NCBI GenBank assembly: GCA_017444345.1 | Contig: JAFSWW010000092.1 | Location: 1-50,314 of the forward strand | Origin: Synergistaceae bacterium | Lineage (GTDB): Bacteria; Synergistota; Synergistia; Synergistales; Aminobacteriaceae | DNA length: 50,314 nucleotides | Reading direction: 5' to 3' | In this document: in pieces, positions 1 through 50,314 of the stretch | Numbering within the stretch: position 1 is the first letter of the stretch | Layout of the letters: the number at the start of each line of letters is the position of its first letter | The notes under the pieces: generated by a model | Databases searched by the model: none | What the model was told of the DNA's origin: nothing | The model's input: only the letters and a program-made list of their open reading frames with translations | Translations under genes and position numbers: made by a program

Positions 1-339
1 ATCCGGATCATATGACTCAAGAGAATTTGCGAGATTCTGATATAGTGTTGATGTTATATCTTGTTCGCTGGTTATTTCACTTGAAGGCGTTATATTTTCG
101 TGTTCGTCATGTGATAAATCATGCGCAAAAATTTCACCCGTTATATTTTGCGCTTGTATAGTATCTTCACGAGAGAATAATATTTCCTGCTCGTCTAAAA
201 TATTTGCGTCATTGCCCGGAGTCTCTGTAATATTCTGCAGGTCGTGCGCATTTATAGCAGCATTAATCGGGGCGAGTAATAGTCCCGTCCCTGCGTCTTT
301 GTTATTATTATTAAGCCAGTCCATTAAATCCTGCTTCAA
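1..339 (-). CDS. Unidentified acidic protein, N-terminal part only
   Basis: An open frame of 113 codons runs leftward off the window edge with no stop. I place the start at TTG (337-339) because a GGTGAG ribosome-binding site lies 8 bases upstream and a TGA stop sits in frame just before it; an in-frame ATG at 322-324 is the alternative. The visible part is rich in Asn, Asp and Glu, with no signal peptide, membrane segment or motif I recognise. It is divergent from fliW, so the 141 bases between them should hold both promoters. Base use (GAGTCA, AAAATTT) matches the neighbours. No function is proposed. Confidence 0.55.
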   Translation of the reverse strand, partial: MKQDLMDWLNNNNKDAGTGLLLAPINAAINAHDLQNITETPGNDANILDEQEILFSREDTIQAQNITGEIFAHDLSHDEHENITPSSEITSEQDITSTLYQNLANSLESYDPD

Positions 340-480
340 ATTACAAGCTCACCTTTTATATAATATTCTGGTTTAGTGATTTGTCAGTTTACCCCGATTT
401 TATGAACTTGGCAACGTTAAGGCGTTCAGAACATGCTATTATTATGTATAAAAATTTTTCATGAAAGCATGTGATATTGA

Positions 481-984
481 ATGTCAAACATGACTATAAA
501 GACTTCAAGATTTGGCGAGGTCGAATATAAACAGGAAGATTTATTATTTTTTCCGCGCGGTATTCCTGCATTTGAGACTATGCACGAATGGATTTTAGCA
601 GGCAGTGATGACAGCGCAATTAAATGGCTTCAAAGCATTAACGACGGAGATTTAGCACTCCCAGTAACTTCACCCGACGCAATTCAACCGGATTATAACG
701 CCCGAATCCCTGAAGATGAGCTAAAGATGATAGGCACAGTAAATCCCGCTGACCTTGCATTATTAATAGTCGTCTCGATTCCTCCTGCTGCTCCGTGGAA
801 CATGACGGCAAATTTACGCGCTCCAATTCTCATAAATTTAAAGACTCATAAGGCCGTGCAGGTTATAGCCCTCAATGAAGAGTACCCGATAAGACATGTT
901 ATATTCCCTGAAGATGTCCGCGAAAAAATGAAGGCTTCTGCTCAACCTGCTCAATTAAAGCAAGAAAACGGAGGCGATGAATAA
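481..984 (+). CDS. fliW: Flagellar assembly factor FliW
   Basis: FliW is a small cytoplasmic protein that binds flagellin and also CsrA, relieving CsrA repression of flagellin mRNA. The 167-residue protein has the usual family length and the N-terminal signature FPRGIPAFE at residues 24-32, followed by the conserved middle with a Pro-rich stretch. It is followed at once by csrA (TAATG overlap), the standard fliW-csrA arrangement, which strongly supports both calls. The start has only a weak ribosome-binding site; a second ATG three codons in is possible. The 3-prime end is tightly coupled to csrA, so the two are presumably co-translated. No flagellar structural gene is visible in the window. 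Confidence 0.93.
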   Translation: MSNMTIKTSRFGEVEYKQEDLLFFPRGIPAFETMHEWILAGSDDSAIKWLQSINDGDLALPVTSPDAIQPDYNARIPEDELKMIGTVNPADLALLIVVSIPPAAPWNMTANLRAPILINLKTHKAVQVIALNEEYPIRHVIFPEDVREKMKASAQPAQLKQENGGDE

Positions 985-1277
985 TGCTCGTCTTAAGCAG
1001 AAGAGTTAATGAAAGCATTCAAATCGGCACAGACATTGAAATAATGGTAATTGACGTTCGCGGCGATGTAGTAAGACTCGGAATAACTGCCCCGCAATCG
1101 ACTCAAAGTTGGCGCAAAGAATTATGGGACGTAATCGTCAAAGAAAACAAGACAGCCGCAGAAGGTGTGAGATTTCCGGACTATAAAGCTGCGACCCGCC
1201 TGCCATTGTCGACATTCTCGAAACTCTCAAAGATTCCCACGGTTCATATTAATAATAGGATTGATGATAAAGAATGA
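984..1277 (+). CDS. csrA: Carbon storage regulator CsrA with extended C-terminus
   Basis: CsrA is a homodimeric RNA-binding protein that blocks ribosome access at GGA motifs. The first 60 or so residues match the family closely: MLVLSRR start, GDVVRLGI around residues 27-34, and the RNA-binding residues Leu4 and Arg44 are both present. At 97 residues it is longer than the usual 60-75; the extra C-terminal 30 residues (Pro- and Ser-containing, ending in charged residues) are not part of the core fold. It overlaps fliW by 1 base and purE by 4 (ATGA), so the regulator is translationally linked to purine biosynthesis genes. Confidence 0.95.
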   Translation: MLVLSRRVNESIQIGTDIEIMVIDVRGDVVRLGITAPQSTQSWRKELWDVIVKENKTAAEGVRFPDYKAATRLPLSTFSKLSKIPTVHINNRIDDKE

Positions 1278-1771
1278 ACGATAAAAAAATTGCGGTTGTA
1301 TTAGGCTCTGACAGTGATTTAAATATTGCTGAGAAGTGCGTAAAAGTGTTAAAGACTCTAGGGCTTGAGTTCACAGTAAATATAATTTCTGCTCATAGGA
1401 CTCCGGAAAAAGCGCGGGAATTTGCCATTAATGCACGTGATAATAATTACGGCGTAATAATTGCCATTGCTGGGAAGTCTGCGGCACTTGCGGGCGTGTT
1501 AGCTGCTCATACAAGAGTTCCCGTTATTGGCGTTCCTGTTATGAGTCAAGATTTAGGCGGGCTTGATGCTTTACTCTCAAGTGTTCAAATGCCCCCGGGA
1601 GTCCCTGTTGCTTGTGTTGCCATTGACGGCGGGGCAAATGCTGCGTGGCTTGCTGCGAGAATCTTGGCCGTTAGTGATAATGATTTAGCGCAAAAATTAG
1701 AAATCGAGACTCAAAAAATGTCGGAAAGTGTAGAGAAAAAGAATCATGACATACAAGCGAAATTCATATAA
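1274..1771 (+). CDS. purE: PurE-type phosphoribosylaminoimidazole carboxylase / N5-CAIR mutase
   Basis: This protein forms 4-carboxy-AIR in purine synthesis. It shows the N-terminal GSDSD (residues 11-15) and SAHRTP (39-44, including the essential His), and the C-terminal QMP-GVPVA segment. The usual class I loop AGGAAHLPG is replaced by AGKSAALAG (66-74): the His is missing and the Ser-x-Ala-Leu pattern recalls class II enzymes, which carboxylate AIR directly with CO2. No purK is visible here, which fits class II but does not prove it. The gene begins inside the csrA stop (ATGA) and its 3-prime end overlaps purM by 26 bases. Confidence 0.93.
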
Positions 1772-2756
1772 AGACTCAGGCGTTGACGTTACAGCAGGTT
1801 ATGAGTCAGTAAAATTAATGCGCTCCCACGTTGAACGCACGAAAATTGAAGGGGTTTTCTCTGATTTAGGAGGATTCGGGGGGATGTTCGCACTTCCTGA
1901 AGGACTCAAGAATCCCATTTTAGTGAGCGGCACAGACGGAGTCGGGACAAAATTAAAAATTGCCTTTGCACTCGATAAACATGACTCAATCGGGATTGAC
2001 TGCGTTGCTATGTGCGTTAATGATGTGTTATGTTCGGGAGCCAAGCCGTTATTTTTTCTTGATTATATAGCTGTAGGCAAAAATTATCCGGAAAAAGTTG
2101 CGCAAATTGTCTCAGGTGTTGCAGAAGGCTGCGTGCAGGCAAATTGTGCGTTAATAGGCGGAGAGACTGCGGAAATGCCGGGATTTTACCCAGTTAATGA
2201 ATATGATTTAGCCGGTTTTGCTGTCGGAGTAGTTGAGCGCGAAAAGATTTTGAATCCTTCAAACGTGAAACAAGGCGATATTATTATTGCTCTGCCTTCA
2301 ACTGGTGTGCATTCTAATGGATTCTCACTTGTAAGAAGAATTTTAGCGGAACATGATTTCAAGCAATATATTAACGAGTTCGCTAAGAGTCTGGGTGAAG
2401 AGTTATTAACTCCTACAAAAATTTATGTCCGTGAAGTGTTGCCGGTTATCGATAAAATAAAATCAATCGCTCATATAACGGGCGGCGGCTTTTATGAGAA
2501 TATCCCCCGGGCGTTCGGTGAAGGACTCGCGGCAAAAATCGAACTCTCAAAAATTAAGACTCTCCCTGTATTTGACTATATTATGAAGGCCGGAAATATC
2601 GAGCTTGACGAAATGTATCACGTTTTTAATATGGGCGTGGGAATGATTTTAATAATTTCGCCTGAAAATGTTGACGGGATTCTAAAAAATTTAAACGAGT
2701 CATATATAATCGGAGAAATAATTAATAACGAAAATGGAGGCGTAATTTTATGGTGA
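1746..2756 (+). CDS. purM: Phosphoribosylformylglycinamidine cyclo-ligase (AIR synthetase)
   Basis: PurM closes the imidazole ring, turning FGAM and ATP into AIR. The 336-residue length is typical. Family signatures are the N-terminal YKDSGVD (8-14), the ATP-binding SGTDGVGTK (61-69), the [12 protein letters not shown] segment and the [11 protein letters not shown] loop. The start chosen places YKDSGVD near the N-terminus as in homologues; it lies inside the end of purE, so translation is coupled. Its own end overlaps the start of the purN fusion gene by 7 bases. Nothing in the sequence looks damaged. Confidence 0.97.
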
Positions 2757-4000
2757 AAATTTCCGTGCTTGTCTCAGGAGGCGGAACGAATTTACAGGCC
2801 CTAATTGACTCGCAGAATAACGGGATAATTAAATCGGGTCAAATTGTGCAGGTTATCTCAAGCAATGATAAAGCATTTGCACTCGAACGCGCTAAACGTG
2901 CAAATATTCCCAGTGAAGTAGTGAGCTTGAAGGAGTCGGGCGAAAATTTTGAGTCAAGATTGTTAGACTCGCTTAAAAAATTTAGTCCTGATTTAATCGT
3001 CTTGGCCGGATTCATGCATATTTTAAGCAAAAATTTTATTGAATCCTGTAACGCAAAAATTATAAATATTCACCCGTCATTAATTCCTGCGTTTTGCGGC
3101 AAAGGCTTTTACGGTCTTCACGTTCATGAAGCTGTGTTGAATTCGGGCGCAAAAGTTACCGGAGCTACTGTTCATTATGTGAATGAGATTCCCGACGGAG
3201 GGCAGATTATAGCGCAGAAAGCAATAAATATTCTCCCTGATGATACACCGGAAAAATTACAGCGCAGAGTCATGGAATTTGCGGAATGGGTTATTTTGCC
3301 GCGTGCTGTTGAAGAAGTTTGCAGGAAAATACAGCCGAAAATTTTTGAGCCTTGTATGAAATATCCCGGCCGGGGAATTATAACGGGAATGACTGAGTCC
3401 GGACAAATTGCGCTCGCTTATTTCATTATGGGCCGCAGTCAGTCAAGCAAGTCAAGAATCTTTGCTAAATCTGGCGATGATTTAATTATTAAGCTCGTGA
3501 ATATAAAGCAGGATTTTGACAGTTCGTTAATTCTTTATTCGCCGCTTAGAGTTCACGGAGAAAATATTATAGTAACTAACGGGGATCAGACTGACACGAT
3601 TTATAATTTTTTGAACGAGTCAAAAACTTTTGAGCAGGCTTTGAGGACTCGCGAATATGAACCGGACGCACCCCACTATACGCCCAGAATCAGCGCGATT
3701 ATTAACAAAGAAGGCTACACACAAAGCATTCTTAAACGTTCAGGGCGATTCTTTTTCGAGTATGAATTTAAAGCAGGAACAGGTCATTTAATTCACACTT
3801 ATGATCATGACGTTATGAGGGATAAAATTTTGCCTTCATTCAGTGGCGAACCTAGAGAAGTAAAAATTTGCGATGATATAAATTTATTTGCTGATTCACT
3901 ATGGGCGGAACTCAGCGAAGATTATAGAGTCGCGCTTTATGTGAGATTTTATGAGCCTGATTTATCGAGCTATACCGACAAATTATTTAATACACTGTGA
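2750..4000 (+). CDS. purN: GAR transformylase (PurN) fused to PurO-type IMP cyclohydrolase
   Basis: The 416-residue protein has two parts. Residues 1-190 are Pur[11 protein letters not shown] near the start, catalytic Asn106 and His108 in NIHPSLIP, and Asp149 in the IPDGG loop, so transfer of formyl from 10-formyl-THF to GAR should work. From residue 203 to the end the sequence ([40 protein letters not shown]) reads as the IMP cyclohydrolase family of archaeal PurO, also found as a stand-alone bacterial protein. Together with the next gene, an AICAR transformylase lacking its own cyclohydrolase domain, this would complete IMP synthesis. It overlaps purM by 7 bases. The fusion joins two non-consecutive steps. 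Confidence 0.93.
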
Positions 4001-4088
4001 TAATTTGCATTCACGTAAAAAATTTTGCGGCATTTATTCGAGTCTGTAAAATATAACACGCTATATATATTAAAGGAGTGATTTATTC

Positions 4089-5225
4089 ATGAACGAGTAC
4101 AAATTAAAATATGGCTGTAATCCCGATCAAAGCCCAGCAAGAATCTTCATGAGAAATAATCAGGATTTACCGCTTGAGATTCTCAACGGCCGGCCGGGCT
4201 ATATAAATTTTCTTGACGCTTTGAATTCATGGCAGTTAGTGAAGGAATTACGCAAAAATTTAAATCTTCCTGCTGCTGCGTCATTCAAGCATGTGAGTCC
4301 GGCGGGTGCTGCTTTAGGTCTTCCCTTAAATGACAATGAGCGCAAATTATTCTTTGTTGACGAGAAATTAAATATAAATGACTCGTTACTTGCTTGTGCT
4401 TATGCAAGGGCGCGCGGGACTGACAGGCTTTCTTCTTTCGGGGACTGGGTAGCACTTAGTGATAAATGCGACAAGATTACAGCTGAATATATACGCCGTG
4501 AAGTTTCGGATGGAGTCATTGCCCCTGATTATGAGCCTGAAGCACTGGAAATCTTGAAATCTAAGCGCAAAGGAAATTATGCCGTTGTCAAGATTGACTC
4601 AAATTATGAGCCTGAAAATTTAGAGACCCGCGACGTTTTCGGGATAACTTTTGAGCAGTCGAGAAGCACCGCCCCCGTTTGTGAATTATCAAAATTTGAC
4701 TCTCTTGTTACTGTCTCGCAGATAATGCCGGAGTCCGCAAAACGTGATTTAATTCTTGCGCTGATAACTCTTAAATATACTCAGTCTAATTCAGTCTGTG
4801 TTACTAAAAACGGGCAGACACTGGGAGTCGGAGCTGGTCAGCAATCAAGACTTCATTGTGTAAAACTTGCATGTGATAAGGCAGATTTAAGAATTCTACG
4901 CGAACACCCGAAAATTTTAGATTTAGAATTTAATTCAAAACTTGGCCGGCCTGAACGAGACAACGCAATTAATGTAATTCTCACGACAAACAGCGGCATT
5001 ATTTCAGATTCCGAGCGTAAAGAATGGCTTGCAAGTAATTCCGGCGCGTCACTTGGCAGTGATGCATTCTTCCCGTTCGCTGATAATATAGAACGTGCTT
5101 ATTTGAGCGGCGTTAAATTTATTGCACAGCCGGGCGGATCTATTCGTGATGATTTAGTGATTAAGGCCTGCGACGATCATAATATTTCAATGGTAATGAC
5201 GGGTAAAAGATTATTCCATCATTAA
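4089..5225 (+). CDS. purH: Stand-alone AICAR formyltransferase (PurH C-terminal type)
   Basis: This 378-residue protein matches only the AICAR transformylase half of PurH. It has the catalytic Lys67-His68 in SFKHVSPAGAALG, the SFGDWVALSD segment and the C-terminal FIAQPGGSIRDD motif. The N-terminal MGS-like IMP cyclohydrolase domain of ordinary bifunctional PurH is absent; the PurO domain of the preceding gene can supply that activity. A clear ribosome-binding site, AAAGGAGTG, precedes the ATG. The 88-base gap upstream contains AT-rich promoter-like sequence (TATATATAT). A hairpin/G4 repeat lies downstream. Confidence 0.94.
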   Translation: MNEYKLKYGCNPDQSPARIFMRNNQDLPLEILNGRPGYINFLDALNSWQLVKELRKNLNLPAAASFKHVSPAGAALGLPLNDNERKLFFVDEKLNINDSLLACAYARARGTDRLSSFGDWVALSDKCDKITAEYIRREVSDGVIAPDYEPEALEILKSKRKGNYAVVKIDSNYEPENLETRDVFGITFEQSRSTAPVCELSKFDSLVTVSQIMPESAKRDLILALITLKYTQSNSVCVTKNGQTLGVGAGQQSRLHCVKLACDKADLRILREHPKILDLEFNSKLGRPERDNAINVILTTNSGIISDSERKEWLASNSGASLGSDAFFPFADNIERAYLSGVKFIAQPGGSIRDDLVIKACDDHNISMVMTGKRLFHH

Positions 5226-5255
5226 TATATATAGCAGCAAAAAATTTTTCCTAAT

Positions 5256-5302
5256 ATTCTACTCCCACCCGCCCACCCTGCTACTTCGTAGCAGAGTAGA
5301 AT
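5256..5302. repeat. Hairpin element with G-quadruplex loop, copy 1
   Basis: A 9-base outer inverted repeat (ATTCTACTC / GAGTAGAAT) encloses CCCACCCGCCCACCC (5264-5278) and an inner hairpin TGCTAC-TTC-GTAGCA (5279-5293). The complement of the C-rich part is GGGTGGGCGGGTGGG, four G3 runs with one-base loops. The same core recurs at 13690-13704 and 29256-29270 with different stems. Here it lies between two rightward genes and has no T-run, so it is not an ordinary intrinsic terminator. Confidence 0.85.
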
Positions 5303-5370
5303 AGGAGAAAAGCAAAATCTGTAATCACGCTATATTTATTATTTATTTATATAGAAGGGAGCAAATTTTT

Positions 5371-6012
5371 ATGTCTATTAATATCGAACTTGACGAGAAA
5401 CACGCGCAGAGACTCGAACTTGTCTGCAATGCGCTTGAACTTGATTCGGCCGGTGCAGTGTCAGAAGCAATTGATATTTTTTTCCGTAAACTCGTAACTG
5501 ACGGCAAAATTCCCATTGAAGAGTCAATGTCCGGAATCAGCGACCCTAAAGACGAGAAAGATTACAAGCTCGAAGATATACCCGATATTGATAATGCTAA
5601 GAAATACGGGCTCACAGCAAAGGAACGCGCAGGACTCGGCAAATCAGCAGCAAAAAATTTGAATAAGGCCGAACAGGGCGACCCTGCAGCACAAAACGTA
5701 ATGGGAACTTATTACGAGAGCGGCAACGGATTCGAGAAAAATTACGACAAGGCTATTTACTGGTACACTAAGGCGGCAAATCAGGGTAATACTAACGCTC
5801 AATATCATTTAGGAGTGCTTTATAACAAGGCAAAAGAGAATCCCCTCCGCGCTTATTTCTGGTTTGAAGTTGCGAGATTATGCGGCTTTAATATCACTCA
5901 TATACATCAAGACTATATAATCAGGTTGACTGAAATGCTTTCAGCCCGGCAAATTAAGCTAGCTCAAGATGAGGCAGTCAAGAAAGTTAAATCAATAAAG
6001 GGAGGCGAATAA
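5371..6012 (+). CDS. RHH (RelB/DinJ-like) domain fused to Sel1 repeats
   Basis: The first 50 residues (MSINIELDEKHAQRLELVC..., then AVSEAIDIFFRKLVTDGKIP) look like a RelB/DinJ-family ribbon-helix-helix antitoxin domain. After a charged linker, residues 97-170 contain Sel1-type repeats: AEQGDPAAQNVMGTYYESG, then KAIYWYTKAANQGNTNAQYHLGVLY, ending in a FWFEVARLCG helix. There is no signal peptide, so it should be cytoplasmic. Sel1 repeats mediate protein-protein contacts. No toxin gene adjoins it. It has a good ribosome-binding site (AGAAGGGAG) and its end carries the ribosome-binding site of purD, so it is in the purine operon. Role unknown. Confidence 0.8.
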   Translation: MSINIELDEKHAQRLELVCNALELDSAGAVSEAIDIFFRKLVTDGKIPIEESMSGISDPKDEKDYKLEDIPDIDNAKKYGLTAKERAGLGKSAAKNLNKAEQGDPAAQNVMGTYYESGNGFEKNYDKAIYWYTKAANQGNTNAQYHLGVLYNKAKENPLRAYFWFEVARLCGFNITHIHQDYIIRLTEMLSARQIKLAQDEAVKKVKSIKGGE

Positions 6013-6015
6013 TTT

Positions 6016-7272
6016 ATGAATATTCTCATAATCGGCGGGGGCGGGCGTGAACACGTTATCGCAAAATACGTCGCAAAGAATCCCAGAGTCAAAAAATTAT
6101 ATGCTCTTCCCGGCAACGGGGGGATCTCACAAATTGCCGAGTGCGTTAATATTTCAGCTGAAGACATTGACGGAATCGTAAAATTTGCTGAGACTCATTC
6201 TATAGATTTCGCAATTGTCGCACCTGATGATCCCTTAGCACTGGGAGCAGTTGACAGGCTCGAGTCAATCGGCGTTAAATGTTTCGGCCCGTCTCAGAAC
6301 GCAGCAATAATCGAGAGCAGCAAAATTTTCGCAAAAGAATTAATGACTCGTTATAACATTCCCACTGCAAAATATAAAGTCTTCACGAACTTAGACGAGG
6401 CTTTATCACATGCGGCTTTATCAGATTGTCCGATTGTAATAAAAGCTGACGGGCTCGCAAAGGGGAAGGGCGTTACAGTCGCTGAAAATTTCAAACAGGC
6501 AAGGGACGCTATTATTTCATGCATGAAGGATAAAGCATTCGGAGCGAGCGGGGAGAAAATTTTAATTGAAGAGTGTCTACGAGGCCCGGAAGTTACTGTT
6601 TTAGCTTTAACTGACGGCAAAACTATACTCCCGCTGATTTCGTCAATGGATCACAAAAGAATCTATGACGGCAACAAAGGCCCTAATACCGGCGGAATGG
6701 GAGTCGCTGCTCCAAATTTTTATTATAGTGATGAGATTGCAGACGAATGCATGAAAAAAATATTTCTGCCCACTATTAACGCACTTAATCAGGAAGGCCG
6801 CAAATTTAAAGGATGTCTCTATTTCGGGTTAATGCTGACTCGGGACGGCGCAAAAGTCATCGAGTATAATTGCAGATTTGGAGATCCTGAAGCTGAAGCC
6901 GTTTTGCCTTTGCTTGATTGTGATTTGCTAGATATTTTGCTTGCTGTACGTGATGAGAGATTGAACGAGCTTAATATAAAGTTTAAAGACTCTGCGTCTT
7001 GCTGTGTTATTCTAGCGTCAGGAGGTTATCCCGGCAAATATTTATCAGGCTATGAAATCGATTTCGGCGATGTTGATAAGATAGAAGGAGTCGAAATTTT
7101 CCACTGCGGGACAAAATTTGAAAACGGGCAATATTACACGGCAGGAGGGCGAGTCTTAGCTGTTAATGCAGTCGCGAATGATTTTCCTTCAGCAAGAACT
7201 AAAGCATATGAGGCCGTCAACTGCATAAAATTTGAAAATATGCGCTACAGGTCAGATATAGGAGCGAGATAA
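6016..7272 (+). CDS. purD: Phosphoribosylamine-glycine ligase (GAR synthetase)
   Basis: PurD joins glycine to phosphoribosylamine using ATP, producing the substrate of PurN. The 418 residues have the N-terminal IIGGGGREHVIA motif, the ATP-grasp core (PIVIKADGLAKGKGVTVA), the EECLRGPEVTVLAL strand, the GPNTGGMGV loop and the metal-binding EYNCRFGDPEAEAVL segment. Length and motif order are normal. AAAGGGAGG at the end of the preceding gene is its ribosome-binding site, with only 3 bases between the genes. Confidence 0.97.
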   Translation: MNILIIGGGGREHVIAKYVAKNPRVKKLYALPGNGGISQIAECVNISAEDIDGIVKFAETHSIDFAIVAPDDPLALGAVDRLESIGVKCFGPSQNAAIIESSKIFAKELMTRYNIPTAKYKVFTNLDEALSHAALSDCPIVIKADGLAKGKGVTVAENFKQARDAIISCMKDKAFGASGEKILIEECLRGPEVTVLALTDGKTILPLISSMDHKRIYDGNKGPNTGGMGVAAPNFYYSDEIADECMKKIFLPTINALNQEGRKFKGCLYFGLMLTRDGAKVIEYNCRFGDPEAEAVLPLLDCDLLDILLAVRDERLNELNIKFKDSASCCVILASGGYPGKYLSGYEIDFGDVDKIEGVEIFHCGTKFENGQYYTAGGRVLAVNAVANDFPSARTKAYEAVNCIKFENMRYRSDIGAR

Positions 7273-7278
7273 TTTATC

Positions 7279-8652
7279 ATGAAAGATTATAATCTCGAAC
7301 GTTTTATATCGGCTCAAGAAAGTGATTATAATATCGCATTGAACGAGATAAAACACGGCCGGAAAAAGAGTCATTGGATCTGGTATATATTCCCTCAGCT
7401 TAGGGGATTGGGCTATAGCTATAATTCTGATTTTTACGGAATTGAAGACGTTGACGAGGCAAAAAAATATTTAGCTCATCCCGTTTTAGGCGCAAGATTA
7501 CAGGAAATCACAAGGGCATTGCTTGAACTCAAAGAAAATGACGCTAATAAAATTATGGGCAGTCCCGACGATATGAAGCTGCATTCTTGCATGACTCTTT
7601 TTGCGTATATATCGGGGAATGACTCAATTTTTCACAAGGCAATAAATAAATTTTTTGCTGGTCAGCAGGACTATAACACTTTGCAGATTATTAACTCATT
7701 CAAGCCAAAGCCGCGAATTTTGCCGGAAAATAATAATTTATCGTGGGATTCTCGTAACTGGCTCAACAGATTAAATGATACTGCACCTGATTATAGGGCG
7801 TTAAATCGTGAAGTCTGGCAAAATACTTTTGCAATAGTTGAAGCTAATTATTATGAGTTATCAGACGATGAAAAAATTTTATTGCGCAGTGAAGACAACC
7901 CCCGCAAAGAGTCAAAATTTTACGAGAATGAATTTACAGCCAAGTTTGAGCCGCTCAATATTCAGCCTGAAATTGAAGTAGTGCCCGATGATTGTCTTGA
8001 TGTCGCTCATAACTGGGTAAATCAGGGTCTCGAAGTCTGTGTGTTGAATCTCGCAAACAGGCATAACCCCGGCGGCGGTGTAGTTGGAGGCTCGGCAGCT
8101 CAAGAAGAATATTTATTTCACTGCTCGGACTACTACAAATTTTTATATATTTTCGCTGATTATGCCGAACGATACGGACTCAAGCGTTCAAAATATCAAT
8201 ATCCATTAGATAGAAGTTTCGGCGGAATTTATAGCCCCGGTGTAATTGTCTTCAGAGAAAACGAGTCGCGCGGATATGAGCTTATAAAATCTCCGTGGGA
8301 AGTTAATTTTATCGCAGTCGCCGGAATGGTAAACCCCGAACGGGAAATTATAAACGGTGAAGAGTATATTATTCCTGAATTAGTAATCGGCGTGAAAAAT
8401 AAAATCCGTACAATTTTTAGAATCGCCTGCGAGAATAAGCAAAGAAATCTTGTTTTAGGTGCATTAGGCTGCGGCGCTTTTCACTGTCCACCCCGTCATG
8501 TTGCGCAGTTATTCGGCGAGGTTTTACGCGAAAATGAATTTAAAGGCGCGTTTAATAAAATTTGTTTCGCTGTCAAGAGTCATATAGATCCGGAAAAAAG
8601 CGAGAATTATATAATTTTCCGTGAAATTCTTGACGGTTTCAAGATAAATTAA
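7279..8652 (+). CDS. DUF1810 domain fused to microbial-type PARG (poly(ADP-ribose) glycohydrolase-like)
   Basis: Residues 1-140 match DUF1810: FISAQ near the start, then KKSHWIWYIFPQLRGLG and the MKLHSCMTLF segment. Residues 155-450 match the microbial PARG/TIGR02452 macrodomain family and carry the full catalytic signature NPGGGVVGGSAAQEE (263-277), that is GGG-x7-QEE, with the catalytic Glu pair intact. Such enzymes hydrolyse ADP-ribose linkages. The C-terminal LGALGCGAFHCPP loop is the usual phosphate-binding stretch. It starts 6 bases after purD and probably ends the purine operon. The natural substrate, and what DUF1810 does, cannot be read from the sequence. Confidence 0.87.
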   Translation: MKDYNLERFISAQESDYNIALNEIKHGRKKSHWIWYIFPQLRGLGYSYNSDFYGIEDVDEAKKYLAHPVLGARLQEITRALLELKENDANKIMGSPDDMKLHSCMTLFAYISGNDSIFHKAINKFFAGQQDYNTLQIINSFKPKPRILPENNNLSWDSRNWLNRLNDTAPDYRALNREVWQNTFAIVEANYYELSDDEKILLRSEDNPRKESKFYENEFTAKFEPLNIQPEIEVVPDDCLDVAHNWVNQGLEVCVLNLANRHNPGGGVVGGSAAQEEYLFHCSDYYKFLYIFADYAERYGLKRSKYQYPLDRSFGGIYSPGVIVFRENESRGYELIKSPWEVNFIAVAGMVNPEREIINGEEYIIPELVIGVKNKIRTIFRIACENKQRNLVLGALGCGAFHCPPRHVAQLFGEVLRENEFKGAFNKICFAVKSHIDPEKSENYIIFREILDGFKIN

Positions 8653-8713
8653 TGCTTGATTATGCTATGATTCAACTATCAAATTTTCACACACAAAAAG
8701 GGGAGTATTTATT

Positions 8714-11236
8714 ATGCACAAAAAATTTTCTTTTGCAATAATTACAATAATTATTTCTCTTGTCATGAGTTCATGTGTTTACGGGGGAATCTTTACGCCC
8801 GGAACTTATGAAGGACGCGGCAAGGGTTACAGCGAAAATTCTGACGTAATAGTTCATGTTACCGTAGACGAGAATGCTATTACAAAAATTGAGATCGACG
8901 CTCCCGAAGAAGTCCCGTTTGGTGTGCCATTATTCGGCAAATACGGCGAGGCTTTAATCGGTAGGACTGATGGGCAGATTGACTCAGTAAGCGGCGCAAC
9001 TATGACTCGCAATGGAATATCTGAAGCAGTAGAGAAGGCTTTATCACTTGCACGCGGAGAAAAGCCGGAAGATAAAGACAAGCCCGTTTCATTTACTCCC
9101 GGAACTTATGAGTCAGAGTCAGAAGGCTATAACGGCCCTGTAAAAATTAAAGCGACTTTCACAGCTGACAAAATGACAGGAATCGAAATAATTTCGCACA
9201 AAGAGACCGAACACGTAGGAGATATAGCTTTCACGTTTATGATTCCTGAAATGTTGCAGGCTAACGGCTCAGGAGTTGACGCAATCAGCGGGGCTACTTT
9301 CTCGACTAGGGCACTACGCAACGCAGTTAATAACGCGGCAGAAATGGCAGGCTGTACAAATATTGAAGCATTCAAGAAAGCGAAAATTATTCACAATGCA
9401 CAGGACGATATAAAACTTGTTTATGATGTCGTAATAGTCGGTGCAGGCGGAGCAGGAGTCGCGGCAGGGGCTCAGGCAGCACAGGACGGCAACACAGTAT
9501 TAATTCTTGAGAAAAACGCAGAAGTCGGCGGGAATACTCTAGTGTCAGGCGGTCAATATCAAAGTGTCATGCCCTATCTTGTATGGGACCCTAAAGATCC
9601 TGACGCTGAAACGGGGATTTTTGCTTTTAACGGTCAATCTTACCAGAAAGTTAAATCTGTTCAGGGCTGCATTAAAGAATTAAAGATGATTCTTAACTGG
9701 AACGAATCGCCATTTGACGCAGAATATTATAAGACTCATGAGTATGTAGCCGGAGACGCTGAAGAATTATCAAAACACGGTGTACACTCTGAATATTTGC
9801 CGGTATTGCAGGCTCTCAAGAAAGAAATCAAAGCCTATCTTGACTGGGCACAGCCTAAACTCGACGCAGGAATTCCAGAAAATAATTTGACGCTGTTCTC
9901 GACTCTGAATCTTCACATTTTCCAGACTTATTACGGCGGATTGAGACAAAGCGCAGATAAATCAACTTGGATTTATGGAAATGTCGATCTCGTCAAGCAA
10001 TTTATTGAAGACGGTCAAGGGCTCAAAGAATGGCTCGAGTCAATGGGTTCTACTTTTCATGATGATACACAGCCCACTTTAATCGGCGCATTATGGTATC
10101 GTGAAAATGAATTCGTCGGTGCAAATGTTGACACTAACGGCGACGGCGTAAAAGAAGAATACAAAGGCCGCTGGGGAACTTTCTTTGTAGCTCCGATTAA
10201 TGCAATGAAACAAGCTAATAAATTAAATCGCATTATGACTCGTACTACAGTGAATGAATTAATTTACGAGGGCGGGCGAGTTATCGGAGTCCGTGCTACA
10301 AGCTATGACGGCACAAAAATTACTGCTTATGCGGCAAAAGGTGTAATTTTAGCAACCGGCGGATATGCTGCAAATCTCGTTAAAGTTGTCGACGAAAATA
10401 TTTATTGGTCACCTGAATATCTCTCAACAACTACTAAGACGACTAATAGATCAAGTTTACAGGGCAGCGGCATAACAATGGCTCAAGCAGTCGGCGCAAA
10501 AGTTACAGGCATGGGATTCACTCAATTAATGCCCATTTCTTGGATCGATAACGGCAATTTAGCATTTGGAGGCGGTAATTATGCTTGCTGGATTAATCCA
10601 AATACTGGACATAGATTCGTCGATGAGGGTTCAGAACGCGATGTACTTTCTTTAGCTGAATTCAAAAATGGAATGGACTACAAAGGCAGTAAAGGCGTTT
10701 TCTTAGAATTCTATAACGTTGAGCAGAAAATGCCCGCCCCGACTCAATTGCCTGAAACCGGCGATTATCCCGGGCGTTATTACAGGCGCAAAATTTCCGA
10801 GCTCCCCGAATTATTTAAAGAATTAGGAGTCAAAGCTGATCCTAAAGTCGTCGAGCAGACTATTAGAGCCTACGACAAAGCAGTAATGACTGGCGGAGAA
10901 TTCCCCGACGTGGGCAAGGCTATAGCTTCACGAACTATCGGAAATGTAAGCAAGAATCCCGACGGAACTTATAATCTTGATAGTTATGATTTAGATAATA
11001 CAGTTATGACTATTAGACTCATGGCACCGAGCACACATCACACAATGGGCGGACTTGTTGTTGATACAGGGCGGCACGTTTTGAATTCAGAAGGGCGCAT
11101 AATTCCCGGACTCTACGCAGCGGGAGAAGTTACAGGCGGAATTCACGGCGGAAATAGACTCGGCGGAAATGCTATAGTTGAAATTTTTGTATCAGGCCGA
11201 ACAGCAGCAAAGACTCTTAATGCCGAGAATCAATAA
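8714..11236 (+). CDS. Exported FMN-binding, FAD-dependent reductase (fumarate/urocanate reductase-like)
   Basis: The N-terminus is a signal peptide ending in MSSC (Cys21), a possible lipoprotein site. Two FMN_bind domains follow, each with the SGAT motif (93-96 and 192-195) whose Thr is the usual covalent FMN attachment site made by ApbE. From about residue 236 begins a flavocytochrome c-type FAD domain with VGAGGAG (242-248), and near the end the HHTMGG and GGNRLGGNA motifs that bind the substrate carboxylate in fumarate reductases. The window shows no cytochrome partner. A terminal reductase for an organic acid in anaerobic respiration is likely; the acceptor is unknown. Ribosome-binding site AGGGGAG. 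Confidence 0.88.
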   Translation: MHKKFSFAIITIIISLVMSSCVYGGIFTPGTYEGRGKGYSENSDVIVHVTVDENAITKIEIDAPEEVPFGVPLFGKYGEALIGRTDGQIDSVSGATMTRNGISEAVEKALSLARGEKPEDKDKPVSFTPGTYESESEGYNGPVKIKATFTADKMTGIEIISHKETEHVGDIAFTFMIPEMLQANGSGVDAISGATFSTRALRNAVNNAAEMAGCTNIEAFKKAKIIHNAQDDIKLVYDVVIVGAGGAGVAAGAQAAQDGNTVLILEKNAEVGGNTLVSGGQYQSVMPYLVWDPKDPDAETGIFAFNGQSYQKVKSVQGCIKELKMILNWNESPFDAEYYKTHEYVAGDAEELSKHGVHSEYLPVLQALKKEIKAYLDWAQPKLDAGIPENNLTLFSTLNLHIFQTYYGGLRQSADKSTWIYGNVDLVKQFIEDGQGLKEWLESMGSTFHDDTQPTLIGALWYRENEFVGANVDTNGDGVKEEYKGRWGTFFVAPINAMKQANKLNRIMTRTTVNELIYEGGRVIGVRATSYDGTKITAYAAKGVILATGGYAANLVKVVDENIYWSPEYLSTTTKTTNRSSLQGSGITMAQAVGAKVTGMGFTQLMPISWIDNGNLAFGGGNYACWINPNTGHRFVDEGSERDVLSLAEFKNGMDYKGSKGVFLEFYNVEQKMPAPTQLPETGDYPGRYYRRKISELPELFKELGVKADPKVVEQTIRAYDKAVMTGGEFPDVGKAIASRTIGNVSKNPDGTYNLDSYDLDNTVMTIRLMAPSTHHTMGGLVVDTGRHVLNSEGRIIPGLYAAGEVTGGIHGGNRLGGNAIVEIFVSGRTAAKTLNAENQ

Positions 11237-11264
11237 AAATTTTTCGTGAAATATTATTTTTTCA

Positions 11265-11301
11265 GGGAGCGCGGGAATTATTCTCGTTCTCCCATTTTTT
11301 T
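11265..11301 (+). terminator. Intrinsic terminator after the flavin reductase gene
   Basis: GGGAG...CTCCC arms with partly paired inner bases are followed by T7 (11295-11301). The same TTTCAGGGAG lead-in occurs at the terminator at 13608. Confidence 0.75.
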
Positions 11302-11327
11302 ATCGCTTAAACTGTGAAAATTACCGA

Positions 11328-11358
11328 TTGAATAATACCCCCCCCCCCCCCCTATAAT
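11328..11358 (+). promoter_or_regulatory. Candidate phase-variable promoter with a C15 spacer
   Basis: A TTGAAT (-35-like, 11328-11333) and a perfect TATAAT (-10, 11353-11358) are separated by 19 bases, 15 of which are an unbroken run of C (11338-11352) abutting the -10 box. Spacer length sets sigma70 promoter strength, with 17 the best, so slippage of this tract would change expression of the downstream small-protein, YkgJ, radical SAM and precursor genes. It lies just past a terminator, as expected for the first promoter of a new operon. Confidence 0.65.
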
Positions 11359-11393
11359 TTACGCAAATACTTTATAGAAAAGTGGTCATAATC

Positions 11394-11561
11394 ATGTCAA
11401 CAGTAAAATATCAAAGTGTCTGCATTTATTGCGGTAAGGGCGGCTCTTCAACATCAATAAGCGAGAGTCTTGGTCAGCCCCATTCAAATCCTCCCAGTAT
11501 AGGCGGCAGATGTCCATCAAGTCCGGACGGCAAGCATAAACCTAAATGGGTTAAAATTTAG
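11394..11561 (+). CDS. Small Cys-rich (zinc-ribbon-like) protein, 55 residues
   Basis: A short frame, ATG 11394 to TAG 11559-11561, encodes 55 residues with a CIYCGKGG knuckle at 10-17, then GGRCP and SPDGKHKPKW near the C-terminus. A CxxC plus a later Cys and His suggests a bound metal. I recall similar small proteins with the GxRCxxSPDGKH ending but no assigned function. It is the first gene after the C15 promoter and is 12 bases ahead of the YkgJ gene, whose start has no ribosome-binding site of its own, so coupling is likely. Its own ribosome-binding site is weak (AAAGTGG). Confidence 0.7.
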   Translation: MSTVKYQSVCIYCGKGGSSTSISESLGQPHSNPPSIGGRCPSSPDGKHKPKWVKI

Positions 11562-11572
11562 CGCGTAAAAAA

Positions 11573-11875
11573 ATGTTCGTGTGCAAAAAATGCGGCTCCT
11601 GCTGTGAGTTAATGAATTTCTTGCAGGCTCAAAATTTGCCGGAAATATCACAAATCGCAGCAGAGTTAAATAACGGCTCAGGAACTTGCAAATATTTTGA
11701 CTCTGACTCAAGACTATGCAGAATCTATGACTCCCGGCCCATTATCTGCAACAACAAAAAATTTTATGAACAGAATCTAAAAAATGTCATGACACGCGAA
11801 AAATTTGACGAGATTTTAATATCTTCCTGCGAATCAATAAGGAGCGGCAATTATGAAAGATTACGCGAAAATTAA
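11573..11875 (+). CDS. YkgJ-family cysteine-cluster protein
   Basis: The 100-residue protein starts with CKKCGSCC (4-11) and continues with CKYF, CRIYDSRPIIC, the Cys pattern of the YkgJ/UPF0153 family thought to hold zinc or an iron-sulfur cluster. Family members often sit near radical SAM and peptide-modification genes. Its 3-prime end overlaps the radical SAM gene by 23 bases and supplies that gene's GGAG site. The start could be ATG 11573 or GTG 11579; neither has a good ribosome-binding site. Its role in this locus is inferred only from position. Confidence 0.85.
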   Translation: MFVCKKCGSCCELMNFLQAQNLPEISQIAAELNNGSGTCKYFDSDSRLCRIYDSRPIICNNKKFYEQNLKNVMTREKFDEILISSCESIRSGNYERLREN

Positions 11876-12898
11876 TTTTTTACGAGACAAGAAAGCAGCT
11901 CAGGACGAGTCAAATTATCTGAAGCGGCTTATATCTGAAAATTTATATCCTAAAAAATTTATGATGCCTTTAACACTGCAATTTGAGCTTACTTCACATT
12001 GTAACGTCCATTGTAAGCACTGTTATAATTTATCGGGCGAGAATAATTCTAAACCTGATAGAATGACTCCCGAAAAATGGGTAAATTTTGCGCGCTATCT
12101 CGTCAATCACGGCGGAATCTTTCAGTGCGTAATTTCAGGAGGCGAGCCGCTTTTACTGGGTGATGACCTATTCGAGATCATGAATATTTTACACGATGAC
12201 GGGACTATTTTTTGCTTATATCAAATGGATTATTAATGACTCCCGGAAAAGTTAAATCATTCGCGAAATATCGTTATAAATGGCTGCAAATTTCCATAGA
12301 CGGGGCGACTCGTGAACGTCATGACTCTTTCAGGCAGAAAGCAGGGAGCTTTGACGCAGCTATTAAAGCAGTCTTCATGTTGTCAAGTGCGGGGATTCCT
12401 GTAATGATTGCGCACTCTGTAACACCTGAGAATTTATGCGAACTCGATAAAATGTGCTCGCTTGCTTATGAACTCGGAGCGGCGGGAATAATTTTAGGCG
12501 AAATAATGCCCAGCGGACGAACTTTTTTGAATCAGGAAATATTATTAAATCATGAGCAGAGAAATTTTTTACACGAGAAAATTAACGAGAATGCGGCCAA
12601 GTTCTCCGGAAAAATGCAAGTACAAAGAAGTTCACTCACAAAGATTCAATTAATGCGCTCACAAAATTCACCCATGACAGGAGCAATTATCAGACCCGAC
12701 GGAAATATAAGACTCGATTGTGTAGCTCCGTTTGTTATCGGGAATGTTTTAGACGGTGATTTTTGCGAAATTTGGCAGAGTAAAGCCCATAATATTTGGA
12801 GCAGACCGGAAATTATTAATTATATTGACTCGTGGGACGATATAGACGAAATTAATCACGGAATCAAGAATTATTTTGACTCTGACATAATATTATAA
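11853..12898 (+). pseudogene. Radical SAM peptide-modifying enzyme, interrupted by one frameshift
   Basis: Two frames, 11853-12236 and 12212-12898, together encode one radical SAM protein of about 349 residues. The first part has CNVHCKHC (CX3CX2C, Cys50/54/57) that binds the 4Fe-4S cluster, and ISGGEPL (95-100). The second has WLQISIDGATRERHDSFR and a SPASM-like end (IIRPDGNIRLDC, then IGNVL and EIW) with few cysteines. The break is at a T6 run (12209-12214): one more T would give an unbroken frame reading I-F-L-L-I-S-N-G. It could be a real mutation, slippage, or an assembly error. Its PqqD and precursor neighbours point to a RiPP maturase. Confidence 0.85.
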
Positions 12899-12921
12899 TT
12901 GTATAGGGAGGAAATTTTTTA

Positions 12922-13098
12922 ATGAAGCAATATTCTAAACCTGAAGTAATTAGCAGTTCCAAGCCAGTTTTTGCGTTCCCTGCTGTAGGTCTTGCATTAA
13001 TCGGAGGTTATGCGGCCGGCCAAGCTGTTAAGAAATTATTTGACGTAAACATGATAAATCGTGATAATTTGCTTGAACTTGAGCCCGTTATATCATGA
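12922..13098 (+). CDS. Putative RiPP precursor peptide 1 (58 residues)
   Basis: ATG 12922 follows a strong AGGGAGG site by 10 bases. The peptide starts MKQYSKPEV, with the Tyr-x-x-Pro motif (Tyr4, Pro7) that leader peptides use to bind PqqD-type recognition domains. A hydrophobic Gly/Ala-rich middle (FAFPAVGLALIGGYAAG, 18-33) leads to a tail ending LEPVIS. It aligns along its length with the peptide at 13394-13576: shared KxYxxPxV, Ser-Lys at 13-14, F-x-x-P-A at 17-21 and LEP near the end. It overlaps the PqqD gene by 4 bases (ATGA). No enzyme-like features. The modified residue is unknown. Confidence 0.75.
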   Translation: MKQYSKPEVISSSKPVFAFPAVGLALIGGYAAGQAVKKLFDVNMINRDNLLELEPVIS

Positions 13099-13397
13099 AT
13101 ACTGCTTATAATATGCTGGAAAATTTTATTCCCGTTCGTAATGCCCTGAAAGTTAGAGAGGACGGAAATTTTTTAATCGCGGCAAATCACGAGAAGGAAA
13201 TTTTTTATCTGAACTCTACGGCTCGTGAATTCTGGGAATTTATTGACGGAAATATAAATATTGACTCAATTTGCGAAAAGTTTTTATGCGAATATGATAT
13301 TAACCGCGACTCACTGGAAAATGATTTAGTGAATCTTTTACGCGATTTACAATGGAAAAAGTTAATCAGGCTCAAAATAGGGGGTGATTTGTCATGA
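13095..13397 (+). CDS. PqqD-like RiPP recognition element protein
   Basis: The 100-residue protein has the PqqD-fold pattern: a strand-rich start (NFIPVRNALKVREDG), the FYLNSTAREFWEFIDG segment where the domain typically has LN-x-TA-x-x-IW, then IDSICEKFLCEYDI and a C-terminal helix pair with DLVNLLRDLQWKKLI. PqqD-type domains bind the leader of a precursor peptide and present it to the radical SAM enzyme. It lies between, and overlaps both, precursor-like genes (ATGA junctions on each side), a strong sign of one translational unit. Confidence 0.85.
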   Translation: MNTAYNMLENFIPVRNALKVREDGNFLIAANHEKEIFYLNSTAREFWEFIDGNINIDSICEKFLCEYDINRDSLENDLVNLLRDLQWKKLIRLKIGGDLS

Positions 13398-13576
13398 AAA
13401 AATATATAACTCCTTCAGTAATGGGAACTAGTAAAGGCGGATTCTTGATTCCGGCGATTGCTGGCTTGAGTGTTGCGAGTGCTTTTATTGCGGGGGCTGC
13501 TGCATCTATACTCAAGGGCGATAAAAGCGTCTCTGTTGATATGCCTTCAGGACTTGAGCCAATATACGCGAGTTAA
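13394..13576 (+). CDS. Putative RiPP precursor peptide 2 (60 residues)
   Basis: This peptide starts MKKYITPSV, again with Tyr4-x-x-Pro7, has Ser13-Lys14 and F-L-I-P-A at 17-21, a Gly/Ala-rich hydrophobic middle (GLSVASAFIAGAAASIL, 24-40) and ends SGLEPIYAS. These match peptide 1 position for position although sequence identity is modest, as expected for paralogous precursors sharing a leader and differing in the core. A GGGGTG site precedes the ATG. An overlapping frame at 13470-13664 is spurious. It is followed by a terminator at 13608. Confidence 0.75.
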   Translation: MKKYITPSVMGTSKGGFLIPAIAGLSVASAFIAGAAASILKGDKSVSVDMPSGLEPIYAS

Positions 13577-13607
13577 TAAAAATTTTGCAGCTTATAATAT
13601 AATTTCA

Positions 13608-13642
13608 GGGAGAGTGAGATTTATTCTTATTCTCCCGTTTTT
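13608..13642 (+). terminator. Intrinsic terminator after the peptide-modification locus
   Basis: GGGAGA pairs with TCTCCC, with further weaker pairs inside, and is followed by GTTTTTATTT. The lead-in TTTCAGGGAG matches the terminator at 11265, so the locus is bounded by two similar terminators. Confidence 0.75.
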
Positions 13643-13681
13643 ATTTAGGGAGTTATTCATGTAATATAAATTTTACGCATT

Positions 13682-13728
13682 ATTCTACTCCCACCCGCCC
13701 ACCCGACTGCTACGCAGCCGAGTAGAAT
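13682..13728. repeat. Hairpin element with G-quadruplex loop, copy 2
   Basis: Outer stem ATTCTACTC / GAGTAGAAT is identical to copy 1; the core CCCACCCGCCCACCC is at 13690-13704; the inner hairpin differs (CTGC-TAC-GCAG). It lies between the peptide locus terminator and the purL ribosome-binding site, so it may be transcribed in the purL leader. Confidence 0.85.
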
Positions 13729-13756
13729 AGGGAATTTTTTTAAGGAGGTCATTACT

Positions 13757-16700
13757 CTGGTACATAGAATTTATACGGAACGCAAGGACTCAAATAATAT
13801 CGAGTCATTAACTCTATTGAACGAGATAAAAATTTTATCAGGCAATGAGAATATTTCACAAGTAAGAATCTTAAACCGTTATGATATTCAGGGCTTGAGC
13901 GATTCGGAATTAGACTCGTGTAAAAATTTGATTTTCTCTGAGCCCTTCACTGATAATATTATAGAAAATTTGCCCGGTGATTCTAATAAAATTTTAGCAG
14001 TTGAATATTTACCCGGACAATACGATCAACGAGCCGACTCAGCTGAACAATGCGCGGGACTCTTGCTGGGATTCAGGCCTGTTATTAAGACTGCGAGAAT
14101 ATATTTATTTTACGGGGAATTAAATAATTTTGACGCTGTCAAGAAATTTCTAATAAACCCGGTCGAATCTCGTGAAGCACAATTAAACGAATATGACTCA
14201 CTTGATTTAAATTATTCGCGCCCTGATGACGTTAAAATTATCGATGATCTATTAAGCACTAAGGGACTCGCTATGAGCCGGGAAGATTTAGAATGCTGCA
14301 AAAAATATTTTGACTCGGAAAACCGCAAGCCCACCGCCGCAGAAATTAAAGTCTTAGATACTTACTGGTCAGATCACTGCAGGCACACTACTTTTTTGAC
14401 GCATATAAACTCGGCAGAAATTCTTGATAATAGCGTGTCTAACATGTTCGCAAAATATTTAGAGATCCGCAAAGAATTAAATTACAGCCCCGATAAGCCG
14501 GTTACTTTAATGGACATAGCAACAATAGGAGCAAAATTTTTGAAGTCCCGCGGGTTGTTGCCTGACTTGGTAGACTCTGAAGAAAATAACGCCTGCACTG
14601 TGAAAATAAATATTAATAATGAGTCATGGCTTTTGTTATTCAAGAATGAAACTCACAATCACCCGACTGAAATAGAACCGTTCGGAGGTGCTGCGACTTG
14701 TATAGGCGGGGCAATTCGTGATCCATTATCGGGACGCGCATATGTCTATCAGGCAATGAGAATCACAGGAGCTGCTGACCCGTTTAAAGCAACTATGCCG
14801 GGCAAATTACCACAGCGGGCAATTATTACGAAATCTGCGGCCGGTTACAGCTCATACGGGAATCAAATCGGGATTCCCACGGGACTAGTCGACGAAATTT
14901 ATCACGAGGGCTATAGAGCTAAGAGACTCGAAGTCGGAGCAGTTCTCGCGTCAGTTCCTGAAAAAAATGTGATTCGTGAAAGGCCGGAGTCGGGCGACTA
15001 TGTTTTATTACTCGGCGGCAAAACAGGACGGGACGGAATCGGCGGCGCAACCGGGTCAAGCGTATCACACAGTTCTATATCTCTTGAGACTTGCGGGGCT
15101 GAAGTCCAAAAAGGTAACGCACCTGAAGAAAGAAAGCTGCAAAGATTATTCAGGAATCCGGAATTTACGAGACTAATAAAACGCTGTAACGATTTCGGGG
15201 CGGGCGGAGTAAGTGTCGCAGTAGGTGAATTAGCAGACGGGCTCGATATAGATTTAGACTCAGTTCCGTTAAAATATGCAGGTCTCGACGGTACAGAAAT
15301 TGCAGTTAGTGAATCTCAAGAACGCATGGCCGTTGTAGTCAGTGAAAGAAATATAGAACGGGTAAAAAATTTAGCTCTGTCTGAAGATGTTCAGGCAAGT
15401 ATTATAGCTCGTGTGAATAATTCAGGCAGTATGCGAATGACTTGGCGGGGTCATGAAATAGTGAATTTATCGCGCGAATTCATAAACTCAAGCGGTGCAG
15501 AAAGAAATATAAACGTGAAAGTCAATCAGCCTGTAATAAAAACTTGTGAGAATGATTATAAAACTTTTCAAGATAAATTATTTGCTATTCTCAAAGATTT
15601 AAACGTGTGCTCTAAACAAGGACTCTCAGAAATATTTGACTCAACGGTCGGGGCACACTCGTTATTAATGCCGTTCGGGGGCAAATTTCAGAAAACGCCG
15701 GCTCAAGCAATGGCAGCAGAAATTTTTACAGGTTCGCAAATATGTTCGCTGATGTCATACGGATTTGACCCGTTTATTAGCGAATCTTCACCGTTCAGAG
15801 GCGCATATATAGCAGTTCTTGACTCGTTATGTAAAATCATAGCTTCAGGGGGGAATCTAAAACATTGCTGGCTGACTCTACAGGAATATTTCGGCAAGCC
15901 CGGCTATAATCCCGAAAAATGGGGACTTCCTTTTGCGGCATTGCTGGGAGCTTTGAGGGCTCAATTAGATTTTAACGTTGCTGCAATAGGCGGTAAGGAC
16001 TCAATGAGCGGCTCATTTGTTGATGATACGGGCAAAAATTACGATGTCCCGCCGACTCTTATTTCGTTTTGTGTGTGTGCTGCTGAAGTCGATAAAATTA
16101 TTTCTCCTGAATTCAAGCGTGCAGGCTCAAACGTTTATATTTTGTCGCCCGATTATGACTCTGATAACTTGCCGACGCCTGACTCAATGAAAAATTTATT
16201 TGCTTTGATTCAAGAGTTAAACGCGAATCATAAAATTTTATCGTGCTACGTGCCTACATTCGGGGGGATTCACGCAGCAATATTTAAAATGTGTCTAGGC
16301 AATAATTTAGGCTTTGAATTCGAGAATAATAATTTATTAGATGACTCTAAACGCTGTAAATTTATAATCGAACTTGCTGACGAGAACGAGAATCTTTGCA
16401 GACTTGGCCGGGTTATTGAGACTCCGGAGATAATTTGCGATAATCAACGAGTGAATTTAAACGATGCTGCTAAAATTTATAACTCAACGCTTGAAAATAT
16501 CTTCCCGACCGAAATAAATGACTCGTCAGTGATTCCTGATTTCGAGATAAATTCAGATATTCCCAGAGTCTTTTACTCGCATGAATCAAAATCTAATCCG
16601 AAATTTTTGATTCCGGTATTTAACGGCACTAACTGCGAATATGAGACAGCAAACGCAATTAATAACGCGGGAGGGAACGCGAAAATTTTTGTCGTGAAGA

Positions 16701-17398
16701 CTCTAACGCCTGAATTAATGCAAGAGTCAGCCCATGAATTTGCGCAGGAATTGAGAGACTCTCAGGCTTTAGTGATTCCGGGGGGATTCTCTAACGGCGA
16801 CGAACCCGACGGATCAGGAAAATTTATAGCTATTTTCTTGCGCAGTCCTGAAGTTCGCGAGAGTGTAGAAAATTTGATTGATTCTCGTGAGGGCTTAATT
16901 TTAGGAATCTGCAACGGATTTCAGGCTCTCGTAAAAACGGGCTTATTACCATTTGGCAAATTCACGAATCCTGAAGACTTATTTGCGACTCTGACATTTA
17001 ACAAAATCGGCCGTCATCAGTCAAGAATTATAAGATCACGAGTCATATCAAATTATTCACCGTGGCTGCGAAAAAATAAAGTCGGTGAAGTGTATTCTAT
17101 GCCGATTTCACACGGTGAAGGAAGATTTATCTGCAGTCATGAAATTTATAAATCTCTCATGAATTCCGGCCAAGTCGCGAGTCAATACGTCGATTTAAAT
17201 AATATTCCCAGTATGAAGACAGAATTTAACCCGGCTGGCTCAAGTTTTGCGATTGAGTGCATTACTTCACCGGACGGGCGGATCTTAGGCAGAATGGGAC
17301 ATGTTGAGAGATTCGGCGCGAGTCTTTATAAGAACGTTGCAGGAAATTACGACACGAAAATTTTTGAGTCAGCCTGTGAATATTTCAGAAAGATATAA
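13757..17398 (+). CDS. purL: Phosphoribosylformylglycinamidine synthase, single-chain
   Basis: PurL makes FGAM from FGAR, glutamine and ATP. The long single-chain form (1213 residues) has the synthetase core (DTYWSDHCRHTTF, FKNETHNHPTEIEPFGGAATCIGG, PTGLVDEIYHEGY) and a C-terminal glutamine amidotransferase with FNGTNCEYE, the nucleophile Cys in LGICNGFQAL and the late SHGEGR. I set the start at CTG 13757, 7 bases after AAGGAGGT, because the codons from there (VHRIYTERKDS...) continue the family N-terminus; the first ordinary start, TTG 13817, would cut it off and has no ribosome-binding site. Confidence 0.93.
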   Translation: MVHRIYTERKDSNNIESLTLLNEIKILSGNENISQVRILNRYDIQGLSDSELDSCKNLIFSEPFTDNIIENLPGDSNKILAVEYLPGQYDQRADSAEQCAGLLLGFRPVIKTARIYLFYGELNNFDAVKKFLINPVESREAQLNEYDSLDLNYSRPDDVKIIDDLLSTKGLAMSREDLECCKKYFDSENRKPTAAEIKVLDTYWSDHCRHTTFLTHINSAEILDNSVSNMFAKYLEIRKELNYSPDKPVTLMDIATIGAKFLKSRGLLPDLVDSEENNACTVKININNESWLLLFKNETHNHPTEIEPFGGAATCIGGAIRDPLSGRAYVYQAMRITGAADPFKATMPGKLPQRAIITKSAAGYSSYGNQIGIPTGLVDEIYHEGYRAKRLEVGAVLASVPEKNVIRERPESGDYVLLLGGKTGRDGIGGATGSSVSHSSISLETCGAEVQKGNAPEERKLQRLFRNPEFTRLIKRCNDFGAGGVSVAVGELADGLDIDLDSVPLKYAGLDGTEIAVSESQERMAVVVSERNIERVKNLALSEDVQASIIARVNNSGSMRMTWRGHEIVNLSREFINSSGAERNINVKVNQPVIKTCENDYKTFQDKLFAILKDLNVCSKQGLSEIFDSTVGAHSLLMPFGGKFQKTPAQAMAAEIFTGSQICSLMSYGFDPFISESSPFRGAYIAVLDSLCKIIASGGNLKHCWLTLQEYFGKPGYNPEKWGLPFAALLGALRAQLDFNVAAIGGKDSMSGSFVDDTGKNYDVPPTLISFCVCAAEVDKIISPEFKRAGSNVYILSPDYDSDNLPTPDSMKNLFALIQELNANHKILSCYVPTFGGIHAAIFKMCLGNNLGFEFENNNLLDDSKRCKFIIELADENENLCRLGRVIETPEIICDNQRVNLNDAAKIYNSTLENIFPTEINDSSVIPDFEINSDIPRVFYSHESKSNPKFLIPVFNGTNCEYETANAINNAGGNAKIFVVKTLTPELMQESAHEFAQELRDSQALVIPGGFSNGDEPDGSGKFIAIFLRSPEVRESVENLIDSREGLILGICNGFQALVKTGLLPFGKFTNPEDLFATLTFNKIGRHQSRIIRSRVISNYSPWLRKNKVGEVYSMPISHGEGRFICSHEIYKSLMNSGQVASQYVDLNNIPSMKTEFNPAGSSFAIECITSPDGRILGRMGHVERFGASLYKNVAGNYDTKIFESACEYFRKI

Positions 17399-17408
17399 AT
17401 TTTTTTGC

Positions 17409-17436
17409 GGGGGGAATTCATTTCTCCCGTTTAAAT
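17409..17436 (+). terminator. Weak hairpin after purL
   Basis: GGGGGGAA pairs with TTTCTCCC (two G-T pairs) around a 4-base loop, followed only by GTTTAAAT. It may end purL transcription; the short T-run makes it a weak terminator. It overlaps the alternative end of the DUF4422 gene on the other strand. Confidence 0.45.
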
Positions 17437-17565
17437 ATTTTGCGAATTATACTTACAATTTTTGGCACAATTTTAAAGCGCGAATATAATAATAACGCTG
17501 TCAGTTCGTCCCTCAAATAAGAAAATATATCAATAATAAACAGAATTATTTTATGTATTAAAGAT

Positions 17566-18366
17566 TTATGTTTGCCCCCCCCCCCCTACGTAAAAATACA
17601 CATTCAAAAATTTAGCTTTCTTTTCGTGATTGAGCATATACACATTAAATAATCTCTCGGACATGAAAGCAGGCACACGAATTTGATACGGGCTATAATA
17701 AACCTGATAATTAATGCGTTTATCTATCTCGTCAAGCACAGCAAAAAGCCACTCGCAATAATCGCAAAAATCTTCATATTTCATGATAAACATATTGCGC
17801 GCAGAAAGTTTATTATGATTCATTATTTTATTAAATGCCGGGTAATATTCGCTGAATTGACTCGCGATAATATTTTCAAGAACTCTTAAATCCTCGCTGA
17901 AATGTGATTCATTATATTGAGTCGCTGCAGAAAAAGGAAAAATTTGCCTGCGAACTAGTATAATTTTGCCGCTCTCTAAAATATTTATTATTTGTTGAAG
18001 GTCAATCTTGTAATTCAAAATTTCGCTTTCAGGTTTATTAATTTCTTCAGTGAAAAATTTACTCTCGTCAAACGCAAAGAAACGCCGATAATGCATTAAG
18101 CCTATATATTTAATTTCAGAGTATAAAATTTTTATATTCTTCCATGCCCAGTAAAGAGCCGTCAACTCTGAATAATAGGGATTCTTTTCGCTGATGTTGT
18201 CGCATGGCCGGCCATTAAGTGAATTATCCGGCTGAATGTGTAAATCTAAGTCAGTGAGAGCCCGCCCGCAGTGAATCGGCAAGAAAATATTATTATCATT
18301 TTGCGGCATATTATAAGGTTTATGATAGCAGATTAAAATTTTTAACTGGTCAGCGATATTTTGCAT
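17566..18366 (-). CDS. DUF4422 protein, likely surface-polysaccharide glycosyltransferase
   Basis: The 266-residue protein matches the DUF4422 family: ILICYHKP near the start, PIHCGRAL, then NPYYSELTALYWAWKN, YIGLMHYRRFF, and near the end the RVPAFMSERLFNVYM segment. Members occur in capsule and LPS clusters and are presumed glycosyltransferases. The ribosome-binding site is AAAGGA. The last residues (VGGGGQT) are read from a 12-base G run (17575-17586 on this strand as C), next to the stop. Losing one G would instead extend the frame by about 50 residues to a TGA at 17418-17420. It is cotranscribed with no obvious neighbour. Confidence 0.83.
   Translation of the reverse strand: MQNIADQLKILICYHKPYNMPQNDNNIFLPIHCGRALTDLDLHIQPDNSLNGRPCDNISEKNPYYSELTALYWAWKNIKILYSEIKYIGLMHYRRFFAFDESKFFTEEINKPESEILNYKIDLQQIINILESGKIILVRRQIFPFSAATQYNESHFSEDLRVLENIIASQFSEYYPAFNKIMNHNKLSARNMFIMKYEDFCDYCEWLFAVLDEIDKRINYQVYYSPYQIRVPAFMSERLFNVYMLNHEKKAKFLNVYFYVGGGGQT
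17575..17586. repeat. C12/G12 homopolymer at the end of the DUF4422 gene
   Basis: Twelve C's on the + strand read as GGG x4 in the DUF4422 frame. Length changes switch the C-terminus among three forms: as here a stop after two more codons, one G more a stop after about five, one G fewer a long basic extension. Confidence 0.9.
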
Positions 18367-18410
18367 AATAGAGTCCTTTCACTAATTATTTGAGTCGAGA
18401 TTATATCATG

Positions 18411-18439
18411 AAAAAAAATTCCCGGTCATAACGGCCGGG
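18411..18439 (-). terminator. Terminator of the leftward gene at 18454
   Basis: On the minus strand CCCGG...CCGGG (18421-18439) is followed by AATTTTTTTT. It lies just past the stop of the 18454-19476 gene and ahead of the DUF4422 gene start. Confidence 0.75.
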
Positions 18440-18453
18440 ATATTCGCTATTTT

Positions 18454-19476
18454 CTACCAGTAACAGCCATTATCTAATTTCTTATATCCCTTAGGTTTGC
18501 CTTCTAATGGCCTTATCCAGTTTTCATTAAACATTTTCACAAAGACATCCATTTGTTCCCAGCGCGCGCCTTTAATACCGAATAAAATTTGTGTAGCTCC
18601 GCCGAAAGTTATAGCTATTTTGCCGGCTGCTTTAAATTTTGCTGCTAGTGGAAAACCGTACGGGCCGCAGCCTAATATAGCTATATCAAAATCTTTGCTC
18701 ATTGCCTCGTTATACATGAAATCAAGAGCCTCGAACCAGTCATTAAATCCTGAGTCTTTGCCGTCATCTAAGATCATAATTGAACGCTGTACCATAAGCT
18801 CAAATTTTGGAAGAATGTTTTTTCCCGGCCATATTAATTCGCGTCTTGCATATTGATACGGAATTGATTCAACAAATGGGCTGATTACTAAAACTTTTTT
18901 CCCCTCAAGTTTTGCGCTCCATGGATATTTTGAGAAATACGGCTCAATAGAACCGAGATTGCAATATTCCGGATTTTTGCCGTATGTCTTAAGCATATAC
19001 TCTTCCATAGGATTCCAGATTCCCTGTAAATCGACATATTGTGTTGCCCATTTCATAATTTCTGCAAATTTTATGATTGTCTGTTTATCTTTTGGGAAAA
19101 AACCGGCTGCATCCTTCTTAGAAAGTCCTATAGGAGCTATAAATCCTTTTCCGTCATCACGAACACGCCAAATTTTAGAGAATTCTGCGCTGCCGTAACG
19201 TCCAACCATGAAAGGCTCCCCGCGTTCTATTGCTTCACCGATAAATATATTTGCCTCGTCAGTTGTGAGAATTCTTTTACCGTTAAAATGTGTCCTTTCT
19301 TTAAGTTTTATGCCTAATTTGCGGCATCTAATTCCATATTCTTGACGTGTATAATCCTTAAGAAAAGCGCGTAATTTCGCAAAACTGCACCGGCCAAGCA
19401 AGAAAGAGCCAATCACACAAGAATAAGTCGTTACTAAAATATAAACTTTTCGGGCAGCCTTAAATATTATATTCAT
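18454..19476 (-). CDS. Probable GT-D-fold glycosyltransferase (uncharacterised)
   Basis: This 340-residue protein begins with a basic then hydrophobic N-terminus (KVYILVTTYSCVIGSFLL), a possible membrane anchor. GEPFMVGRYGSAEFSKI around residue 90 resembles the GRxGxxE motif of GT-D-fold transferases of the DUF1792 type, and KVLVISPFVESI and DIAILGCGPYGFPLAAKFKAAGK resemble the later Rossmann-like segments of those proteins. The context, next to a DUF4422 gene, suggests surface-glycan synthesis. A GGGTGA site precedes the ATG; a TATAAT box lies upstream at 19591-19596. The family call is from memory of the motif, so treat it as tentative. Confidence 0.6.
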   Translation of the reverse strand: MNIIFKAARKVYILVTTYSCVIGSFLLGRCSFAKLRAFLKDYTRQEYGIRCRKLGIKLKERTHFNGKRILTTDEANIFIGEAIERGEPFMVGRYGSAEFSKIWRVRDDGKGFIAPIGLSKKDAAGFFPKDKQTIIKFAEIMKWATQYVDLQGIWNPMEEYMLKTYGKNPEYCNLGSIEPYFSKYPWSAKLEGKKVLVISPFVESIPYQYARRELIWPGKNILPKFELMVQRSIMILDDGKDSGFNDWFEALDFMYNEAMSKDFDIAILGCGPYGFPLAAKFKAAGKIAITFGGATQILFGIKGARWEQMDVFVKMFNENWIRPLEGKPKGYKKLDNGCYW

Positions 19477-19596
19477 GACTTATTCACCCGTCCCGTTAAA
19501 GCGCATAATTGAACCTGATACTTGATTATGTAAATTTTTCCTCGTCATTATTAAAGAATCTCCCACTAACTGAAATTTTATTTTGACGAGATTATA

Positions 19597-19649
19597 TCAC
19601 ACAAGCAAATCCATAATTAAGCCATTTATTTAACGAGTATAATATAATT
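19597..19649 (-). repeat. Duplicated tail of the downstream permease gene
   Basis: This stretch resembles the last 50 bases of the permease gene 81 bases away (19678-19730): read leftward it encodes INGLIMDLLV-stop where the gene ends INGLVVDLFV-stop. It carries in-frame stops and no start, so it is a remnant. It lies beside a TATAAT box (19591-19596, minus strand) that could serve the 18454 gene. Confidence 0.6.
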
Positions 19650-19677
19650 TTTTGTGCGTTATCATGAAAGCTGACTA

Positions 19678-20586
19678 TCACACAAACAAATCTACAACAA
19701 GGCCATTTATAAGCGAATACGCAATCACGAATATAATATAACAAATAAATTTTTTTGCTCCGAGAACTATTTTCAGCGCACCCAAGTTCGTAATCTTTGT
19801 AGCCGGTCCCGTTATCATAAATGCCGACGCGCTTGCCATGCTCATACCATCAGCGAGCCACTGAATCAATAAAGGAATCGTCCCGCCCCCGCAAGCATAT
19901 AAAGGCACTCCAATTGTAGCAGCCATGAGAACCCCGAATCCGTTTTTACGGCCGAATAACCGCGCAAATGACTCAGCCGGAACATAACGCATAAATAAAG
20001 CCGTCAAAAATATTCCCAGTAAAAAATATAGTCCCGTTGCTTTGATATTACGAGCAAAATTTTTTACATAGCGCATAAATAAATTTGAGTCCGTGTCATG
20101 ATTCGCAATCTCATAGAAGCCTGAAAAGTTAAAGAAAGTCCGCCCCGTAATTCTTGAATATAAATTTACGCTCAAGCCCGCGAATATCCCGCACATAAAG
20201 CAAGATAGAATCCTGATAATTAAAGCCGTCTGACCCAGTGCCGAACTGTAAATTATTAACTGCGGATTTAATAATATAGACGCCATCATGAAAGACGCAA
20301 GCCAGTCTTCACGCATTCCCTTCTCGTAAAATGACGCAGCAATCGGAATCGTACCATACATGCAAAGGGGCGACGCAATACCCAGAATACAAGCCGGAAT
20401 AATCCCGAACACGCTCAATTTTTTATCACGGAGGGAGGCGAAAAGCTCGTGAATCTTATTTTTGCCGAATACTGACACAAACGAGCCGATCGCCATTCCT
20501 AACAGCCAGTAAATATAAATCTGTTCAAGCTGTAACGTGAAGTAATACCAGAGATATATAAATTCTCTCTGAAAAATTTTAGTCAT
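19678..20586 (-). CDS. Permease of the ArsP/DUF318 family
   Basis: The 302-residue protein has about eight hydrophobic segments and two similar halves with the family's conserved loops: IASPLCMYGTIPIAASFYEKG followed by ASFMMASILLNPQ in the first, and GVPLYACGGGTIPLLIQWLADG followed by ASAFMITGPATK in the second. ArsP-type members export organoarsenicals; others have unknown substrates, and no arsenic gene is nearby. The gap to the DUF362 gene is only 3 bases, so the two probably share a transcript. A copy of its 3-prime end lies downstream. Confidence 0.85.
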   Translation of the reverse strand: MTKIFQREFIYLWYYFTLQLEQIYIYWLLGMAIGSFVSVFGKNKIHELFASLRDKKLSVFGIIPACILGIASPLCMYGTIPIAASFYEKGMREDWLASFMMASILLNPQLIIYSSALGQTALIIRILSCFMCGIFAGLSVNLYSRITGRTFFNFSGFYEIANHDTDSNLFMRYVKNFARNIKATGLYFLLGIFLTALFMRYVPAESFARLFGRKNGFGVLMAATIGVPLYACGGGTIPLLIQWLADGMSMASASAFMITGPATKITNLGALKIVLGAKKFICYIIFVIAYSLINGLVVDLFV

Positions 20587-20589
20587 TCT

Positions 20590-21519
20590 TTAGTCAATAT
20601 TTACTAAATCATAAGTGCGTGAACCGAGTCCGATTTCTGCGGCGTGTTCGAGAGTGTGAATCCCGTGTCTTGACTCCATTCGATTAATTAATGATTTGCC
20701 GTCCGGAGCTTTATACACTAAATCAACGCAGGCCTGATCTAACGCAACAGGATCAAGCGAGCCGAGAATACCTATATCATGCATATCAGGAGCTGCCGGG
20801 TTTCCGTCGCAATCACAGTCTACGCTTAAATGATTCATGACGCTTATATACATAATTTTTTGTCCGCTGCCTAAACTGTCAGAAATTGCCTTAGCTGCCT
20901 CAGCCATTGACTCAAGAAAATCGTCCTGCTTGTCGTACCAAATACTGCCGGACTCTTTTGTGCCTGCTGTGTGAATTATAACTTTTCCGCGAGGTGAAGC
21001 GATTCCGATTGAAATATTTTTGATTGCGCCTCCAAATCCTCCCATTGCGTGGCCTTTGAAGTGAGTCAATACAAGCACAAAATCATAATCTTTAAAGTGT
21101 GAGCCTACAACATCATGTTTTAAATGTTTGCCGCCGTTCACTGGTAAAGAAATTTCGCCCTCTGAGTCTAATATATCGACCTTAGCAATTTTCGTGAATC
21201 CGTGATCTTCTGCGACTTGCATGTGCATTGCTGTAGCTGATCTTGATCCCCCGTAAGCTGTATTGCCTTCGATTATTGTGCCGTTGACTTTTTTCACAAG
21301 TTCCCCGATTAAGTTCGGCGATAAATAGTGAGTGTTGCCGGCTTCACCGGTGCTGAGTTTTACTGCGACATTTCCTGATGCTGCCCGGCCGAGTGCGTTA
21401 TAAATTGCCATGATTCCCGCCGGAGAAATATCTTTAGTGAAATAAACTTTTGGATTTGCCGCAAATGATATACTTGCGAGCGCGAGAATTAATAATACTG
21501 CGATAAATAATTTTTTCAT
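20590..21519 (-). CDS. Exported DUF362-domain protein
   Basis: After a clear signal peptide (KKLFIAVLLILALASISFAA) the protein shows DUF362 features: NPKVYFTKD, GNTAYGGSRSATA, VLVLTHFKGHAMGGFGGAIKNISIG, and a late VDLVYK helix. DUF362 proteins are often fused to or found beside ferredoxin domains; the CDCDG stretch holds only two cysteines, so a cluster is doubtful. I start at ATG 21517-21519 because GGAGG lies 9-10 bases upstream; a longer frame from 21549 would translate the ribosome-binding site itself. The permease gene follows within 3 bases. Substrate unknown. Confidence 0.85.
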   Translation of the reverse strand: MKKLFIAVLLILALASISFAANPKVYFTKDISPAGIMAIYNALGRAASGNVAVKLSTGEAGNTHYLSPNLIGELVKKVNGTIIEGNTAYGGSRSATAMHMQVAEDHGFTKIAKVDILDSEGEISLPVNGGKHLKHDVVGSHFKDYDFVLVLTHFKGHAMGGFGGAIKNISIGIASPRGKVIIHTAGTKESGSIWYDKQDDFLESMAEAAKAISDSLGSGQKIMYISVMNHLSVDCDCDGNPAAPDMHDIGILGSLDPVALDQACVDLVYKAPDGKSLINRMESRHGIHTLEHAAEIGLGSRTYDLVNID

Positions 21520-21785
21520 GTTATAAAAATTTCCTCCTGATTTAATCATAAAAATTTTTCGTGTGAGTAAACATAAACGATAAAGCCCGCTTTAATTCAA
21601 TACGTGAAATTGCGTGATGAGTCATTAAAATTTTTTTGCATAGATAACAAAATTTTTTGCTTTGTAAATGCTTGCAACTGAATTAATTAACTCAACTTTT
21701 TGTATTAGTAAATGTATTAGTAAAAATTTATATTTGCCCATGAAAAATTACGAGAAAATTTTATTTTTTTGTGTATTAGGGCGTA

Positions 21786-21815
21786 TTGACTCGTGATTGC
21801 TTAAAGTTGTAAATT
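21786..21815 (+). promoter_or_regulatory. Candidate sigma70 promoter for the 21886 gene
   Basis: TTGACT (21786-21791) and TAAATT (21810-21815) are 18 bases apart, about 70 bases ahead of the start codon. The rest of the 366-base gap (21520-21885) is AT-rich with a short direct repeat (TGTATTAGTAAA twice near 21703-21726) and no gene that I can see. Confidence 0.4.
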
Positions 21816-21885
21816 TATGCCATTCTCGTAAAAACCAGCTTCATAATTTTAGCAAATATTTAATTAACAAAGGAGTGTTATTTGA

Positions 21886-22254
21886 ATGAACATTAGCAAG
21901 AAAAAATTTTTTATAGCGTTATTGTTAGCCGCAATATTAACGAGTTCAGCATTTGCAGAGATGGCGCAAAATTTTAAACTCGTCAACAACAGCGGCAGAA
22001 CTTTTCGTCGTGTATGGGTCGGCCCCTCGTCTAATAGAAGATGGAGCGATGCGGATAAAGTAAACATGAATCCCCTTAAAAGCGGCTGGCACACTACGAT
22101 AAATTTTCACAATCACAAACGCCGTAATGTTCGTTACTGGGATTTACGAGTCGATTTAACTAACGGCAAAAAATGGGAGTGGCACGATCTTGATTTATTC
22201 GAGATTTACGAGATTGAGATTGACAGCTACGGGACTGCGCATTATTCACGGTAA
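21886..22254 (+). CDS. Small exported protein of unknown function
   Basis: The 122-residue protein starts with a signal peptide (KKKFFIALLLAAILTSSAFA). The mature part, FKLVNNSGRTFRRVWVGPSSNRRWSDAD..., then WDLRVDLTNGKKWEWHDLDLFEIYEIEID, is beta-rich with many aromatic residues and no cysteine. The pattern looks like a small periplasmic or surface beta-sandwich; I do not recognise a named family. AAAGGAG is well placed before the ATG. It stands alone, convergent with the dehydrogenase gene at 22312. Confidence 0.75.
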   Translation: MNISKKKFFIALLLAAILTSSAFAEMAQNFKLVNNSGRTFRRVWVGPSSNRRWSDADKVNMNPLKSGWHTTINFHNHKRRNVRYWDLRVDLTNGKKWEWHDLDLFEIYEIEIDSYGTAHYSR

Positions 22255-22311
22255 AATAAAAAATTTTAGTCCCTCATGAGCGAATCACGGGGGACTATTT
22301 AATAAATTCAC

Positions 22312-23898
22312 CTAATCAAGATATTTTTTCAGCACAGCACGAACAGCTCCCGGCCCTGCGTTTAACTCGTTATAAAATTTTTCGACCTTATCGCCGAGTC
22401 CTGCTTCATAAAGATTAACTCCGAAAATATTTGCGTTGCTCAAAATTTCGTGAAGTCCGCCAGTTTTCTTGAGTTCAGCCTGTAGAGTCGCAAGCATGGG
22501 ATCCGAACTTACTTCCATAGTTTGGCCTTTATCGTCAGTGCCGCCGAGATAACGCAGCCAGCCCGCTAATGCCAAAGGAATCGCCTTCAATGATTTAATA
22601 TCGAGTGATTTATCAGCCGCATAACTCTTTAAAGTTTCGCCGAATCTCACCGGAATTTTTTGGCTCGTGTCAGTTGCTATTCTTTGCGGAGTGTCAGGCA
22701 TGAATTGATTCGGGAGTCTTTCTCCTACAACCTCATCAATAAATTTTTTAGGGTCTAAGATTTTCGGGTCAGTAACAACCGGCAATCCCTCTTTATAGCC
22801 TATCAGCTCGACGAGTTTCTTTAATTCGGGGTCGCTCATTTCGTCCGCAATTTTCTTATAGCCCAGTAAGCAGCCATATACAGCCAACGCAGTGTGCAAC
22901 GGGTTCAAACATGTTGTAACTTTCATGCGCTCGGTCTTGTTCACTGTATCGCGGTCAGTCATGTAAACTCCGGCTTTATCGAGGGGCGGGCGGCCATTCG
23001 GGAATTTGTCTTCAACTACTAAATATTGCGGGGCTTCAGCATTCACGAACGGTGCTATATAAGTATTTCGATTCGTAATTACCGGGCTCATATTTTCGAC
23101 TCCGAGTGATTTTAGCTGATTCTCGACTACTTCAGACGGGCGCGGGGTGATTTTATCAATCATTGACCACGGGAATGAAACTTTTGACTCGTCGCTGATC
23201 CATGAGAAAAATTCTTTATCAGCGAGTCCGTTGTCTACCCATGATTTAGCGATTTCGAGAACGCTTGCACGTAATTTTTCGCCGTTGTGTGAGCAGTTAT
23301 CCATACTTACTACTGCGATAGGTTTTGCGCCTGCCTTGAATCTCTCAAGCAATAACGAGGCTGTAACGCTCATTGCGTGCTTAGGTTTTGCCGGGCCTGC
23401 TTTCATGTCGGAAATTACAACCGGCATTAATTCCCCTTTCATGTCTCTTAATGCGTAACCTTTTTCAGTTATAGTATAACTTACCATTTGAAGCGAGGGA
23501 TTTACGAAAATTTTGCGCAATTTCTCCCACTCTTCAGAGTCTGAACTATCTGCGCGGATTCCTTGAGCGATTGAGGCAATAATATTTTTATCGAGTTCTC
23601 CCGATGCCCTTAGAGTTACCATGAGAGTCAAATTATCGAACGGGTCATAAATTTTTTTGATTATCTCATAGTCAAAAGTTTCGGCCGCTATTATTCCCGT
23701 ATCAGCAAGTCCCTTGTCAAGTAAATCCTGCTGTAACGCCGCAATAAAGCCCCTGAAAATATTACCAGCTCCGAAATGAACCCACGTAGGATTCTTTGCT
23801 GTTAAGTCGCGCATTTTCTGAATGTCATTTTTGGGGAGTCTGATTCCGGCCTCTTCCCATTTTGAACGCTCAGAAAGTCCCTTCAGATTTAATTGCAT
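22312..23898 (-). CDS. uxuB: Mannitol dehydrogenase family (fructuronate reductase-like)
   Basis: The 528-residue protein belongs to the polyol-specific long-chain dehydrogenases. It has the NAD-binding WVHFGAGNIFRGF near residue 40, the MDNCSHNG active-site region around 200, and the KVTTCLNPLHTALA motif (Lys-x4-Asn-x2-His) that holds the catalytic Lys and the substrate-binding residues. Members reduce fructuronate to mannonate or oxidise mannitol or similar sugars; no uronate pathway gene is nearby, so the exact substrate is open and the symbol is tentative. AGGAGG precedes the start. Divergent from the citG-like gene across a G-rich 357-base gap. Confidence 0.82.
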   Translation of the reverse strand: MQLNLKGLSERSKWEEAGIRLPKNDIQKMRDLTAKNPTWVHFGAGNIFRGFIAALQQDLLDKGLADTGIIAAETFDYEIIKKIYDPFDNLTLMVTLRASGELDKNIIASIAQGIRADSSDSEEWEKLRKIFVNPSLQMVSYTITEKGYALRDMKGELMPVVISDMKAGPAKPKHAMSVTASLLLERFKAGAKPIAVVSMDNCSHNGEKLRASVLEIAKSWVDNGLADKEFFSWISDESKVSFPWSMIDKITPRPSEVVENQLKSLGVENMSPVITNRNTYIAPFVNAEAPQYLVVEDKFPNGRPPLDKAGVYMTDRDTVNKTERMKVTTCLNPLHTALAVYGCLLGYKKIADEMSDPELKKLVELIGYKEGLPVVTDPKILDPKKFIDEVVGERLPNQFMPDTPQRIATDTSQKIPVRFGETLKSYAADKSLDIKSLKAIPLALAGWLRYLGGTDDKGQTMEVSSDPMLATLQAELKKTGGLHEILSNANIFGVNLYEAGLGDKVEKFYNELNAGPGAVRAVLKKYLD

Positions 23899-24255
23899 AG
23901 TTATAAATTACCTCCTTGAATATATATTAATAAATCGTGTAGTAATTCTAGCAAGAAAATTTTACACATGCGAGGGATAAATTACGGGCGGGCAGATATA
24001 ACGGAAAATTTTTACACGAACGAGCGAGAAATGTCGGGGGGCGGGCGGGCGGGAACTACTCAATATTTACGAGCGACTCATTAATGACCGGTGCGGGCGA
24101 ATACAGCGAAAAATTTTTTACACATATGAGGGCGGGCGGGCAGGTGCTGATTAATATAGCGGGCTATAAAATTTTTTGTTACGTCATGAATTCTGAAAAA
24201 ATTTGCTTGAACGTGTAAAATTTATACAAATATTTTTGCGGGAAGGTCATAAAAC
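23899..24255. other. G-rich intergenic region with a canonical G4 motif
   Basis: No gene fits in this 357-base gap between two divergent genes. It contains G6-C-G3-C-G3-C-G3 at 24036-24053, a textbook G-quadruplex sequence, plus GGGCGGGC at about 23980 and GGGCGGGCGGGC at about 24131. These alternate with three AAATTTTnACAC units spaced roughly 60-100 bases apart. A TTGCTT/TACAAA pair with a 16-base spacer just upstream of 24256 may be the citG-like promoter. Confidence 0.6.
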
Positions 24256-25152
24256 TTGAATGAATTATTTGTCTTCAACGTAGCAAGACACGCTATAAAA
24301 TCGATCATAAAATTTGCGTCAGTTTATCCTAAGCCGGGATTAATCACGCCGCTTGACAACAGCGCACTTGATGGGACTGATTACCCGTGTTTAATTGACG
24401 GCACAATGTCATTATTTCAGTCATTCGTAAATTTTGCTTCGGCCGGAGCTGACACTGAATCGCTGAATCCCCGTGACTCTTTCACGATTCTGCAATCTTC
24501 TATTAAGATCGGCATAAATGACTCGCTGCGAGCTACTAAGGGCAAATTATCGCTTAGGGGACACATTTTTTGTCTAGGACTCTTAGCGGCGGCGGCTGGG
24601 CGGTTAATCAAGCAAAAAAGGATTTTGACTCCCGGAGCATTGACTCTCACTGCGTCGGCGTTTGCTAATGGAATAATTGAGCGCGAATTATGGACTCTTG
24701 AAGAGAAACGAGGCACAAAAATTTTTACTCAAGGTGAACGGGCTTATATTGCATACGGTCTTGAGGGCTGCCGTGGAGAAGTTGAACACGGTTATAATAT
24801 GACTCTGAAGGCTTTAGAAATTTTGCGTAAACTTGAGGCGACTCAGGGACAATTAAGTTTCCGGGAGAAATGCACTCATGCGCTTATATATATAATGTCA
24901 GAGAATCAAGATACTTGCTTGACAATTAACGAGGGCATAACTGGACTCATAAACGTTCAAAGAGAGGCAAAAAAAGTTATAGACTCGGGCGGAATTTTGA
25001 CCGTTGAAGGAGTCGACGCAATTTTTAATATGGACAAAAATTTACGCTCAAAGGGTACGAGTCCGGCGGGAAGTGCTGTTATTATGTCGTGCGCTTTATT
25101 TATAAATGAACTTGTTGACATGAAATTAACTCGTTCGGGCTATGAAGAATAA
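24256..25152 (+). CDS. citG: Triphosphoribosyl-dephospho-CoA synthase-like protein (CitG/MdcB family)
   Basis: CitG makes the prosthetic-group precursor of citrate or malonate lyases and decarboxylases. The 298-residue protein has YPKPGLITPLDNSALDGTDY near the start, the ATKGKLSLRGHIFCLGLLAAA segment, and the KGTSPAGSAV tail, in the family order. The usual Asn-Thr-His in the first Gly-rich motif is replaced by Leu-Ser-Leu, so activity is doubtful. The start is TTG 24256 with GGAAGG 10 bases upstream; the nearby ATG is out of frame. No citrate lyase subunit is in the window, so the target is unknown. Confidence 0.75.
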   Translation: MNELFVFNVARHAIKSIIKFASVYPKPGLITPLDNSALDGTDYPCLIDGTMSLFQSFVNFASAGADTESLNPRDSFTILQSSIKIGINDSLRATKGKLSLRGHIFCLGLLAAAAGRLIKQKRILTPGALTLTASAFANGIIERELWTLEEKRGTKIFTQGERAYIAYGLEGCRGEVEHGYNMTLKALEILRKLEATQGQLSFREKCTHALIYIMSENQDTCLTINEGITGLINVQREAKKVIDSGGILTVEGVDAIFNMDKNLRSKGTSPAGSAVIMSCALFINELVDMKLTRSGYEE

Positions 25153-25185
25153 ATTTTATCTAATATAATATTCTCACTTGAAATT

Positions 25186-27243
25186 ATGCCTGAATCTAAT
25201 AGATTTATGAAAGGAAGTAAATTTTTTATAAGAAAACGCGCCTTATTATTGATGTTAATATTTTTGCTGGGAAGTTGTTTACCTGCCTGCGCCAAGTCAT
25301 TGCTTTACACTTTCTCATCGGGTGATATTATTGCAACGAATCCGAGTCAAACTCCCACTTATGGAGTAGGACGAATAGATTTCGATGAGGGCGAACCTGT
25401 TCAGACTATTTTAATTTCAAATGACACAAAGCAGCATTCACTCGGAGAATTTACACGCAACGGACTAAGATATATTTATGACTCTAGAGTCCAAAAGCCT
25501 GACGAGAATACGACTTATTACGATGTCTATAACGCTTCAATTGATATAACTAGACCGATCGCATCAAATATGACTTTAACAATTACTCCGAATCCTATTA
25601 CTTCATGTGATTTGACTCTAGCACCTGACTCAGAAGGATATATTTATGCCATTCATGATAATACTTTGACTCGTTATGACCTGTTGAACTGGGATAATAA
25701 AGTTACTCAAACTCTTGAGAGCGGCTATAATGCTTATAGTCTCGTTGGACTGACAAATAATGTAAATTATGTTTATGTCTGGGCTTCTCAACGTGAAAAT
25801 ATAAGCGGAGATAATTATACTCCAGCAAAGAGCGATATTTATATTTATAACAGGGAGACTCTTGCGAAGGTAGCAGATTTTCATTTTGTCAGAACCGGAC
25901 TCGATGTTACAAAGAAACGCGTTGACGATGAGGCAAACGGGATTGAAGTAGGGCGCGGACTCGTTGACATAAATAACACTGAAGACGATAAAGCCGTAGT
26001 GCTTGTAGTATATGATACTGTCTCGTCAGATTCGCCGCAAATTATCCGCATTGATGAGGCCGCTTCACCTGTAAATTATAGTGTCATAGTGAACAGTTCA
26101 GAAATAAACGGTTGGGATATAGATATAGAGTCCCCTATACCTGATGAGAAGGGCGGATTTTATTTCGGGTGCTATTCAGGAGACGCAAACGCAGAACCGG
26201 GCGGCAATACTAGTAAAGATTGTGCGCTTTATCACTGGAACAAGACGAAAAATTTAACCCGCGCAAATATCACGAACGCACAGACTACGGCAGATCTTGT
26301 TGTAAAAGCAGGTCAGCACGCAGGCAAAATTGTAGCATTTGTTTACACCGGCGAAAGTTATGTCATAACCAACAATCAGAAACTTTATAGAATTGATACT
26401 TATTTATGGGACGGCATTAATAATACTTCCATAATGATTGATAACGGCCGAATGGTAGCTACTGAACTTGAGAAGCCTTTTACGGACGGAAGCGACGGAC
26501 TTTATTTCATGATGGAAATGTTGATACTTTCATATGATGCTGATTCTCTTTGCCACTGGAATCCCTCGAACGGCTTTAAAATTGTTGACTATTCAGCTAT
26601 GGAACTTGAAATAGAGAATCCACCATTAGACGGCGGCAACGGATTTTATTATGTTAAGAGCGCAGTTAACCGGACTCCCGTAAGCATAGATAAGATAAAT
26701 TCAAGTGTCGATATAGGAATGGTAAGCGTTGACATAAAACTTTATCACTGCACTGGCTGGGTAAAATCTCCTGATCTTGTCTGTGATTTAGGACTCTTTG
26801 ACGCTCCTGCAAATGCTTATGAGGGTGCAAGCGGAGATTTCTTCATGGTCAGAGAATTATTACAGAGCGAACACGGATTTTTGGAGGACTCAGAACATGA
26901 ATTATTCTTTGTCGGTGCCGGGCCGGTCGGCGGAAGATTTGCAATGAGAGTCTTTGAATGGGACGACACAATAAGAAAGAATCTCACACTGGAGAATCTC
27001 GTCAAGACATTCAAAGATGACGATTTAGGCGGTTATGTTGATGTTACGACGGCAGTATTTTTCGAGGAAAATTATCCTCTTTATTACATATCTTCGAGCG
27101 GCTGTAATTCCGGCATATTTGGAATCTTGGCTCTTACTGGATTAATTTTACTTGCTAAGAAAAGAAGAAAACGCGAAATTTTCACGAAATTAAATTTTTA
27201 TGGGCGATGGCTAATTTTTCGTAACTGTCGCCCTTTTTTGTGA
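25186..27243 (+). CDS. Exported protein with Synergist-CTERM sorting signal
   Basis: The 685-residue protein has an N-terminal signal peptide (RKRALLLMLIFLLGSCLPACA) and near the C-terminus SSSGCNSGIFGILALTGLILLAKKRRKR, the Ser-Gly-Cys-Asn, hydrophobic helix and basic cluster of the Synergist-CTERM sorting motif. The middle is a long, beta-rich region with repeated Tyr-x-Trp-Asp and Gly-Gly-Phe-Tyr patterns that looks like a beta-propeller-type surface protein. Start is uncertain: ATG 25186 and 25207 lack ribosome-binding sites, while AAAGGAAG sits 10 bases before a non-standard ATA (25228) that would give a normal signal peptide. The last 20 residues are read through the terminator. Function unknown. 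Confidence 0.8.
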   Translation: MPESNRFMKGSKFFIRKRALLLMLIFLLGSCLPACAKSLLYTFSSGDIIATNPSQTPTYGVGRIDFDEGEPVQTILISNDTKQHSLGEFTRNGLRYIYDSRVQKPDENTTYYDVYNASIDITRPIASNMTLTITPNPITSCDLTLAPDSEGYIYAIHDNTLTRYDLLNWDNKVTQTLESGYNAYSLVGLTNNVNYVYVWASQRENISGDNYTPAKSDIYIYNRETLAKVADFHFVRTGLDVTKKRVDDEANGIEVGRGLVDINNTEDDKAVVLVVYDTVSSDSPQIIRIDEAASPVNYSVIVNSSEINGWDIDIESPIPDEKGGFYFGCYSGDANAEPGGNTSKDCALYHWNKTKNLTRANITNAQTTADLVVKAGQHAGKIVAFVYTGESYVITNNQKLYRIDTYLWDGINNTSIMIDNGRMVATELEKPFTDGSDGLYFMMEMLILSYDADSLCHWNPSNGFKIVDYSAMELEIENPPLDGGNGFYYVKSAVNRTPVSIDKINSSVDIGMVSVDIKLYHCTGWVKSPDLVCDLGLFDAPANAYEGASGDFFMVRELLQSEHGFLEDSEHELFFVGAGPVGGRFAMRVFEWDDTIRKNLTLENLVKTFKDDDLGGYVDVTTAVFFEENYPLYYISSSGCNSGIFGILALTGLILLAKKRRKREIFTKLNFYGRWLIFRNCRPFL
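27202..27239 (+). terminator. Terminator overlapping the end of the 25186 gene
   Basis: GGGCGA...TCGCCC around a 20-base loop is followed by T6. The stem is inside the annotated coding frame (stop at 27241-27243), suggesting that the original stop lay earlier, near the basic cluster of the sorting signal. Confidence 0.8.
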
Positions 27244-27281
27244 GAAAATATAATAAATTTTTTCAGGAGGCATATTAATTT

Positions 27282-28325
27282 ATGGGAGTATTGAAACACT
27301 ATAGAGAATTATTACCAGTTACAGCGAACACTCCGGACGTGAATCTTGAAGAGGGATCAACGCCGTTAATTTATTTGCCCAGAGTCAGCGAGCGACTCAA
27401 AATTAAACTTTACGGCAAATTTGAGGGCTGTAATCCGTCTGGATCGTTCAAAGACAGGGGGATGGTCTTGGCCGTTGCTAAGGCTTTAGAAGAAGGGAAG
27501 AGCGCGATAATTTGTGCGTCAACAGGTAATACAAGTGCAAGTGCGGCGGCTTATGCTGCATCACAGGGGATTCCTTGCTTTGTCTTATTGCCGGCGGGTA
27601 AAGTGGCACTCGGAAAACTTGCTCAGGCTTTAATGTACGGCGCGAAAGTTATAGCAGTCAAAGGAAATTTTGACAGGGCATTAGAACTCGCTCGTGAAGG
27701 TGCAGAAAAAACAGGCTGTGCTATGGTAAATTCTGTTAACCCGTTTAGGCTTATCGGTCAGCGTTCGGGGGCGTGGGAGATCTGCGACGTTTTAGGGAAG
27801 GCCCCGGACTGGCACGCTATACCGGTAGGGAATGCAGGAAATATCAGTGCTTACTGGGCAGGTTATAACGAATATTACAAGCTCGGCAAAATAAAGACTC
27901 TTCCTAGAATGATGGGATTTCAGGCAGAAGGAGCAGCCCCGCTCGTAAATAATAAACCTTGTCCGAATCCTGAGACTATAGCGACCGCAATAAGAATCGG
28001 GAATCCAGTCAGCGCACATTTAGCCCGTGCAGCAGTTAAAGAGTCAAGCGGCGAATTTAATTCAGTGAGTGATGAAGAGATTCTAAACGCTCAAAAAATT
28101 TTAGCATCTGAAGGCGGAGTATTTGCTGAACCTGCGTCTTGTGCTCCTTTGGCCGGGTTAATAAAGTTACAGGGACTCGGAAAATTGCCGGAGGGAATAA
28201 CTGTTACAATGATTTTAACGGGTAATGGCTTAAAGGATCCTGATACAGCAATGAGTCAAGTCGGGAAGCCTATAGAAATTAATGACACTCTAGAAGATTT
28301 AATGAAGGTCTTAGAATGCCGCTGA
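27282..28325 (+). CDS. thrC: Threonine synthase
   Basis: ThrC converts O-phosphohomoserine to threonine with PLP. The 347-residue protein shows the compact form of the family, with the PLP-binding Lys57 in NPSGSFKDRGM, the CASTGNTSAS phosphate cup at about 85 and the VTMILTGNGLKDP stretch near the end. It is followed by thrB with a 10-base overlap, so product of ThrB feeds directly into ThrC. The ribosome-binding site is CAGGAGG. Nothing unusual. Confidence 0.96.
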   Translation: MGVLKHYRELLPVTANTPDVNLEEGSTPLIYLPRVSERLKIKLYGKFEGCNPSGSFKDRGMVLAVAKALEEGKSAIICASTGNTSASAAAYAASQGIPCFVLLPAGKVALGKLAQALMYGAKVIAVKGNFDRALELAREGAEKTGCAMVNSVNPFRLIGQRSGAWEICDVLGKAPDWHAIPVGNAGNISAYWAGYNEYYKLGKIKTLPRMMGFQAEGAAPLVNNKPCPNPETIATAIRIGNPVSAHLARAAVKESSGEFNSVSDEEILNAQKILASEGGVFAEPASCAPLAGLIKLQGLGKLPEGITVTMILTGNGLKDPDTAMSQVGKPIEINDTLEDLMKVLECR

Positions 28326-29233
28326 TTAGTTTAAAGGTTCCTGCTACTACTGCAAATTTGGGTTCAGGCTTTGACACTCTGGGAATGGCATTGAGTCTCT
28401 ATAATATTTTCACTGTAGATAAAATTTTGCCCGATGGTGAATATACTTGCGAGATTTCAGGAGAAGGAGTCGACGAACTGAAGGACGCTCGTAAAAATAT
28501 GATCGTTACAAGTTATTTGCGGGCATGTCAAGAATGGAATTTACCGGCGAAGGGCTTTGCTTTCTCGTGTTGTAATGCAGTGCCGTTAAATCGCGGACTC
28601 GGTAGTTCTTCTACTGCTGTAGTAGCCGGCGTTATAATTGCAAATTTATTGAGCGGGTCAAATTTTCCTGAGAGTGAATTATTACGTGTAATGACTTTAA
28701 TAGAAGGCCATCCGGATAATGTTGTGCCTTGCTTTATAGGAGGTATGACTGTTTCATGCTGGGACGGTGAGTCATTGCGTTATGTGAGACTGCCTGCCTT
28801 GCCCGATGATTTAAACGTGATTGCTGCCGTTCCTGATTTTCAGGTTCACACAGAGGACGCAAGAAAGATTCTCCCTGAGAGTGTGCCGTTTAGGGACGCA
28901 GTATTTAACGTGAGTCATGCGAGTTTGCTCTGCGCGGCGTGGGCAATGGGACGCTGGGATTTATTACGGGTCGGAATGGAAGATAGACTCCATCAACCTC
29001 ACAGGGCGAAATTATTTCCGGGCGAAACAGGAGGAAAATTTTTCAGCGAGATTGCAAATCATCCTGACTGCATAGCTACGGCAATATCGGGATCAGGGCC
29101 GACAATGATAGCAATAGTTCACGGCTTAGCCGGTAAATTATCGAGTGCAATGTGCAAATTATTCACTGAAGGGGGAGCAGCCTCGCATTTCTTTGTGTTA
29201 AATTGTGCCTCATCAGGGACTGTTATAGAGTAA
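28316..29233 (+). CDS. thrB: Homoserine kinase
   Basis: ThrB phosphorylates homoserine, giving the substrate of ThrC. This GHMP kinase (305 residues) starts PLISLKVPATTANLGSGFDTLG, with the family ATP motif PLNRGLGSSSTAVVAG at about 92-107 and the C-terminal ATAISGSGPTMIAI loop. It overlaps thrC by 10 bases, with no ribosome-binding site needed beyond the end of thrC, which indicates coupling. A hairpin/G4 repeat lies 8 bases past its stop. Confidence 0.96.
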   Translation: MPLISLKVPATTANLGSGFDTLGMALSLYNIFTVDKILPDGEYTCEISGEGVDELKDARKNMIVTSYLRACQEWNLPAKGFAFSCCNAVPLNRGLGSSSTAVVAGVIIANLLSGSNFPESELLRVMTLIEGHPDNVVPCFIGGMTVSCWDGESLRYVRLPALPDDLNVIAAVPDFQVHTEDARKILPESVPFRDAVFNVSHASLLCAAWAMGRWDLLRVGMEDRLHQPHRAKLFPGETGGKFFSEIANHPDCIATAISGSGPTMIAIVHGLAGKLSSAMCKLFTEGGAASHFFVLNCASSGTVIE

Positions 29234-29241
29234 CAAAAAAA

Positions 29242-29284
29242 TCCGCCGCCTCACTCCCACCCGCCCACCCCGCTCGGCGGCGGA
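29242..29284 (-). terminator. Hairpin/G4 repeat copy 3, also a leftward terminator
   Basis: TCCGCCGCC (29242-29250) pairs perfectly with GGCGGCGGA (29276-29284); the loop holds the shared CCCACCCGCCCACCC (29256-29270). On the minus strand the hairpin is followed by T7, so it can end transcription of the 29292-29828 gene. The stem differs from copies 1 and 2, and only the loop core is conserved. Confidence 0.85.
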
Positions 29285-29291
29285 AAAACAC

Positions 29292-29828
29292 TTAATCCCA
29301 TTTGTCAGTCTTATATATAATCTGAATGAATCTATTACTCATTGACGAACCGGGGAATCTTTTCGAGCCCTCAGGGTTATATGTCATTGTTATAGTCGTA
29401 TATCTATCAGGAGTCCAGACGTTATTCAATATTAATTGCCCGCGTGTTCGAGTAGCTGCCTTTGGTCTCTCGTTACCTGAACCGTAAGCCCTATTAAAGC
29501 CCATCTGTAGAAGCTCGTAAAATTGCCGGTCTTTTTCCGCGTCGCCCATACTCTGAAGATAAACGGCCTTAGTCTTCAAATATTTTTGTTTGTGAAAGCT
29601 GAATATATAAGTCGCCGGGTAACCTTCAAACATTCCTTCCATTGTTAGAGAATCTTTGCGGGGAGTCTTAGTTCTTGATCCGCTCGTCTGCATTCGTTTT
29701 TGAGTGCGTGCAAAAGTGTGTCCAAATGGAAGCGACATAAAAGCGTCTGCACTGTTAGATAATGCATAGGCCGAGTCAATAAATATAATAAATATAATAA
29801 TTGCGAGAATAAATTTTTTTGCGCTCAT
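29292..29828 (-). CDS. Exported protein of unknown function
   Basis: The 178-residue protein opens with a signal peptide (KKFILAIIIFIIFIDSAYA). The mature part includes SLPFGHTFARTQKRM, EGYPATYIFSFHKQKYLKTKAVYLQ, then DKDRQFYELLQMGFNRAYG-like charged helices and a WTPDRYTTITMTYNP beta segment. This alternation recalls small periplasmic lipoprotein-like families with a DUF3857 or similar fold, but I cannot name one. It has few Cys. It lies just ahead, in the leftward direction, of a terminator and downstream of a TA-like pair. A GGTGATTT site precedes its start. Confidence 0.7.
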   Translation of the reverse strand: MSAKKFILAIIIFIIFIDSAYALSNSADAFMSLPFGHTFARTQKRMQTSGSRTKTPRKDSLTMEGMFEGYPATYIFSFHKQKYLKTKAVYLQSMGDAEKDRQFYELLQMGFNRAYGSGNERPKAATRTRGQLILNNVWTPDRYTTITMTYNPEGSKRFPGSSMSNRFIQIIYKTDKWD

Positions 29829-29837
29829 GAAATCACC

Positions 29838-30103
29838 TCAAATCTTATAAATATTTTTCCTGTGTCCTATACGAATTACTGCTACAGTTAATATATTGTC
29901 ATGGATATCACAAATTGCGCGGTAATCGCCGACTCTATAGCTACAATAAATTCCTAAAGGCCCTGTTAATGCTTTACCCATTGAGCGGGGATTCTCACGG
30001 CTTGCAAGTCTTTCAAAAATTTATCAAATCTTCGCTGCTCTGTCTTATTCATTTTTGCTAGTACAGACTCGGCCTCGTCTGAGATTTCAATTTTCCAAGC
30101 CAA
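29838..30103 (-). pseudogene. relE: RelE-type toxin, frameshifted
   Basis: Read leftward from TTG 30103 the sequence gives MAWKIEISDEAESVLAKMNK, then DKF; after the frame changes it continues LASRENPRSMGKALTGPLGIYCSYRVGDYRAICDI...VIRIGHRKNIYK, a typical RelE/ParE toxin ending in TGA (29838-29840). The length is one base short of a whole frame. The likely site is the A5 run at 30015-30019 (T5 on the coding strand); one more T would restore Phe-Phe-Glu-Arg-Leu. The antitoxin gene upstream overlaps its start by 17 bases. As read, no functional toxin is made. Confidence 0.8.
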
Positions 30104-30317
30104 GACGCTCCCTCACTTCTTCCCATGAATGAGTCTTTACCCGCCCTGCTTTTATCTCTTGAGAAATTTTTGCGGCTTCCTCGTAGTCTTCTAAATCTTG
30201 GAGATATTCAGCCAGCACGTTTTTAATAAAAATATCGGGTGTCTTGTTATTCTTGCTGCTCCAGAAATTAATACGTTCCTGAAGTTCCGGCGTAAAATCG
30301 AGTAATATTTGCGACAT
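30087..30317 (-). CDS. relB: RelB-like antitoxin
   Basis: The 76-residue protein starts MSQILLDFTPELQERI, a ribbon-helix-helix strand and helix, followed by the helix KTPDIFIKNVLAEYLQDLEDYEEA and a C-terminal EIKAGRVKTHSWEEVRERLGLEN tail that in this family wraps the RelE toxin. It overlaps the frameshifted relE by 17 bases, in the usual antitoxin-first order. AAGGAGTGAATAA precedes the start. With the toxin broken, it may be a relic, or the pair may be intact in other strains. RelB-type proteins usually repress their own operon. Confidence 0.82.
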   Translation of the reverse strand: MSQILLDFTPELQERINFWSSKNNKTPDIFIKNVLAEYLQDLEDYEEAAKISQEIKAGRVKTHSWEEVRERLGLEN

Positions 30318-30335
30318 AATTATTTATTCACTCCT

Positions 30336-30677
30336 TTAGAATTCCCATTCGAGAAAACTTGCTTGTCTTGCTTCGTGTCCGCTGCCTTTAGTGAAGAATG
30401 CTTTATATTTTCGTGAAGAATGCCGCTTAATTTTTGCCGGTCTGATTTCTGCTCTTGCTACTAGTTTATAATTTCTATCAAGAAACAGCATACTCCCTCC
30501 GAAAGTCCGATTATATTTTGTATTATTCTTGATTGAGAGAGTCAGACTGTCGAAATCATAGCGAAGTCCGTAAAAAGCAAGCCCATTTTTGCCCGGTACT
30601 CTGCCTTCACGTACAAAAGCTTCGCCGATTCCAGTCAAAGCAAGAAAGACTAATATAAACGCTGCAAATTTTTTCAT
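30336..30677 (-). CDS. Small exported protein of unknown function
   Basis: A signal peptide (KKFAAFILVFLALTGIGEA) precedes a 95-residue mature part with beta-strand patterns (NGLAFYGLRYDFDSLTLSIKN, then TFGGSMLFLDRNYKLVARAEI), few helices and no Cys. GGGAGTGAG precedes the ATG. It is divergent from the sirC-like gene, the intergenic 72 bases being AT-rich with promoter-like sequence on both strands. I do not recognise a family. Confidence 0.7.
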   Translation of the reverse strand: MKKFAAFILVFLALTGIGEAFVREGRVPGKNGLAFYGLRYDFDSLTLSIKNNTKYNRTFGGSMLFLDRNYKLVARAEIRPAKIKRHSSRKYKAFFTKGSGHEARQASFLEWEF

Positions 30678-30749
30678 GAAATTATACTCACTCCCAGCTA
30701 AAAAATTTATATAATAATAGCAAGAATCAAGAAAGGGGCAAATATTTTC

Positions 30750-31220
30750 GTGAAATTTCCGTTATTTCCGTTTTTAATAAATATTCAGGATCGTGAAATT
30801 TTGATAGTCGGGGGCGGTCAAGTTGCTGCGAGGCGTGCAGATACTTTATTGAGGTGCGGCGCAAAAGTTACAGCTGTGAGTCCTTGTTTTATCGAGAAAT
30901 TCCCGCGTGAAGCCGTAAAAATTTGCCGAGAATTTATTATTAGTGATATAAGCAGAAAATTTTTATTTGTGATTGCTGCATCAGATAAGCGCGAAATTAA
31001 TAGACTCGTTCATGACACGGCAAAAAATTTTAATATCCCCGTAAATATTGCAGATTGTCAGAGTGAATGCGATTTCTATTTTCCGTCACTAATAAATTGC
31101 GAAAATATTTCAGTTAGTGTGAGCAGCGCAGGAGAATCAAGCAAACTGACTCGTAAATTGTCAGATAGACTCCGTAAAATTTGGCCGTTATGGGTTAATG
31201 ATGAGAGAAATTTTTTATAG
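30750..31220 (+). CDS. sirC: Precorrin-2 dehydrogenase-like protein (SirC/Met8 type), short
   Basis: SirC/Met8-type proteins oxidise precorrin-2 to sirohydrochlorin with NAD. The 156-residue protein has the N-terminal PLFPFLINIQDREILIVGGGQVAARRADTLLRCGAKVTAVSP, a Rossmann NAD motif, then LFVIAASDKREINRLVHDTA and the VNIADCQSECDFYFPSLINC active-site region. It starts at GTG 30750 after AAAGGGG. The typical enzyme runs to 200 residues or more; here the gene ends soon after SKLTRKLSDRLRKIWP, and its last 107 bases are the first unit of the following tandem repeat, so the end may be truncated or altered. No other sirohaem gene is nearby. Confidence 0.85.
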   Translation: MKFPLFPFLINIQDREILIVGGGQVAARRADTLLRCGAKVTAVSPCFIEKFPREAVKICREFIISDISRKFLFVIAASDKREINRLVHDTAKNFNIPVNIADCQSECDFYFPSLINCENISVSVSSAGESSKLTRKLSDRLRKIWPLWVNDERNFL

Positions 31221-31470
31221 CAAAATATAATTATTAGTGTGAGTAGTGCAGGAGAATCAAGCAAATTAACTCGTAAATTGTCAGATAGACTCCGGAAAAT
31301 TTGGCCTTCATGGGTTAATGATGAGAAAATTTTTTATAGCAAAATATAATTGTTAGTGTGAGCAGCGCAGGAGAATCAAGCAAATTAACTTGTAATTTAT
31401 CAGACAGATAGACTCCGGAAAAATTAGCCGTTATGACTCAATTATGAGAAAAATTTTTAGCTGTGAAATC
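31114..31470 (+). repeat. Three tandem copies of the sirC 3-prime end
   Basis: The sequence from TTAGTGTGAGCAGC to TATAGCAAAATATAATT occurs at 31114-31233 (the gene end), 31234-31352 and 31353-31470, with periods of 120 and 119 bases. Copies 1 and 2 are nearly identical; copy 3 is more diverged. Only copy 1 belongs to the gene. Translated, the copies repeat SVSSAGESSKLT and SDRLRKIWP. Confidence 0.92.
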
Positions 31471-31733
31471 TCGAAAAAATACAGAATAAATTTTTATAAC
31501 TTTCTCAAAGAATGCGGAATTACACCGATTTAGAGATTTTTTACTGTGCTATAATAGCCGGCATTGTTGAACTTGTGAATAAAATTTTAGTGAATGTTGA
31601 GTATTTTTCGCGGTATTTCCATATGTTATAATGCTTACGTTCAATGATTGAGAAAAATTTATTTATAGAGGGCTATCAAAATTTAGATGTCGTGATTGAG
31701 TAAAAGCGCGCGGCAGGTCGGGAGGAATATTTT
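31471..31733 (+). promoter_or_regulatory. Leader region of the LysM/M23 gene with two TATAAT boxes
   Basis: I see no gene here. Two perfect -10 boxes, TATAAT at 31550-31555 and 31627-31632, lie about 180 and 100 bases ahead of the next start; neither has a clear -35, so the second would depend on extended context (ATATGTTATAAT). Both are candidates for promoters of the 31734 operon. Confidence 0.45.
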
Positions 31734-36134
<4,401 letters not shown>

Positions 36135-37266
36135 TTATGCAAGATTCATACTCGTAGTGATTATTATTGCTGCGAGTAATTTTTTTTGCGCTTGTAAAAT
36201 TTTCGCCGAGCCTGACCCCTTCAATGACACAATAAGAATTCTCGAACGTTGGACGGCGACTCACTGGGGACAAGATTGTTTTGTCTGGATAGTTCATTAT
36301 CCTGAAGAGTTAATTAATCCATGGGTCGAATCTGAAGCAATCCGCACAGGAATGAGCCCATCACAGCAGCAAGCATACAAGGAAAATTTTATTTCTGAAT
36401 TACAGATTGACAAGTCAGAAACTTTTTTAATTAGCATTTACTCATTTGGAGTCAAGCCTGTAGATTTGAATCCCGTCCGTGATAATATTGCATTAATTCT
36501 TGATTCAGGTGAGAGAGTCAAGCCGACAAGATTCGATGCCTCACTTGAGAATCCTTCACGCGGAGTAATTCAGGGACTCGTTTTCTTCCCTAAACAAATT
36601 CGGAAAAATTATTCAGTCTCGTTAAATGGAATTGGCCGTAATGAGAGATTATTTACTTTTGCGCCATTAGAGACAGCCCCCGCCGTCATTCAAGAGCCAG
36701 CAAATAAACCTGAATTAGTAGTAGTGAATCTTCCTAAACGCGAGCCCGTAAAGAAGCCCACGCCCCCGAAAAAGCCGACTCCGCCCGCGATTCCTCCCAG
36801 ACCTATTAAGCCAATTTTTCAGGAAGAGTCCAGCGACATGGCAAATTTTGTGAATAATTTACAGGGACGCAGAAATAATAACACGAGTCAAGACAGCAAG
36901 CCCGGAAATAATAATTCACGGCAATTAAATAATAATACCGGTAATGCTTATTCGAGTCGCGAGGCAGTATTACGAAAATTTTTATCTCTATGGGCTATAG
37001 GTTCATATTCAGAAATGTATGATATGTTGTGTACCAGCTCAAAGAAAGTCATTTCACGTGATAATTTCGCGAAAGATGCCGCAAAAGCCTCCGACATGAG
37101 AGCAGCACTTAAGGGAGATTTTAATATTGACTGGGTAGGAGAAGAACGCGCAAAAGTTATAGCAGTACAGAAAACTTTAATATTTAGATCCGTCGTGAGC
37201 CGCACACTGGGAGTAATTCGCGAAGGATCTTCATGGAAAATAGTATGGTGAAAGGAGTAAATAAAT

Positions 37267-37926
37267 TTGCGTAAAAGTTTATTATTTGTGTTAATTTTTT
37301 TGTTGAGCGCGAGTCCTTTATTTGCCGAGAAAATTTCAGACGCTCAATTTATAAAGATTTGCGAAAACGGGACATCACAGGAAATTCTTGACTCTCTAAA
37401 GTCAGGAGCTAATCCCCGCGCAAAAGACGAACACGGCCAGAATGCTTTAATGTATGCAGTAAGAGGAAATATAACTCCTGAAATAATTAATGCTTTCTTG
37501 AATGCCGGAGTCGATATAAATTATAAAGCTGTTGAGGGCGAAACAGTTTTAATGATTGCCGCAGCTGTTAATAATAAACCTGAAATAATTAATACACTCT
37601 TGAAACTCGGCGCAGATGTCAACGCAGAAGATAAATACGGTAATACGGCTCTTATGTCGGCAGCAGCAGTTAATACTCCCGAAATAGTTAAAATTTTGCT
37701 GAATGCCGGAATTAAAGTCAACACGAAAAATTATCACGATTTGACACCTTTGATGTTTGCAGCCTCGAATACTAAATATCAGGAAATAATAAATATTTTA
37801 CTTGACTCCGGTGCAGATGTGAAAATCCGCGATAAATCCGGAAAAATGGCAGTTGATTATGCCCGCGAAAATGAGAATCTCAAAGGCTCTGACGCGTTAG
37901 GACGTTTGGAAGAATTAAGCAAATGA
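37267..37926 (+). CDS. Exported ankyrin-repeat protein
   Basis: The start is TTG 37267 after AAAGGAG. A signal peptide (KSLLFVLIFLLSASPLFA) is followed by five ankyrin repeats with typical turns: GANPRAKDEHGQNALMYAVRG, GVDINYKAVEGETVLMIAAAV, GADVNAEDKYGNTALMSAAAV, GIKVNTKNYHDLTPLMFAAS and GADVKIRDKSGKMAVDYAR. Such proteins bind other proteins. It overlaps the lptC-like gene by 4 bases (ATGA), so it may be a periplasmic helper of the LPS export system or simply cotranscribed with it. Confidence 0.9.
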   Translation: MRKSLLFVLIFLLSASPLFAEKISDAQFIKICENGTSQEILDSLKSGANPRAKDEHGQNALMYAVRGNITPEIINAFLNAGVDINYKAVEGETVLMIAAAVNNKPEIINTLLKLGADVNAEDKYGNTALMSAAAVNTPEIVKILLNAGIKVNTKNYHDLTPLMFAASNTKYQEIINILLDSGADVKIRDKSGKMAVDYARENENLKGSDALGRLEELSK

Positions 37927-38480
37927 AATTTTCACTCACAAAACTTATAGTAGCTAGTTTCTTTCTTGGCTTTGTCGTGTTAGTTCGCTTTGCATGGCGG
38001 GACATGAATCTAAATATAGATTTCTTGCGCGAGAGTCTCGAAAATTTGCCCGGCATAGTCATGGAAAATATTAATTTCTCCCGCGAAATTTCCGGCGACA
38101 TGTGGCGTATAAAGATTCCCTATTTAGATCGCGAAGAAGATATTATAAACGTGAAATCTCTTGACATCAGGCGCGAGTTAAAATCCGGCGGCGAGTGGTA
38201 TTTTTTCGGGCGTGAAGGTGCTTACTATCACGAAAAGAAGGCCGCGAGTCTTCTCGGTTTGCTGGGAACTCTTGACACAGGACAGCGAGTCTGGAATCTT
38301 GAGAGCCCCCGTCTTAACTGGCAGGAAAAAAATAATACTTTCTCATTTCCTGAAGGATTCACGATTTATGACGATGAATTTATGCTGACGACTCCAAATG
38401 CGAGCATGGATGAAAGCGGCGTGATATTATTAGAGCAAGGAGGAGTAATCCAATGGCTAAAACCTTTAGAACAATATTGA
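37923..38480 (+). CDS. lptC: LptC-like lipopolysaccharide export protein
   Basis: The 185-residue protein has an N-terminal membrane anchor (FSLTKLIVASFFLGFVVLVRFAW) and a periplasmic part of about 150 residues with the stacked beta-strand rhythm of the LptC/OstA fold (ENINFSREISGDMWRIKIPYL, then RRELKSGGEWYFFGREGAYYH). The call rests mainly on size, topology and its position directly before an LptD-like gene, with which it overlaps by 28 bases. LptC carries LPS from the inner-membrane ABC transporter to LptA. LptA and LptB are not in the window. Confidence 0.75.
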   Translation: MKFSLTKLIVASFFLGFVVLVRFAWRDMNLNIDFLRESLENLPGIVMENINFSREISGDMWRIKIPYLDREEDIINVKSLDIRRELKSGGEWYFFGREGAYYHEKKAASLLGLLGTLDTGQRVWNLESPRLNWQEKNNTFSFPEGFTIYDDEFMLTTPNASMDESGVILLEQGGVIQWLKPLEQY

Positions 38481-40153
38481 TAATTTGCATAATAATTTTT
38501 TCTTGCTGTGAAATAAATGCCGCTGAAGATGAGCAGGATTCAGCACCTGTAACACCTGAGACTGAATCAGCTCCCGAAAAAGTTACGTTAAATGCTGATA
38601 GAGTTTCATTCAATGACGAGACAGGGCACGCACTCGCTGAAGGCCGGGCAGTCCTGCAATATAATAATACGTCAATAATGGCCGAACGAATCGAATACGA
38701 CGCAGATACTCAAAAAATTCAAGCTATGCCTTTACCCGGTGAAAAAGTTGTATTAAAGCAGGAAGATAGAATTTTACGCGGGGATCAATTAAATTATGAC
38801 TTGAACACTAAAGAAGGAATCTTAACCGGAGCAGCTACTAAAATCGGCATAGGCGACAACGGCGGAGTTCTTTACGTTCACGGTCAAGATATAGAAGTCA
38901 TCCCGTGGGATCTTGCACATGAACGCGGGCTCGTTCGGGGGACTCCTGAAGATTATTTTGTGCGGTGGCATCATGTTAAGCTAACGACTTGTAAATTAGA
39001 TCACCCTCATTACAGGCTCGAGTCAAAAATTATTACGTTTGTACCCGGAAAAAGAATTATCGCAAAACGTCCGCGAGTCTATTTAGGCAACACTTATTTA
39101 TTTACTTCACCGCTTGATTATGTCTTGAGACTTGAACGCAGAGAGATCGGTTATGCTTTCCTGCCATATTTCCAACGGAGCGACACTAAAGGCTCAGGCG
39201 GGGGAATGTCAAGCATGTTAGGCTGGGAGACCGGCTCAATTGCATTAGGACTCTCATGGGCTCGTAAATCAGGCTGGGAGTATCGTGTAGAAATCGAGCA
39301 GGAATTAAGCGATAAATTTTCTATCAAGGTCGGAGCCGAACGCACTTGGAATGATTTATGGCAAGAAAGACTCTGGCATCCCTACGGCTCATTAATTTAT
39401 CACTATAACGGCTGGCAGGCTGAACTAAAATGGAGTCATAATGAATACGTCGAGGAACAGAAAGACGCATTTACTCAATATAAAGGCCGAGTCGACCGTG
39501 AACCTGAATTTTACATTTATGCTCCGTGGTTCAAGAGTTCGACTCATACATGGTCAAGAATTTATGCCTCATACGGAAGCTATAAAGAATTAATATACGG
39601 CTACCCTAAAAGCAGCACTGTATCAAGATTTGGACTTGGCCTGCGGTCTTATTTCGAGTTACCAATCGGCGAGACTACTTTATTTTCTGATACTAAGGCT
39701 GAAGCGTGGCTTTATGATCACGATCATAGAGACATGGAAATGTTACGAACTTTTGCGGGCATTAAATATAATTTAGGTGCGTTAGAATTAGGAACAGGCT
39801 ACGAGCGTCAATTTGTCTGGGGAGAAAGTGCTATGTACTGGGATCAATATTATAATCTTGAGAGAATTCACCAGAAAATTAGATTCCCCGTCGGACGTGA
39901 AATTTATCTTGCTGTCAGGGGCAGTTATGATCTAAAGGCTTCAATGGTTGACAAGATGATTTATAGTATTCAATGGGTTACGGATTGTATGTTATGGGAT
40001 CTGCATTACAAGAATGAGCGCACATATGGCGGAAATGATAGTTTAGGCCTGACAATCTCGATTAATGCCTACCCGGATTCTAACGTGTCATTCGGACAAA
40101 AGCGCGACGTTGACCCGTTTATAAGGCCAAGCGAAATTCCCAAGAATAAATAA
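38453..40153 (+). CDS. lptD: LptD/OstA-like outer-membrane LPS assembly protein
   Basis: The 566-residue protein has a signal peptide (TILIICIIIFSCCEINA), an N-terminal OstA-type domain (KVTLNADRVSFNDETGHALAEGRAVLQYNNTSIMAERIEYDADTQ) and a long C-terminal region of alternating aromatic strands, likely the beta-barrel (WEYRVEIEQELSDKFSIKVGAERTWNDLW). A CKLDHPHYRLESK motif matches the family's conserved D-P-H-Y-x-L. At 566 residues it is shorter than Proteobacterial LptD (about 780). It overlaps lptC. It shows that this organism has an outer membrane. Confidence 0.82.
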   Translation: MAKTFRTILIICIIIFSCCEINAAEDEQDSAPVTPETESAPEKVTLNADRVSFNDETGHALAEGRAVLQYNNTSIMAERIEYDADTQKIQAMPLPGEKVVLKQEDRILRGDQLNYDLNTKEGILTGAATKIGIGDNGGVLYVHGQDIEVIPWDLAHERGLVRGTPEDYFVRWHHVKLTTCKLDHPHYRLESKIITFVPGKRIIAKRPRVYLGNTYLFTSPLDYVLRLERREIGYAFLPYFQRSDTKGSGGGMSSMLGWETGSIALGLSWARKSGWEYRVEIEQELSDKFSIKVGAERTWNDLWQERLWHPYGSLIYHYNGWQAELKWSHNEYVEEQKDAFTQYKGRVDREPEFYIYAPWFKSSTHTWSRIYASYGSYKELIYGYPKSSTVSRFGLGLRSYFELPIGETTLFSDTKAEAWLYDHDHRDMEMLRTFAGIKYNLGALELGTGYERQFVWGESAMYWDQYYNLERIHQKIRFPVGREIYLAVRGSYDLKASMVDKMIYSIQWVTDCMLWDLHYKNERTYGGNDSLGLTISINAYPDSNVSFGQKRDVDPFIRPSEIPKNK

Positions 40154-40177
40154 ATTTTTATGGAAGGTTGTGCGAAA

Positions 40178-41008
40178 ATGTTTTTATGTTACATTGACGG
40201 AAAATTTGTTAAACCTGAAGACGCAAAATTACCGATTTCAGATTTAATCATTCAGCGCGGAGTCGGAGTCTTTGAGGCTCTTGCATCACATAATTTGAAG
40301 CCTTTAATGCTTACTCCGCATATGACAAGATTTGTTAACAGCGCAAAGAGTTCAGGAATCGCAAATATTCCCGACGTTGAATTCATGAAAAATATAGTCC
40401 GTGAAGGAATCAAGAAAATCGGCCGTGATGTCAGAGTCAGAACTTTTTTGACGGGCGGAGATAATTTCGATTCAGAAAAAAATTGCTTTACTGAACCGAG
40501 ATTTTTTGCTATATTCGATGAAGCAAATTTTTTAACTCCTGAAGATTTTGAGAGAGGTGTAATTCTTGAGCCTGTACCATTGGGCCGAGATGATCCCTCA
40601 GTAAAGAGTGTTGATTATCGTATGACATTCAAGCTCCCGGCCGGAGTAAGCGACGTATTATATTGTCCAAACGGTGAAATCACGGAAGCAGGACACAGCA
40701 ATTTTTATTTAGTCCTGAAGGATGATACGATTGTAACAGCTCCATTATCGCGGGTCTTGAAAGGTACGACGAGGGACGGAGCATTAGAACTCGCAAAATC
40801 AGCAGGGATCAAAATAGAAGAACGCTGCCCCCTATGGTCAGAACTTGCAAGCGAGAAGGCAGCCGAGGCATTTGTTACAGGAAGTATAAAAATGGTCGTC
40901 CCAGTCGTGAAAGTCGGCGGCATTACTTTAGGAGACGGCAGACCGGGCAAAGTTACACGCAAAATCGCTGACCTATACGCTAAAAATTTAGACAGGTGGC
41001 TTGAATAA
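40178..41008 (+). CDS. Class IV aminotransferase (branched-chain or D-amino acid type)
   Basis: The protein begins MFLCYIDGKFVKPEDAKLPISD; I start at ATG 40178 with GGAAGG 10 bases upstream, not at ATG 40160. It has the fold-IV RGVGVFEAL segment, the Lys of VKSVDYRMTF as the probable PLP lysine, the GEITEAGHSNFYLV signature and a C-terminal TRDGALELA helix. Members include branched-chain and D-alanine aminotransferases and 4-amino-4-deoxychorismate lyase; the sequence alone does not distinguish them. Its position just before ptb suggests amino acid breakdown. The downstream hairpin may end a transcript. Confidence 0.85.
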   Translation: MFLCYIDGKFVKPEDAKLPISDLIIQRGVGVFEALASHNLKPLMLTPHMTRFVNSAKSSGIANIPDVEFMKNIVREGIKKIGRDVRVRTFLTGGDNFDSEKNCFTEPRFFAIFDEANFLTPEDFERGVILEPVPLGRDDPSVKSVDYRMTFKLPAGVSDVLYCPNGEITEAGHSNFYLVLKDDTIVTAPLSRVLKGTTRDGALELAKSAGIKIEERCPLWSELASEKAAEAFVTGSIKMVVPVVKVGGITLGDGRPGKVTRKIADLYAKNLDRWLE

Positions 41009-41017
41009 CGGCAACAC

Positions 41018-41050
41018 CTCCGGGAATTTGAGCCGGAGTCATAATAAAAT
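41018..41050 (+). terminator. Hairpin after the aminotransferase gene
   Basis: CTCCGG (41018-41023) pairs with CCGGAG (41033-41038) across a 9-base loop and is followed by TCATAATAAAATTTTTA; the T-run is poor and late, so termination may be partial. Confidence 0.5.
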
Positions 41051-41080
41051 TTTTACATAATAGGAGGTTTATTTATCTTT

Positions 41081-42013
41081 ATGGAACAGATTCGATCATT
41101 ATCACAGTTAATCGAGGACGCTACGAAATTATGCGCTGATAAAGGCCGTAAAAGAATTTCCGTAGCAATGGCAGAAGACGCGGGACTCATTTCAGCAATC
41201 GAGGACGCCCGCAAAATGGGACTCATTGAGGCTACACTCGTGGGCAATCCCGACAAAGTCAAAGAGTGTATCGCAGAAGCAGGCGCATCAGAATCAAGTT
41301 ATCACATTATCCCCGAAACTAGCGAGCCCAAGTGCGGAATCGTGGCAGTTACTGAAGTCTCAGAAGGCCGGGCAGATATTTATATGAAGGGTCAGCTTCA
41401 CACGGATCACTTCCTTAGAGGCATGTTAAACAAGGAAGTCGGACTCAGAGTCGGCAAGAATGCTATTTCTCATTGTTATTTCCACTCAATACCGGGCTAT
41501 GACAGAATAATTTTTATTGCTGATGGAGCATTTAACATGTACCCGGATTTAAAGATGAAGGCCGATATTGTGCAGAATACCGTAAATTTTGCGCGTTCAC
41601 TCGGAGTCGAGCTCCCGAAAGTAGCATGTCTCGCAGCCGTTGAAATGGTAAATCCTGATATGCCCTGCACTCTTGACGCTACGGCACTCGTACAAATGAA
41701 CGCACGCGGACAGATTAAAAATTGTGTAGTTGACGGACCTCTCGCACTCGATAACGCAATCAACGAGGAAGCCGCGAAAATCAAGCACATTAAATCACCA
41801 GTCGCAGGCCACGCAGATATTTTGATGGTGCCTCAAATTGAAGTAGGTAACGCGCTCGCAAAATCGATAAGTTTCTTTGCTAAGGGCAGTGAGACAGCAG
41901 GATTAATTATCGGTGCAAAGGCTCCAGTCGTCTTAACAAGCAGAGCAGACTCACCCAGAGCAAAATTATTATCAATAGCAGGGGCTGTAATGTTAGCTCA
42001 TCATCAGGGCTAA
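41081..42013 (+). CDS. ptb: Phosphate butyryltransferase-like acyltransferase
   Basis: Ptb moves an acyl group between CoA and phosphate; with a kinase it yields ATP and a short-chain fatty acid. The 310-residue protein matches the Pta/Ptb family, with KRISVAMAEDAGLISAIEDARK at the start, the IYMKGQLHTDHFLRGMLNK and ADILMVPQIEVGNALAKS stretches and the final TSRADSPRAKLLSIAGAV. Ptb is favoured over phosphate acetyltransferase from the length and those motifs. No butyrate kinase follows. The AGGAGG site is 13 bases from the ATG, longer than usual. Confidence 0.85.
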   Translation: MEQIRSLSQLIEDATKLCADKGRKRISVAMAEDAGLISAIEDARKMGLIEATLVGNPDKVKECIAEAGASESSYHIIPETSEPKCGIVAVTEVSEGRADIYMKGQLHTDHFLRGMLNKEVGLRVGKNAISHCYFHSIPGYDRIIFIADGAFNMYPDLKMKADIVQNTVNFARSLGVELPKVACLAAVEMVNPDMPCTLDATALVQMNARGQIKNCVVDGPLALDNAINEEAAKIKHIKSPVAGHADILMVPQIEVGNALAKSISFFAKGSETAGLIIGAKAPVVLTSRADSPRAKLLSIAGAVMLAHHQG

Positions 42014-42046
42014 ATTATTTATATTTTATAGGGAGGATTCACTATA

Positions 42047-43024
42047 ATGAAAAAAGTATTAGCACTCGCGCTCGTTCTTTCTTGTGTATTTGCCGGAGCA
42101 GCATCCGCAAAAGTTACGCTTGTTTATGCAGAAGTCAACCCGCTTGACTCAATCGTCGGACAAACTGGAACATTTTTCAAGAACAAAGTTGAAGAACTCT
42201 CAAAAGGTGAAGTCGTCATCGATATTCAGGCCGGCGGCGTACTCGGTTCAGAAGCTCAGGTTTTAGACGGAATCCTTGGCGGCGGCGACACAATCGACAT
42301 GTCAAGAATTTCAGCATTTGCCCTCACAAGTTACGGCTGTCAGAAAGCTATGTTATTATCAATTCCCTATACTTTTGTGAGCCGTGAACATTTCTGGAAG
42401 TTCGCAAATAGTGAACTCGCTGCGGAATTTTTAGCAGAACCTCATGTAATCGGACTCCCATTAAGAGGCATTTGCTACGGTGAAGAGGGATTCAGACATT
42501 TCTTCTTTAAGGAAAAAGTCGGCGGCTTAAGCGATGTTAAAGGCAAAAAGATTCGTGTATCAGATGACCCTGTTATGACCGGAATGGTCAGCAATCTCGG
42601 CGCAAATCCTACAGTTGTAACTTATACGGAACTCTACAGCGCATTACAGACCGGAGTTACTGACGGTGCCGAGCAGCCCATCGCAAATTACAGATCTAAT
42701 GCATTCTCAGAAGTTGCCCCGAATTTATTGCTTGACGGACATACACTCGGAGCTATTCAGATTGTTATAGCTGACTCAGGCTGGAATAAACTTAATGATC
42801 AGCAGCGCGCTTGGATCATGGAAGCAGGGAAGGCAACCCAGCAATTTAATGCGCAGTTATCAGCCGGTGAAGAAGCAAAAGTGTTAGACCTTCTCCGCAA
42901 AGACGGCGTAACAGTTGTAGACGTTCCCGACAAAACCGAATGGGTTAAGGCATGCCAGCCCACTATTCAAGCAAATACAGCAAGTCAGGCCGAACTCTAT
43001 AAGAAAATCGTAGACATGCAATAA
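42047..43024 (+). CDS. dctP: TRAP transporter solute-binding protein (DctP family)
   Basis: A signal peptide (KKVLALALVLSCVFAGAASA) is followed by the periplasmic DctP fold, with VTLVYAEVNPLDSIVGQTGTFFKNKVEELSKGEV at the start, the VKGKKIRVSDDPVMTGMVSNLGANPTVV stretch and the conserved Arg in that region, which binds the substrate carboxylate. It delivers an organic or keto acid to the DctQM membrane complex encoded downstream. The strong site AGGGAGG precedes the ATG. A hairpin after its stop may keep its level above that of the membrane genes. Confidence 0.93.
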   Translation: MKKVLALALVLSCVFAGAASAKVTLVYAEVNPLDSIVGQTGTFFKNKVEELSKGEVVIDIQAGGVLGSEAQVLDGILGGGDTIDMSRISAFALTSYGCQKAMLLSIPYTFVSREHFWKFANSELAAEFLAEPHVIGLPLRGICYGEEGFRHFFFKEKVGGLSDVKGKKIRVSDDPVMTGMVSNLGANPTVVTYTELYSALQTGVTDGAEQPIANYRSNAFSEVAPNLLLDGHTLGAIQIVIADSGWNKLNDQQRAWIMEAGKATQQFNAQLSAGEEAKVLDLLRKDGVTVVDVPDKTEWVKACQPTIQANTASQAELYKKIVDMQ

Positions 43025-43039
43025 GATTTAATATTTCAG

Positions 43040-43075
43040 CGGGAGGAGTTAATAAAATTTCTCCCGTTTAATTTA
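43040..43075 (+). terminator. Intercistronic hairpin between dctP and dctQ
   Basis: CGGGAG (43040-43045) pairs with CTCCCG (43061-43066), followed by TTTAATTTAT. Such sites commonly cause partial termination or stabilise the upstream message, raising binding-protein output over the permease. The lead-in TTTCAG matches two other hairpins in the window. Confidence 0.6.
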
Positions 43076-43146
43076 TGAGAGTGATTTAATTTTCCAGATT
43101 AAATTATTAGATTATTAGATTATCAGAAGGGAATGACTAAATAATT

Positions 43147-43683
43147 ATGCGCGGATTCTTTAAAGCAATTTCATTAATAAGGCCGCTATATGACATCACG
43201 GATAAATTAGTTATGTTAATCTGCAAATTATTATTAGTTGCTGACATCGTAATAACTTCAATGTCCGTTGCAGGGCGTTATATCGAATGGATTCCCGATC
43301 CTGCGTGGAGTGAGCAAATGGTATTAACATTTATGGTATATATGGCGGTCTTGTCTGCTACACTAGCAATTCGCCGCCGTGCTCATATAAGAATGACGGC
43401 ATTTGATAAATATTTACCCGACGGGCTTGTGAAATTTCTTGATTTAGTAGCTGATATAGCAGTCTTTGCACTGGGTATTGTAATGCTCGTTTATGGCATT
43501 AAAGTATGTCAATCGCCTTTGGCAAGATTCGGACGCTATGAATCAATCCCGACATTGAGCCGAGTTTGGATGTATCTGCCGATTCCCATTGCGGGCGGAA
43601 GTATGGCAATTTTTGAGCTTGAACAGATTTTCATGAGACTTGAAGAAATCTTTGTCCCTAAGGAAGAGAAAGCAGCAATATAA
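43147..43683 (+). CDS. dctQ: TRAP transporter small membrane subunit (DctQ)
   Basis: The 178-residue protein has four membrane segments (for example KLVMLICKLLLVADIVITSMSV and VADIAVFALGIVMLVYGIK) with the DctQ pattern, W-SEQMVLTFMVYMAVLSATLAIRRRAHIRM in the middle and SRVWMYLPIPIAGGSMAIFELEQI near the end. It joins DctM to form the transporter core. AGGAGGT follows its stop and serves the ankyrin gene. Between it and dctM lies that ankyrin gene instead of the usual direct junction. Confidence 0.92.
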   Translation: MRGFFKAISLIRPLYDITDKLVMLICKLLLVADIVITSMSVAGRYIEWIPDPAWSEQMVLTFMVYMAVLSATLAIRRRAHIRMTAFDKYLPDGLVKFLDLVADIAVFALGIVMLVYGIKVCQSPLARFGRYESIPTLSRVWMYLPIPIAGGSMAIFELEQIFMRLEEIFVPKEEKAAI

Positions 43684-43704
43684 ATAAAATAAGGAGGTCA
43701 CGAA

Positions 43705-44154
43705 ATGAAAAAATTTACTCTCGCATTTGTATTAATACTCGTAATTGCTTCATGTGCTTATGCGAGTCCTACGAGCGATCTATTTCGAGCAGTAAAGAAC
43801 GAACATTCAACACCTCAAGACGTGCGAATTCCCATAAGACAAGGGGCAGAACTCAATCACAGGAATAATAACGGCTGGACTCCTTTGGACTTGGCCGCAA
43901 TGAATCCAAATTCCGACGTGATTTATACTTTCCTGAAAGAGGGCGATCAGGAAATAAGAATTAACATGCGTGACGAATACGGCAACACAGCCCTAATGAA
44001 AGCAGCTTATTATAATGACAATCCCGAAGTCGTGAAAATCTTAATTGATTTTGGAGCAGATGTTAATATTCAGAACGACAACGGGCAGACAGCTATTGAT
44101 TTCGCAAGAAATGAAGAAATAAAGCAAATAATTCTTGATGCAGCAGGTGAATAA
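43705..44154 (+). CDS. Exported ankyrin-repeat protein inside the TRAP operon
   Basis: The 149-residue protein has a signal peptide (KKFTLAFVLILVIASCAYA) and about three ankyrin repeats: GAELNHRNNNGWTPLDLAAMN, INMRDEYGNTALMKAAYY and GADVNIQNDNGQTAIDFAR. It has a good site (AAGGAGGT) and ends 2 bases before dctM. Its presence between dctQ and dctM is unusual and suggests that it acts with the transporter in the periplasm, but no direct evidence exists. It resembles the ankyrin protein at 37267. Confidence 0.9.
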   Translation: MKKFTLAFVLILVIASCAYASPTSDLFRAVKNEHSTPQDVRIPIRQGAELNHRNNNGWTPLDLAAMNPNSDVIYTFLKEGDQEIRINMRDEYGNTALMKAAYYNDNPEVVKILIDFGADVNIQNDNGQTAIDFARNEEIKQIILDAAGE

Positions 44155-44156
44155 AA

Positions 44157-45458
44157 ATGAGTCCTGAAGATATTTCGACATTAGTATTACTAGGAACGTT
44201 TTTCGCGATGATCTTATTGCGCTTCCCGATTGCTTATGCTGTCGGACTCTCGACTGTATTTTGTTTAATTTCGCAGGGTCAGGCACTTGTTACACTTCCT
44301 CAGCAAATGGTCAAAGGCATATGGTCATTTAGTTTAATGGCAGTCCCGTTTTTTATCACAATGGGCGTATTAATGGGCACGGGGGGAATTTCTGACAAGT
44401 TAATTGCGCTTGCAAATTCTCTCGTGGGATGGATGCGCGGCGGTCTTGCAATGGTCAATATTGTCGCGTCATACTTTTTCGGGGGGATTTCCGGCTCGGC
44501 TTCAGCTGATACGGCTTCTCTAGGCTCGATATTAATTCCCATGATGGTAGATCAGGGCTATGAGGCTGACTTCTCAACAGCAGTTACTATTACATCATCA
44601 TGTGAGGGCTTGCTTGTGCCTCCCAGTCATAATATGGTAATTTACGCGACTACAGCGAGCGGGATTTCAGTAGGTGCGCTTTTCATGGCCGGATATATTC
44701 CCGGAGCTCTTCTCGCATTATCGTTAATGGTAGGTTCTTATATTATTTCAGTCAAGAGAAATTATCCTAAAGGCAATCCCTTCAGCCTGACAGTTTTTAT
44801 TAAGCAGTTATTAACGTCATTCTGGGCATTAGCGGCGGTCTTAATAGTCGTTGTAGGAGTCGTCGGCGGAGTCTTCACAGCAACTGAATCAGCAGCTATA
44901 GCCGTTGTATATTCGCTTATCGTGTCAGTATTTATTTATCGCGGCTTGACATGGAAAGGCGTATGGAAATCGCTTGATACTTGTGTAGAGACTCTTGCGA
45001 TCGTGTTAATACTTATTTCAACGTCGGCGGCATTCGGTTATTGCTTGACTACTTTGCACGTGCCTCTCAAAGCAGCAAATTTAATTAAGAGTGTATCAGA
45101 CAACCCGATTATAATTGCTTTAATGCTCAATGCTATATTATTAATTCTCGGCTGTATTATGGACATGGCACCGATTATCTTAATAGCCACGCCGATTTTA
45201 TTACCGGTTGCACAGTCAATTGGAATCAGCGCGATTCAGTTCGGCATCATGGTAATTCTTAATTGCGGTATAGGTTTATTAACACCTCCGGTCGGGTCGG
45301 TTTTATTTATAGGCTCGGCGGTTGCAAAATTGCCGATGGAGAAAGTGGTAAAGGCTACTCTCCCGTTCTATCTTTGCATGTTGATAACTTTATTATTGCT
45401 TACATTTATTCCGAGTATAAGTTTATGGCTTCCTGCGTTCTTTGGATATGCAGTATAG
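44157..45458 (+). CDS. dctM: TRAP transporter large membrane subunit (DctM)
   Basis: The 433-residue protein is highly hydrophobic with about 11-12 segments. It has the family motifs PFFITMGVLMGTGGISDKL, ASYFFGGISGSASADTASLGSILIPMM, SSCEGLLVPPSHNMV and GIGLLTPPVGSVLFIG, the last being the second re-entrant-loop half. It uses a sodium or proton gradient to import the substrate delivered by DctP. No ribosome-binding site is visible beyond the ankyrin end, so coupling is likely. A terminator follows. Confidence 0.95.
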   Translation: MSPEDISTLVLLGTFFAMILLRFPIAYAVGLSTVFCLISQGQALVTLPQQMVKGIWSFSLMAVPFFITMGVLMGTGGISDKLIALANSLVGWMRGGLAMVNIVASYFFGGISGSASADTASLGSILIPMMVDQGYEADFSTAVTITSSCEGLLVPPSHNMVIYATTASGISVGALFMAGYIPGALLALSLMVGSYIISVKRNYPKGNPFSLTVFIKQLLTSFWALAAVLIVVVGVVGGVFTATESAAIAVVYSLIVSVFIYRGLTWKGVWKSLDTCVETLAIVLILISTSAAFGYCLTTLHVPLKAANLIKSVSDNPIIIALMLNAILLILGCIMDMAPIILIATPILLPVAQSIGISAIQFGIMVILNCGIGLLTPPVGSVLFIGSAVAKLPMEKVVKATLPFYLCMLITLLLLTFIPSISLWLPAFFGYAV

Positions 45459-45485
45459 ACTGTAGGAAATTAAAAAATTTATGCG

Positions 45486-45522
45486 TCCCTTCTGTGAAAT
45501 ATTTGCAGGAGGGATTTTTTTT
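45486..45522 (+). terminator. Terminator of the TRAP operon
   Basis: TCCCTTCTG pairs with CAGGAGGGA (one mismatch) around a 10-base loop, followed by T8. Confidence 0.9.
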
Positions 45523-45561
45523 GCGAATAAATATGTTAGAATTCAAGAAATTATTTTATCG

Positions 45562-45592
45562 TAAAAATTTTACAAGAAAGGAGCTTGACAAG
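45562..45592 (+). promoter_or_regulatory. Shared leader motif, copy 1
   Basis: The stretch from TAAAAATTTTACAAGAAAGG through CTTGACAAGA matches the one at 50229-50260 apart from one substitution or indel. It contains TTGACA (45585-45590), a perfect -35 box, and an AAGAAAGGAG that looks like a ribosome-binding site but is 16 bases from the ATG at 45600. It may be a promoter, a ribosome-binding leader, or part of a 26-residue upstream ORF (45534-45613). Confidence 0.45.
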
Positions 45593-45599
45593 ATTTCTC

Positions 45600-47018
45600 A
45601 TGATTTTGTTTGATTGTGCTTCAAACATCGCACATCGCATTAATTATTCACTTTTACGGGTAATATTTTCAGTAATACAAATTATTCTTGACGTATATTT
45701 ATATAATATTATATTCGCGCTGTTAATTGACGTAAAAATTTCGTTTGAAGTAAAAGCCTTCTTAACTGGTACAATGACAGCATTTTTCTTGTTTGAGTCA
45801 TTATATTTCTTTAGGCTCTGGACATTCTGGGACGAAATAAAGGCGGCTCTCCGTTCGGGGCTGTCTATATTGCTTGTGAGCGTGTTATTTCTTTATACCA
45901 GCAAAATAAAAATGTCCTTATTCGCATTAATTCTCGGAATTGCAATATTTATACCTGTGAGTCTGGCAGCCAGGTATATTTTCAGGCGTTTATTATTTGC
46001 GCTGGGATTACTCACAACAAATGTAATAATTCTCGGAGCAGGTAAGGCCGGGCAGATATTCGCGGAAAATATAATCTCTTCACCGTTTATAGCGCGTAAA
46101 GTTCTGGGATTTCTTGACGACGACGAGTCAAAACAGGATAATTTTATTGCGGGAGTTCCGGTGCTCGGCAAATTACAAGATTTTGAGCAAATTCAATCAC
46201 AAATTAACGCGGATGAGGCAATTATAGCAATTCCTACAGCGTCAAGAAAGACTCTAGCTGATATATTAAACATTGTAGAAGAGAACGTAAGCAGAGTCTT
46301 ATATATTCCCGATATGTATATGCTTACAACTTACTCGGCAGAAATTCGCAGCATTGACGGACTCCCTGTTATATCGGCCTCGCAGGGGTTATTGAATCCC
46401 GTGAATCGCTTCATAAAAAATATATTTGATTATGTCGGGGGCTTTGCTGCATTGATAATTTTTTCGCCGTTAATGATCTACTCAGCTTATAAAATTAAAC
46501 ACGAGGACGGCGGCAATATTTTATTTAAGCATAAACGAGTCGGGCAAAACTTGAAATTATTTTACTTGTATAAATTTAGAACTATGATTCCAAATGCCGA
46601 GCAGGTTTTACAGGAAATGATGAAAGATGAGAATTTACGCAAAGAATTTCAGCAAGCTTTCAAGTTCAAGAATGACCCTAGAATAACGCAATTTGGCAAA
46701 TTTTTACGCCGCACGAGTCTTGACGAGTTACCGCAAATTTTTAACGTTTTGCGCGGAGAAATGAGTCTCACAGGTCCCCGTCCGATTGTACAGAAAGAAA
46801 TCAAATTATATTACGGTTATAAGACAGCACGGCAAATCTTTCACGTTAAACCCGGAATGACAGGATTTTGGCAGGTCAGCGGCCGCAATGATGTCAAGAA
46901 TTATGACGAGCGGATAACTTACGATTTATATTATATTCATAACTGGTCTATATGGCTTGATATTATAATTTTATTGCGAACGGTCAGGGCAGTTATACGA
47001 GGCACAGGAGCTTATTAA
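45600..47018 (+). CDS. Polyprenyl glycosylphosphotransferase (bacterial sugar transferase)
   Basis: The protein has about five N-terminal membrane segments, a Rossmann-like middle (NVIILGAGKAGQIFAENI ... GFLDDD) and the C-terminal sugar-1-phosphate transferase domain: ILFKHKRVGQNLKLFYLYKFRTM, FLRRTSLDELPQIFNVLRGEMSLTGPRP and PGMTGFWQVSGRND. This is the WbaP/WcaJ type that starts glycan assembly on undecaprenyl phosphate. Start: ATG 45600 is the first reasonable codon (TTG 45585 lies right against the AAGGAG). The gene fits the other surface-glycan genes at 17566-19476, though not linked to them. Confidence 0.9.
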   Translation: MILFDCASNIAHRINYSLLRVIFSVIQIILDVYLYNIIFALLIDVKISFEVKAFLTGTMTAFFLFESLYFFRLWTFWDEIKAALRSGLSILLVSVLFLYTSKIKMSLFALILGIAIFIPVSLAARYIFRRLLFALGLLTTNVIILGAGKAGQIFAENIISSPFIARKVLGFLDDDESKQDNFIAGVPVLGKLQDFEQIQSQINADEAIIAIPTASRKTLADILNIVEENVSRVLYIPDMYMLTTYSAEIRSIDGLPVISASQGLLNPVNRFIKNIFDYVGGFAALIIFSPLMIYSAYKIKHEDGGNILFKHKRVGQNLKLFYLYKFRTMIPNAEQVLQEMMKDENLRKEFQQAFKFKNDPRITQFGKFLRRTSLDELPQIFNVLRGEMSLTGPRPIVQKEIKLYYGYKTARQIFHVKPGMTGFWQVSGRNDVKNYDERITYDLYYIHNWSIWLDIIILLRTVRAVIRGTGAY

Positions 47019-47106
47019 TAAAATAGTTGATTAATTGCCGCTTGATTTTGTAAAATATCGTTTTATCCTGATGATATTATTTGTTATAAGGAGGAAAAAT
47101 TTTTAC

Positions 47107-48774
47107 ATGTTAAGCGATATCGAAATAGCTCAGGCTTCTAAACCTGAATCAATAATTAATATAGCCGCAAAACTGGGAATCTCTGAAGATGATTTAGAGT
47201 GTTACGGCAAATATAAAGCAAAAATTTCTCCGGACGTGTTAAAGCGACTCGCAAATAAGCCCGACGGTAAATTAATTCTTGTTACTGCAATTACACCGAC
47301 TCCAGCAGGTGAAGGCAAGACTACTACAACAGTAGGATTAACTGACGGACTTAATAAAATCGGCAAGAAAGCATGTGCTGCTTTGCGTGAACCTTCACTG
47401 GGGCCAAGTTTTGGACTCAAGGGCGGGGCAGCTGGCGGCGGTTATGCTCAAGTCGTCCCTATGGAAGATATAAATTTGCACTTCACCGGAGATTTACACG
47501 CGATTACTACTGCACATAATTTGTGCGCTGCTATGCTCGATAATCACATACAGCAGGGCAACGCGTTAAATGTCGATCCCAGAAAAATAGTTTTCCGCAG
47601 AGTCATGGACTTAAACGAGCGAGCATTAAGAAATATTATTATCGGTCTGGGAGGCACAGCAAACGGAGTCCCCCGTGAGTCCGGTTTTGATATTACAGTT
47701 GCTTCTGAAGTAATGGCAGTATTGTGTTTATCAGCTGATTTAATGGACTTGAAAGCTAGACTCGGGCGCATTGTTTTAGGCTACACTTATGATAATAAGC
47801 CAGTTACAGTGAATGACATTCAGGCGGCGGGAGCTATGGCAGCATTACTTAAGGACGCAATCAAGCCGAATTTAGCGCAGACTCTTGAAGGCAACCCGGC
47901 ATTTATTCACGGCGGGCCGTTCGCTAATATTGCACACGGCTGTAATTCAGTGCAGGCTACGAGACTGGGACTCAAATGCGCTGATTATTTAGTAACTGAA
48001 GCAGGATTCGGAGCAGATCTCGGAGCAGAAAAATTTTTAGACATCAAATGCCGTACAGCTGGGTTAAAGCCTGATGCAGTTGTTGTAGTTGCCACGATTC
48101 GAGCTCTCAAGATGCACGGGGGATTAAGCAAGAACGAGCTTACTCACGAAAATTTAGCAGCTCTTGAAGCAGGAATTCCGAATCTATTAAAGCATATCGA
48201 GAACATACAGAAATATGGCCTTCCTGTTGTTGTTGCGATAAATAAATTTGCGAATGATACAGAGTCAGAGATTAATTTACTCTCTAAAAAGTGTGAAGAG
48301 TTAGGCGCGTCATTTGCTCTAGCTGATGTATGGGGCAAAGGCGGCGAGGGCGGCAAATTGTTAGCTCAAAAAGTTGTCGAGGCTTGCGAGAAAGAGTCAC
48401 ACTTCAGATTCATTTATGAGTCCTCAATGAGTCCTAAAGAAAAAATTAACGCAATCGCACGAGAAATTTACGGAGCTGAAGGAGTCGACTTCACAGCACA
48501 GGCAGAAAAGGATTTACAGCGAATTCACGATTTAAATAAAGATGATTTGCTTGTATGTATGGCAAAGACTCAATATTCTTTATCAGATGACCCCGCGAAA
48601 TTAGGCCGTCCTGAAAATTTTAGAATCACAGTTAGAGAAGTGAGACTATCTGCCGGGGCGGGCTTTATGGTAGCTATAACAGGAGCAATTATGACGATGC
48701 CGGGACTCCCGAAAAAACCTGCGGCCTTAAATATCGACGTTGACGAGAACGGCAAAATCACGGGGTTATTCTAA
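47107..48774 (+). CDS. fhs: Formate-tetrahydrofolate ligase
   Basis: Fhs forms 10-formyl-THF from formate, THF and ATP. The 555 residues have the P-loop [12 protein letters not shown] (63-74), the [23 protein letters not shown] folate-binding stretch, and the [24 protein letters not shown] loop. I start at ATG 47107 after AAGGAGG; an upstream ATG (47035) adds 24 residues with no site. It abuts fchA and precedes folD, together giving interconversion of formyl-, methenyl- and methylene-THF. Its product is the formyl donor of PurN and the AICAR enzyme at 2750-5225. Confidence 0.97.
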
Positions 48775-49365
48775 ATGGAAATCTCAAAATTTTTAGCTGA
48801 TCTTGCTTCAGATTTACCAGCACCGGGGGGCGGGGCAACTTCTGCACTTTCCGGGGCAATGGGCGCGGCTCTTGTTTCAATGGTAGCGAATCTAACAATT
48901 AACCGCGAAAAATATTCACAATTTCAGGAACTCGCAATTAATTCGGCCAAGAAAGCAAATGAGTTAATGCAAAATTTGACTCAATGCATAAATAAAGATA
49001 TGCGCTCATTTGACGGAGTAATAAACGCTCTCAAGCTCCCGAAAAATACAGACTCCGAAAAATTAGCGCGTTCACAGGCACTGCAGGAGGCTTATAAAAC
49101 CGCAATCTCTGCACCGGTTGAAATAGTAAATAATTGCTTGGAAGTCATGAAATTATCAAGAAATTTAATCGGGAAGTCAAATATTACGGCTGAATGCGAT
49201 TTGACGGCGGCACTGTCTCAATGTTATGCGGCGATTAATATAGCACTCGATAACGTAAAAATAAATCTCGCATTTATTAAGGACGAGTCATATAATGCGC
49301 AAATGTCCGAATGGGTCTCGAATTCTGAACGTGAAAGCAAGGAGCTTCTATCATGGCAGAATTAA
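48775..49365 (+). CDS. fchA: Methenyltetrahydrofolate cyclohydrolase FchA (cyclodeaminase-like)
   Basis: FchA belongs to the formiminotransferase-cyclodeaminase family and interconverts 10-formyl-THF and methenyl-THF. The 196 residues are helical, starting FLADLASDLPAPGGGATSALSGAMGAALVSMVANLTINREKY, with the family's PGGG motif and Ala/Gly-rich first helices. It follows fhs with no gap and overlaps folD by 13 bases. The folD product in this cluster appears to lack the catalytic Lys of a cyclohydrolase, so FchA probably supplies that step. Confidence 0.92.
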   Translation: MEISKFLADLASDLPAPGGGATSALSGAMGAALVSMVANLTINREKYSQFQELAINSAKKANELMQNLTQCINKDMRSFDGVINALKLPKNTDSEKLARSQALQEAYKTAISAPVEIVNNCLEVMKLSRNLIGKSNITAECDLTAALSQCYAAINIALDNVKINLAFIKDESYNAQMSEWVSNSERESKELLSWQN

Positions 49366-50174
49366 TAATGAAGGGTTCAGAGGTCGCAGCAAGCATACAA
49401 GAGTCATTAATGGGCAAAATTGCAAATCTCGCTATTATCAAAGTGGGAGCGCGTCCGGACGATTTAGCATATCAACGCGGAATAGTTAAGAGATTCGCGG
49501 CTTTGGGCTTCGGCGTAAACATTCACGAATTGCCGGAGAATATTTCACAGTCAGAATTTGACTCGGAATTTGCGAAAATAAATAAAGACTCACACAATCA
49601 CGGCATATTATTATTTCGTCCGCTGCCTGAACACTTAAGCGACAAGAAAGCATGCAAGACAATTAATCCCTTAAAAGATATTGACTGTATGAGTCCCATT
49701 AACTTGGCCGGAGTCTTTGCTGGGGAGAAAAATTCTTTTGCGCCCTGTACTGCTCTTGCTGTCATGGAAATGTTGAAGCATTATAATATTTCTTTAACTG
49801 GGCAAAATGTCGTCATAGTCGGCCGGAGTCTCGTTCTTGGCCGTCCGTTAGCTATGTTAATGCTTAGTGAAAACGCAACGATTACTATTTGTCATAGCAG
49901 GACTCAAAATTTAGCTGAAACTTGCAAACAAGCCGATATTATTATCTCAGCAGCAGGCCAAGCAGGAATTATCACGCCCGAATTTGTAAATAATAATAGC
50001 ATTATAGTTGACGTGGGAATAAATTTAAGTCCTGAAGGCAAAATTTGCGGTGATGTAGATTATGAACGGGTCGCGCCGATTGTTCACGCAATAAGCCCAG
50101 TGCCCGGCGGAGTCGGAGCTGTTACCACTTCAGTATTAGCGAAAAATTTAGTCAAAGCAGCAAGTTTACAATAA
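49353..50174 (+). CDS. folD: Methylene-THF dehydrogenase (FolD), cyclohydrolase Lys missing
   Basis: The 273-residue protein has the FolD fold: the LAYQRGIVKRFAALGF region, NPLKDIDCMSPINLAG near 108-123, GQNVVIVGRSLVLGRPLAMLML for NADP binding and IVDVGINLSPEGKICGDVDYE later. In well-studied FolD the Tyr is followed three residues later by a catalytic Lys (Tyr-x3-Lys); here Tyr-Gln-Arg-Gly is followed by Ile, so cyclohydrolase activity is probably lost, while the dehydrogenase parts look intact. Overlap with fchA fits that division of labour. AAGGAGC precedes the ATG. Confidence 0.92.
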   Translation: MAELIMKGSEVAASIQESLMGKIANLAIIKVGARPDDLAYQRGIVKRFAALGFGVNIHELPENISQSEFDSEFAKINKDSHNHGILLFRPLPEHLSDKKACKTINPLKDIDCMSPINLAGVFAGEKNSFAPCTALAVMEMLKHYNISLTGQNVVIVGRSLVLGRPLAMLMLSENATITICHSRTQNLAETCKQADIIISAAGQAGIITPEFVNNNSIIVDVGINLSPEGKICGDVDYERVAPIVHAISPVPGGVGAVTTSVLAKNLVKAASLQ

Positions 50175-50183
50175 TAAAATATC

Positions 50184-50224
50184 GCCCTCGTTATAAATAA
50201 TAGCGGGGGTGTTATAATATTTTC
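50184..50224 (+). terminator. Hairpin after folD
   Basis: GCCCTCGTTAT pairs with ATAGCGGGGGT (50200-50210; three G-T pairs) around a 5-base loop, followed by GTTATAATATTTT. It probably ends the fhs-fchA-folD transcript. Confidence 0.6.
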
Positions 50225-50281
50225 ATGCATAAAAATTTTTCAAGAAAGGACTTGACAAGAAATTATGTCGGTAGGTAGAAT
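50213..50281 (+). promoter_or_regulatory. Leader motif, copy 2, with two promoter-like pairs
   Basis: A TATAAT (50213-50218) lies ahead of the conserved AAAAATTTTTCAAGAAAGGA and CTTGACAAGA (50231-50260). TTGACA (50252-50257) is followed 18 bases later by TAGAAT (50276-50281), a strong sigma70-like promoter. A 17-codon ORF (50225-50278) overlaps it. Confidence 0.45.
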
Positions 50282-50314
50282 CGACAACAGCACAGCACAG
50301 CACAGCACAGCACA
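50265..50314 (+). CDS. Possible gene start running off the window
   Basis: ATG 50265 opens a frame (MSVGRIDNSTAQHSTA...) through the pentanucleotide repeat, which is read as repeating Ser-Thr-Ala-Gln-His. Only 16 codons are visible, so no family call is possible. The AAGAAAGGA ahead of it is 14 bases from the ATG, so the start is uncertain, and the strong TTGACA/TAGAAT pair could place the true transcript start farther on. Confidence 0.3.
   Translation, partial: MSVGRIDNSTAQHSTA
50287..50314 (+). repeat. ACAGC pentanucleotide tandem repeat
   Basis: ACAGC is repeated 5.6 times up to the last base of the window and probably continues. Because the unit is not a multiple of 3, changes in copy number would shift any frame read through it. 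Confidence 0.9.

Follow-up and report, generated by a model that had tools for sequence, protein, structure and literature searches.

Hairpin elements bearing a four-tract G-quadruplex motif are dispersed through the genomes of some rumen Synergistaceae

Results

The window, the whole 50,314-nt stretch of DNA analysed here, is one contig of a Synergistaceae genome (G000; 2.33 Mb, 96% complete, 141 contigs) and holds four short hairpin elements that each carry a G-quadruplex (G4) motif. Element 1 (class A; positions 5255–5303, − strand) has an outer stem, TATTCTACT(C)/GAGTAGAATA, a G4 core reading GGGTGGGCGGGTGGG on the − strand (5264–5278) and an inner hairpin (5279–5293; TGCTAC GAA GTAGCA on the − strand) that covaries across copies. 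Its folded strand is the − strand, for which the minimum free energy (MFE) structure calculated with G4 energies combines a G4 with a hairpin (predicted −49.5 kcal/mol, compared with −24.5 kcal/mol without these energies). Element 2, also class A (13681–13729, − strand), lies upstream of the purL Shine–Dalgarno sequence (13742–13748); its core (13690–13704, − strand) matches the same 15-mer, and its inner hairpin (13705–13719; GGCTGC GTA GCAGTC on the − strand) contains a G.U pair that exists on the − strand only. Element 3 (class B; 29243–29283, − strand) sits between convergent genes and consists of a stem, CCGCCGCC/GGCGGCGG, around a further 15-mer match (29256–29270, − strand), with a tandem G.A (GA/GA) adjoining the G4 on the − strand; more copies of this type occur elsewhere in G000.

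The first-pass annotation had placed these three copies correctly, in coordinates, orientation and enclosure by a stem, but missed both the second, inner hairpin between core and 3′ stem arm in copies 1 and 2 and a fourth element with its G-rich strand on +. This element 4 (24029–24068, + strand) reads AAATGTCGGG-GGGCGGGCGGGCGGG-AACTACTCAATATTT, with GGGCGGGCGGGCGGG as its G4 core on the + strand (24039–24053), and belongs to the same family as loci L107 and L120. The shared orientation reported earlier applies to the first three window copies only, and genome-wide both orientations relative to genes are found. The divergent intergenic region around element 4 (23984–24144) contains three G-rich units, the intact G4 and two decayed ones on the + strand, ACGGGCGGGCAGA (23984–23996) and GGGCGGGCGGGCAGG (24130–24144), which could be an array of the same elements.

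The surrounding genes have features of their own. purL apparently starts with CTG (13757), 8 nt past AAGGAGG (window 13742–13767); the matching codon in other species' orthologues is ATG or TTG. At 2750–5222 a formyltransferase N-domain is fused to an IMP cyclohydrolase-like (PurO-type) domain. The next protein has its sole match, beginning at its position 77, in the AICARFT/IMPCHase family, and purine genes are not usually arranged in this way. Ahead of a small ORF at 11394, a 15-C homopolymer occupies the spacer of a promoter-like TTGAAT..TATAAT sequence (11328–11358) and resembles a phase-variable promoter tract; C15 tracts also occur on contigs C17, C18, C42 and C91 of G000.

Copies of the core are scattered over the genome in great excess, as the earlier reading of a dispersed family implied. 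The 15-mer CCCACCCGCCCACCC has 30 exact copies in the whole 2.33 Mb of G000, and about 60 distinct sites, overlapping registers and poly-C left out, fit the pattern C3N C3N C3N C3, against 0.026 expected from base composition. The window alone has seven matches to the 15-mer at up to three mismatches, where shuffles give 0.23 on average and 0/100 reached seven. By their coordinates, 16 of the 30 exact copies are no more than about 200 bases from where a contig ends, so the true copy number in G000 is probably higher than counted. The quadruplex-tagged hairpins are real and far from chance, and the excess over shuffled controls that the first-pass annotation had set as a check holds.

The comparison set comprised 43 genomes of the genus (rumen Synergistaceae) and 38 genomes from 19 other genera of the family, and the elements found in it, about 45–100 bp in size, fall into several designs. 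On the G-rich strand, class A runs from TATTCTACTC through a 6-bp inner hairpin and the G4 core to AGTAGAATA. In classes B and C few unpaired bases separate the G4 from the GC-rich stem that encloses it, and the other G000 families (class D) have weaker stems. The class A-like design recurs in G005 with wholly different letters (TATTTACC..GGTAAATA), G008 stems follow GCGCCC-GAA-GCTC..GAGC-GA-GGGCGC and relatives, and in G009, G018 and G020 the G4 is followed directly by an imperfect hairpin. The tag is thus common to all families and the stems are largely species-specific, with class B common to G000 and G006. On inspection, the stem flanks have no GTAG or CGTC in common across families, and the shared feature is G3N G3N G3N G3; where class A contains GTAG it lies within the stem, and it is missing there in G005, G006 and G008.

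Two further arrangements were seen. At the class D loci L111, L119, L127 and others, direct repeats of the TGCGGCGGGGAATAAATTA type flank the G4 on both sides, possibly as a composite unit. In locus L028 (core at 119–133) class B stem sequence is joined with a flank (GATTTTGCTTTT) that resembles class A, and this hybrid suggests modular exchange between families.

Stem covariation, which the first-pass annotation proposed as a check, is present among the copies. The class A inner hairpin scores 0.200, compared with 0.068 ± 0.019 in shuffled alignments (0/500 shuffles reached it) and 0–0.023 in slid controls. Its non-Watson–Crick pairs are G.U on the G-rich strand, and A.C on the opposite strand. 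The simple stems of G000, G006, G008, G017 and G021 have GA/GA or GAA/GA on the G-rich strand in 26 of 34 internal loops, tandem G.A pairs that would read T.C on the C-rich strand. With the core masked, the G-rich strand folds better in 111/146 elements, G006 alone being about even, and ViennaRNA with G4 energies predicts a G4 in all 146 G-strand MFE structures; in 131 of these, 5 bp or more enclose it. Because the G.U pairs of class A and the tandem G.A are meaningful on the G-rich strand only, the selected object is, as judged from this pairing, the G-rich strand in its folded form, a hairpin with a G-quadruplex inside; in the cell a G4 would presumably form. The choice of the G-rich strand is equally valid for single-stranded DNA and for RNA.

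Searching hairpins by stem alone leaves the core unbiased. In G000 and G006 the GCCGCC..GGCGGC stem retrieved 41 hairpins whose core region has four tracts, two of these with one C changed, plus one three-tract hairpin, and zero hairpins with an unrelated loop. Within these hairpins, 2/492 C-run positions are off consensus, compared with 19/123 spacer positions (Fisher p=1e-5 in G000 and p=1e-7 in G006, values that serve as guides because the copies are not independent), and a stem search for class A found intact cores in 13/13. Four tracts are therefore kept while the loops vary, which supports selection of the core as a G4-type motif and bears out the first-pass view that the loop sequence itself is selected; the "constant core" described there applies to the C-runs, while the spacers vary between A and G. 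In genomes near G000 the spacers are nearly always A/G on the C-rich strand, that is, T/C on the G-rich strand. Parallel G4s are more stable with pyrimidine one-nucleotide loops.

We placed 150 elements relative to genes with a crude ORF caller, and most are intergenic. In simple hairpins the median core-to-stop distance is 22 nt on the C-sense side (mostly 14–27 nt), and their gene contexts (n=53) are convergent in 23, '++' in 16, '--' in 6 and '-+' in 8; as background, the window has 2 convergent regions among 18 intergenic regions of at least 50 bp, a small sample. The class A type lies mostly 33–49 nt (median 39 nt) past the stop of a G-sense gene, in '--' context in 12/22 compared with 4 in '++'. 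From core position and stem length, the stem would begin roughly 10–15 nt past the stop in both types. The simple type thus prefers C-sense genes and the class A type the opposite, which speaks for a DNA-level element. Elements show no consistent GC-skew or replication-strand bias (66/150, p=0.16), with G008 and G005 leaning opposite ways; that strand choice follows neither genes nor GC skew consistently is as expected for a DNA-level element. A T-run (at least 5 T of 8) follows 16/74 simple hairpins on the C-rich strand and 3/74 on the G-rich strand, and for the class A type 0/28 and 2/28, respectively. A GC-rich hairpin followed by a T-run, as in an intrinsic terminator, is therefore found in a minority of elements. 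The plain terminator suggested by the first-pass annotation is weakly supported: the position after stops agrees with it, but T-runs are rare and the gene orientation differs between the two types.

Distribution is patchy. The motif with A/G spacers occurs in 15/43 genomes of the genus, with at least five copies in 10, and in 3/38 genomes of other genera with one or two matches each; fragmented assemblies such as G030 (350 contigs) and G011 may undercount copies. The scatter of copy-rich genomes over a PurL tree equals that of shuffled labels, and well-supported branches force at least five changes. We then aligned the flanks of G000 loci to G030, the closest relative (about 90% DNA identity). 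G030 has empty sites at L022 (window element 1), L111, L025, L026 and probably L005, and remnants in the form of broken cores or half-hairpins at L004, L117 and L118; at L009 its contig ends inside the core. Upstream of purL (window element 2) G030 retains a decayed half-element and G006 has nothing. Where G000 has window element 1, G006 carries an oppositely oriented element of a different family, and at the L111 site G000, G008 and G009 have three different families. Orientation is flipped at L020/L060. The site of window element 3 is common to G006, and within the core only the middle spacer differs. Such conserved positions were set aside as proof of function, since coincidences are expected with 60–80 copies per genome and limited 3′ sites. 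As regards a MITE of a DDE transposon, which would have terminal inverted repeats and a target-site duplication of constant length, filled sites compared with the empty ones of G030 contain 80–110 bp of extra DNA with AT-rich, ambiguous edges and no clear target-site duplication.

A profile search for the Y1 transposase domain (Y1_Tnp, PF01797) gave no match in the copy-rich genomes G000, G006, G008, G017, G018, G020 and G021, and the same search found it in 15 other genomes, mostly copy-poor, and in E. coli. The TnpA_REP-type transposase that the first-pass annotation had offered as mobiliser finds no support in this distribution. Reverse transcriptase was rejected as a mobiliser as well, its presence not tracking the elements (none in G000, G006, G009 or G017). 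Genes between neighbouring or paired copies appeared housekeeping-like on inspection, with no candidate for a mobilising gene among them. Rfam models at gathering score gave no match within the window, plasmids gave none to element 1 plus its flanks, and viral contigs gave none to class A; 12 viral-contig matches to the class B pattern proved to be GC-rich sequence without a stem and were dismissed. G018 hairpins have GTTAAAC/GTTTAAC arms, whose order we take to be opposite to that of an attC-like fold.

Discussion

On balance, and with somewhat better than even confidence, we favour a superfamily of non-autonomous, REP-like, quadruplex-tagged intergenic repeats that is spread by a non-Y1 mobiliser. 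Its shared tag would be a four-tract G4 motif with one-nucleotide loops, G3Y G3Y G3Y G3, and its working form the folded G-rich strand, either a hairpin around the G4, to which class A adds a covarying inner hairpin and many simple-type elements a tandem G.A adjoining the quadruplex, or, as in G009, G018 and G020, a G4 with an imperfect hairpin directly after it. We propose that an enzyme recognises the G4–hairpin on single-stranded DNA or on its RNA and writes a copy elsewhere, and that the stems co-evolve with this enzyme as REPs do with TnpA_REP. Such an enzyme would be neither a Y1/RAYT protein nor one tied to reverse transcriptase. Copies would persist at the least harmful sites, just past stop codons, and there probably influence transcript ends too. 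Whether the elements amount to an undescribed bacterial mobile-repeat class, in which the G4 is the tag for a non-Y1 enzyme and is retained as species-specific stems turn over, is a more tentative matter, to which we give somewhat less than even weight.

The main rival, which we consider unlikely as a full account and which may hold in part for copies that are retained, takes the elements to be RNA 3′-end structures under selection, terminators or mRNA-protecting hairpins whose G4 or C-rich loop adds stability or binds a protein. The tight spacing from stop codons in both types fits such a function, as do the surplus of convergent contexts among simple hairpins over the window background, the G.U and tandem G.A pairs and the persistence of window element 3 at the orthologous G006 site. 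T-runs are nevertheless rare, and the simple type favours C-sense genes though pairing says that the G-rich strand folds, while the class A type favours the reverse. Some copies also lie in divergent regions or, as element 2, upstream of a Shine–Dalgarno sequence, and the empty sites in the sister species also count against this account. Those empty sites could be losses, and the G030 assembly is fragmented. Spread as mobile repeats must further be reconciled with the failure of the searches for Y1, reverse transcriptase and intervening genes to yield a mobilising gene, with ambiguous insertion edges, with tightly fixed distances to stop codons that RNA function would also explain and with G4 folding at the level of prediction.

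A dispersed signal under selection, read by a nucleoid, segregation or repair protein that binds the G4 or C-rich sequence, would account for a constant core with changing stems and genome-wide dispersal. We regard it as improbable: relative to GC skew the elements have no consistent strand bias, most of the 43 genomes of the genus have no elements, the sister species lost or never had many copies, and the core letters vary at the spacers. Classical REPs mobilised by RAYT/TnpA_REP (HUH Y1 transposase) are resembled in size, palindromy, intergenic placement, species-specific families and G.T pairs (PMC3733652), yet this reading is more improbable still, given copy-rich genomes without PF01797 in a search that detected it elsewhere, and a shared G4 in place of an unpaired GTAG or CGTC tag. 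The crowding of copies at contig ends is what repeats produce in short-read assemblies, but chance, base composition or assembly artefact as the source of the 15-mer copies has a probability close to nil in view of the composition-based expectation, the many copies deep within contigs with orthologous flanks and the stem covariation.

Much of the evidence for selection on bacterial G-quadruplexes is statistical. The elements described here offer a natural replicate: across about ten species and hundreds of copies whose stems are unrelated, the four G-tracts are kept, the loops have drifted, and pairing reveals the working strand. They extend the idea of the tagged palindrome, the REP, to a structural tag, and point to a reader, enzyme or RNA-binding protein, for a G4 that lies next to a hairpin. 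The decayed copies in G030 are a ready panel of natural mutants.

Several known systems share parts of this design. The Neisseria pilE G4 has a core of nearly identical design (G3T G3 .. G3T G3), but serves as a recombination signal at one locus and forms no dispersed family of hairpins. A literature search on quadruplexes with REP, RAYT, Synergistetes, MITE and terminator, conducted largely outside subscription papers and bioRxiv preprints, found no description of such elements. Intrastrand triplex repeats (PMC4666352) are likewise dispersed and of unusual DNA structure, but the stems here are by sequence not homopurine/homopyrimidine. The Xanthomonas and Nostoc GGGNATC-type repeats, G4-forming tandem heptamers of variable unit number (Rehm et al. 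2015, PMC4692102), are also dispersed bacterial G4 motifs, mostly intergenic, near stop codons and with a preference for four G-tracts. The abstract of that study describes no hairpin, whereas our elements are single dispersed units with one-nucleotide loops, a fixed four tracts and a covarying hairpin.

The closest parallel is with REPs. TnpA_REP/REP duos, in which a folded single strand is recognised via a conserved motif beside a hairpin and stems co-evolve with the enzyme (PMC8266576), provide an analogy for the proposed mechanism, but the copy-rich genomes here lack the Y1 transposase. REPs are GTAG- or CGTC-tagged, the CGTC type without a dedicated transposase, and lie downstream of coding regions, between tandem and convergent genes, with frequent G.T pairs (Di Nocera et al. 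2013, PMC3733652; a text that mentions neither quadruplex nor Synergist). Like them, our elements are short palindromes in many dispersed intergenic copies, with many species-specific families under one tag, and by size, placement and turnover they work like REPs. We do not file them as REPs because the two defining features were looked for and are absent, the unpaired GTAG/CGTC tag at one palindrome end and, in the seven copy-rich genomes, a RAYT gene (Y1 transposase) flanked by repeats. The REP tag is an unpaired tetranucleotide at the end of the palindrome, whereas the tag of these Synergistaceae elements is a 15-nt four-tract G4 motif, usually in the loop and adjoined by tandem G.A motifs.

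Follow-up and report, generated by a model that had tools for sequence, protein, structure and literature searches.

We analyzed a window of 50,314 nucleotides (the whole stretch of DNA under study) from a Synergistaceae genome of 2.33 Mb, and found that positions 11328–13640 of the forward strand form a compact operon extending from a promoter through a terminator. The promoter is sigma-70-like (TTGAAT-N19-TATAAT, positions 11328–11358), and its spacer contains a tract of 15 C residues (C15, positions 11338–11352), a putative phase-variable switch. The first ORF of the operon encodes a small Cys-containing, zinc-ribbon-like protein with no family match (11394–11561), and is followed by a gene for a YkgJ/CxxCxxCC protein (11573–11875; Pfam PF03692, E = 4e-10), which is a conserved member of the cassette. 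A radical SAM gene then occupies two overlapping frames, namely an N-terminal part with the CX3CX2C motif (11853–12236; Radical_SAM, E = 7e-11) and a C-terminal part with a degenerate SPASM/twitch domain and a single conserved Cys in the motif RLDC (12212–12898; E = 1.5e-8). Downstream of this gene are precursor peptide A of 58 residues (12922–13098; MKQYSKPEV...FAFPAVGLALIGGYAAGQAV...LELEPVIS), a stand-alone PqqD-type RiPP recognition element (RRE) (13095–13397; Pfam PqqD, E = 2.9e-12) and precursor peptide B of 60 residues (13394–13576; MKKYITPSV...FLIPAIAGLSVASAFIAGAAASILKG...GLEPIYAS). Start/stop overlaps of the form ATGA couple peptide A to PqqD and PqqD to peptide B, and a predicted intrinsic terminator, a strong hairpin followed by T residues (13608–13636; hairpin z-score –5.7), ends the operon.

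An earlier note on this DNA had described the small Cys protein, YkgJ, the radical SAM enzyme, PqqD and the two peptides, with overlapping starts, and each was found at the coordinates that it gave. Features that it considered common to the two peptides are likewise present in both: the KxYxxPxV motif, seen as MK(K/Q)YxxPxV at the N terminus, F-x-x-P-A, a middle rich in Gly and Ala, and LEP in the tail. The C15 promoter tract, the terminator and the instability of the zinc-ribbon-like ORF were absent from that note. A homologue of this ORF is present upstream of the cassette in one other locus (L023). Since the nearest relative (genome G017, locus L014; PqqD 92% identical) carries this ORF with a broken frame, we do not regard it as a stable part of the cassette, and it is probably not essential to it.

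The two frames of the radical SAM gene are separated by a break at six consecutive T residues (12208–12213). The gene is intact, in one frame, in G017, and a separate break in the same gene is present at a run of eight G residues in another genome of the same genus (G042). Compared with G017, the N- and C-terminal halves in the window displayed dN/dS values of 0.14 and 0.08, respectively, indicating purifying selection on both; the break is therefore either of very recent origin, an artifact of assembly or reversible. Programmed frameshifting is not favored, because other species carry the gene intact in one frame. Because the enzyme gene is frame-broken, the strain as assembled may not make the product. 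It could accordingly be argued that the enzyme is dead and the operon a decaying relic in this strain, given the breaks at homopolymer runs in two genomes (T in the window, G in G042), together with the broken zinc-ribbon frame in L014. We consider this improbable, since the low dN/dS values apply to the peptides as well as to the enzyme halves, most relatives carry an intact gene, and the break is explained equally well by faulty assembly or by a reversible switch.

We next describe how widely the cassette is distributed. A PqqD search matched 10 of 120 relatives, nine of the same genus and one (G046) of another genus of the family. With a family profile of the enzyme (E ≤ 1e-60), matches were obtained in 10 of 188 Synergistota genomes (the genome of the window included), in 23 of 189 genomes of the order Selenomonadales, two of which were divergent and lacked peptides, and in 1 of 294 sampled planctomycetes. 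Outside the window, the cassette thus occurs in 9–10 more Synergistaceae loci, about 21 Selenomonadales genomes and one planctomycete. YxxP peptides and PqqD adjoin the enzyme in nearly all loci; across 34 loci, including the window, the enzyme was present in all 34, a PqqD-like protein in 32 and a YkgJ-like protein in 28. Of the recurrent optional neighbors in these 34 loci, two were seen in both phyla, namely DUF1232 in 11 loci and an LRAT-fold thiol enzyme in 7 (beside the peptides in several Synergistaceae loci). The others were regulators, of the XRE type in 10 Selenomonadales loci and of the WYL type in 5 Synergistaceae loci. The earlier observation that the locus lacks an exporter and a protease held for the window, and no recurrent exporter, leader protease or immunity gene was found near the cassette among the 34 loci. 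A Blautia relative of the enzyme (L030) was excluded from the family and assigned to another system, because it lacks both PqqD and YxxP peptides. As for mobile carriage, no PqqD relative was found in viral contigs, and no enzyme relative in 72,556 plasmids (E ≤ 1e-40); we accordingly rejected carriage by phages and by plasmids.

The note had proposed searching relatives for the same arrangement, and small ORFs were indeed present in the homologous loci. We collected 80 peptides of about 50–105 residues from 29 loci, mostly two to six per locus, by means of the pattern Y-x-x-P followed mostly by a hydrophobic residue at +2 (Y-x-x-P-x-[IVL]); the Tyr and Pro are therefore invariant by construction, and position +5 partly so. 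Three ORFs that matched the pattern in wrong frames were discarded manually prior to counting, and none of the counted peptides comes from the loci L203–L206, in which the enzyme is present and the standard peptide arrangement absent. The density of short ORFs with an N-terminal YxxP was 1.05 per kb immediately downstream of the enzyme versus 0.014 per kb elsewhere in the 34 loci, a 77-fold enrichment that is well beyond chance. Outside the selection pattern, a second hydrophobic-hydrophobic-Pro step was observed 16–19 residues past the Tyr in 60 of the 80 peptides. The middle of the peptides is rich in Ala (22%) and Gly (11%), with few Trp (0.1%) and Tyr (1.2%) residues, and 56 of the 80 peptides, both window peptides among them, are free of Cys. 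The tails are specific to lineages, being LEP(C) in Synergistaceae, where many peptides end in LEPC, and LPSL or LTxRK in Selenomonadaceae. Across the peptides, the core contained no invariant residue past the leader and the second Pro, and no modification site was directly indicated; the Gly/Ala-rich middle is presumably the modified core.

Non-conservation of the small ORFs in frame had been named as an observation that would speak against them. Compared with G017, both window peptides displayed a clear excess of synonymous changes, with dN/dS values of 0.16 for peptide A and 0.17 for peptide B, comparable to those of the enzymes. Together with the 80 peptides in 29 loci, these values support the reading of the locus as a RiPP operon, and RiPP maturation of the cassette peptides is very likely. 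No model in Pfam, NCBIfam or PHROGs matched the peptides at a meaningful E-value. The statement that they belong to no known class was thus borne out as far as we tested it, by the libraries and by the open-access papers searched, in which no family model and no paper describes the combination of YkgJ, a cluster-stripped radical SAM enzyme, PqqD, YxxP peptides and a homopolymer promoter.

We further considered how the leader is recognized. In the LPP system, Asn33 and Asp70 of LppB, a homologue of solved structure, form hydrogen bonds with the YxxP leader, and both residues are described as conserved in many RREs of PQQ and lasso peptide systems (PMC13381572). In the cassette PqqD, Asn40 and Asp77 are invariant in 30 of 30 loci, and their spacing of 37 residues equals that between Asn33 and Asp70; the equivalence of the two pairs is suggested by this within-domain spacing. 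Capture of the YxxP leader by PqqD is therefore well supported, and on the basis of these residues it is highly probable.

The chemistry of the radical SAM enzyme is less certain. Its distant relatives retain the SPASM/twitch signature GGCGAGRxYC ... PC, and in the cassette family all signature cysteines have disappeared except one (RLDC, residue 289 of L028). This Cys289, together with CX3CX2C, is kept in 30 of 30 members. An AlphaFold model of the enzyme displayed a radical SAM fold (pLDDT 84). The closest solved structure was SkfB (TM 0.68), SuiB and PqqE were among the other fold neighbors, and the epimerase EpeE ranked 45th (TM 0.57). The curated libraries contain no model for this enzyme. 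Epimerases of proteusins possess the radical SAM cluster only; almost 70 homologues of PoyD share one strictly conserved Cys that is needed for catalysis, and Val and Ile are among the residues epimerized (PMC8326336). We suggest that L-to-D epimerization of the PoyD type, with the Cys as hydrogen donor, is the leading candidate among the chemistries considered, and we propose it tentatively. It is favored because the ligands of the auxiliary cluster have been lost while one C-terminal Cys has been kept, as in the PoyD type, and because both this cysteine pattern and the Cys-free hydrophobic substrates match PoyD systems. Since the conserved Cys occupies a former cluster-ligand position, it may instead contribute to a metal site shared with another protein.

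Two other types of chemistry were weighed against epimerization. The enzyme might form a carbon–carbon, ether or cyclophane crosslink in the manner of streptide, PQQ or triceptides, as the presence of SuiB and PqqE among the fold neighbors would suggest and as PqqE, too, works with a discrete PqqD (PMC8326336). However, SuiB and PqqE carry auxiliary Fe-S clusters in their SPASM domains, of which a single ligand Cys is left here, and the peptide middles share no common pair of an aromatic residue and Lys or Arg, in keeping with their scarcity of Trp and Tyr. We therefore consider a crosslink unlikely. Maturation through thioethers, as in sactipeptides or ranthipeptides, could involve the Cys of the LEPC tails found in many Synergistaceae peptides, and SkfB, the closest structure, is itself a thioether-forming enzyme. 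This possibility is very slight, because the majority of the peptides, including both in the window, contain no Cys and the auxiliary cluster ligands are lost. SkfB also differs in that its RRE is fused, it possesses an auxiliary cluster and it links Cys thiols, whereas the cassette substrates are mostly Cys-free; neither the donor Cys in the core nor the auxiliary-cluster SPASM/twitch domain by which sactipeptides and ranthipeptides are recognized was found.

Among known systems, the proteusin epimerases PoyD and OspD resemble the cassette enzyme in having a single radical SAM cluster and one conserved C-terminal Cys, and the cassette peptides resemble proteusin precursors in their hydrophobic cores rich in Ala, Val, Gly and Ile. 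However, PoyD has its own fused C-terminal RRE whereas the RRE of the cassette is separate (PqqD), proteusin leaders are nitrile-hydratase-like whereas the cassette leader is a short YxxP motif (KxYxxP), and the cassette lacks the methyltransferases and other enzymes of proteusin loci. Because of the separate RRE and the KxYxxP leader, we did not assign the cassette to the proteusins.

The cassette also resembles PQQ biosynthesis (PqqA/PqqD/PqqE) in combining a discrete PqqD with a radical SAM enzyme and in its YxxP-like leader recognition. This resemblance, along with the conserved short C-terminal L-E-P motif, raises the question of whether a small redox cofactor such as PQQ or mycofactocin is built on the peptide as a scaffold. 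However, the small cofactor PQQ derives from a single conserved peptide, whereas each cassette locus has two to six divergent peptides whose tails differ in other phyla; in addition, no oxidases, dehydrogenases or peptidases are conserved alongside, PqqB, PqqC and PqqF are absent from the cassette, and PqqE, unlike the cassette enzyme, has auxiliary clusters. All matches of the maturase and PqqD to the PQQ and mycofactocin equivalogs of NCBIfam were far below the curated cut-offs. We regard a cofactor scaffold as very improbable.

Lasso peptides and LPPs share with the cassette a [Y/W]xxPx[LVI] leader, a discrete RRE and apparently the same Asn/Asp pair, but the cassette has a radical SAM enzyme in place of their peptidase, synthetase or kinase. 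Neither the lasso B2 peptidase nor the macrolactam synthetase was found in the operon or among the conserved neighbors in the 34 loci, and the LPP set (an HprK-like kinase, an SpI-like peptidase and an NTP transferase with an RRE) was absent at the cassette; such a set was observed instead at G000:C114. Assignments to the lasso, PQQ, mycofactocin, GeoRSP, SynChlorMet and sactipeptide systems were rejected, their NCBIfam matches being far below cut-offs and their partner genes missing. Of the features of a discrete-RRE RiPP cluster, the locus displays a PqqD/RRE-fold protein, the RRE residues associated with binding of YxxP leaders, and short ORFs with a conserved leader and a variable core under purifying selection; post-translational modification of the peptides is predicted. 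Taken as a whole, the operon probably directs the biosynthesis of an undescribed RiPP family.

We then scanned 405 kb from the 34 loci for sigma-70-like promoters whose spacers contain a homopolymer of at least 7 nucleotides. Eight matches were obtained, all of them just upstream of the cassette, and none elsewhere in the 405 kb. The tracts in these 8 of 34 loci were C15 (window), C10 (G017), C9, G10, G10, T11, T12 and T13; the remaining 26 loci lacked such a promoter. In L014, the promoter lies at the same place (TTGACT-N16-TATAAT, with C10 in the spacer); the difference in tract length that was observed, C15 with a spacer of 19 in the window versus C10 with a spacer of 16 in L014, is one between species. 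Two close Selenomonadaceae relatives differ at this promoter position, with G10 in one and T13 in the other. Strict promoters with C or G spacers are rare in the 31 carrier genomes: 32 were found in all, versus 1 for a reversed-pattern control. In Selenomonadales, the genes behind the other such promoters include some for repeat-rich, apparently surface or secreted proteins and another radical SAM gene.

On these sequence patterns, the cassette is likely to be phase-variable in two phyla. The alternative is that the tracts, as neutral repeats of a kind common in these genomes, play no part in switching. In the window genome, C tracts of at least 12 indeed number about 28; most are not in promoter form, and many are followed by a TGCGTAATTTAC-like stretch. 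However, the tract lies exactly between the –35 and –10 elements in all eight loci, different bases (C, G, T) are used in different lineages, and the scan of 405 kb found no such promoter away from the cassette; neutral repeats are thus a rather unlikely explanation. A related proposal, that the poly-C tract is a mere part of a dispersed repeat, was rejected and the promoter reading kept, because only three of the roughly 28 C tracts are in promoter form. Phase-variable promoters with a homopolymer in the spacer are known in Neisseria, Helicobacter, Bordetella and others. The cassette promoters are like them in having the homopolymer between –35 and –10, but differ in that they are situated on a RiPP operon and use three different bases, and the papers that we found do not name the two phyla of the cassette for such promoters.

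A working model for the cassette can be outlined as follows. A permissive tract length would allow transcription of the operon, and slippage in the promoter spacer would switch its expression. PqqD would bind the K-x-Y-x-x-P-x-[IV] leader and present each peptide to the radical SAM enzyme. For the steps past leader capture, we infer that the enzyme would abstract C–H hydrogens in the hydrophobic Ala/Gly-rich stretch beyond the second conserved Pro, leading to L-to-D epimerization with the conserved Cys as hydrogen donor, and that the YkgJ protein may assist in maturation. One enzyme would serve the two to six different peptides of a locus, and the leader would be cut off by a protease encoded outside the cassette. 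The hydrophobic product, in several variants, would act on the membranes of competitors; the chance that the mature peptides are membrane-active and bacteriocin-like is about even. Rather doubtful at present is the broadest form of the proposal, in which a class common to Synergistota, Bacillota (Negativicutes) and Planctomycetota would use the cluster-stripped enzyme and PqqD to introduce D-residues into sets of hydrophobic, Ala/Gly-rich peptides, yielding membrane pores or mixtures of bacteriocins, and would have acquired homopolymer phase-variable promoters repeatedly.

The cassette offers a coherent, testable RiPP family for which curated libraries have no model. Its natural precursors, which number in the dozens, come from anaerobes of the gut, the rumen and the mouth. 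A single enzyme acting on several unlike, Cys-free substrates would be attractive for peptide engineering and, if it is an epimerase, would link YxxP/PqqD systems to D-amino-acid peptides. The repeated origin of homopolymer promoters on a peptide operon would suggest that the product is costly or risky and that its production is gambled cell by cell, which would bear on the question of why commensals make such peptides.

Homopolymeric tracts were also found outside the promoter of the cassette. Approximately 28 poly-C tracts at least 12 long are present in the 2.3-Mb genome that contains the window (G000), and many of these are followed by a TGCGTAATTTAC-like stretch; the set looks like either a dispersed repeat or a large collection of contingency loci. 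Within the window, a minus-strand DUF4422 gene (17566–18366), which likely encodes a glycosyltransferase, carries a C12 tract (17575–17586) at its 3΄ end; this tract is a candidate slippage site affecting the C-terminus of the protein.

Promoters with a poly-G spacer (TTGACAA...GGGGGGGGGGATAAT) were also observed at five loci of Selenomonadales carriers of the cassette (L212, L213, L214, L219 and L220). Downstream of promoters in this set lie genes for repeat-rich proteins of surface type and for a C-type-lectin-like protein, as well as a further radical SAM gene besides that of the cassette; the genes under these promoters possibly constitute a small phase-variable regulon.

Other radical SAM genes were noted at two loci. 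In one Synergistaceae genome (locus L018), a second, MoaA-like radical SAM gene lies immediately 3΄ of the cassette, approximately 800–1600 bases downstream of the PqqD start as counted on the cassette strand. In Blautia sp. MSJ-9 (L030, approximately 4450–6900), two radical SAM genes adjoin a gene for a Cys-rich peptide of 60 residues that contains SPEGGCSPDCPPWDVDCGP; this putative RiPP locus is different from the cassette.

The genome containing the window additionally harbors, at positions 1400–4250 of contig C114 (loci L221 and L002), genes for two small peptides that both carry a YIPAE leader, an HprK-like kinase, a PqqD/RRE protein, a short type I signal peptidase-like protein and an NTP_transf_5 protein (E = 7e-41). 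In content, this is the gene set of the linear polyphosphorylated peptide (LPP) RiPP family. Whereas that family has been described as Bacillota-restricted (PMC13381572), the present set belongs to a Synergistaceae genome.
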